A stretch of 30,502 nucleotides of DNA from a virus. Where the stretch lies: IMG/VR virus record IMGVR_UViG_3300036760_001436, positions 1 to 30,502 of that record; one strand, written 5' to 3'. The notes under the pieces are model-generated. The model saw only the letters and a program-made list of their open reading frames with translations. It made no database searches and was not told the origin of the DNA. Positions 1-30,502 of this stretch are shown one piece after another. A program made the translations under genes and the position numbers. The number at the start of each line of letters is the position of its first letter. Positions within the stretch are counted from its first letter, which is position 1.

Positions 1-226
1 GCGCCGCATTAAGACGAGCCACGACGGCGGGGTCGGTGGCGGTTTGCAATTCCTTCCGCAACTGGACCACTTGTTGGGTTGCCGCCACCAACCGGCTGCG
101 CACTTGTTCGAACCCAACAATCCCGCCGCTCGCGGCACCTTCAAGCGCGGAGCCAATCTTCTTGCTATCCGCCTCTAGTTGGCTCAGGTCCGTGCCGACG
201 CGAATAGTTACGCCTTGGTCAGGCAT
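1..226 (-). CDS. Tail tape measure protein, N-terminal fragment (cut by window edge)
   Basis: An open minus-strand frame starts at the ATG ending at 226 and runs without a stop off the left edge, about 75 codons. The product begins MPDQGVTIRVGTDLSQLEAD and continues with a helical, Gln/Lys/Ala-rich segment. This is how many phage tape measure (tail length) proteins start: a short beta segment, then long coiled-coil helices. Tape measure proteins set tail length and fill the tail lumen. It lies downstream of the tail tube gene and two small genes, the usual position. A 7-nt repeat array fills the 44-nt gap to the upstream gene. The identity rests on position and N-terminal character only, since the bulk of the gene is outside the window. 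Confidence 0.65.
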   Translation of the reverse strand, partial: MPDQGVTIRVGTDLSQLEADSKKIGSALEGAASGGIVGFEQVRSRLVAATQQVVQLRKELQTATDPAVVARLNAA

Positions 227-243
227 TTCAAAAGTTCCTGGTG

Positions 244-278
244 CTCTGCCGACTGCCTGCTGCCTTCCGCCTACTGCG
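244..278. repeat. 7-nt tandem array (5 units, CTGCC type)
   Basis: Five imperfect 7-nt units ending in GCC or GCG lie between the tape measure start and the preceding gene. The array overlaps the stop codon of the 271-588 gene. Confidence 0.8.
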
Positions 279-588
279 CCTTATGCCCTCGCGGGCAACT
301 CCCCGCCGTGCGCAATGTTGCCGCCCCGCATTTCGGGCACTCCGAAACTTCCCGGCGCGTTTCGGCGCGTACCGTCTCGAGCATCAGCAATCCTCGCGCT
401 TCTTCTGCCGTGATCGCGATTTCGCCGAACTGCCGCAACTGGTCGAGTTCCAGCAGATAATCGGCCCAGAGTTCGCAACCATAGGCGGCACGATGTGACG
501 TCTGGAACCCGCGCACCCCCAGAGCCTTCATAAGACGCGCTTGCAGGGCGAGTTTGACTTCCTCCAAACATTGTCCCGGGCGCAACAT
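271..588 (-). CDS. Small zinc-ribbon-like protein before the tape measure gene
   Basis: The product is 105 aa: a helical N-terminal part (about residues 1-75) and a C-terminal CxxC plus CPRGH cluster (about 83-101) that could bind zinc. Its ATG overlaps the stop of the upstream gene (TAATG), so translation is probably coupled by termination-reinitiation. It sits between tail tube and tape measure, where tail assembly chaperones normally lie. It may therefore be the second chaperone component, although a zinc-ribbon tail is not a known hallmark of those proteins. The C-terminus ends inside a 7-nt repeat array. I do not recognise the family; the role is positional inference. Confidence 0.6.
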   Translation of the reverse strand: MLRPGQCLEEVKLALQARLMKALGVRGFQTSHRAAYGCELWADYLLELDQLRQFGEIAITAEEARGLLMLETVRAETRREVSECPKCGAATLRTAGSCPRGHKAQ

Positions 589-1397
589 TACGTTTCTTCG
601 TTTTCTGCCGACTGCCGGCTGCCATCTGCGGACTGTTCTGTGGGTGGCTCGAACAACCCCTGCACCGCCACTTGCTTGTGAATGGCATCCATGAAATCTG
701 GGACTGGGGGCTGGTAACCTTCTACTGAGATGATCAATTCGTCATAGAGTTTCACCAGTCCCGGCAGGCGCGAGAACATGATGGTCTTCAAGTGCCGTGT
801 CCCGCCCACTAGGCGCGAATCCGCCATCAGCCGCTTGAATTTGTTGTATTCGTTGAGGGTCGGAATGCGGAAATGGTGCACCAGGGGACCATGCGCCACG
901 CCGTCCATCTCGAGTTCCACCGCCTGGGACTCCAGATCCAAAATAAACGCCACGGGATTCGTCAGTGCCGGATCCTCGGCGGTTTTCAGCCGGACCGCCG
1001 CCAGAGCGCGTACAGCCAGTTCGATATGTGACGCGGGGATCTTCTCCCGCCAGACGTCTGGATAAATTTCAGCAATGGGACGGCCGTCAGCGCCGACATA
1101 ACCTTCCACGCTGCGGATCGAGCCCCGCCACAGTTTCCCTTGCGCTTCGAGCTCACCGGAGATTTCCGCGTGGATTCCTTCCCCCGCGAATTCGTAAGTG
1201 GTGGAAACCCCCTTGGCATAAGCCAGCCAATCCCGTTGGGTCGGCCGGTTCAGGATATGCACCAAGGGGATGCCGCGATGGCGGAATTCCACCCGGATAG
1301 GCGCGGCTAGATCGAGCAGATTGGTGATTGTCGATTGTCGATTTTCGATTGGGCGACTTTCGACTTTCGGGTCTCGATCTTCGATTTCTTCAGCCAT
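588..1397 (-). CDS. Tail-region protein, possible tail assembly chaperone
   Basis: The product is 269 aa. A strong GAGGTGA ribosome binding site lies 6 nt before the ATG. The core (about residues 28-250) is a mixed alpha/beta protein without a motif I can name. The first 27 residues and the last 20 (ending in SADGSRQSAENEET) are encoded by 7-nt repeat arrays at both gene ends and are probably unstructured additions. It follows the tail tube gene and is coupled by TAATG to the next gene, so a chaperone role in tape measure/tube assembly fits the context. The usual programmed -1 frameshift is not obvious here; the two genes overlap by one base. Confidence 0.65.
   Translation of the reverse strand: MAEEIEDRDPKVESRPIENRQSTITNLLDLAAPIRVEFRHRGIPLVHILNRPTQRDWLAYAKGVSTTYEFAGEGIHAEISGELEAQGKLWRGSIRSVEGYVGADGRPIAEIYPDVWREKIPASHIELAVRALAAVRLKTAEDPALTNPVAFILDLESQAVELEMDGVAHGPLVHHFRIPTLNEYNKFKRLMADSRLVGGTRHLKTIMFSRLPGLVKLYDELIISVEGYQPPVPDFMDAIHKQVAVQGLFEPPTEQSADGSRQSAENEET
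605..639. repeat. 7-nt tandem array (5 units, CTGCC type)
   Basis: Five units starting CTG run through the 3' end of the 588-1397 gene and encode its low-complexity C-terminus. Confidence 0.85.
1327..1389. repeat. 7-nt tandem array (9 units, ATTGTCG/GACTTTC type)
   Basis: Nine contiguous 7-nt units (ATTGTCG twice, GACTTTC twice and variants) run through codons 4 to about 24 of the 588-1397 gene. The encoded N-terminus (EDRDPKVESRPIENRQSTIT) is low complexity. Confidence 0.9.
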
Positions 1398-1510
1398 GCT
1401 TCACCTCATAAAATGGAAATTTGAAATGCCGCGAGAAGCAAGGCTCGCGTTACTCAAATCTCCTGGAAGCAAGGCCAGGGGTCTTTCTTGGCCAGCGCCG
1501 TAGAACGCGC

Positions 1511-1597
1511 CAGCCCATCGAATCATCTACCCATCGGCTCATCGGTCCATCCCGATCAGATCGGGATGGTCCGATCGCCCGATGACCCGATTTTTCT
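1511..1597. repeat. 8-nt repeat region with central inverted repeat
   Basis: Copies of CATC spaced 8 nt apart on the left and GATGGTCC/GATCGCCC/GATGACCC units on the right flank an inverted repeat at 1547-1569. The right edge reaches the end of the tail tube gene. The approximately 200-nt gap 1398-1595 otherwise shows no gene. Confidence 0.75.
1547..1569. repeat. Inverted repeat, CCGATC-A-GATCGG family
   Basis: Arms CCATCCCGATC and GATCGGGATGG pair around one base. It is one of four copies in the window (others at 8251, 23413 and 25690) sharing the core CCGATCNGATCGG. It could form an 11-bp hairpin but has no T-run. Confidence 0.8.
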
Positions 1598-2879
1598 ACG
1601 CCACCAAAAACGTCGCTTCCTTGTTCACCACCGTCACGCGGATGGGCGCGACTTTAATCTCCGCCGTCCCGGCGCCGCTGGTGCCATCCGCCGCCGTCTG
1701 CGCGTAAGTGAAAGTGGTGGTGGTAGGCACGCTGGCGATATAGAACCGCCCGTTGAAGCTGGCGTCAGTGACCCCGGCAATCGTCACTTCATCGCCTACG
1801 ACGGCTCCGTGGGCCACCGTGGTGGTAATGGTGACCACATTCGAGGCGCGCACGGCGCCGGTGGGGGCGGCGGCGATGGTCTTGCTGATCAGTTTCTGAA
1901 ATACCCCCTCCCCGCCGGGATTCAAGTCCCATACCACCAGCCCGGCGCGTTCCGTGATCCCCGCATCGGTGGGATGGATGGCGGGAATGTAGATTTCCAC
2001 CTTGAATTTGTAGGCGCCAGTGATCGTCTCACCTTCCCAGACGAATTTCAGGCCGCGTTCGGTATCGCCTTCATAGACCGCGAGGAAATCGTCTGGATCG
2101 TCGGCGAGGAAGTTGAGTACGGGAACGATCTGGCGGGTTCCCACCCAACTATTCAGCCGGAAGAGTTTGCCGCCGGGCCCATAGGCCCAATCGTCCGCGC
2201 CGCTGCCGTTGTCGAGGGAGAGACTCAACCCCGCCACGCGTTGTTTGATGGAGGCTTCCGCGCCGGAAGCCCCGAAGAGGATATCGAGATCGCCTTCGAA
2301 TAGCGGCCCCAGGATGGGATCAAGATCGAGCGCGGGAATGGTGGCTATGTCACCTTTGACGTAATCTCCGTTGCCCAACCAGTTCGAGTTCAACTGGCAG
2401 ATGGTATTGCCGCGGGTATACCCCACGGACATCGACGGGCAGGTGGCCCCCTTCGTCTTGATTCCCAGGTCTTTCGCCGCCTTGAACCAATGCCCGGTCG
2501 AGGGCAATTGCAGGCCATCGATCAGCGGGTCCTGCAAGGTGATGATGTGCTGATAGGCGGCGGGCGGGCCGGCAGCTAGTTGCGTGGTCACCACTTTCCC
2601 CAGGACTGAGGAAAACAGATGCCCGGCCAGCAACGCGCTCAGCTCGAAGTTGAGGGGATAGGAGACCCGTTGGCGGGTCTTCGAGCGTGTGGTGGCGAAT
2701 TCCTGGCCCACCCAGGCGGCGCGGGCGTTGGAGCGAAATTCATTGGCGATTTTGACGGGATTGAAATCCGTCAACCAGGTCGCATGGGTGAACTTCGCAT
2801 CGATCAGCGCCGTCCCATAGGGCGATTCCTTGTTCGGCGACCAGGCGAATCTGCTTTCGTGTACTCTTTGCGGAACCAT
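1596..2879 (-). CDS. Major tail tube protein with C-terminal beta domain
   Basis: The product is 427 aa. The start is the ATG ending at 2879, chosen because GGAGG lies 7 nt upstream; an in-frame ATG ten codons earlier lacks one. The N-terminal ~330 residues have the beta-rich, extended look of tail tube/major tail proteins, and the gene lies between gp10-like/terminator-like genes and the tape measure, the standard place. Residues about 341-410 form a separate domain (GAVRASNVVTITTT ... TTFTYAQTAADGTSGAG), a beta module often appended to phage virion proteins and probably displayed on the tail surface. The same module occurs in the 4632-5555 gene. A sheath gene is absent next to it, which suggests a siphovirus tail. 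Assignment to a specific tube family would need a structure search. Confidence 0.65.
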   Translation of the reverse strand: MVPQRVHESRFAWSPNKESPYGTALIDAKFTHATWLTDFNPVKIANEFRSNARAAWVGQEFATTRSKTRQRVSYPLNFELSALLAGHLFSSVLGKVVTTQLAAGPPAAYQHIITLQDPLIDGLQLPSTGHWFKAAKDLGIKTKGATCPSMSVGYTRGNTICQLNSNWLGNGDYVKGDIATIPALDLDPILGPLFEGDLDILFGASGAEASIKQRVAGLSLSLDNGSGADDWAYGPGGKLFRLNSWVGTRQIVPVLNFLADDPDDFLAVYEGDTERGLKFVWEGETITGAYKFKVEIYIPAIHPTDAGITERAGLVVWDLNPGGEGVFQKLISKTIAAAPTGAVRASNVVTITTTVAHGAVVGDEVTIAGVTDASFNGRFYIASVPTTTTFTYAQTAADGTSGAGTAEIKVAPIRVTVVNKEATFLVA

Positions 2880-2923
2880 GTTCAAACCTCCAGATGTCAG
2901 TAGGGGCACGCCACGGCGTGCCC

Positions 2924-3202
2924 TTACAATTCTTCAAAAAACCCCGTCCTCTCGAAAAAGACTTTCCACTCTCCGTGGGTAACTTCGAATGGTTCCTGGG
3001 CGCGCGCGAACACGCCCGAAAACCGCGCCCCGCCAAAAGCCACATAATCGGGCGCCTCCGGCCTCAACCGGAACCGCACGAAGTCTTCCCGGCTCTTCGG
3101 CAGATGATCCGATGACCCGATGGTCCGATGGTTCGACCCCGCTCCGACCAAGGCGGAGCCGGGGCGGAGTGACCCGATGGTCCGATCATCCGATTTCTTC
3201 AT
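2924..3202 (-). CDS. Small tail-region protein with repeat-derived N-terminus
   Basis: The product is 92 aa from the ATG ending at 3202, which overlaps the upstream stop as ATGA, so it is translationally coupled. Residues about 38-92 (FVRFRLRPEAPDYVAFGGAR onward) look like a compact protein with an acidic end. The first ~37 residues, containing two copies of an RTIGSxDH-like string, are encoded by an 8-nt repeat region and are probably unstructured. The folded part may once have started downstream. The position before the tail tube gene is typical of small phage proteins of unknown role. No family recognised. Confidence 0.55.
   Translation of the reverse strand: MKKSDDRTIGSLRPGSALVGAGSNHRTIGSSDHLPKSREDFVRFRLRPEAPDYVAFGGARFSGVFARAQEPFEVTHGEWKVFFERTGFFEEL
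3105..3197. repeat. 8-nt tandem repeat region (GATGGTCC type)
   Basis: Units GATGATCC, GATGACCC, GATGGTCC and GATGGTTC repeat at 8-nt spacing, are interrupted by a GC-rich segment, and resume to 3197. The region lies inside the 5' part of the 2924-3202 gene. Confidence 0.8.
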
Positions 3203-3663
3203 GTCACTATCTCGCTCGCCCGCAGCACCAACTCGCAGTAATGACATAAAACCCCGCCAAACATCCGATGCTGGATCGGGCGCACCTGAATGCGCTCGGA
3301 AGTATGGGCATTCACGGTGCCACTCACCGTCAGACGCCGGTTGGGGTTGAACTTGCTGCGGATGGCTTCGATGAGATCCTGAAAGGTTTTCTCCGTGTTC
3401 GCGGAATCGTCCAGAGAATAATAGCCACGAATCACGATGTCGTGCGTATCCATCGAGGCCCCACCCACATGGTCCACCACGGTCGTTCCTTCCCGGGTAA
3501 TCGCCCAGCCATTTACTTTCCCCTCCAAGACGAACAGGTCCTTGAAAGTCTTTTCATCGGCCGCCCAGCGTTCGTAGGCATGCACGGTGCCAATCCCGGT
3601 AACTGTCCCCAGGATGGTTGCTGTGGCCGAGATGATGTTGGCCAGGCTCATAAAGAAGTTCAC
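3199..3663 (-). CDS. Tail terminator/completion-like protein
   Basis: The product is 154 aa. The N-terminal segment MNFFMSLANIISATATILGT is followed by an alpha/beta protein with the run TEKTFQDLIEAIRSKFNPNR and a beta-rich end with two cysteines (HYCEL). Proteins of this size directly after an HK97 gp10-like gene and before the tail tube are usually tail terminators or tail completion proteins, which cap the tail tube and join it to the head. An alternative start is the ATG four codons downstream (ending at 3651). No clear Shine-Dalgarno is seen; a 7-nt array sits just upstream. The role is inferred from order and fold character. Confidence 0.6.
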   Translation of the reverse strand: MNFFMSLANIISATATILGTVTGIGTVHAYERWAADEKTFKDLFVLEGKVNGWAITREGTTVVDHVGGASMDTHDIVIRGYYSLDDSANTEKTFQDLIEAIRSKFNPNRRLTVSGTVNAHTSERIQVRPIQHRMFGGVLCHYCELVLRASEIVT

Positions 3664-3688
3664 AGTCGACAGTCAACAGTTGAAAGCT
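3661..3688. repeat. 7-nt tandem array (4 units, ACAGTC type)
   Basis: Four 7-nt units (CACAGTC, GACAGTC, AACAGTT, GAAAGCT) fill the gap between the gp10-like gene and the terminator-like gene. Confidence 0.75.
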
Positions 3689-3695
3689 GGAAACC

Positions 3696-4289
3696 TCACC
3701 GCCCGATCGCGGCTATCGCGCCGCGAATCTCCTCCTGGATGATTTGCTGCACGTTCTGCTGTTGCTCGTTGAACGCATTCTCGAACATATGCACGCCGGG
3801 AAAGCCTTTGCGGCCGATCGACCGCGCCACCACAAACGCCAGGCTCCGGTCGGCATCCGCCGCTTTAGCCTTGGCTCGCTGCGGTTTGCCGCTCTTGCCG
3901 GTCACCGTGGCAACCGCCGTGATGGCCTGGCCGAGTTTCTGCCGCACCCAGGTAATCAACGCCTCGGGCGGCGGCATCCGAGCGCCGGGCGTGCGTCCCT
4001 TCTCCACCACCAAAGCGTACCGATCGGCGGGCGGCGACACCGCCACCACACCGTAAGGCGCCACCGGCGATCCGTGCATTTCAGAGAACACCGCGCCATA
4101 CAGCGTCCCGGTGGCCACGGTCGCCCCATGCGGCGGGCGTCCTTGCTGGATTTTCGTCTTCACGGCGTTTTCCAGCAGCAGAATGGCTTTCTCGATGCCG
4201 AGTTCCGCGCCCGTGCGCACCGCTAGGGGATATTTCGCCACCAGTTCCTTGACCCCGGTAACCGTGATGCTGAAAATCTTGTCAGGCAC
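3696..4289 (-). CDS. HK97 gp10-like head-tail/tail component
   Basis: The product is 197 aa. The N-terminal run ITVTGVKELVAKYPLAVRTG, the following amphipathic helix (AILLLENAVKTKIQQG), and the central 'TGTLYGAVFSEMHG ... YALVVEKGR' segment match the HK97 gp10 family, including the common layout helix, 'G.L..S', then 'YA..vE.G' followed by Pro-rich 'P.PEAL..W'. These proteins act at the head-tail junction in non-contractile phages. The C-terminal helical part (residues ~150-197) ends in a Gln-rich stretch. The gene follows a small connector-region gene and precedes the terminator-like gene, as expected. Confidence 0.8.
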   Translation of the reverse strand: MPDKIFSITVTGVKELVAKYPLAVRTGAELGIEKAILLLENAVKTKIQQGRPPHGATVATGTLYGAVFSEMHGSPVAPYGVVAVSPPADRYALVVEKGRTPGARMPPPEALITWVRQKLGQAITAVATVTGKSGKPQRAKAKAADADRSLAFVVARSIGRKGFPGVHMFENAFNEQQQNVQQIIQEEIRGAIAAIGR

Positions 4290-4307
4290 AGTTCCCCGTT
4301 CCTTGTT

Positions 4308-4565
4308 CTATGGGACCTTGGTGAAATCCAGGCAGTAGCTTTTCCCCATCTCGAAGAAATCTCGCTCTGCCGGATCATGGAAATCCAACCGGACCGTGTC
4401 GGGCGGCCAAGGCCTCGAAGCTTGGTTGGCTTTGTCAACACATGGATCCCAAATCCGCACGAACTGCCCTCCGTCGACCGGGCTCATAAGGAACCTTGCA
4501 TGGAATCTCTGCTTGAGCACGCGGGATTTGTTCCCGGTACGTCCGGTCTGTGATTTAGAATTCAT
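4308..4565 (-). CDS. Small head-tail junction protein, uncharacterised
   Basis: The product is up to 85 aa. The C-terminal ~60 residues (MSPVDGGQFVRIWDP ... DFFEMGKSYCLDFTKVP) look like a small beta-rich protein. An internal ATG ending at 4487 has AAGG six bases upstream and may be the true start (59 aa); the longer form begins within or beside a 7-nt repeat array. It lies between the connector-like gene and the gp10-like gene, where stopper/adaptor proteins occur. No family recognised. Confidence 0.5.
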   Translation of the reverse strand: MNSKSQTGRTGNKSRVLKQRFHARFLMSPVDGGQFVRIWDPCVDKANQASRPWPPDTVRLDFHDPAERDFFEMGKSYCLDFTKVP

Positions 4566-4643
4566 AATTCACCATTCACTGTGTTCTGCCTTCTGGCTTC
4601 CGCTTTCTGGCTACTGCCTTCCGCCTTCCGCCTACTGTGTTCT
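4560..4643. repeat. 7-nt tandem array (12 units, mixed ATTCACC/GCCTTCC types)
   Basis: Twelve contiguous 7-nt units: three ATTCAxx followed by nine of the GCCTTCC/GGCTTCC/GTGTTCT type. The phase is unbroken across the change of sequence. The array spans the gap between two genes and reaches the 3' end of the connector-like gene. Confidence 0.92.
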
Positions 4644-5555
4644 CCTCGGATGGGTGAGCCTGTCTAGTCCCACCGAGAGATCCACATTCAAGTTCGCCGT
4701 GCCGCTGGCGGCACTCACTTCTCCGCCTTTGGCGACTTGCTGGTTATAAAGTTGCCGATGTTCTTTGGCCATCGCCCGGTACTGGTCGCTCTTCGTGCGA
4801 TATTCCACCACATCGGCGCCGACGGTGGGATCACCCGTCTGCACCTTGAGCGCGGCGAGTTGGAGAAAGGCCAGAGAAGCGGCCAGATTGCATAGAGCCT
4901 CGAAATCCGATTCTGGGACGGTGCTTTCGATCGTCAACTGGCCCCCGCCGCTCGTTTCGTTTGTTCCCACTTGGGGATAGCAAACCGTCACATTGGTGGG
5001 CGCCGAAGCCGCCACAAAGTTTCCGTCGAATGATCCCTTGCCTACTCCGGCCAGCTCGATCTCATCCCCCGGCGCGGCGCCATGCGGAGTCTCGGTAGTC
5101 AATGTCACCACGTTGCTGGCCCGCACCGCTCCTCCCGGAGCGGCAGCAACAACCACCGAGGGGCGCGTTTGGACCTGATGCGGGGCGGTGAACCGCACTC
5201 GGACAATTTCGCTCGCGGTGGGGACATCGTTCAACAGCCGCAGAACCTTTCCTGTCGGGCCTTGATAAATCGCCCAGTCGTCATCCTCCAAGGTGGGAGG
5301 TTCCGGGTCGGTGGAGTGATAGGGGTACTCGATCAACTTGATTCGTGAGAACCCGTCCACCCAGCCGGTCGGGAGCGACAGATCGAAACTTCCTGCCCCG
5401 ATGAGATCCGCCACCCGTACCAGTGGCCGGTCGTTCGAGTACAGCACGGCCGCTTGGGCGACGGCGGCGTCCTTATCTCCCTGCGACAGGTTCGCCGCCG
5501 CATCCTTGAGCAAAATATCCAGCCGTGCTTGAAAATCCGCCAGACCTTTACTCAT
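4632..5555 (-). CDS. Connector-like head protein with inserted beta domain
   Basis: The product is 307 aa from the ATG ending at 5555 (MSKGLADFQARLDILLKDAA); an upstream in-frame ATG eight codons earlier is encoded by the repeat region. Residues ~1-135 and ~210-307 look like two halves of one helical protein, as expected of a head-tail adaptor gene directly after the capsid gene. Between them (about 141-208) sits a beta module (GGAVRASNVVTLTTETPHG to TNETSGGGQL) closely related to the one ending the tail tube protein. It resembles an insertion of a surface-exposed domain in a loop of a gp6-like connector. The exact connector family is unproven. Confidence 0.6.
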   Translation of the reverse strand: MSKGLADFQARLDILLKDAAANLSQGDKDAAVAQAAVLYSNDRPLVRVADLIGAGSFDLSLPTGWVDGFSRIKLIEYPYHSTDPEPPTLEDDDWAIYQGPTGKVLRLLNDVPTASEIVRVRFTAPHQVQTRPSVVVAAAPGGAVRASNVVTLTTETPHGAAPGDEIELAGVGKGSFDGNFVAASAPTNVTVCYPQVGTNETSGGGQLTIESTVPESDFEALCNLAASLAFLQLAALKVQTGDPTVGADVVEYRTKSDQYRAMAKEHRQLYNQQVAKGGEVSAASGTANLNVDLSVGLDRLTHPRRTQ

Positions 5556-5625
5556 CGGTTCATCTGGCCACCGGGCCATCTGCAGATCGTTCGATCATCC
5601 GATGGCCCGATGGTTCGATTTCCCT
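5553..5625. repeat. 8-nt repeat region between capsid and connector genes
   Basis: Left part has CATC at 8-nt spacing (CATCGGTT, CATCTGGC). Right part has GATCGTTC, GATCATCC, GATGGCCC, GATGGTTC. It occupies the whole junction and ends next to the capsid stop codon. Confidence 0.8.
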
Positions 5626-7225
5626 ACGCGACCACTGCCTTGTACCCGCCGCGATAGTCCAGGATGTCGCCGGCGTACTCGTGGCGCACCTTGTACCGCA
5701 TGCGGTCGTTGGAGAACATGGCCTCAGCCGTCGGCTGGTCCGCCAGGAAGAACTCCGGGTTCTGCCGGCCCTGGAGGAAGCCGATTTCGAGGATGTCCAC
5801 GTTGCGGCTGATGTCGAACACCATCCAGTCGTTCAGTTCCGTGCCAAAAAGCGGATTAGCGAAAATCTGCTCGTTGTCGGCCCCGAACGCGTGGTACCAG
5901 GGGTTGGGGGTGAAGGAAGCATCCTGGTATTCCGCCTGGTTGAACGCAATGGCGATGGCGTGGATGGCCTTCGGAACCACCAGGAGATACGGACCCGAGA
6001 GGCCCAACTTCTCCCCGGAATCCTTCTCCGCCATGTTGAAGAAGGCCAGATCGACGATGTTCATCAACCCCACCGAGGTCGCAATCACAGCGCTCAATGC
6101 CGTGGTTCCCAGGTTGCCGTGCGTGGCGTGGAACCAGTTGAGTCCGTCGGCATCGTAGGTGGTGACGTCCAGGGCAAACCCCCAGATGTACTTCGCCAGA
6201 GTGCGCGCGGCGGAACGGCCCAGTTTGGCCACCTGGGCGGCGACGAATCCCAGGTCGTCGTTGATGATGGTGCGCCGGGTCACGGTGAGCAGGTTGCCGC
6301 GGGTCGCTACGGCGTAACTGATCTTCTCGTCGGTGACGGCCGGGATTTCTTCGTAGTTCTCATCCTCGCCTACCGTCGAAAGATCACCGAAGTACCCCAC
6401 GCGGATGCGTTCCTGGTTGCGGAAGTCGCTGGGCGCGGTGACGCGGGAGACGAGTTCCATCTGCCGGTAGTTTGCGGCAGCATAATCCCGCAACAACAGC
6501 CGGTTGAGCGTCGAGGCCAGGGCGTAGGGGAACCCGGCCGTGTTGAAGATCTGCGTGATGCGGCTGAGTTTCGTCTCCCCCAGCACATCCGGGTCGCCGG
6601 TGTAGGCGGTGTAAGCCTGGCGCAGACCGCGGAAGGGAGGGACGTCCGGCAGGGGATTGCCCTTGACGATCTTCTCGACGCCCCGGGCATCAGTCTCGAT
6701 CTTGAGTTCGTGACTCAGCCCGAACAGGCGGTCGAGTGCGATCTGCAGCTTGTCCTCTTCCTGCATGGTGATACGCACGGTCGGGCTGGCCATGCGGTTC
6801 TCCGGCACTACCCGGGCAAACGTCTGGCGGATTTGCTTGATATCTTCCTCGAGTTCCTCCGCCTTGAACGGCTTGCCCTTGTAGCGCCGCGCCACTTCTT
6901 CCGCCAGGGGCACGGGCAGGTTGGAACCCGCCAGAGCCTTCTGCAGGACCGCTTCACACCGGGTCAGTTCCGCCTGCTCGATCGAAGCGGTGGCCCGTTC
7001 CAGTAGGTTTTTGTCCGCTTCCGACAAGGCGGGTTTTTCCTCTGCCTTCTGCTTTCCGCCTTCTGCTTCCTGCACTTTGGGCGGCTCCAGCGTCGCCAGA
7101 GCCTGCGTCACTTTCTCCAGTTGCTCGCTTTCCTCCAGGTCCTTAATCTCCGCTTCGAGCCCCGCAGCCTTTGCGGGGTCGAACCGTTTGATTGCCTGGA
7201 GGATTATTTCGATTTTCTCTTTCAT
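5624..7225 (-). CDS. Nested in-frame scaffold-major capsid protein (internal start)
   Basis: An in-frame ATG ending at 7225 (codon 338 of the 870-aa gene, MKEKIEIILQAIKRFDP) is preceded by AGGAGG with a 4-nt spacer, one of the best ribosome binding sites in the window and better than that of the full-length gene. It would give a 533-aa protein with the helical scaffold segment and the capsid domain but no protease. This would allow many capsid subunits per protease, like nested scaffold genes in other phages. That both forms are made is an inference from the sequence. Confidence 0.6.
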   Translation of the reverse strand: MKEKIEIILQAIKRFDPAKAAGLEAEIKDLEESEQLEKVTQALATLEPPKVQEAEGGKQKAEEKPALSEADKNLLERATASIEQAELTRCEAVLQKALAGSNLPVPLAEEVARRYKGKPFKAEELEEDIKQIRQTFARVVPENRMASPTVRITMQEEDKLQIALDRLFGLSHELKIETDARGVEKIVKGNPLPDVPPFRGLRQAYTAYTGDPDVLGETKLSRITQIFNTAGFPYALASTLNRLLLRDYAAANYRQMELVSRVTAPSDFRNQERIRVGYFGDLSTVGEDENYEEIPAVTDEKISYAVATRGNLLTVTRRTIINDDLGFVAAQVAKLGRSAARTLAKYIWGFALDVTTYDADGLNWFHATHGNLGTTALSAVIATSVGLMNIVDLAFFNMAEKDSGEKLGLSGPYLLVVPKAIHAIAIAFNQAEYQDASFTPNPWYHAFGADNEQIFANPLFGTELNDWMVFDISRNVDILEIGFLQGRQNPEFFLADQPTAEAMFSNDRMRYKVRHEYAGDILDYRGGYKAVVA

Positions 7226-8236
7226 CTTGCCTCCTAAAAGGGTCGTGCTCGCTGTCCGCGCAGTCGAATCAAGCTCTGCGGTAGGACAAAATTCTTTCAG
7301 CCAATCGCCGACGCTGGCCACCGCCCGCAGGATTTTCCCCCCTGCCGCCGGCGGTGAGACCAGATCGAAACTTGCGACTTTGTGAATCTTTTTGACGCGG
7401 TAGGTTTGTTCTTTCCCATTGCTCTCCGCAATGTAGCCATTGGGTTCGTTGTTCGACTTTTCGGGTTCGAGTTCAACCAGGCAATCGATGCTCATCCCGG
7501 CGAGGCCTTCGCGCGCCTTCGTAATCGCCTGAAGCTTTTGGCGTATCGCCTCTTCCGATTTGAGCAGATGGAGTTCCGCCACCGCAGCCGTCGGCGTCAT
7601 GCGTGGGCGCTCGATCGATCCGATCAGGTCCCGGATGCTGTGTTGCCAATCATGGTCGGCATAACTCGGCACACCAGAGAAAAGGGGCAGAGCCGCTTCG
7701 AGCACCTGGCGGGTCCAGTTGAGACGCGTCTTCGAGATCCCGACGCGGACAAGTTCGACTTCCCAAACCCATCCTTCTGGGCCGGCGGCTTGGCGGATGA
7801 TGCCCTGCTCCCGGACCGCCAGGAATTGCTGCTTGCCGCTTTCCGGCCAGGCCATCTTCTCGGCTTCGTACATGGCCTTCAGCTTCGCGATCGCTTCTTC
7901 CTTGCCCGGTCCTTCGTAGGGCTGGCCGCGAAAGCCTTCGGGAGAGACCAGGGCGGCATGCGCGTCTCCCATCAGACCGTGATCCGGCTTGCCGTTTATG
8001 TCCCTCACCCGCAGGTGCCAGGTATCGGGCTTCTCAGGGTCCACGACGACGAGATAATGACTCGCCGGGTGTTCGCCGTCGGCTTCTTTCTTCGTCGCTC
8101 CTTGCTTCACGGTTTTCTCTCCTTCTGCGTCCGCTTGGAGGCGGCCGCAAATGCGGCGTGCCTCCTCCTCGCCGTGCCCCTGGCCTTTCATGTGGAGCAC
8201 ACAAGCAGCGAAATCCTCAAACCCCGCAAAGGGCAT
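5624..8236 (-). CDS. Fused prohead protease-scaffold-major capsid protein
   Basis: An 870-aa polyprotein-like product. Residues ~1-35 are a small helical motif. About 60-125 is a module often found in phage structural proteins (DTWHLRVRDINGKPDHGLMG and YEGPGKEEAIAKLKAMY). About 155-310 matches the HK97-type S78 protease layout: His195 in YADHDWQ, Ser249 in GMSID, and a following FDLVSPPA strand. About 338-480 is charged and helical, like a scaffold/delta domain. About 480-870 has the pattern of a major capsid protein. The protease would cleave the scaffold during head maturation. A strong internal start (see 5624-7225) could give the scaffold-capsid part separately. No Shine-Dalgarno is clear at the outer start. 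A 7-nt array encodes the linker near residues 388-400. Confidence 0.85.
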   Translation of the reverse strand: MPFAGFEDFAACVLHMKGQGHGEEEARRICGRLQADAEGEKTVKQGATKKEADGEHPASHYLVVVDPEKPDTWHLRVRDINGKPDHGLMGDAHAALVSPEGFRGQPYEGPGKEEAIAKLKAMYEAEKMAWPESGKQQFLAVREQGIIRQAAGPEGWVWEVELVRVGISKTRLNWTRQVLEAALPLFSGVPSYADHDWQHSIRDLIGSIERPRMTPTAAVAELHLLKSEEAIRQKLQAITKAREGLAGMSIDCLVELEPEKSNNEPNGYIAESNGKEQTYRVKKIHKVASFDLVSPPAAGGKILRAVASVGDWLKEFCPTAELDSTARTASTTLLGGKMKEKIEIILQAIKRFDPAKAAGLEAEIKDLEESEQLEKVTQALATLEPPKVQEAEGGKQKAEEKPALSEADKNLLERATASIEQAELTRCEAVLQKALAGSNLPVPLAEEVARRYKGKPFKAEELEEDIKQIRQTFARVVPENRMASPTVRITMQEEDKLQIALDRLFGLSHELKIETDARGVEKIVKGNPLPDVPPFRGLRQAYTAYTGDPDVLGETKLSRITQIFNTAGFPYALASTLNRLLLRDYAAANYRQMELVSRVTAPSDFRNQERIRVGYFGDLSTVGEDENYEEIPAVTDEKISYAVATRGNLLTVTRRTIINDDLGFVAAQVAKLGRSAARTLAKYIWGFALDVTTYDADGLNWFHATHGNLGTTALSAVIATSVGLMNIVDLAFFNMAEKDSGEKLGLSGPYLLVVPKAIHAIAIAFNQAEYQDASFTPNPWYHAFGADNEQIFANPLFGTELNDWMVFDISRNVDILEIGFLQGRQNPEFFLADQPTAEAMFSNDRMRYKVRHEYAGDILDYRGGYKAVVA
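7040..7074. repeat. 7-nt tandem array inside the capsid polyprotein gene (5 units)
   Basis: Five units of TTCTGCT/TTCCGCC type lie in frame within the scaffold region and encode the low-complexity linker EAEGGKQKAEE. Confidence 0.85.
7219..7235 (-). promoter_or_regulatory. Strong internal ribosome binding site in the capsid gene
   Basis: On the minus strand AGGAGG (7235-7230) is followed by CAAG and ATG (7225-7223). Such a site inside a long coding frame is unlikely by chance and supports internal initiation. Confidence 0.7.
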
Positions 8237-8241
8237 TGAAC

Positions 8242-8280
8242 CATCGGTTCATCCCGATCGGATCGGGATGGTCAGATCAC
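8242..8280. repeat. 8-nt repeat with inverted repeat upstream of capsid gene
   Basis: CATCGGTT, CATCCCGA and related units at 8-nt spacing flank an inverted repeat at 8251-8269 with 9-bp arms ATCCCGATC and GATCGGGAT around one G. It fills the gap between the 8277-9239 gene and the capsid polyprotein gene. Confidence 0.8.
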
Positions 8281-9239
8281 CTAACCACCAGCACGTTATA
8301 CGTTCCCGCCGCCGGCGTGCAGGCCGCGGCCGTCAGCACGGTAAAGTAAATCGAAAGCGTGTCCGTGCCCGTCGCCCGCACCGAAGTCGTGGGACAGAGG
8401 GAAGTAGGCGCGGGCTGCAAGATCAACGCCAGTTGGTCGGTGGAAGTCAGACCGGTCACGGTAAAGGTTTGCGCGACGGTCTGAATGGCCGCTGAGGTTG
8501 CCGCCGGAGTGATCGCCCCCGTCGAAAGCATGAAGGCGGTGATTCCAACGCCCCAGGTGTTTTGCCAGGATAATTGAACGTTGGTTACCGCCGTGGCGTT
8601 GGTTTTCACGTAGGCCAGCACCGAGTTGCCCGCGGCAAAGGCCGTGGCGGGAGCCAGAGTGGTGGCCACGACGCCGGTGGGGCCGGCGTAGACGATGTTG
8701 CAGGAACTGTAGGCCGGACCGTCGCAGTTGGTCTTACTGGCAATCATCGTCAACTGCCCGGGGGTAGTCGTGGCGATGCCGCCACTGCCCAGGTAGATTT
8801 TGCCTTTGGTGTAGTTCACCTTGAGCAACGTGGCCGGACCGTAAGTGGCGCTCACCCCGTCGAGGGTGACCAGTGGGGCCTCGGTCGCGGGGCCTTTCAG
8901 TCCCGTCCGCCCGGGGCCGTATTGGGCGAACCCTGGCGGCGTCACAACGAAGAACGAAAGCACGAACGCCAGCAGCAAGGTGAGTAGTGCTCCCGTCTTG
9001 CCGTCGAACCGCAGTTTCTTGCCGTCCACGGTGACGTAGGAGTTCACGCCTTTGGCCTTCTCCGGGCCCTTGAAAATCAATTCAGGCGTGAGATCGCCTT
9101 CGTCGAATACTTTCACCACTTTCGGGACCACGCGGCGTGCATCCCGTTCCCCAATCACTTCCGAGCTGGGGACGACCGTCGCGAACTTGCCTTTCTTTTC
9201 CTCCGGCGGTTTCACCGGAGCGTTCTCTTCTTTCGCCAT
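8277..9239 (-). CDS. Virion-region protein with internal signal-anchor and beta-rich C-terminal part
   Basis: The product is 320 aa with a strong AAAGGAGG ribosome binding site. Residues 1-80 are hydrophilic, Lys/Glu/Pro-rich and cytoplasm-like. Residues ~83-99 (GALLTLLLAFVLSFFVV) form a hydrophobic segment followed by PPGFAQYG, which looks like a signal-peptide cleavage region. Residues ~108-320 are Thr/Ala/Gly-rich, beta-like, with cysteine pairs (TNCDGPAYSSCN; LCPTT...AACTP) that could form disulfides. The position between MuF-like and protease-capsid genes implies a virion or decoration protein, yet the architecture looks like an exported protein. It may be a fusion of a short phage gene with a secreted host-type domain. 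Unrecognised family. Confidence 0.7.
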   Translation of the reverse strand: MAKEENAPVKPPEEKKGKFATVVPSSEVIGERDARRVVPKVVKVFDEGDLTPELIFKGPEKAKGVNSYVTVDGKKLRFDGKTGALLTLLLAFVLSFFVVTPPGFAQYGPGRTGLKGPATEAPLVTLDGVSATYGPATLLKVNYTKGKIYLGSGGIATTTPGQLTMIASKTNCDGPAYSSCNIVYAGPTGVVATTLAPATAFAAGNSVLAYVKTNATAVTNVQLSWQNTWGVGITAFMLSTGAITPAATSAAIQTVAQTFTVTGLTSTDQLALILQPAPTSLCPTTSVRATGTDTLSIYFTVLTAAACTPAAGTYNVLVVR

Positions 9240-9255
9240 TGCCTTGCCTCCTTTG

Positions 9256-9290
9256 AACTGCCGACTGCCAACTGCCGATTGCCTACTGCG
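9256..9290. repeat. 7-nt tandem array (5 units, ACTGCC type)
   Basis: AACTGCC, GACTGCC, AACTGCC, GATTGCC, TACTGCG lie in tandem between two virion genes. The stop codon of the MuF-like gene lies within it. Confidence 0.9.
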
Positions 9291-10143
9291 GTGTTGTCAG
9301 TCCGCCGAATTTCGCAAACTCGTCCAACCACGGCATCATCTGGCAGCCGCAGTTCACCGTATCTTCCGCCGCACCAGTCGGATCGCGCGGAAACATCAAA
9401 TCTTCCCCATTCGGTCCGCTGCCAGCAAAAGTCTCGTCCACGGGAACCACTTGCCGGTTGATGAGTACGTGGTACACACGCACGCGCGCGGGCACGCCCG
9501 CGTGCACCCACATTTTCTTCGCCGGGAGGCCGCGACCTACCGCTTGTTCCAGCCGCGCTTGTGTACCGATAGACTGAATGCGCAGCACCTCGGTGCGGTA
9601 GATCGTTTCCGCCCGGCGACTGATGATGCCGAACTGCCCGTCCCCTATCGTTCGCCCGATTTCTTTGATGATATCCGTCACCGACTGCCCGCCCAGAAAC
9701 GCCCGGCTCAGAGTAGAATTCAGGCGATCGCGCCCGGCCTGCGAAAGTCCGCGCACCAGGTCGGCGGAGTAATCCTGAGCCACCAGCAACTGCGTGCGGG
9801 AAAGATCGGCCAGGGAGGCGGGAGCACCCACCGCCTCGCGCAGAATGGCATCAACATTTTCCCGCCCGGCCACAAAACTATCCGCCTGGGCAGCCTTCAA
9901 AGCGCTGGCCAATCGCCGGTCGAATTCTTCCATAGCGCGTTCCGTAGCCCGGCGGAGCTCCTGGAGTTGATACCGGGCATAACTCGAGGCTTCGTCAGGC
10001 AGCCCGGCAATCTGGCGAATCAGTTCTTCGTGCGCCTGCCCCAGCGCCCCGCGCACCCGCGCGGTGGCCTCACGGTCAGCGCCCTTCGCCTGATCGATCA
10101 GGTCGCGTATGCGCCGCCGGATTTCTTCTCTGGTCATCGCCAT
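9283..10143 (-). CDS. Minor head protein, Mu gpF/SPP1 gp7-like
   Basis: The product is 286 aa. A long helical N-terminal part (residues ~1-130) leads to the family's C-terminal domain: RRAETIYRTEVLRIQSIG, 'KKMWVHAGVPARVRVYHVLINRQVVPVDETF', and 'NCGCQMMPW' near residue 270. These fit the Phage_Mu_F pattern of an R-T-E helix, a W..., H...D/N-type strand pair, and a terminal Cys pair. MuF proteins are minor head components next to the portal and may be ejected with DNA. The gene abuts the portal stop directly and the start (MAM) has two adjacent ATGs. Confidence 0.85.
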   Translation of the reverse strand: MAMTREEIRRRIRDLIDQAKGADREATARVRGALGQAHEELIRQIAGLPDEASSYARYQLQELRRATERAMEEFDRRLASALKAAQADSFVAGRENVDAILREAVGAPASLADLSRTQLLVAQDYSADLVRGLSQAGRDRLNSTLSRAFLGGQSVTDIIKEIGRTIGDGQFGIISRRAETIYRTEVLRIQSIGTQARLEQAVGRGLPAKKMWVHAGVPARVRVYHVLINRQVVPVDETFAGSGPNGEDLMFPRDPTGAAEDTVNCGCQMMPWLDEFAKFGGLTTPQ

Positions 10144-11610
10144 CTACTGCACCGTTCCCGCTTCTTTTGCTTTGCCTGCCGACTGCGGACTGCCGCCTGC
10201 CAACTTCTTTCCTCCATAGTCCGTCTCACTCGGCTTCAGTTGTCCTTCCAGGGCCTTCAACTCGTCCTCGGCCTTCACTTCGTGCCCGAGCTGGCTCACC
10301 ATCACCGCGAATATCTTGGCCGCTGTCTCGCGCGTGACCAGACTTTCCTGAATCGCCAGACTCAGGGAGGTGGTTACTTGCTGCACCGCCGCGCCGATTT
10401 TGCTGGAATCACTGGTTTCGAGTTCCGGGGCGGTGATCTCGACCGTCGAGTCGGCGCCACGAGGAATCGATCCGTGGGCTATGCCGCGGTCGATCACCAC
10501 GCCGCAAATCGAAATCAGCATGTGCTTCACGAATTTCTGCCGTTCTTTGAGCGTGCGCACCGTGGGCAACCCCATAGCGCCGGCGGTGGCCAGATTGGTT
10601 TCGCCACCTTCGGCAAACCAGTGCTCGGGAAACCCCATGGTCCCCAGGATGTGGTTCTTGAACAGCCGCATCATGGTGGTGGTATCCTGCGAGCCCAGGT
10701 CGGGGGCCACCGCCTGCCATTCCACCTGCTCGTTGTGCGCCCGCAGGGATCCAGGCCGTGGCCGGCGACCATGCTTCTTCAGCCAGTCCTGGATTTCTTC
10801 TTCCCTTAACCCAGTCAACTTCACGTCCCAAACGAAGTTGTTCAGTAGATCGACGCGGTCGGCACTGGCGAAGAGCACCTGCTCGTAGGCATCCAGCCAA
10901 TCGGCTTGCGCGAAGATATCGCTGCGCCCGCGGGCCCCCCGTTTCGCTTTGTTGATGGCAAAGTAGAAGCAATTGCCCATGGGCCGTCCGAAAGTGGGCG
11001 AACCGGGATCTTCGTCGGGGCGGAAAGGTTGCAGACGCGGGGCGTTGGCCTCGCCGACTTTCTGCTTCAAGACGATCTCGATGGGGATGGCTACACTGCG
11101 GTCCGCGCCGGCAATATCCGCCGCTGCCCCGCCGTAAATTATCTGGTCGATTTCGCTGGGATCGACATACCACAACCGCATGGCACCATCGATGGGGTTT
11201 TCGGTGCCCAGATACAATTGCTCGCCGAAGATCCCCAGCTCGCCCACGTAACTCGGTAGTTCGAGGTCGAGTCGATTTACTGGATCATCCCAGAACTTCT
11301 GCACCCAGTCCTGCACCCGCGCATCCTTGGCTTGAACTTTCAGCCCATCGCCGAGTACAAAGATTTTCGTCAGGTTGATGAGCCGCTTAGCCAGCGGGTT
11401 GCGATCGTAGAGATACCACGCCAACTCGATCATCCGGTCCTGCAGCATTGGCGAAAGATCGCGCGCGGTGTTGGCGGAAGAGATCCGGCGGAATCCCTGC
11501 TGGATGTCTTTCTCGCTCAACCCGGGATCGAGTAGGGGCGCGGCGGCGGTCACGCGGCCGCGAAGGGCATCCCAGACTTGCCTTACCCGCTTTGTTAATT
11601 CACCATTCAC
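10144..11610 (-). CDS. Portal protein
   Basis: The product is 488 aa. Portal features include 'AWYLYDRNPLAKRLINLTKIFVLGDG' near residue 65, 'WDDPVNRLDLELPSYVGELGIFGEQLY' (the helix-strand before the wing), 'LWYVDPSEIDQI', and a stem-like 'LGTMGFPEHWFAEGGETNLATA', a conserved-looking crown/stem motif. The portal is the dodecameric ring through which DNA enters the head and to which TerL docks. It lies between TerL and MuF-like genes. The start is GTG (ending at 11610) and lies within a 7-nt repeat array that also contains the TerL stop. A second array encodes part of the C-terminal tail. Confidence 0.85.
   Translation of the reverse strand: MNGELTKRVRQVWDALRGRVTAAAPLLDPGLSEKDIQQGFRRISSANTARDLSPMLQDRMIELAWYLYDRNPLAKRLINLTKIFVLGDGLKVQAKDARVQDWVQKFWDDPVNRLDLELPSYVGELGIFGEQLYLGTENPIDGAMRLWYVDPSEIDQIIYGGAAADIAGADRSVAIPIEIVLKQKVGEANAPRLQPFRPDEDPGSPTFGRPMGNCFYFAINKAKRGARGRSDIFAQADWLDAYEQVLFASADRVDLLNNFVWDVKLTGLREEEIQDWLKKHGRRPRPGSLRAHNEQVEWQAVAPDLGSQDTTTMMRLFKNHILGTMGFPEHWFAEGGETNLATAGAMGLPTVRTLKERQKFVKHMLISICGVVIDRGIAHGSIPRGADSTVEITAPELETSDSSKIGAAVQQVTTSLSLAIQESLVTRETAAKIFAVMVSQLGHEVKAEDELKALEGQLKPSETDYGGKKLAGGSPQSAGKAKEAGTVQ
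10174..10201. repeat. 7-nt tandem array (4 units) in the portal gene 3' end
   Basis: GCCTGCC, GACTGCG, GACTGCC, GCCTGCC encode the portal tail near GGSPQSAGKAK. Confidence 0.85.
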
Positions 11611-11630
11611 AATTCACTACTCACAATTCA
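11596..11630. repeat. 7-nt tandem array (5 units, CAATTCA type)
   Basis: Five units (TAATTCA, CCATTCA, CAATTCA, CTACTCA, CAATTCA) bridge TerL and portal. The TerL TGA (11628-11630) and the portal GTG (11608-11610) are both inside it. Confidence 0.92.
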
Positions 11631-13133
11631 ACGTAAGAATCCTCTCACCCCGAACAATCCCCGGCGGGCGCGTTCGAGCACGCCCGCGTGTACGGGTTCT
11701 TCTTCTTCGGATTCTTCAATCGCCGCTTCACCCCGGCGTCCCGTTCTCTCCTCGAACACCGACCGCCGGCGGACTGGAACTTCTTCGATATCGTCATTCC
11801 CCGCGCAAGCCGCCGCTGGCCCGGAGGTTGCCGAGGCTGCTCCGGAAAGCGCTGCAGCCCAGAATTCGTCAGCGTGCCCCGCGTCAGTGCGCTCCGCATC
11901 GAACCGGAAATGCCCGGTAGGTGCGCTGTAGCGCTTGACCGCATTAAACGCCCGACGAATAGCGGCGGAGGCGGGAATGCGTTCCTTGCGGTTCTCCAGG
12001 CTGGCCTTCAAGCCTGTGGCCATGCGTTCCTTGTTCTCTAGGTTGAAGACTACCGCCTCAACCTTGGCGCCGAACTTCTGCACTGCCTCTTCCGCTAGTT
12101 GCGCCCCGATCCCCGTGGCATCGATACATGCCCGGCGGACGTGCGGCAGGATTTCGAACAGTTGCTGGCGCTGGATGTTGAATGGAGTGCGTTCCATCCC
12201 CAGGACCATGCGGGTCCAGAAGACATCCCCGACTTTTTCCCGCAGCCAGATATCGCTGCGATCTTTCTTCCGCCCGACGTCCATCCCAAGGAATAGATCG
12301 CCATGCGGGCCTTCCAGAAAGCCCCGAGGCAGATCAACGGTGGCTTCGGTGTGTTCCGAGACCACAATCAGTTCCATGGGGATGTAGTTCTCAGCGTCGG
12401 CCAGAAAGACGCATTCCTCTTCCTGCAGCCAGGTATCCTCATCATCGGCGGCCGCGCGCAATGCCTTGATATCCAGCGGGCAGCCTTGGGCCACGGCGGA
12501 ATGAACGTCCACCCAATGCACCGACCACACGTCAGATTGCCACCGGGCCTGCGATGCCGCGCCTATCGCCGGCACGCCCAGTTTGCGGGCCAGTTCCCAG
12601 TATTTTCCCTGCTGGCCGTTGGGCGTGGAAATCACCTCGAGCTGGAACCCGCGTGAGACGATAGCCAGTGCGGCGCGCCAGATCTTGACGGGGTCGCGGT
12701 GAAACGCAAACTCGTTCAGCACTACGTCGCCGGTGTAGCCACGGATGGTGTCCGGATTGGCGGGCAGGGCCAGGATGCGCCCGCCGTTATGGCTGAAGCT
12801 CACTTGCCGCGCCTTTTCCTCGTACTTGGGGAACTCGATCTCCTCATATTCAAACTTCGTGCGTAAGGCGTCCAGGTGCATCCGGACCTTCTCCATGGCT
12901 TCCAGCGACTGCCGATCGCTGGCGGCAATCCACACCGTCAGACCGCCAAACTTGATGCGCTTGCGTACTTGGCGCAGGGTAGCGCAGAAGTCTTTGCCGA
13001 TCTGCCGCGAGGCCACCCAGAACTTGAACCGCGTTTCGTCCGCAATCCAGGCTTCCTGGTAGGGATAAAGCCTGATGCGCGGTCCGTTCTCGCCGGTCTG
13101 CTCGGCGTCACTTTTTGGGTTCCGTAATGCCAT
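11628..13133 (-). CDS. Terminase large subunit (ATPase-nuclease)
   Basis: The product is 501 aa; the chosen ATG ends at 13133, with an in-frame ATG three codons upstream (13142) also possible. The ATPase half has a Walker A-like FWVASRQIGKDF (about residues 38-49) and a Walker B-like DVVLNEFAFH (~136-145). Here the usual Asp before Glu is Asn. The motif III-like 'VISTPNG' follows. The nuclease half has Asp near 285 (FLGMDVGRKKDRSD), Asp near 338 (ACIDATGIGAQLAEE) and 'GHADEFWAAAL' near 420, the RNase H-fold acidic set. TerL packages DNA into the prohead. It overlaps the small-terminase-like gene and precedes the portal. Confidence 0.9.
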   Translation of the reverse strand: MALRNPKSDAEQTGENGPRIRLYPYQEAWIADETRFKFWVASRQIGKDFCATLRQVRKRIKFGGLTVWIAASDRQSLEAMEKVRMHLDALRTKFEYEEIEFPKYEEKARQVSFSHNGGRILALPANPDTIRGYTGDVVLNEFAFHRDPVKIWRAALAIVSRGFQLEVISTPNGQQGKYWELARKLGVPAIGAASQARWQSDVWSVHWVDVHSAVAQGCPLDIKALRAAADDEDTWLQEEECVFLADAENYIPMELIVVSEHTEATVDLPRGFLEGPHGDLFLGMDVGRKKDRSDIWLREKVGDVFWTRMVLGMERTPFNIQRQQLFEILPHVRRACIDATGIGAQLAEEAVQKFGAKVEAVVFNLENKERMATGLKASLENRKERIPASAAIRRAFNAVKRYSAPTGHFRFDAERTDAGHADEFWAAALSGAASATSGPAAACAGNDDIEEVPVRRRSVFEERTGRRGEAAIEESEEEEPVHAGVLERARRGLFGVRGFLR

Positions 13134-13698
13134 ACAAATCATCCAGACGGCGTTGCAATTCCGCCCCGCTCAACTTCTTCTTGCCTACATCGTCGCGCAA
13201 CCCCCGCACTTTCTCCCGCAGCAAGGACAGTTTCTGCTTTTCGAGTTCCAGGCGTTCCCGGTTGACTTGATTGTTTTGCTCGACGGCCTTCACTCGCCGC
13301 TCTTCGATATCCCGCTTGCGCATTTCCAGTTCGGCGCGAATCACCACCTCGGGACTTACCGCGCTCTGCCGAAACTCTTCCGAGGCTTGGCGCTGGCGCA
13401 GCCAGCCGCGCAGCAGCACATCTTCCGGGACGTCGGGGTGCCGAGCCTTTAATTGGGCAAATTCGGCGGCATCCGCAATCGCCTTTTCCGCGTCCACCCT
13501 GTCCGGCAGGACCCGCCGCGTGATCCAGGAATAAAGGGTGGAAAGTGCCAGAGGCTTCCCGAATTTCTTTTCGTAGGCCTCGACCGTCGCCAGACGTTTC
13601 ATTCTGGCGTCTTCGCAGGCACGGAGGAATAGCCGCTCGCCTTCGGGCAGCATCTCCACTTTCGTCCATCGCGCCGTGCGCTTGGGTCTGTCTGTCAC
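13108..13698 (-). CDS. DUF3486-like protein, probable small terminase subunit
   Basis: The product is 196 aa. Helix-turn-helix-like 'KFGKPLALSTLYSWITRRVL' lies at residues ~45-65, followed by a long charged coiled coil (about 115-180). This matches Mu gp27/DUF3486 proteins, which precede TerL in Mu-like phages and act as the DNA-recognising small terminase. The gene overlaps the TerL start by 26-35 nt, indicating coupling. A 7-nt array (CCTGTCA) lies upstream. Confidence 0.75.
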   Translation of the reverse strand: MTDRPKRTARWTKVEMLPEGERLFLRACEDARMKRLATVEAYEKKFGKPLALSTLYSWITRRVLPDRVDAEKAIADAAEFAQLKARHPDVPEDVLLRGWLRQRQASEEFRQSAVSPEVVIRAELEMRKRDIEERRVKAVEQNNQVNRERLELEKQKLSLLREKVRGLRDDVGKKKLSGAELQRRLDDLYGITEPKK

Positions 13699-13725
13699 CT
13701 GTCACCTGTCACCTGTAACCTGCCT
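13691..13725. repeat. 7-nt tandem array (5 units, CCTGTCA type)
   Basis: TCTGTCA, CCTGTCA, CCTGTCA, CCTGTAA, CCTGCCT in tandem occupy the junction between the winged-helix gene and the DUF3486-like gene. They include the latter's first codons. Confidence 0.92.
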
Positions 13726-14046
13726 TTACCTGGGTTGCGGCAACCCGGGGTCGAGTACCACGCCGTCGAAAACATCCCGGCCCTTGGGCAGAATGCGCAC
13801 GCGAATGATTTCGCGGAGTTTCCTCTCCGTGCGCCGCGTGGTGAAATCCACCCAGCCGCGGTCGCGCATATCTTCCAGGTAGGATTCCAGCGAGTCTGCC
13901 AGGATGGGACAGCCGTCCGCATCGAGTTGCAGCCACAACTCGCGGAAGGAGACTTCCGTTACTTGGCGCGAGACGAGGAAAACCTTCAGGATCGCCTCGC
14001 GCACGGAGTCGTGATGTTGACGTTCGCTACTCTTGGCTGCTCCCAT
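13726..14046 (-). CDS. Winged-helix protein of the Mu-like terminase region
   Basis: The product is 106 aa. The sequence suggests a winged helix: a helix (REAILKVFLVSRQ), a second (FRELWLQLDADG), a recognition-like helix (LADSLESYLEDMRDRGWVDF) and a beta wing ending 'RVRILPKGRDVFDGVVLDPGL'. The end resembles the 'LT..G.DVA.G....PG' ending of a small Mu-like phage family (VpaChn25_0724-type, from memory) found just upstream of DUF3486. It probably binds DNA or the terminase complex. It overlaps the membrane protein gene upstream by 20 nt. A shorter relative with similar layout is at 23433-23738. Confidence 0.65.
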   Translation of the reverse strand: MGAAKSSERQHHDSVREAILKVFLVSRQVTEVSFRELWLQLDADGCPILADSLESYLEDMRDRGWVDFTTRRTERKLREIIRVRILPKGRDVFDGVVLDPGLPQPR

Positions 14047-14335
14047 CGGTCGGCCTCACCCGCTTCAGTTCCCAGTTCATGCCGCGAATGCTGGCGAAGA
14101 GAATCTTTTGGTCTTCCATGATCAGGTCCACCGCGCGACTGCTGGTATCCGCCAGCCGCGTCCCAGTCTCTGCCAGCTTTTCCAGGGCCGAGATGCCGCG
14201 CTCTTGCACGGGGGCGATCTTATCGAAATACTTCGTGATCCATAGGGCGCCTAGTTTGTAGGTTACGATCGACAGGCAGACCACCAGGGCCAGCGCCGGG
14301 CTGGCTTCCATTAAGAGCTTTTCCAGCACGCCCAT
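14027..14335 (-). CDS. Small single-pass membrane protein
   Basis: The product is 102 aa with one N-terminal hydrophobic segment (about residues 10-33, ASPALALVVCLSIVTYKLGALWI), followed by a charged helical tail that suggests a coiled coil. Its place between lysis-like and terminase genes fits Mu-like phages, where small membrane proteins of unknown function or holin-like proteins lie. No family recognised; holin or spanin-partner roles are possible. Confidence 0.6.
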   Translation of the reverse strand: MGVLEKLLMEASPALALVVCLSIVTYKLGALWITKYFDKIAPVQERGISALEKLAETGTRLADTSSRAVDLIMEDQKILFASIRGMNWELKRVRPTDGSSQE

Positions 14336-14361
14336 GTATTTCTCCCCCTCGCCTCGCGGCC

Positions 14362-14595
14362 CTACGCCCTTGCTTGGTACTTTCCGCCTACAACCTTCTG
14401 GCCATATATCGGCAGGTAGACGGCGCGTTCAAAGGGACTCTCATCTCCGCCGAATTCTCTGCTAAAGAAATCCTCGATCTGCTTGGTGGGCGAGTACCAT
14501 GCGAAGATTTCGGGTTCCGTCAGCATCCGAAAGTGTTGCAGACACATGGGACCGGGAAATACGCACGCCCTCTCCGATTCGCAACGTTCGTCCAT
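14362..14595 (-). CDS. Small cysteine-containing protein, uncharacterised
   Basis: The product is 77 aa, with three cysteines in the first 20 residues (CESERACVFPGPMC) and an aromatic, acidic rest (EPEIFAWYSPTKQIEDFF). GAGG lies about 12 nt before the ATG. It fits snugly between the spanin-like and membrane genes with small gaps and no competing gene, which supports it being real. I recognise no family. Confidence 0.5.
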   Translation of the reverse strand: MDERCESERACVFPGPMCLQHFRMLTEPEIFAWYSPTKQIEDFFSREFGGDESPFERAVYLPIYGQKVVGGKYQARA

Positions 14596-14610
14596 CGCTC
14601 GTGGTTTTCC

Positions 14611-15372
14611 TCACCTCGCCGTCGCCCTGCCCAATCCGTATCCCCCGAGGCCGCCCAAGACGATGCCCACGGGAAACTTCACCCGGTTCCAGACGCGATG
14701 AATCCAGGGGCCTTGCACTGTCTTCACTTGGACCTTAGCCAGATCGTCGCGTTTCTCGAAGGCGCGCTTTTCCAGATCGAGCGCTTGCTTCAGCTCGCGG
14801 ACCTGAGAGGTCAACTCAGAACGCTGAACATCGAACATTGAATTCCGGGCTTCGCAGTTCTTGTTCTGCGCCTCAGAGATTCCTAGTTGCTCTCGGCAGG
14901 CGTCGCGGTCGGTGATGATTTCGAGCACTCGCCGCGCGCCTTCGCTGTCATCCTGAGCGAAGCGAAGGATCCCCGCAGTGGCAATTGTTTTCTGCAACTC
15001 CGGCCCCAGTTGGTCTGCCGGCAACGCCGCGATCCGCGCCTTTTCCGCCGCTGTTTCGGCCTGGGCCTTTTCGAGTTTTGCCGTTAGCTTTTGACTTTCA
15101 ACTTTCAACTTTTCAACCTGGCCTAGCAGTTCCCGGCCTCGTCCTTCCGCCTCGACCGCGCGGTCCTCCGCCTGCGCCGAGTCCCTGCGCAACGCGGCAA
15201 TTTCCGCCGCCTGTTGCCCGTTCAATAATTCCGCCTGCGCGGCCCGGCGGATTTGCGATTTCCAGCGGTAGTAGGTGACGGCCAACGCACCCACAAGTAG
15301 CACGGCAGCCAGCGCCAGGTACGGCGCCAGGGGAACGAGGATGGCGAATTTCTTCCAACGGTCAGTAATCAT
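14611..15372 (-). CDS. Spanin-like membrane coiled-coil protein
   Basis: The product is 253 aa. Residues ~11-34 form a transmembrane helix. About 40-120 is a long Ala/Glu/Gln coiled coil, and ~165-215 is a second. The C-terminus (about 234-250, VGIVLGGLGGYGLGRA) is a Gly-rich hydrophobic end. Topology and position after holin-like and transglycosylase genes recall an i-spanin (Rz-like). Residues ~143-153 (ILRFAQDDSEG) come from an inserted interspersed repeat, and a 7-nt array lies in the coiled coil. The ATG overlaps the holin-like stop (ATGA). It could instead be another inner-membrane morphogenesis protein. Confidence 0.65.
   Translation of the reverse strand: MITDRWKKFAILVPLAPYLALAAVLLVGALAVTYYRWKSQIRRAAQAELLNGQQAAEIAALRRDSAQAEDRAVEAEGRGRELLGQVEKLKVESQKLTAKLEKAQAETAAEKARIAALPADQLGPELQKTIATAGILRFAQDDSEGARRVLEIITDRDACREQLGISEAQNKNCEARNSMFDVQRSELTSQVRELKQALDLEKRAFEKRDDLAKVQVKTVQGPWIHRVWNRVKFPVGIVLGGLGGYGLGRATAR
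14947..14973. repeat. Interspersed element encoding LRFAQDD in the spanin-like gene
   Basis: The sequence around CCTGAGCGAAGCGAAGGATC matches, from memory, a short repeat scattered in many soil-bacterial genomes. On this strand it encodes LRFAQDD within the spanin-like protein, in frame. Confidence 0.65.
15092..15119. repeat. 7-nt tandem array inside the spanin-like gene
   Basis: About four CAACTTT-type units, the last slightly longer, lie in frame and encode part of the coiled coil near VEKLKVESQKL. Confidence 0.75.
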
Positions 15373-15641
15373 TCTGCCTTCTGCTTTCCGCCTTCTGCCT
15401 TCAATTCTTCGCTTGTGGTCGTCCCTTCCTTCCCGAAGATCGTCCGTACCGTCCCCACGCCCTTACCGACCAGGTAGAGGCTGCTGACGAAGAAAGTGAG
15501 TCCGGAAAGATCGGGCAGGAGGTTCGTCATCCACACGATCCGCGTCACCCAGACGATCCCGGCAGCCAAGGCCAGGAAGCATCCGAAGCGCCCAAAACTC
15601 ACGCCGGGCTGGTCGGAGAAAAGCTGTTTCAAGAAATTCAT
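15369..15641 (-). CDS. Holin-like small membrane protein
   Basis: The product is 90 aa from the ATG ending at 15641 (MNFLKQLFSDQPGVSFGRFG), with GGAAGG upstream. An earlier in-frame ATG lies in repeat sequence. Two hydrophobic segments (about residues 19-35 and 43-60, FLALAAGIVWVTRIVW and LTFFVSSLYLVGKG) with a short loop suggest a two-helix holin, which would open the inner membrane for lysis. The C-terminal tail (SEELKAEGGKQKAE) is encoded by a 7-nt array. It lies between the transglycosylase and spanin-like genes, completing a lysis cassette. It overlaps the next gene by ATGA. Confidence 0.7.
   Translation of the reverse strand: MNFLKQLFSDQPGVSFGRFGCFLALAAGIVWVTRIVWMTNLLPDLSGLTFFVSSLYLVGKGVGTVRTIFGKEGTTTSEELKAEGGKQKAE
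15371..15412. repeat. 7-nt tandem array (6 units, CTTCTGC type)
   Basis: Six units from ATTCTGC to TCTTCGC cover the end of the holin-like gene. The downstream spanin-like ATG overlaps its left edge. Confidence 0.9.
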
Positions 15642-15651
15642 CTTGTTTGCC

Positions 15652-15700
15652 TTCCGCCTTCCGCGTTCAGCATTCATTGTTCAATGTTCAGCGTTCGATA
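15652..15700. repeat. 7-nt tandem array (7 units, TTCCGCC/TTCAGCG types)
   Basis: Two TTCCGCx units, then five TTCA/TTCG units, all in one 7-nt phase. The transglycosylase stop codon (15674) lies within it. Confidence 0.92.
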
Positions 15701-16222
15701 AATTTCCATCCTCGCCAGCCCGCGTGCGACGTACTTCGGATCAAACGTCTTCCCCTCGATCCGCGGCGTCTGGGGATCGTCATAAGGCGCGCCGGAATTC
15801 CAGCAGCGAAACATTTCCTCGAACTCTAGTTTGGGATTGAGTTGGAATCGCTCGACAAACTCGCCCAGGAGCCCGAGAGCGAATTTCAGATGGCTCCCGG
15901 GGTCCTTGAGGATGGCCACGCCGCCGGGGCGGTGCGCGACGTGGTACCCCATCACCTGGGTCAGCCCCCAACTGGTCGCCCAATCGCGCAACGTCATATC
16001 TTCCGTGGAAGCGACGAAATCGTGGGTGATCCCAGCGTATTCCCGCAGGAGGCCGACCCGTACGACGCAGAGTTTGCGGAAGACGCGCTTTTCGAACCGT
16101 TGAGCCTCGGGGTTGCCGCCCGATTCACCTGCAATCAGGGCAGCGAGAAATTCCTGGGGAACGGAGGAATACTTGCAGGCTTCCTGGATGGCCGAGGACC
16201 AGCGCTGATGAATCCGATTCAT
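15674..16222 (-). CDS. SLT-like lytic transglycosylase (endolysin candidate)
   Basis: The product is 182 aa from the ATG ending at 16222. The frame extends 31 codons upstream, but that part is encoded by a dispersed hairpin element. The pattern of soluble lytic transglycosylases is visible: 'YSSVPQEFLAALIAGESGGNPEAQ' with catalytic Glu (about residue 32), then 'WGLTQVMGYHV' and a late 'CWNSG ... VARGLARMEIYR' (compare ES, GLMQ, YN motifs). It would cleave peptidoglycan at host lysis. It has no signal peptide, so it would need the holin-like protein encoded next. The C-terminus (RTLNIEQ) is repeat-encoded. Confidence 0.8.
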   Translation of the reverse strand: MNRIHQRWSSAIQEACKYSSVPQEFLAALIAGESGGNPEAQRFEKRVFRKLCVVRVGLLREYAGITHDFVASTEDMTLRDWATSWGLTQVMGYHVAHRPGGVAILKDPGSHLKFALGLLGEFVERFQLNPKLEFEEMFRCWNSGAPYDDPQTPRIEGKTFDPKYVARGLARMEIYRTLNIEQ

Positions 16223-16241
16223 CAGCCGGGACTCGGGCGAA

Positions 16242-16290
16242 GTGGCACGCGCATCTTGCGCGTGATTCACGGGCGAGACGCCCGTGCCAC
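16242..16290. repeat. Nested-hairpin interspersed element (DARAT type)
   Basis: Two 8-bp hairpins stand side by side: CACGCGCA/TGCGCGTG (16246-16264) and CACGGGCG/CGCCCGTG (16268-16286). Outer arms GTGGCACG and CGTGCCAC enclose both. Read leftward it encodes TGVSPVNHAQDARAT. From memory this is a dispersed element of several bacterial phyla. The 16223-16450 gap also holds an imperfect palindrome near 16381-16400. Confidence 0.75.
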
Positions 16291-16410
16291 GGTTTTCAAT
16301 TTCGGTCTTCGCCAATTGGGCAGCGGCGGGCTCGAGCCACCGCCACCCTCAACGTCACGCCGGCCAGCGTGCCGTGATTTGCCGAGCCCAATTGCCCGGC
16401 AATTTCAATC

Positions 16411-16433
16411 CCTGCCCGGGTTTTTGGTTACGC
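16411..16433. repeat. Direct repeat, left copy (23 bp)
   Basis: It matches the copy at 16751-16773 at 22 of 23 positions, including GGTTTTTGGTTACGC. The two copies flank the 16451-16732 gene. Confidence 0.85.
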
Positions 16434-16450
16434 AGTGACCCGGCGGGAAC

Positions 16451-16732
16451 TCATACGACTTTTTCGAATGCCTTCGTCTCTCCGTAATCCGTCTTCGGCA
16501 CGATCACCACCTTGCGGCCGTCACTGGCCTGCGCGACGTAAGCCGAGACCGGACCCAGGGGAATCGGACTGCCGTCCGGTAGAACCTCCACAAAAGCCAC
16601 CTGGCAGTTGCAGGATTCCGTTCCCGGAGTGACGGATAAGATTTCCCCAACCACCTCACGGGGTGTGTTGTAGGGCTTGCCCTTCACCAGATCTCCGACC
16701 TCCGCCGGGGTCCCGTCTTTGTAGTGCGGCAT
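16451..16732 (-). CDS. Small conserved phage-like beta protein
   Basis: The product is 93 aa beginning MPHYKDGTPAEVGDLVKGKP, followed by beta-rich sequence with a CNC pair (TPGTESCNCQVAFVEV). The start 'hYkDGt.a.vGD.VkGkpYNt' resembles small phage proteins of unknown function, perhaps an OB- or SH3-like barrel (from memory). It lies between the middle genes and the lysis cassette. A 23-bp direct repeat lies on each side. Confidence 0.65.
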   Translation of the reverse strand: MPHYKDGTPAEVGDLVKGKPYNTPREVVGEILSVTPGTESCNCQVAFVEVLPDGSPIPLGPVSAYVAQASDGRKVVIVPKTDYGETKAFEKVV

Positions 16733-16750
16733 GACTCCTCCGAATCTTTG

Positions 16751-16773
16751 CCTGCCCCGGTTTTTGGTTACGC
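16751..16773. repeat. Direct repeat, right copy (23 bp)
   Basis: Second copy of the repeat at 16411-16433, 340 bp apart. It is just upstream of the 16451-16732 gene in transcription terms. Confidence 0.85.
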
Positions 16774-16800
16774 GGAACGCCGGGCGAAACCGCCATCCCT

Positions 16801-17013
16801 CTATTGTGGTCGCCGCACATGGGACAGAGTCAAGCTCTTTCCGCCTGTCGCTGCAATTTTAGTCTCATTAGTGAGACTCCCGTTGCGGATCCGCTCGTCG
16901 GTGATGATTTCCCGCCCACATTCCAGGCAAAGTCGCCGCCGGGAGACTTCACGCTGGGTATGCCAGACCCAGCGAATTCGCCAATGATCGGCACCACAAT
17001 CCGGGCAGCTCAT
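16801..17013 (-). CDS. Small zinc-ribbon protein
   Basis: The product is 70 aa. CPDC at residues 3-6 and CLEC near 29-32 form a two-knuckle zinc ribbon; the linker is Trp/Arg-rich (HWRIRWVWHTQREVSRRR). Small ribbons like this in phages are usually nucleic-acid binding or adaptors of unknown role. The upstream sequence has AAGGGTGAAGC before the ATG. Family not named. Confidence 0.55.
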   Translation of the reverse strand: MSCPDCGADHWRIRWVWHTQREVSRRRLCLECGREIITDERIRNGSLTNETKIAATGGKSLTLSHVRRPQ

Positions 17014-17030
17014 GCTTCACCCTTTAGCCT

Positions 17031-17294
17031 TTACACTTTATGCTTTTTGGCCCTGTTTTTCGGCCGCCCCAGATCGCCATCGCTCAGATTCATGACTGGC
17101 TGGCCAGGTCGCCCCACCACTGCCCGGGGCCCCGAGCCGCGGCGCATCTGGTTGAATAATTCACGTTCGCTCGCCTCGTAAATCCTCCCCGGACGCCGAT
17201 GTGATTCCCAGCAAACATCAAACGTGGGTCCCGACGGGCAACGCGTGATGCCGTGGGTGCGAATGAATTCGAGTTGGTCAGTGCTCAGCGCCAC
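17031..17294 (-). CDS. Small protein at the start of the late-side gene series
   Basis: The product is 87 aa, GTG start ending at 17294 with GAGG 8 nt upstream. It is charged, with two Cys (CPSGPTFDVC) and a Lys/Arg-rich end (GRPKNRAKKHKV). It is the first minus-strand gene left of the plus-strand island, so it may be the first gene of the late/lysis transcript. A Mor/C activator would be expected near here, but no activator pattern is recognisable. Confidence 0.55.
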   Translation of the reverse strand: MALSTDQLEFIRTHGITRCPSGPTFDVCWESHRRPGRIYEASERELFNQMRRGSGPRAVVGRPGQPVMNLSDGDLGRPKNRAKKHKV

Positions 17295-17328
17295 GGGTTA
17301 CTCCTCAAGCGAAGAAAAGGCGAAACCG

Positions 17329-17357
17329 ATTGTATCCTATTGAAAACATGCCAAATA
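17329..17357 (-). promoter_or_regulatory. Possible minus-strand promoter for lysis/late genes
   Basis: TACAAT (17334-17329 on the minus strand) resembles a -10 box. The only good -35-like match, TTGGCA, is just 14 nt upstream, so the site would need an activator, as Mu late promoters do. Weak call. Confidence 0.3.
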
Positions 17358-17384
17358 CAGTTATCCCTAGTCTGCCGATTTTGC

Positions 17385-17413
17385 TTGACAAACCTAACGT
17401 TAGGTATTATATT
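17385..17413 (+). promoter_or_regulatory. Consensus sigma-70 promoter with palindromic operator in the spacer
   Basis: TTGACA (17385-17390) is separated by exactly 17 nt from TATATT (17408-17413). The spacer contains the 14-bp perfect palindrome ACCTAACGTTAGGT (17392-17405). A dimeric repressor bound there would block RNA polymerase. It drives the two plus-strand genes that follow. Confidence 0.8.
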
Positions 17414-17437
17414 GAAGACGTAAGATGGAGATGAGAG

Positions 17438-17698
17438 ATGGCAGGCCAGATGGTTCAAATCGAAATCGGACGCGTTGTGAAGGAAACTCCCAGGGCGATT
17501 CAAGTGGAGATCGAAGTCGGGCGCTCGGATGGCAGCGCGCGGAGTTGGACTCTCTGGCTGCCGAAAAGCCAAATCTCTATCGTCGGATCGACCGTTACCC
17601 TGCCCGAATGGCTGGGGGCCGAAAAGATGACTGAGGTCTTTGAAAAGACGAACAGCCTTATCGTGGTCCGGTATTCGAACGGCGATGTGATGCTGTAA
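17438..17698 (+). CDS. Moron gene 1: small beta-rich protein
   Basis: The product is 86 aa, starting at the ATG about 25 nt after the expected transcript start, with a GGAG-containing ribosome binding site. Sequence alternates hydrophobic and charged residues (VQIEIGRVVKETPRAIQVEI), suggesting a small beta barrel or sheet, and ends with VVRYSNGDVML. It has no recognisable family, signal or membrane segment. It is opposite in strand to its neighbours and is in an island with promoter and terminator, so it is probably expressed in the lysogen. Candidate roles include defence, anti-defence or host modulation; none is shown. Confidence 0.75.
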   Translation: MAGQMVQIEIGRVVKETPRAIQVEIEVGRSDGSARSWTLWLPKSQISIVGSTVTLPEWLGAEKMTEVFEKTNSLIVVRYSNGDVML

Positions 17699-17713
17699 TT
17701 CAGAGGAGGAGAT

Positions 17714-18022
17714 ATGAATCGAAGTGAAGCTGCACGTCTGATGGGTTCGGCCCGCACGCCCGCCAAAATGGCGGCGGCGCGTGAAAACGGCAAACTGGGG
17801 GGACGCCCGCCGGGGAATACGATCCGGATTAAGGGACAACTGATCGAAGTCGTGCGCAAATTCCACGCGGGGTTGAAAGCCACGCATAATCGAGACGGCC
17901 GCTACAATTTGGTTTGGGCGATCACCGCTGATGGCCATATCTATCGCACCTACGGTCGCCGCGGGGGAACCTGGCGTGAGACTCGCGCTGGCGAGATTCC
18001 CCCACCCGCATTGACCGCTTGA
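17714..18022 (+). CDS. Moron gene 2: small basic, possibly DNA-binding protein
   Basis: The product is 102 aa with a strong AGGAGG ribosome binding site, 15 nt after gene 1. The N-terminus (MNRSEAARLMGSARTPAKMA) leads to ENGKLGGRPPG, a basic Gly-Arg-Pro motif common in small bacterial proteins and AT-hook-like. The C-terminal half is beta-like (YNLVWAITADGHIYRTYGRRG). It could be the regulator that binds the palindrome in the promoter, making the pair self-controlled; that is inference. The gene ends one base before the convergent minus-strand gene's stop. Confidence 0.75.
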   Translation: MNRSEAARLMGSARTPAKMAAARENGKLGGRPPGNTIRIKGQLIEVVRKFHAGLKATHNRDGRYNLVWAITADGHIYRTYGRRGGTWRETRAGEIPPPALTA

Positions 18023-18023
18023 A

Positions 18024-18587
18024 TTAAATTTCAATCTTTGCTCCTATCGCCCCGGCCTGCTCCGGGGCGTTTTGTTTTTCCGTTCGACTTTCAACTTTCG
18101 ACTTTCGACGGGGCGCCAACCGCGCGCGCACTTCCTCGATCTCGACGCCATCCCGGCGGGCAATCCGGCTCATGAGTTCTTCCGCTTCGCTCCAGAACTG
18201 TCTCGGGACTAGGGACTCGGGACTCGGGACTCGAAAACGCTGGATAAGACGTTCGCGCAGAATCGCGTGCCACTGGCCGCCGAAGAGTTCGGCGGCCAGT
18301 TCGCCCAACTTCAGCGCGCGCCAAGCCGCATTCGATCCGGAGGCTTCCTTGAGTGCGCGCAGCAGCCGGTTCGCCTCACCATAAGTAAGCGTGGCCCAAG
18401 TAGTCACGGGGCGGTGCAGGACCTCAGTCGACCAGCGATGCCGAGCATCGTCCTCGGAACATTCCCAAACTAGTTCCGGAGAAAATTTCGCCCATTCCGC
18501 CCGCAACGCCCGATGCTGCCATAAGGCAATCATTTTGCGGCGCGCCTGTGGCGCCCGCTGGGATTCGGTTTGTGTCTCCGTGGTCAT
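18024..18587 (-). CDS. Early/middle gene, possible GemA-position protein
   Basis: The product is 187 aa from the ATG ending at 18587, overlapping the upstream stop (ATGA). It is helical and Trp/Ala/Arg-rich (IALWQHRALRAEWAKF; WATLTYGEANRLLRALKEA; GELAAELFGGQWHAIL). The early-region position and repeated helices with a 'LT..E...LL..L' run suggest a counterpart of Mu GemA, but similarity is weak. The SPESLVPR stretch is encoded by an internal 7-nt array, and the C-terminus by another array and by the moron terminator sequence. Confidence 0.6.
   Translation of the reverse strand: MTTETQTESQRAPQARRKMIALWQHRALRAEWAKFSPELVWECSEDDARHRWSTEVLHRPVTTWATLTYGEANRLLRALKEASGSNAAWRALKLGELAAELFGGQWHAILRERLIQRFRVPSPESLVPRQFWSEAEELMSRIARRDGVEIEEVRARLAPRRKSKVESRTEKQNAPEQAGAIGAKIEI
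18048..18080 (+). terminator. Rho-independent terminator of the plus-strand island
   Basis: CGCCCCGG (18048-18055) pairs with CCGGGGCG (18062-18069) around a 6-nt loop. The stem is followed by TTTTGTTTTT. It ends the promoter-driven two-gene transcript and lies inside the 3' end of the opposite gene. Confidence 0.9.
18082..18109. repeat. 7-nt tandem array (4 units, TTTCGAC type)
   Basis: GTTCGAC, TTTCAAC, TTTCGAC, TTTCGAC lie right after the terminator and inside the minus-strand gene (RKSKVESRTE). Confidence 0.9.
18203..18236. repeat. 7-nt tandem array (TCGGGAC type) in coding sequence
   Basis: Four to five TCGGGAC/TAGGGAC units in frame encode VPSPESLVPR in the 18024-18587 protein. Confidence 0.9.
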
Positions 18588-18796
18588 TTCTTCTTCGGCA
18601 ACCGAGAGATTTCGCGCAGGGTCTTGCAAAATAGTTCGATTGTCCGCGGTTGCATGACGACGGATTGGCCGTCTTGATCGATGCAGATTGCCCCATTGCT
18701 ATCGACGTGAATTACAACAGCCTGTTCAGGGACCCCATCCGCGCCGCCGTCGTCCCAAATCACGCGACCATGGTTAAATACGTGGGTAACTGTCAT
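18584..18796 (-). CDS. Small uncharacterised early protein
   Basis: The product is 70 aa; the start ends at 18796 because AAAGGAGG lies 5 nt upstream, whereas the longer frame would start in repeat DNA. It is a beta-rich acidic protein (VTHVFNHGRVIWDDGGADGV) with a basic C-terminal helix (FCKTLREISRLPKKK). It overlaps the next gene by ATGA, so it belongs to the early series. No family recognised. Confidence 0.65.
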   Translation of the reverse strand: MTVTHVFNHGRVIWDDGGADGVPEQAVVIHVDSNGAICIDQDGQSVVMQPRTIELFCKTLREISRLPKKK

Positions 18797-18809
18797 CTTG
18801 TCCTCCTTT

Positions 18810-18840
18810 AATCCAAAATCCAAAATCTAAAATCGCAAAT
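18810..18840. repeat. 7-nt tandem array (4 units, AATCCAA type)
   Basis: AATCCAA, AATCCAA, AATCTAA, AATCGCA lie in the gap upstream of the 18584-18796 gene. The same unit type appears at 22357, 22843 and 25658. Confidence 0.9.
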
Positions 18841-18876
18841 GGTCCCGCCCGTCCGCTTTGCCGAGGATGATCTTGC

Positions 18877-19050
18877 TCATTTTTTGACCTTCGGGACGTA
18901 TTTAGCCATCACGGATCTACGCGCCAGTCTCAACTCTCTGGCGTCGTAACGGCCGTGGCAGGATGGACAGAGATTCATTTCCACGTAGAGCATCGAAGTA
19001 ACGTGTTGCTTCCGGCAGTGTGGACAAACCACCAGGACTCGGTCGCTCAT
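18877..19050 (-). CDS. Small zinc-ribbon protein
   Basis: The product is 57 aa from the ATG ending at 19050 (MSDRVLVVCPHCRKQHVTSM), which overlaps the upstream stop by ATGA. CPHC and CPSC (about residues 9-12 and 28-31) form a zinc ribbon, followed by a basic helix (RRSVMAKYVPKVKK). It may bind nucleic acid. A longer frame upstream is only a reading of the neighbouring gene in another phase. Confidence 0.65.
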   Translation of the reverse strand: MSDRVLVVCPHCRKQHVTSMLYVEMNLCPSCHGRYDARELRLARRSVMAKYVPKVKK

Positions 19051-19298
19051 CGCACCCTCAGTTTTGGTAGCAGGCCATCGCGCCGCGCCTTGCGCAGGCA
19101 TTGCCGTGCGGTACAGATGGTTCGAGGTTCGTCGATCCACCAGCAAAGCGTCGGATACACCCGCCAGGCAACCTGCACCGTCAAGTGGCACGGCGTAGTC
19201 TCGGTGCAACCGCAGTAGCGGCACCGGCCCGCTTTTCCCGACCCCGGTTCGGGATGGGGCAACTTTGGACTTTCGATTCTCGATTTCTTTCGCCTCAT
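19047..19298 (-). CDS. Cysteine-rich phage zinc-binding protein
   Basis: The product is 83 aa. After a repeat-encoded N-terminus (KKSRIESPKLP) it carries CRYCGCTETTPCHL (about 26-39) and a C-terminal TICTARQC pair. This spacing resembles small phage proteins with CRxCGCT...PC...W...LCSxC motifs (from memory), of unknown function. It lies in the early block and is ATGA-coupled to the next zinc-ribbon gene. Confidence 0.65.
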   Translation of the reverse strand: MRRKKSRIESPKLPHPEPGSGKAGRCRYCGCTETTPCHLTVQVAWRVYPTLCWWIDEPRTICTARQCLRKARRDGLLPKLRVR

Positions 19299-19310
19299 CG
19301 CGCCTCCGGG

Positions 19311-19508
19311 TTACCCATCATCCTCGGAAACATAGTGATCAAGACGCTCATCGATGGCCGTCAGGGAAGTCCCGAGCGCTTTTTCAATCACGTCGGCAAG
19401 CCCATCGGTGTCTGGTATTAGGTCTTCAGATTCAGACTCATCCATGTCGGACGGCCTGAAAATCTCTACCTTGAATTTTCTCAGAAGCACTTGTTTCCTG
19501 TGGCTCAT
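19311..19508 (-). CDS. Small acidic protein
   Basis: The product is 65 aa from the ATG ending at 19508 (MSHRKQVLLRKFKVEIFRPS), overlapping the upstream stop (ATGA). A basic start gives way to a strongly acidic remainder (DMDESESEDLIPDTDGLADV). A DNA-mimic role is conceivable, but there is no direct support. A longer upstream frame is repeat-derived. Confidence 0.55.
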   Translation of the reverse strand: MSHRKQVLLRKFKVEIFRPSDMDESESEDLIPDTDGLADVIEKALGTSLTAIDERLDHYVSEDDG

Positions 19509-20032
19509 CGCGCCTCCGGTGTTTCTCGGGACTCGGGGCTCGGGACTGGGGGTTCGCCCCTCGGCTTTGCTCGGGGCCCTGAGCCTGTCGAAGGGGGGTT
19601 CGGAATTCGGGTTTCGGGCGGCCCGAACCATTCCCACAGACCTAGTCTCCCCCCCGCCGGAATTGGTGGTTCGAAGATGCGAGTGATCGGGCCGAGCACC
19701 CACGCAAACCGCCCGCCACTGTACTCGCCAAATTGTTTTTCATTTGTGGAGAGCTGGTCCATGTCCAGAGTCCATGTCTTTAGGCAATCCTCGATCGATA
19801 CGACGCAGAGGATCTTGCCCAGGGGAAGAGACTCAGGGTTCAAGTGATGCCTGACGAGTACCGTTGAGAACGGAGGGATAAAGCATTGGCGCTTGGCCCA
19901 TCCGGGGAAGGCCTTCGAGGCGTGGATGGCCAGGGGTCCTCGATAGGCGGTGTACCAGGATCGCGTCTCGATCCGCTTTTCATTGAGCGCAATAAGTGAA
20001 GCCCAAGGCTGAGTTAGAGTGAGAACTTTCAT
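19505..20032 (-). CDS. ASCH-domain protein with repeat-encoded tail
   Basis: The product is 175 aa. Residues ~1-135 match the ASCH fold: MKVLTLTQPWASLIALNEKR start, 'ETRSWYTAYRGPLAIHASKAFP', and a later 'GRFAWVLGPITRIFEP' strand with 'LGLWEWFGP'. ASCH proteins bind RNA or modified nucleosides in host and phage contexts; the substrate here is unknown. The last ~35 residues (FGPPETRIPNPPSTGSG onward) are encoded by 7-nt arrays plus an interspersed FDRLRA-type element and are presumably disordered. It is ATGA-linked on both sides. Confidence 0.85.
   Translation of the reverse strand: MKVLTLTQPWASLIALNEKRIETRSWYTAYRGPLAIHASKAFPGWAKRQCFIPPFSTVLVRHHLNPESLPLGKILCVVSIEDCLKTWTLDMDQLSTNEKQFGEYSGGRFAWVLGPITRIFEPPIPAGGRLGLWEWFGPPETRIPNPPSTGSGPRAKPRGEPPVPSPESRETPEAR
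19524..19567. repeat. 7-nt tandem array (TCGGGAC type)
   Basis: TCGGGAC, TCGGGGC, TCGGGAC, TGGGGGT and weaker units encode the C-terminal PSPESRETP of the ASCH protein. Confidence 0.85.
19576..19596. repeat. Interspersed element (FDRLRA type)
   Basis: Contains CCCTGAGCCTGTCGAAGGG, a short dispersed sequence recalled from many bacterial genomes. It lies in the ASCH gene's 3' extension. Confidence 0.65.
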
Positions 20033-20634
20033 GCTGACTCCTGATCGAATAAATTCTGCTGGCCTTCCAATTCCCGCGTGTACATCCCGCGGCCCGTCAA
20101 GGCTTCGATGGTTTTCAGTTCATCGATGGCTTGGCGCAGCAGAGGGCGCACGGTAGCGCTCAGTTCCTGGCGCGTCGAAATGACGTAGTAACCCACCGCC
20201 TTCTTGCCGTCGCGCGAGCCTCGGCAGGCGCCCACTTTCATTCCCGCGCGACGCAGGCGCCGCACGGAATCTTTGATCGAGCGGGCCATCAATTCCTCGA
20301 AATTCGACGCTGAGACATCGCAGGTGCAGCGCTGAGTGAGAAGTTCGCGGGTGATTTCGTCAATGGAGATCGCCTGGGCAGCACCCCGACGACGTGCGAT
20401 GATGCCGGCAATATCGCGGTCCTTGGGGGTGAGGAGTTTTTCGAGCACTGCCAGGCCGTTGAACACTTCACCGGCGGATTGGAACCCGGCCTTCGACCGC
20501 CGGCAGTCGCATTCGATGACCGCAGAATGGCCGTCCTGGAGAATCGTCTTCCACCCGGTTCCGGTGCACAGCGCGCAAGGCGCGCGAGACTCGGGACTCG
20601 GGACTCGGGACTCGGCTTGGGATTCGGTCTTCAT
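20029..20634 (-). CDS. Zinc-cluster plus helical DNA-binding-like protein
   Basis: The product is 201 aa. After a repeat-encoded N-terminus (ESRVPSPESRAP) there is CALCTGTGW ... IECDCR (about 20-45), a DnaJ-like two-knuckle zinc cluster. Residues ~60-150 are helical and basic, with EITRELLTQRC and DSVRRLRRAGMKVGACRGSR, consistent with a winged helix. 'KKAVGYYVIST' looks like a wing strand. It may be an early DNA-binding regulator or replication helper. ATGA-linked to the ASCH gene. Confidence 0.65.
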   Translation of the reverse strand: MKTESQAESRVPSPESRAPCALCTGTGWKTILQDGHSAVIECDCRRSKAGFQSAGEVFNGLAVLEKLLTPKDRDIAGIIARRRGAAQAISIDEITRELLTQRCTCDVSASNFEELMARSIKDSVRRLRRAGMKVGACRGSRDGKKAVGYYVISTRQELSATVRPLLRQAIDELKTIEALTGRGMYTRELEGQQNLFDQESA

Positions 20635-20678
20635 CGTTCAGCATTCATCATTCAGCGTTCAGCCTTCAGCCTTCTCAT
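20584..20678. repeat. 7-nt tandem array, composite (TCGGGAC then TTCAGCC types)
   Basis: Three to four TCGGGAC units, then about seven TTCATCG/TTCAGCx units. It runs from the first codons of the 20029-20634 gene to the 3' end of the next gene. Confidence 0.92.
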
Positions 20679-20923
20679 CGGGCCAGCTCTTTCCAGGATT
20701 CGACGAGGCTGGCGGCATCGACATATTCGCCATCGAGCCACGACCGCGCATCGAGGGCCGCATCGAGCACCGATTGGGGCCATCCCATCTTTTCCTGCTC
20801 GTCGTGGATCTCTGTTTCGTCCATGCGTCCTTCGAGGACTTGTATTTGCGCATCGATGGCAGCCTTGATCTCCTGCAGGCCAGCTATCTCGGCAGAAATT
20901 TCCTCAAGGACTGGTCTCGCCAT
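20675..20923 (-). CDS. Small helical protein
   Basis: The product is 82 aa with GGAGG 7 nt before the ATG. It is almost wholly helical and acidic (VLEEISAEIAGLQEIKAAID; VESWKELAR), likely a small coiled coil. It sits between two HTH/zinc genes of the early block. No family recognised. Confidence 0.6.
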   Translation of the reverse strand: MARPVLEEISAEIAGLQEIKAAIDAQIQVLEGRMDETEIHDEQEKMGWPQSVLDAALDARSWLDGEYVDAASLVESWKELAR

Positions 20924-20964
20924 TCCGACCTCCGCGTTGGGATTCGGTGTTCATCGTTCAGCGT

Positions 20965-21492
20965 TTAATTCCCCAGAATCTTCTCGATCCATTCCGCCTT
21001 GACGTCCAGGTCTAGATCGTCCCAGAGGTGATCGAGGGCCGCAGCGGAAAGATGGATGGTCGCTGTTTCTCGGGATTCGCGACTCGAGACTCGGGATTCG
21101 GGATGCCGCGCTCCCCGTCCGCCGGCCTTGCTGGCCTTCCCGGAGCGTCTGTGCCCACGCCGACCTGGGGCGCCTGGGCCCAGACCCAAGGCCACGCGGT
21201 TCACGCGGGCCGTGGCCGCAGAACATCCCAGCCGTTCGCCGATCTCCCGATCAGACAATCTCTGGGCGTGCAGGGCTTTCAATTTCTCAACATCAATCTC
21301 GATTTTCTTAGGCATGGCTTTCTCCTTGATTTCCGTAGTCGCGACGGCGGTCGCTGGGGCGCCCGTCGGCAAAACCTGTCCAAGGATCGGATAGGCGCCG
21401 TGGAAATGGTCGGCGCAGATCCCGCGGCCACTCGGCAGGAGGCGATGCGCTGGGGTTTTGCGTCCGGCATCTTGGCAGAGGTAACAATCCAT
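20965..21492 (-). CDS. Zinc finger plus helix-turn-helix regulator-like protein
   Basis: The product is 175 aa. N-terminal CYLC ... H ... CADHFH (about 3-31) may bind zinc. Residues ~72-102 are a resolvase-like HTH (LHAQRLSDREIGERLGCSAA then TARVNRVALGL). A Gly/Arg-rich linker includes HPESRVSSRESRE from a 7-nt array. The end (AALDHLWDDLDLDVKAEWIEKIL) resembles the end of the protein at 21913-22206 (AELDRLWSRLSVDEKVGLLV), so they look like paralogues. The second protein lacks the zinc part. Role: early DNA-binding protein, unknown target. Confidence 0.7.
   Translation of the reverse strand: MDCYLCQDAGRKTPAHRLLPSGRGICADHFHGAYPILGQVLPTGAPATAVATTEIKEKAMPKKIEIDVEKLKALHAQRLSDREIGERLGCSAATARVNRVALGLGPGAPGRRGHRRSGKASKAGGRGARHPESRVSSRESRETATIHLSAAALDHLWDDLDLDVKAEWIEKILGN
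21070..21104. repeat. 7-nt tandem array (5 units, TCGGGAT type) in coding sequence
   Basis: TCGGGAT, TCGCGAC, TCGAGAC, TCGGGAT, TCGGGAT encode the HPESRVSSRESRE linker of the HTH protein. Confidence 0.9.
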
Positions 21493-21493
21493 G

Positions 21494-21528
21494 AACTTCA
21501 GCTTTCAGGCTTCAGCCTTCAGCTTTCT
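21494..21528. repeat. 7-nt tandem array (5 units, GCTTTCA type)
   Basis: AACTTCA, GCTTTCA, GGCTTCA, GCCTTCA, GCTTTCT fill the gap after Gam and encode its last residues (KAEG). Confidence 0.92.
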
Positions 21529-21910
21529 CATTGCGCGCCAGTTTCAGATAGAACGCCTCGTACCCCGCCACTAGCACGATGCCCTGCGTGCGGCAGGCGG
21601 CGATGATGTCCTGGTCAGCCTTTTCGAGGAACCGCCGCAGGCCCGGCTTCTCAGCCACGGGCTTGAGTTTGATGAATTTGCCGCCGTGGAACCCCCGCAG
21701 CCAATCGAAGGCGTCACTCGGAACCTGGACCGTGCGCGCGATTTTCTGAAACCCGACGATGGCTGGGCCCAGGACCCGCGCCTTGCCGACCGCGTCATGC
21801 CGCCGCTCGCAGAATTCACGCAGTTCCTCTTTGATGATCTCGAGTTGCGAGGTGAGTTCGGCAAACTCTGTGGCCGCGATTTCCGCGTCTTCCCAGGTTT
21901 TCAGTTCCAT
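21512..21910 (-). CDS. gam: Gam-like host-nuclease inhibitor
   Basis: The product is 132 aa from the ATG ending at 21910 (MELKTWEDAEIAATEFAELT), with GAGGAG upstream. The layout follows Mu Gam: an N-terminal long helix/coiled coil (about residues 1-45), a short central segment with 'VQVPSDAFDWLRGF' and a C-terminal helical part (LRRFLEKADQDIIAACRTQG) ending in beta 'IVLVAGYEAFYLKL'. Gam coats DNA ends as a dimer and protects them from host exonucleases. Gam is typical of the early region of transposable phages, which is where this lies. Confidence 0.75.
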   Translation of the reverse strand: MELKTWEDAEIAATEFAELTSQLEIIKEELREFCERRHDAVGKARVLGPAIVGFQKIARTVQVPSDAFDWLRGFHGGKFIKLKPVAEKPGLRRFLEKADQDIIAACRTQGIVLVAGYEAFYLKLARNEKAEG

Positions 21911-21912
21911 GA

Positions 21913-22206
21913 TTAACTCCTCTCCACGGATTGACCAAGCGGCTGTTGCACCAAGAGACCGACCTTCTCGTCGACTGAGAGCCTGGACCACAGGCGGTCG
22001 AGTTCGGCATGCCGGGCGCGAATTGCGGCGCGGCGCGTGGCTTCGTCAGGCTTCAGCCCCCAGGTGGTGCGGATGCCGAGATGCCGGCGGTACTTGCGCA
22101 CTGTCCATCGCGAGCAGCCCAATACGCGGCCGATGGCGCGGTCGGAGAGGCCACGCCCCACCAGCACTGGCAGCCGGGCAAGATCGAGATGGAGGCGGCA
22201 GTACAT
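21913..22206 (-). CDS. Small HTH protein
   Basis: The product is 97 aa with HTH-like 'GRGLSDRAIGRVLGCSRWTV' at about 18-37, very similar to the HTH of the 20965-21492 protein. The C-terminal 'HAELDRLWSRLSVDEKVGLL' is likewise shared. It is separated from the Gam start by only 2 nt. A likely early transcription regulator or DNA-binding accessory. Confidence 0.7.
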   Translation of the reverse strand: MYCRLHLDLARLPVLVGRGLSDRAIGRVLGCSRWTVRKYRRHLGIRTTWGLKPDEATRRAAIRARHAELDRLWSRLSVDEKVGLLVQQPLGQSVERS

Positions 22207-22356
22207 AGATCAGTTGGCAGTCGGCAGTCAATCCAAAATCTTCTTCGTGGGCGCGTGGCCGGATGATGGTGAAGCACATCCTCGCAGAGCCGGAATACAG
22301 CCTAGATGATGCTGCATAAGGCTGAACGTGCCGCACGCACCCACGAATCTCCTTTT
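22207..22356. other. Non-coding junction with weak repeats
   Basis: This ~150-nt gap holds a short three-unit array (AGTTGGC type, 22212-22232) at one end and otherwise no convincing gene, promoter or terminator. Confidence 0.5.
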
Positions 22357-22398
22357 CAATCCAAAATCGGCAATCGACAATCTACAATCTTCAATCCC
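22357..22398. repeat. 7-nt tandem array (6 units, CAATCTA type)
   Basis: Units CAATCCA, AAATCGG, CAATCGA, CAATCTA, CAATCTT, CAATCCC abut the stop codon of the zinc-ribbon gene. Confidence 0.92.
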
Positions 22399-22619
22399 TA
22401 CGGCTGCCCCGTCGCATCCGCCAGAGGGTCATCGGCCGGAACACGACGTTCGAGTAGCGCGGCCAGATTGACGATGGCCGTGCTCTCGCAAACCGGGCAG
22501 TGGCCGTTTTTGGCGATGACGATACATTGGCAATTTCCGCACAGCGACGCTTCGGCCAGGGGAATCGAACTCACCGCCTGCCACGGTTTCGGTTCGAGCG
22601 AGTTGTAAGGTTCGGGCAT
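22398..22619 (-). CDS. Small zinc-ribbon protein
   Basis: The product is 73 aa. CGNC (about 27-30) and CPVC (about 41-44) form a rubredoxin-type zinc ribbon, followed by TAIVNLAALLERR. Small phage proteins with this CxxC ... G.C..C layout are common in early regions and of unknown function. The gene starts 1 nt after the upstream stop. Confidence 0.7.
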   Translation of the reverse strand: MPEPYNSLEPKPWQAVSSIPLAEASLCGNCQCIVIAKNGHCPVCESTAIVNLAALLERRVPADDPLADATGQP

Positions 22620-22620
22620 G

Positions 22621-22821
22621 TCAGTACCCGGCCTTCTCGGCGCGTTTGATCGCCAGTTTTATCGCTACGCGGCGATACGATTGATCGTAAACGCTGAAGA
22701 TCCTCCGGCTACTCAGCAGGAAAACATGACCCTCGAAGGCGCCGTGATGGTTCTGCCAGACCTGCATGCGAAAGGGCGCCCCGCGCTTCGTCTTGCCGCC
22801 GTATTCATCCAGAAGGATCAT
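22621..22821 (-). CDS. Small basic protein, uncharacterised
   Basis: The product is 66 aa with AGAGGA upstream of the ATG. It is basic, with an N-terminal beta-like part (MILLDEYGGKTKRGAPF) and a Lys/Arg-rich helix at the end (VAIKLAIKRAEKAGY). It fits one base from the next gene and after a repeat array. No family recognised. Confidence 0.55.
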   Translation of the reverse strand: MILLDEYGGKTKRGAPFRMQVWQNHHGAFEGHVFLLSSRRIFSVYDQSYRRVAIKLAIKRAEKAGY

Positions 22822-22842
22822 GAGAATCCTCTTTCCGGGGGC

Positions 22843-22877
22843 AATCCAAAATCTAAAATCAAAAATCTAAAATCAGC
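22843..22877. repeat. 7-nt tandem array (5 units, AATCTAA type)
   Basis: AATCCAA, AATCTAA, AATCAAA, AATCTAA, AATCAGC. It carries the stop codon of the receiver-domain gene. Confidence 0.9.
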
Positions 22878-23379
22878 CGATTCTCTCGTTCTTATGGTTC
22901 TGGTTGGCGATCGCCGGATTCTCGCGCAGCGCTTTCGGCACGACGAGCGCCCGCAGACAGGCGATGGCCCTGTGGACCTCTAGTGGCTTCATAAAGACGG
23001 GCACACCCACGCGTCGCGCGTGCTCGGCCACTTCTGCGGCGCCGGTGAGGACCACGATCGGGATATGCTTCTTCTCCGCCCAGCCGGCCAGGCCAACCCA
23101 GTTCGGACGGGAGGCATTCCATATGCTCGTCGGTAGGACTTTCTGCGGCCAGGTGGGAAAAGTGCCGTCAGTCAGGATCCCGGCGATGCCGGGTCGGGGC
23201 TCGGGACTCGGGACTCGGGGCTCGGGGGTCGGGGTTCGGGACTCGGGTGAACAGATGGCCTTCACTGCATCATCGAGGTTGTCCGCCTCGAGGATTTCCG
23301 CCTCTGGAATCTCCCCCTGGACGAGTTCCGTCAGAAGTTCTCGCAGGCTAGGATCGTCTTCGACGATCAGTAGTTTCAT
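22873..23379 (-). CDS. Stand-alone response-regulator receiver domain with repeat-encoded loop
   Basis: The product is 168 aa, a CheY-like receiver without an output domain. Signature residues are present: acidic pocket EDD (7-9), phospho-acceptor Asp71 in ILTDGTFP, Thr112 in VVLTG and Lys131 in VFMKPLE. Residues ~44-63 (SPESRTPTPEPRVPSPEPRP) are an insertion between helix 2 and strand 3, encoded by eight 7-nt repeats, so the core fold should survive. Phosphorylation would presumably come from a host histidine kinase, and the output must be protein-protein contact. A receiver gene is unusual in a Mu-like early region. The ribosome binding site is weak. Confidence 0.85.
   Translation of the reverse strand: MKLLIVEDDPSLRELLTELVQGEIPEAEILEADNLDDAVKAICSPESRTPTPEPRVPSPEPRPGIAGILTDGTFPTWPQKVLPTSIWNASRPNWVGLAGWAEKKHIPIVVLTGAAEVAEHARRVGVPVFMKPLEVHRAIACLRALVVPKALRENPAIANQNHKNERIG
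23194..23249. repeat. 7-nt tandem array (8 units, TCGGGAC type) in coding sequence
   Basis: Eight contiguous units, all starting TCGGG. Three units are 21 nt, giving a repeating 7-residue peptide. It encodes the inserted loop of the receiver protein. Confidence 0.95.
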
Positions 23380-23380
23380 G

Positions 23381-23408
23381 AGTCACCAGTTGCCAGTTGC
23401 CAGTTCTA
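23381..23408. repeat. 7-nt tandem array (4 units, AGTTGCC type)
   Basis: AGTCACC, AGTTGCC, AGTTGCC, AGTTCTA lie between the winged-helix gene and the receiver gene. Confidence 0.9.
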
Positions 23409-23412
23409 GGGA

Positions 23413-23429
23413 CCCCGATCTGATCGGGG
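23413..23429. repeat. Inverted repeat, CCGATC-T-GATCGG family
   Basis: CCCCGATC and GATCGGGG around one T. It is adjacent to a 7-nt array, as is the copy at 25690. Confidence 0.85.
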
Positions 23430-23432
23430 CGC

Positions 23433-23738
23433 CTACTTCGGCTCCACGTAGATGCCTTCGTCCGCGGGCAACCGCCCGTCGTGGTAATCAATTCCCTTGG
23501 CGGTGATCTTGGCCAGCCTCACCCTGCGGACCCGGTGCGAGCGGTTGTACTTGTCAATCGACACCAGTTTCTTCTTCACCAGGTAGGTGATGTGAAGGTC
23601 TAATTCATCCATCGGCGCCGGATAGCCGAACAGTTGGAGGTTGCCTTGCACATCCGGGAAGGTTGCCGCCTGGGGATAGATCAGCGCCAGGTAGTAGAGG
23701 ATCTTGCCGCGAATGATTGCGTTCTGTTGCGTCGTCAT
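23433..23738 (-). CDS. Small winged-helix protein
   Basis: The product is 101 aa from the ATG ending at 23738 (MTTQQNAIIRGKILYYLALI), one base after the MuB stop. Helical N-terminal part, 'MDELDLHITYLVKKKLVSID' as a likely recognition helix, then a beta wing and 'VRLAKITAKGIDYHDGRLPA'. It resembles the 13726-14046 protein in layout. It is probably a DNA-binding protein of the transposition module. Confidence 0.7.
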   Translation of the reverse strand: MTTQQNAIIRGKILYYLALIYPQAATFPDVQGNLQLFGYPAPMDELDLHITYLVKKKLVSIDKYNRSHRVRRVRLAKITAKGIDYHDGRLPADEGIYVEPK

Positions 23739-23739
23739 C

Positions 23740-24753
23740 TCAGTTCGCCTTCCGTTTCGCGCGCGCCTCGCGGAAATCCCGAATGGCGTTGAACAGTCGA
23801 TGGGCGTTGACGTAGTGCCGATGGGTGACGGGATCATCGACGGTACACTTCTCCACGATGTCGGCGGCGGTGGTTTCCTTGAGTTCGCCTAGTTCGCCTG
23901 CGACCATCGCTCGAGCCTCCGCCGACGACGGGCCCACCACACGCAACTCCTCTTGTTGAATTCTTCCGCGCCACTTCTCGAAATACACTCCACGGCGGTT
24001 TTCGAAGATCTGCATCACGCGTTCGTTGCCGGCCACCAGAATGCCGAGGCCCGCGCGGGCGGGCCTGCCCGCCTCGGCGGGGCGCACGCGCGCGAGATCG
24101 CCAATCTCGCGTAATGTTTCCAGAGTCTCCACCCAACGATAGAGCGCGTCAGCTTCATCCATCACCAGGGCCACGGAAGTGCGGCGGCGCCGCAGAGCAT
24201 AGAGGACGCTCTGGCGGATGGCCTCAGTAGATTGAGCGTAAGGCGCCCCCAGGGCCGCCGCCAGACGATGCAACAGAACGCTGGCGGTCATCCCCGAGGG
24301 TGATGACCGGAGGTAGACCAGGGGCGGTTCGAACTCCCGGGCCGCCTGCGCCCCGCGATATTCGAGCAGAAAACTTTTCTGCGCTCCGGAGGGTCCGTAG
24401 AGGATTCCCCAGCCGCCGGTGCAGACGTGCGCCAGCAGGTTATCTATCTGCCGGGTGGCAGTGGTTTCGTATAGTTTTCCAGGAGATTCCGGAACGGGAA
24501 AGGGGTTCTCCGCCATCCACTTCTGGATTACCTCGGCAGCCACATGGCCGTTGCTGTCTCCGTAACGCGCTCCGGAGACGAATTGGCGCAACGAGTAGAC
24601 CGAATACCCGATGCGTTCCGCGAGTTGCGGCAGGGTAAGCCCGCTGCGCGACATGTAGATGTGCAGACTGCGCCGAGTTTCTTCCCTGCCTGCCGGGCGG
24701 GCATTTCCCGCAAGCAGGTCCGCGCTCACCGATGGCCGGGTGGTCTGATTCAT
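23740..24753 (-). CDS. MuB-like AAA+ ATPase, transposition target-DNA activator
   Basis: The product is 337 aa. Residues ~28-62 form an N-terminal HTH (SLHIYMSRSGLTLPQLAERI), as in MuB. Walker A is GPSGAQKS (120-127) and Walker B VALVMDE (194-200). The sensor-like 'LGILVAGNERVMQIF' follows. MuB binds DNA non-specifically, recruits target DNA and stimulates MuA strand transfer. The region around residues 227-237 (RPAEAGRPARAG) is encoded by a GC-rich nested palindrome. The start overlaps the upstream gene (ATGA). In Mu, B follows A directly; here one extra gene lies between them. Confidence 0.85.
   Translation of the reverse strand: MNQTTRPSVSADLLAGNARPAGREETRRSLHIYMSRSGLTLPQLAERIGYSVYSLRQFVSGARYGDSNGHVAAEVIQKWMAENPFPVPESPGKLYETTATRQIDNLLAHVCTGGWGILYGPSGAQKSFLLEYRGAQAAREFEPPLVYLRSSPSGMTASVLLHRLAAALGAPYAQSTEAIRQSVLYALRRRRTSVALVMDEADALYRWVETLETLREIGDLARVRPAEAGRPARAGLGILVAGNERVMQIFENRRGVYFEKWRGRIQQEELRVVGPSSAEARAMVAGELGELKETTAADIVEKCTVDDPVTHRHYVNAHRLFNAIRDFREARAKRKAN
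24043..24078. repeat. GC-rich nested palindrome inside the MuB gene
   Basis: Inner arms GGCGGGC/GCCCGCC (24058-24073) lie within outer arms GCCGAGGC/GCCTCGGC (24043-24050, 24071-24078). It encodes a Pro/Ala/Gly/Arg-rich loop (PAEAGRPARAG) next to the ATPase core. Confidence 0.75.
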
Positions 24754-25640
24754 CGTTCCACCCCAGCAATCGCGAATCTGCCGACATTGACCCCCCAGAA
24801 CCGCTGCCGTTGGCGGGGTTTTCTCTTGGATAACTGGATTGGCCGTATCCTTGTTTCGGTTGTCAAGTCACCGGGACGGAATTTCCGATTTCGCGCCAGC
24901 CTGATGGCTCTCGCCAAACTCCCAAACCTGGTCCGATAGCTCGTTTCGTTTGGAAGGAGTCCCCTTCTACAGTCGGATGGATGTGGCGCCCTGCTTTGGG
25001 TGTGGATGAAATTCCTTATGTGCGCCAACAGGGCGGTGTCACTCCACCTCGCTTGGTCACGTCCTTGGATTCTGGCAAGTTTGAAAAGCCTCTCAAGAGA
25101 GCCGAAGTGAGCCTTGAGGGTATTCGGGGAAAGTCCAAACTCGGGCATTTCACTACAACTAGGCGCCCGTCCTAATTGCTCCGCGGCCTTGCGAAGGCGG
25201 TCAACGATCTGAACATCGCATAGGCCTCGGGAATTATCGGTTTCCGCAGTTCGGTGAGAGGAAACCTTGCGGGGCAAATGTGCAGATGAACGCCTCCACC
25301 GGTCGAGCGCCGCAAGCCTTCGCGTCTGACGTTCCCGATCTCCTAGGGCTCTTGCAATGAACGCCTTGCGGGTCGATTCTGAGAGGAGCGCGGATTTCGG
25401 GCGCAGGCCGTGCCGAATTTTGTATTCCCTTGCGTTCATCCCGTGTACGCGGATGTGTGCGCCGAGAGCCTTGAGGAATATTCCGCATTCGTGGCATTTC
25501 ACCAAACCATTTTCCAGGTCATACTCGAGGGCGCCTTTGACCGACACACCCGATTTTTTATAAGGACCCTTAGCGTCGTAGAAAAGCACCTCGCCCGCGA
25601 TGATGACGTGTGTGGCGTGTCCAACGACCTTCGGTTTCAT
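24750..25640 (-). CDS. Ros/MucR-type zinc finger with HNH-associated repeats
   Basis: The product is 296 aa. Residues ~47-80 hold a C2H2 finger of Ros/MucR type (CHECGIFLKALGAHIRVHGM with C49, C52, H62, H66, then AREYKIRHGL). Two repeats at ~147-191 and ~204-250 share the pattern '..R.PS/..D......L....Y...FGSL.RA..LAR' seen in HNH-endonuclease-associated repeat domains (GRAPSCSEMPEFGLSPNTLK; SRAPHPSDCRRGLLPNETSY). They probably bind DNA. No HNH nuclease core is seen. It lies between the transposase and MuB genes with ATGA linkage to MuB, so a role in transposition control or DNA targeting is plausible. Confidence 0.75.
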   Translation of the reverse strand: MKPKVVGHATHVIIAGEVLFYDAKGPYKKSGVSVKGALEYDLENGLVKCHECGIFLKALGAHIRVHGMNAREYKIRHGLRPKSALLSESTRKAFIARALGDRERQTRRLAALDRWRRSSAHLPRKVSSHRTAETDNSRGLCDVQIVDRLRKAAEQLGRAPSCSEMPEFGLSPNTLKAHFGSLERLFKLARIQGRDQARWSDTALLAHIRNFIHTQSRAPHPSDCRRGLLPNETSYRTRFGSLARAIRLARNRKFRPGDLTTETRIRPIQLSKRKPRQRQRFWGVNVGRFAIAGVER

Positions 25641-25657
25641 CGCCTCTGTACCTCCGG

Positions 25658-25688
25658 CAATCCAAAATCAGAAATCACAAATCGAAAA
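25658..25688. repeat. 7-nt tandem array (4 units, AAATCAC type)
   Basis: CAATCCA, AAATCAG, AAATCAC, AAATCGA lie between transposase and the zinc-finger gene, next to the inverted repeat at 25690. Confidence 0.88.
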
Positions 25689-25689
25689 T

Positions 25690-25712
25690 GGGCCCCGATC
25701 AGATCGGGGCCC
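25690..25712. repeat. Inverted repeat, CCGATC-A-GATCGG family, after the transposase gene
   Basis: Eleven-bp arms (GGGCCCCGATC and its complement) around one A; the strongest copy. It begins at the base after the transposase stop codon in the transcription direction. It could form a stable RNA hairpin but lacks a T-run. Confidence 0.85.
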
Positions 25713-27848
25713 CTACCCTTCCTCCATCTCCAGGGCCCGGCGAGCGATTTCGCCGCTGGTCAGATGGCGTTTCCTCAGCCCCAGACGTTCGCCCACAAAC
25801 TCCGTACTTGATGTCTCAGGATGCCCCAGCGGCGGCCGCGCCGGCGCGCCGAAGGTTGCGGGAAGGAGTTTTGATTCGACCGAGGCCTCCACCAACTCGA
25901 GCGGATGCCGCGCCTCGGCCAGCATTTGCTGCGCTTCGATCCCGCGCTTCAAGGTGCGCTTCAGGGCCGCGCGGCAACGCAGTGCCAGGCGCAATTCTTC
26001 GCGGTCTTCCGGCAGCCAATCGAATTCCGGCTTAACCCCAGCCACGCAGGAGGCGGTGCCGCCGGGGATGGGATAGATCACCGTCACTTGCTGGAGATTT
26101 CGGCGGCTGGTCAGGACCTCAACTTCATCACCTTGCAGGAGGAAGAGTTCCGGGGCCGTGTATTCGATGGTGCGACCGTAAAAAGTCAGATTCACCTGGC
26201 CGCCGCGGGCGACTTTCACGAACCGGCGGTCGGCGGTATAGAAATCCACCTGGTCGCGGCCCAGCGTGCGCACACCCTCCGCCGGCAGGCGGGTGTTCCA
26301 CGCTTCCTGCGGCGTCATCCCTTCGAGATATTTTCCGCGCCCGCGATGCTGGCGGTTCCAGGTGTTCTCCGCCCAATCAAGAAACCCCCCGATGAAGACG
26401 TCGGCACGGAGCAGGGGTGAATGCCCCTGACCCGTTTTGAGCCACCTTTCATGCGCCGCTTCTTCGGCGATAAGTTTCTCGGGACGCTCATCGGGGCTCG
26501 CACCGCACCAGCCGGGCAGTTCGTGCGTCCATTGGTCGATTTCCGGATGCCACCGCTCGATGGTCTTCGATTGTGGATTGCGTCCGATGGCTTTCACCAC
26601 GCGGACGTCCAGGCGTTTCCAGAGTCCCAACGCCTCGCCAAACAGGGCTTCACCGGAAACCTGGAAGATGCCGCCGAGAAAACGTTTGCCGACAAATTCC
26701 TTCCCCAGGTCCATATGGACCGCATTCGGCACCCCGGCGCGTTCCAGGGCCATGGCGTAGGCGTACATCACCAGGTCACTCGAGAGATACGGCCCGATGG
26801 CCGCGCCCAGCCAGCGCCAGCTCGCCACGTCGAGCACATTCACCGCCCAGATGCGCCCCAGACGCTCCCCACCATCGCGCAGGCGCACATCGAAAAGTTT
26901 CTGGTCGGTCACCCACAATTCGTTCGAGCGGAGATTGTTCCCGCGCGAGATGTAAGGCGCGCAGCGATCGGCATAGGCTTTCTCGCCCTGGCGCGCCAGA
27001 ACACCTTCGGTCCGGGCGATTTGTTCGAGCACGGTGCGCGTCTGCCAGTAGGTCGGCTTCTCGTACTGGTGGCCGATTCCCCAGGCGCGTTGTTTGCTAT
27101 CGATTTCTTGGAGTAACAGTTCGTGCGCCCGCCGCATAGAAAGTTTCGCTTGGCGTAGATAGAAGCCACGCACCGTCGGCCACATCCAGGCGTTCTCTGG
27201 CTCCGTGAAAAAGGTGTGCCCACTACGGCCGGGACGCGGCTTGGGACGAACCTGCTCCGCGATGGCTTTCCATTTGCCGTCCTGGGGCACGTTCGGATCG
27301 GCCAGCACCACCCGTGCCGGTTTGAGTTTGGCGTAGATGGAGGCCACCGAAACGTCGTGGAGTTCGGCCAGGGCGCGCACGAATTCGTGGTTGTTGCGCA
27401 CTTCGATGCTGCCCAAGCGCTGCCCGCGATATTTCTTAAACGTTCCGTTCGTTGTCTGGGCCAGGATGTCAAGCCAGCGTTCGACGTATTCCCGATGCGC
27501 CGCGGGAATCGCGGCCATGGCGGAATCGATTTGCTGCTGGTAGGCCGAAACGCGCCCAAAAGGAAGTGCTGGCTGCAGGAGGGCCGCCGGAGAGGTGGGA
27601 ACGATTGCGGAAGCCTCGGGGACGGCTTGCGGCGTGGGCGAAGCGAAGGCCAGGGCGGCTTGCTCCTTCAACCAGTTCTCGTACCCGCGTGCAGAAAGTG
27701 CGGTCAACGGCATCAATTTGCGCCGGGAATCTTCGGGATCGTTCATCAAGCCAATCGGGGCGCGTTGCAGGCGCTTCTTTAAGCGCTGATAGGGAATGCC
27801 CTCGAGTGCGGCGCCTTGCTCGAGCGGGATGTAACCTTTGCTAGCCAT
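25713..27848 (-). CDS. Mu-type DDE transposase (MuA-like)
   Basis: The product is 711 aa, close to the size of MuA (663 aa). The N-terminal ~60 residues (GYIPLEQGAALEGIPYQRLK) are a winged-helix/HTH end-binding domain. The catalytic core has D315 (WVTDQKLFD), D380 (VHMDLGKEFVGKRF) and E431 (QSKTIERWHPEIDQW). Spacings of 65 and 51 match MuA-type DDE cores. A Mu-type C-terminal beta domain (~525-590) and basic C-terminal tail follow. It catalyses cutting and strand transfer of phage ends during integration and replication. Start ATG ends at 27848. An inverted repeat directly follows the stop. Confidence 0.93.
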   Translation of the reverse strand: MASKGYIPLEQGAALEGIPYQRLKKRLQRAPIGLMNDPEDSRRKLMPLTALSARGYENWLKEQAALAFASPTPQAVPEASAIVPTSPAALLQPALPFGRVSAYQQQIDSAMAAIPAAHREYVERWLDILAQTTNGTFKKYRGQRLGSIEVRNNHEFVRALAELHDVSVASIYAKLKPARVVLADPNVPQDGKWKAIAEQVRPKPRPGRSGHTFFTEPENAWMWPTVRGFYLRQAKLSMRRAHELLLQEIDSKQRAWGIGHQYEKPTYWQTRTVLEQIARTEGVLARQGEKAYADRCAPYISRGNNLRSNELWVTDQKLFDVRLRDGGERLGRIWAVNVLDVASWRWLGAAIGPYLSSDLVMYAYAMALERAGVPNAVHMDLGKEFVGKRFLGGIFQVSGEALFGEALGLWKRLDVRVVKAIGRNPQSKTIERWHPEIDQWTHELPGWCGASPDERPEKLIAEEAAHERWLKTGQGHSPLLRADVFIGGFLDWAENTWNRQHRGRGKYLEGMTPQEAWNTRLPAEGVRTLGRDQVDFYTADRRFVKVARGGQVNLTFYGRTIEYTAPELFLLQGDEVEVLTSRRNLQQVTVIYPIPGGTASCVAGVKPEFDWLPEDREELRLALRCRAALKRTLKRGIEAQQMLAEARHPLELVEASVESKLLPATFGAPARPPLGHPETSSTEFVGERLGLRKRHLTSGEIARRALEMEEG

Positions 27849-27872
27849 GGTCTTTTATGAAAACAGCATCAC

Positions 27873-28145
27873 TTATCTTGCCCGACGCTGAAAAAACAGG
27901 TTGTATTGCTCGGGCCGGAATTCGAGATGTTCCAGAAACGCTCTCAAACTCGGGCCTCTCTTCCAATGCTTTTGAAAATGTTTAGCCAGTTCGATAAAGG
28001 CGATGCGGCCGGCTTCGGAGAATTTCAGGTCCGTGTCGCGGCACACTTGGAGCCAGACATCCTCGGTCCAGCGGGGAATCGCGAGACTCTTGGTGGTGAG
28101 CAGGTCGCCGTTCTCGGGAATCGTTACGGAGGGTTTCTCGGCCAT
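27873..28145 (-). CDS. Small early protein between regulator and transposase
   Basis: The product is 90 aa, mostly helical with aromatic residues (RWTEDVWLQVCRDTDLKFSE, HFQKHWKRG). It lies 3 nt after the early regulator and before the transposase gene. No family recognised; it may be a regulator or kil-like early protein. Confidence 0.65.
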   Translation of the reverse strand: MAEKPSVTIPENGDLLTTKSLAIPRWTEDVWLQVCRDTDLKFSEAGRIAFIELAKHFQKHWKRGPSLRAFLEHLEFRPEQYNLFFQRRAR

Positions 28146-28148
28146 GAT

Positions 28149-28403
28149 TCAACGCCGGCCGTGCTCGTCAATTAAGATGGCGCGTTCGTATCCTCGCCGG
28201 ATGGCGATCCGCCGCGCCTCGCGAATCAACGCCAGGCGGATGCGCTCCGAGCGCTTCTCGCCGCTGGCCACCATCGAGACGTAGGCCTTGGAAACACGCA
28301 GTCGCCGGCGCACGCGCTTGAAAGAGCCGGGTTCGCCACGCAGAATTCCCCGCACGATTGCCGGGACTTTCTTTGGACGATGGTTTGTGTTAGTCTTTTT
28401 CAT
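28149..28403 (-). CDS. Early HTH regulator (Ner/Cro-like position)
   Basis: The product is 84 aa, basic, with HTH-like 'FKRVRRRLRVSKAYVSMVAS' at residues ~28-47. As first gene of the early operon, next to the divergent repressor, it corresponds in place to Mu Ner. It probably shuts off repressor and/or early transcription. No clear Shine-Dalgarno precedes the ATG, so a short leader or leaderless message is possible. Confidence 0.75.
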   Translation of the reverse strand: MKKTNTNHRPKKVPAIVRGILRGEPGSFKRVRRRLRVSKAYVSMVASGEKRSERIRLALIREARRIAIRRGYERAILIDEHGRR

Positions 28404-28482
28404 TTGAATGCCGTGAACTCAGGTTCACCATTTGTGCGGCCCCAATTGTGTAGTACACATTTGGCCTTGTCAACAGGAAAAT
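28404..28482. promoter_or_regulatory. Divergent early/repressor control region
   Basis: Two palindromes stand here. GTGAACTCAGGTTCAC (28413-28428) has 6-bp arms and a 4-nt spacer. TGTGTAGTACACA (28447-28459) has 6-bp arms around one base. They lie between the early regulator gene (minus) and the XRE repressor candidate (plus). They are candidate operators for the two regulators. Confidence 0.7.
28445..28473 (-). promoter_or_regulatory. Candidate early promoter
   Basis: On the minus strand TTGACA (28473-28468) is followed after 17 nt by CACAAT (28450-28445), a 4/6 match to TATAAT. The 13-bp palindrome lies in the spacer and touches the -10 box. It would drive the long early operon. Confidence 0.6.
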
Positions 28483-28857
28483 ATGGGTCTGGAAGAAAAA
28501 GTTTTGCCGGCTAAAATAGGTGTTGGCGCGGCCCTGAAATTGCTAGGGGAGCGACTAAGGCTGACCCAGGACGGCATGGCCCGGAAGTTGGGCTGCACTT
28601 TCAGCGCTTACTCGAAATGGCTTAGGGGTGAACGCATTCCCAGCGGCCAATGGATGCTACGGATCCTGGCCCTCTGCCCGGACGAAGAGACGTGGGCGGC
28701 TTTTTTTGTTGACATTGGCGAAGTCGGCAGTAAGATTCGTTCCAGTGCCCGGGCCGAAGTGCCGATAGGAGAGAAGGAGGCGCCGCATCCGGGCGGCACA
28801 CGCGCCAGTGGGAAACTCGCCTCTAGATACTACAAGCCCAACCCCAACCGGAGATGA
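28483..28857 (+). CDS. XRE-type HTH protein, lysogeny repressor candidate
   Basis: The product is 124 aa from the ATG at 28483, with AGGA 5 nt upstream; the longer frame starts within the control region. The HTH core (LKLLGERLRLTQDGMARKLG ... YSKWLRGERIPSGQW) is a Cro/C1-type fold. It is divergent from the early operon, so it may repress it in the lysogen. The C-terminal half is charged, with a Gly/Pro-rich end. It is shorter than typical two-domain repressors and lacks a protease-like domain. Confidence 0.75.
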   Translation: MGLEEKVLPAKIGVGAALKLLGERLRLTQDGMARKLGCTFSAYSKWLRGERIPSGQWMLRILALCPDEETWAAFFVDIGEVGSKIRSSARAEVPIGEKEAPHPGGTRASGKLASRYYKPNPNRR

Positions 28858-29023
28858 GGTTCTCAACTGGCACAATGATGCGATCATCGCCGTGGACGAA
28901 CTCTATGAAGCCGCCATCTCTGGCTCGGACGCCGCGCGCGAGAAACTTCATTCTCTTGCGGACAACCTGATCGAGGCAGCGGGCCTCTATGGCAGGCAAA
29001 TCAGACGGGCGGTTAAGGCATGA
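28808..29023 (+). CDS. Small acidic helical protein
   Basis: The product is up to 71 aa; a GTG at 28808 overlaps the repressor gene by 50 nt. The folded part is helical (NDAIIAVDELYEAAISGSDAA, EAAGLYGRQIRRAVKA). Its stop overlaps the next ATG (ATGA). The true start could be further downstream because no good ribosome binding site is evident. No family recognised. Confidence 0.5.
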   Translation: MGNSPLDTTSPTPTGDEVLNWHNDAIIAVDELYEAAISGSDAAREKLHSLADNLIEAAGLYGRQIRRAVKA

Positions 29024-29619
29024 AGGAGCTTCTTGCGGTGCTTGTTCTGCTTCTGGTTTCTTCTGGTGCGCCAATAGTCGCCGTCCAGCGAACTGATCAA
29101 CAGAGCCAACCCCCCTTGACCAAACAAGAAAAAAAGAAATTGAAATTCCAGAAGAAGCAGGAACAACTCGAACGAAAGAGGCAAGAAAGCATCCAAAAGG
29201 CCGAACGTGTACGGCTTAGGTGCGTAGAAAAGGAACGCGAGAGGATTGAGCGGTACACTCCGGCGTGGATCTCAACTAGCCATACCATGGAGGAGACAAG
29301 GAACGCCCTGGTTTACAAACTGACCGCGCGCGGTTATGGAATCGCGACAGATACCAGCTACCAGTTGTCATTCTGGATTGAGGTGACCGGAGGGACCGGA
29401 TTTCTCACACAACTCCTCCTGGGGAACGCTTATTCTGAAACCCCGAAACAGATCATCACCTTCACCCTGGTCCCCAGGGAAGGCCAGGTTGTGGTTCGCG
29501 CGACTGGCCTGGTGATGGTACGAATGCCACTCGGGAACATCAATAGTGTCGACACGACTTACGCCGGGAATTTTAAGAGAGACGTTCAAGGCCTGCTCGA
29601 TTCCCTCTTTGATCCATAG
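29020..29619 (+). CDS. Exported coiled-coil protein
   Basis: The product is 199 aa. Residues ~1-21 (MKELLAVLVLLLVSSGAPIV) are a signal peptide. About 33-85 is a very basic coiled coil (KQEKKKLKFQKKQEQLERKR). About 90-199 is a beta/alpha domain without a family I can name (TARGYGIATDTSYQLSFWIE; TPKQIITFTLVPREGQVVVR). It is probably periplasmic or outer-membrane associated. In the lysogenic arm it could alter host surface or block superinfection; that is inference. GC content and codon use look lower than in the structural region. Confidence 0.7.
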   Translation: MKELLAVLVLLLVSSGAPIVAVQRTDQQSQPPLTKQEKKKLKFQKKQEQLERKRQESIQKAERVRLRCVEKERERIERYTPAWISTSHTMEETRNALVYKLTARGYGIATDTSYQLSFWIEVTGGTGFLTQLLLGNAYSETPKQIITFTLVPREGQVVVRATGLVMVRMPLGNINSVDTTYAGNFKRDVQGLLDSLFDP

Positions 29620-29704
29620 AGACGCACCACCCGCCATCCGAAATCCCTTGACGCTATGCCCTTCCTTATATATAGTGGCCGTAGCCTCCATGGGGGTGCG
29701 CACC
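29620..29704 (+). promoter_or_regulatory. Promoter of the 119-aa gene
   Basis: TTGACG (29648-29653) and TATAGT (29671-29676) are 17 nt apart, a good sigma-70 match. The transcript would start near 29683, leaving a leader of about 22 nt before the ATG at 29705. GGTGCGCACC (29695-29704) is a 10-bp palindrome in the leader. Confidence 0.7.
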
Positions 29705-29720
29705 ATGGGAACGTTCCCAT
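29705..29720. promoter_or_regulatory. 16-bp perfect palindrome over a start codon
   Basis: ATGGGAACGTTCCCAT is self-complementary and contains the ATG of the gene. It could be an operator or an RNA hairpin-forming site limiting translation. Confidence 0.7.
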
Positions 29721-30064
29721 TATCGTTTGACCTTGCGGGCCAGGTGATCTTTTGGAAGGCCCGCCGCGATCCAATCCTGCGAAAGATCCTCGATGAATTT
29801 TTCTCGCAGTCAGTAGCCTCAGGGATAACCTGGCCGTTGGGATTGCCGACAGGGCATTTCTATGGCCCGGACGACCTGGCCCGTGAGGCTGAGCACTTCG
29901 GAATGTCGGTCTGGGAGTTGGCGATTGCCATTCAATCGGGCAGAGCACGAGTCGTGGGCGAGGATGAGATCGCCCCTATTCTCCATCTGGAACTGTTGAA
30001 CACCGCGGAAGAAGCACACCGAACCAGCGAAATCCCAGCGGCCGGGATCCCGAGGTTCGGCTAG
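29705..30064 (+). CDS. Accessory 119-aa protein with start codon in a 16-bp palindrome
   Basis: The product is 119 aa from ATG 29705, chosen because a GGGGGTG stretch lies about 7 nt upstream and because the promoter fits. ATGGGAACGTTCCCAT (29705-29720) is a perfect palindrome covering the start codon. The protein has helical parts (FWKARRDPILRKILDEFFSQ; DDLAREAEHFGMSVWELAIA) and an acidic middle. It has no family I recognise and no signal or membrane segment. Autoregulation through the palindrome, or an RNA structure at the start, is possible. Confidence 0.65.
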   Translation: MGTFPLSFDLAGQVIFWKARRDPILRKILDEFFSQSVASGITWPLGLPTGHFYGPDDLAREAEHFGMSVWELAIAIQSGRARVVGEDEIAPILHLELLNTAEEAHRTSEIPAAGIPRFG

Positions 30065-30073
30065 GAGATGACG

Positions 30074-30502
30074 ATGTCAGATTCTTGCTCTATTGTCCCA
30101 CTCCAGTTTCAAGGCCTCCAGACCCAATGTGCTTGGGCGCCCGAACCCGTCTTTACGGTCGAAGAGGCTGCCCGGCTATTAGGCACGACAAAAAATAACC
30201 TCCTTCGCCATATCCGGCACCGGTACCCGGAGGTCAAACTACCCCCAAAGGTGTTCGCCAAATTGGTGAACGCCTTTGGTAAGTCGTTAACAGAGTATGG
30301 TGAGGTGAAGATCAACCTAGGTTCTCCAGGGGGTCCACAGGAGCATCTCTGCTTCACCCTTTATGGCCTCTTTCTTCATGGCCTATATATAAGGACAGAG
30401 GAGGCTCGCCGGTTCTGCCGGAAGTACCCTGAGTTCCTGGTTGGTCTGGCCATGGGCCGCATCAAACCGCCGGTCCGCCTCGCGCCCGTCTACCAGGCCA
30501 TC
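30074..30502 (+). CDS. HTH/antirepressor-like protein, N-terminal part (cut by window edge)
   Basis: The frame is open from ATG 30074 (AGGAG 6 nt upstream) to the window end, 143 codons with no stop. Early residues ~26-52 (VFTVEEAARLLGTTKNNLLR) look like an excisionase/MerR-like HTH. Further on, 'SKSLTEYGEVKINLG'-type strands and 'RRFCRKYPEFLVG' occur. Such N-terminal HTH layouts occur in phage antirepressors and BRO/KilA-type proteins. The C-terminal domain is missing, so the family cannot be fixed. It starts 9 nt after the previous stop, so it is probably cotranscribed. Confidence 0.6.
   Translation, partial: MSDSCSIVPLQFQGLQTQCAWAPEPVFTVEEAARLLGTTKNNLLRHIRHRYPEVKLPPKVFAKLVNAFGKSLTEYGEVKINLGSPGGPQEHLCFTLYGLFLHGLYIRTEEARRFCRKYPEFLVGLAMGRIKPPVRLAPVYQAI

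Follow-up and report, generated by a model that had tools for sequence, protein, structure and literature searches.

A cassette with an in-spacer palindrome in a Mu-like phage and the recurrent linkage of its GGRP segment to a common operator

Two kinds of described operon lie closest to the locus reported here. In the acr-aca circuits of phages, expression bursts in a naive cell and then falls to a low level, and their regulators, Aca1-10, are helix-turn-helix (HTH) proteins (PMC9410906). Among toxin-antitoxin systems, the DhiTA (DUF4160/DUF2442) operon is autoregulated in vivo (PMC8198452), and a review groups the DNA-binding domains of antitoxins into HTH, RHH and AbrB types (PMC4803016).

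The window analysed here is a complete IMG/VR record of 30,502 bases and encodes a Mu-like phage. It contains a cassette of two genes, named P86 and P102 after the lengths of their products, that resembles acr-aca operons in being phage-borne and autonomous, in carrying a small cargo gene followed by a small gene for the proposed regulator and in having an inverted repeat in the core promoter. Unlike those operons, its second protein lacks an HTH match, its operator has a different sequence and its first protein is not a known Acr. The cassette also shares a protein segment (designated GGRP and N-terminal in P102) and an operator with certain DUF4160-DUF2442 operons, namely those with GGRP-tailed members, in which the cargo or toxin gene likewise comes first, but DUF2442 is absent from P102 and DUF4160 from P86. 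The same segment and operator occur in HicA-HicB operons with a GGRP-tailed HicB (L115, L118 and L121), whereas the cassette has no HicA or HicB domains.

Anatomy and setting of the cassette

The elements of the cassette are as follows.

17385-17413, + strand: promoter, with -35 TTGACA at 17385-17390, a 17-nt spacer and -10 TATATT at 17408-17413
17391-17406, no strand assigned: predicted in-spacer operator AACCTAACGTTAGGTA, 13/14 to the consensus AACCYAA-N2-TTRGGTT
17438-17698, + strand: P86, cargo gene, 86 aa, divergent member of the phrog_8389-like 'WLPKSQ...PEWL' family
17702-17709, + strand: ribosome-binding-site-like AGAGGAGG before P102, read directly
17714-18022, + strand: P102, proposed autoregulator, 102 aa, with an N-terminal GGRP segment and an orphan C-terminal part of ~66 residues
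17720-17821, + strand: GGRP segment of P102 (residues ~3-36), RSEAARLMGSARTPAKMAAARENGKLGGRPPGNT, placed by domain HMM and alignment
18048-18079, + strand: intrinsic terminator with an 8-bp G-C stem, a 6-nt loop and a T tract

TTGACA-17-TATATT is the sole promoter-like site in the window to score at least 11/12, with 0.05 such sites expected by simulation. A perfect 14-bp palindrome, ACCTAACGTTAGGT, lies at 17392-17405, entirely within the spacer. Palindromes of 14 bp are not rare alone (four found in the window versus 2.7 expected), but by our estimate the chance that one falls within the spacer of the best promoter is about 1 in 1000. Scored against the operator consensus that we later derived, AACCYAA-N2-5-TTRGGTT, the cassette site matches at 13/14 positions with a gap of 2, is centred 14 nt downstream of the -35 start and is the only site in the window to reach at least 12/14. 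A different perfect palindrome, of 16 bp (ATGGGAACGTTCCCAT, 29705-29720), is found near the right-end genes, directly downstream of the promoter-like TTGACG-17-TATAGT at 29648; it is possibly a second operator of another kind.

The single promoter and the single terminator serve P86, which has a ribosome-binding-site-like leader, and then P102, with 15 nt between the two genes. The terminator stem (18048-18069) has eight G-C pairs followed by TTTTGTTTTT, folds at -17.2 kcal/mol (z = -3.6) and overlaps the 3' end of the opposing gene at 18024-18629. Computation thus establishes the anatomy that the original prediction had described: a consensus -35 and a near-consensus -10 around the palindrome, two + strand genes and a strong terminator, all opposite to the neighbouring genes. 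With its own promoter and terminator and oppositely oriented neighbours, the locus has the form of a moron, and this anatomy supports the proposal of a self-contained accessory cassette.

The following features of the phage give the cassette its setting.

11628-13142: TerL-like protein, which served as bait for relatives
17031-17294, - strand: flanking gene, 87 aa, no homologue found
18024-18629, - strand: flanking early gene, conserved in L086 (45% over 141 aa), no family match
21512-21991: Mu Gam-like protein, weak match
23740-24753: MuB-like ATPase
25713-27848: transposase
28432-28857, + strand like the cassette: HTH repressor

Nearly all genes between 28403 and 1 are on the - strand, including the likely genes on both sides of the cassette (17031-17294 on one, 18024-18629 and beyond on the other). 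The cassette itself is on the + strand, with early genes to one side and the lysis/head region to the other. A search of the window against Rfam returned no family. The early operon also includes an HNH-repeat plus ROS/MUCR protein and an ASCH-domain protein (24750-25640 and 19505-20032). Short repeated words occur at 18083-18109 and 18202-18229 (TTCGACTTTCAACTTTCGACTTTCGAC and GGGACTCGGGACTCGGGACTCG); in several early genes, words like these code for stretches resembling 'PESRVPSPESR' and are therefore interspersed repeats inside phage ORFs.

Only one relative found, L086, conserves both flanks; the cassette is absent there, and co-oriented phage genes occupy its place. The contigs of the closest relatives, L002 and L003, stop short of this place. 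Neither MuA nor the product of 18024-18629 retrieved relatives when used as a query against viral contigs. Whole P86 and P102 found no close relative among viral contigs and only weak local matches among annotated phages, and no viral contig or syntenic relative was found to carry the exact P86-P102 gene pair.

The first gene and its relatives

Both genes had been described as unknown. The N-terminus of P102, as opposed to its orphan C-terminal part, recurs elsewhere, and P86 is a divergent relative of the uncharacterised family phrog_8389. The entry to this family was a weak match in a methanogen virus, which gave a signature and then a DNA pattern, WLPKS-P[ED]W. This pattern found 44 viral loci, and the small proteins encoded at 43 of them carry T..A, WLPKSQ and PEWLA.EK. 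P86 carries the signature (T..A, WLPKSQ and P[ED]WL, the last as PEWL) together with an extra C-terminal tail relative to the family. Against a profile of these relatives built without it, P86 scores E = 5e-12 and shuffled copies give no match, a score that is partly circular because the collecting pattern was derived from P86. The independent PHROG match of P86 to phrog_8389 is weak (E = 0.015), and phrog_8389 is matched by 24/25 of the WLPKSQ members scanned.

The neighbours of P86 relatives include genes for DNA polymerase A, a SNF2-type helicase, RecT, Rad52 and Sak4, as well as PD-(D/E)XK nucleases and an Enc34-type ssDNA-binding protein, and some WLPKSQ loci have virion genes as neighbours instead. 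Since its relatives are often encoded in replication and recombination operons, we infer a probable action of P86 on the replication or recombination of DNA, either of the phage or of the host. The usual context of these proteins is a co-oriented early operon, whereas here P86 stands in an isolated unit predicted to be autoregulated.

P86 is predicted to fold into a small domain rich in beta structure, ending in a C-terminal helix (pLDDT 78). Foldseek and VIA-align comparisons of this model with the PDB gave no convincing fold, and its best viral structural matches are uncharacterised phage proteins. Apparent P86 matches in two Acidobacteriota genomes were rejected as chance hits in unrelated reading frames. 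P86 showed no resemblance to known Acr proteins in the libraries searched. The original prediction had also suggested an anti-defence or lysogenic-conversion role; such a role is at most conjectural, because P86 proves to be kin to a widespread family of small phage proteins, one often found in DNA replication and recombination operons.

The GGRP segment and its operator

Relatives of P102 were found only for its first ~35 residues, with the pattern A..LG..GG..S..K..AaR.NGk.GGRPk. A domain HMM built from them without P102 matches P102 at E = 1.8e-11, and computation thus places the homology of P102 in this segment. The segment has no Pfam, PHROG or NCBIfam model, and searches of the same three libraries for an HTH in P102 and in stand-alone GGRP proteins gave no match; nor did the segment match the HTH, RHH or AbrB types. 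A single-sequence fold prediction for P102 was unusable (pLDDT 43). The likeness to known DNA-binding proteins is very weak: 'AAAR..G..GGRP.K' resembles residues 127-142 of the arm of the serine invertase Gin (PDB 4m6f and 3uj3; profile E = 0.34), but only over the second half of the segment, and the HTH of the Gin/Hin invertases is absent. In Gin, this arm contacts the minor groove.

One phage GGRP gene, in L241, is preceded by TTGACGAAACCCGACGATAGGTTTATTATG, which is close to the cassette promoter, and this likeness led us to examine the link between segment and operator systematically. In 6.25 million strand-nt of DNA examined, 12/61 promoter elements with a palindrome in the spacer are found directly ahead of a GGRP motif, compared with ~0.6 expected by length. 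We also scanned IMG/VR with the consensus promoter-palindrome pattern alone, excluding protein information. The 16 loci found represent 13 distinct ones, and in 12 of these a GGRP gene follows on the same strand, 86-1100 nt downstream (11 recognised by the HMM and that of L304 by eye). As background, 3.07 + 0.77 million strand-nt of unrelated phage loci contained no GGRP HMM match. In all 25 elements checked, the palindrome is centred mid-spacer, 14-17 nt downstream of where the -35 begins. The gene order also recurs, with the cargo first and the GGRP gene second, while the small cargos differ.

Judged by a site of at least 12/14 within 700 nt upstream, on a consensus partly tuned on sequences later scored, the operator precedes 7/12 host, 12/17 plasmid toxin-antitoxin and 32/122 phage GGRP genes, compared with 64/1099 controls. 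The other 90/122 phage proteins with the motif have no such site upstream, and some of them are replication initiators with the motif inside a larger protein. The operator without a promoter is not a predictor of GGRP genes, and we rejected it as such: 199 Acidobacteriota genomes contained two perfect sites, both with a gap of 4, lacking promoter context and with no GGRP domain nearby, and a reversed control pattern was commoner in Acidobacteriota genomes than the perfect operator pattern. The exact cassette operator occurs in 1/297 Acidobacteriota genomes, followed by a 59-aa protein (...ASILGRR...AKGGRPKKK) that is segment-like by eye and weak by HMM.

On plasmids, the DUF2442 antitoxins of DUF4160-DUF2442 operons carry GGRP as a C-terminal tail, and the same operator is found ahead of these operons. 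It also precedes chromosomal HicA-HicB and DUF2442 operons with a GGRP tail. A site of at least 12/14 is present in 18/22 operons with GGRP-tailed DUF2442 or HicB antitoxins versus 3/51 tailless ones (Fisher p = 1.4e-10). The tailless set came from DUF2442 and HicB family-based searches blind to the tail, which gave 60 loci without it, and tailed and tailless loci were scored alike. In an apparent exception, L320 (1136-1675 of the Aeromonas caviae plasmid pKAM345_4), the DUF2442 antitoxin has lost its tail by a frameshift and the operator has been kept. In L322 the annotated start that the site overlaps is probably wrong.

Several further arrangements were seen. The Novosphingobium plasmid pLA5 (L312) carries about six operator-like sites some 100-330 nt before position 1734, upstream of a GGRP-tailed DUF2442 gene that has no annotated DUF4160 partner. 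In L303 and L293 the operator, a GGRP gene and a tyrosine-integrase-like gene stand in line, so that the switch may also control integrases, and a single phage contig, L305, carries two separate operator-cargo-GGRP cassettes. In another class of GGRP genes (L186, L204, L234, L235, L263, L265 and L271), a closely similar site of the AACCYAYCGTTGGGTTA type lies 53-56 nt before the segment; several of these proteins have a zinc-ribbon-like start, MKCPxC.

Proposed circuit and competing readings

We consider the cassette, on sequence evidence, to be probably an independently transcribed and negatively autoregulated accessory operon in which P102 represses its own promoter and P86 is the payload. 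That the second protein may regulate itself through the palindrome was part of the original prediction; its support now comes from the comparative linkage of segment and operator, which computation establishes statistically, rather than from P102 being basic. Direct binding, repression and timing are inferred as follows. When phage DNA enters a cell without P102, the near-consensus promoter would fire and both proteins would be made. P102, probably as a dimer and through its N-terminal GGRP segment, would then bind AACCTAACGTTAGGTA between the -35 and the -10 and exclude RNA polymerase. As P102 would thereby block its own promoter, an early burst of expression would give way to a low level in the prophage. 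The terminator would insulate the cassette from opposing early transcripts.

If P86 were instead a toxin and P102 its antitoxin, GGRP would autoregulate the operon and the C-terminal part of P102 would neutralise P86. This is conceivable because the order and sizes of the two genes match those of the toxin-antitoxin relatives: in DUF4160-DUF2442 and HicA-HicB operons the segment is on the antitoxin, the toxin gene comes first and the same operator lies upstream. We nevertheless regard it as unlikely. P86 matched no toxin family in Pfam, PHROGs or NCBIfam, 43 phage loci encode relatives of it but, in the DNA examined, no GGRP gene (many of these relatives lie inside replication operons), and its gene does not overlap that of P102, unlike the genes of most toxin-antitoxin operons with the segment. 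The frequent position of those relatives next to DNA polymerase, helicase and recombinase genes could mean that P86 is a displaced core replication gene, an ordinary early gene in a separate unit with no accessory function. This seems very doubtful for a gene that here lies on the opposite strand with a promoter, operator and terminator to itself and that none of the syntenic relatives found has at this place.

Least probable, in our judgement, is a moron under other control, with the palindrome bound by the phage repressor (28432-28857) or by a host regulator and P102 doing another job. The phage does have an HTH repressor gene on the strand of the cassette, and P102 itself matches no HTH. 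Yet unrelated phages, plasmids and chromosomes, which share no such repressor, have the operator together with GGRP genes, and the window, including the surroundings of the repressor gene, contains no second site of at least 12/14; because second sites are absent, we set the phage repressor aside as the owner of the palindrome.

Beyond the autoregulated cassette itself, we think it likely, though with slightly less assurance, that GGRP (~35 residues, with no library model and without an HTH) is a sequence-specific DNA-binding module, as yet undescribed, that recognises a palindromic operator of its own, AACCYAA-N2-5-TTRGGTT, and that the two have travelled together among accessory cassettes of phages, integrase units and, in two toxin-antitoxin families unrelated to each other, the antitoxins. 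The segment-operator pair may be new, as a library of papers searched for the GGRP motif, its operator and Aca-like microproteins yielded no description. If this is correct, phages, plasmids and chromosomes would have in common a plug-in autoregulation module that annotation leaves unnamed. GGRP could then be used as bait for hidden phage cargo genes, much as Aca genes are for anti-CRISPRs, and the operator-segment pair would serve to mine phage accessory genes of unknown function and would provide GGRP-tailed DUF2442 and HicB antitoxins with their DNA-binding half. The cassette in this Mu-like phage would gain a testable candidate regulator and a class of cargo.
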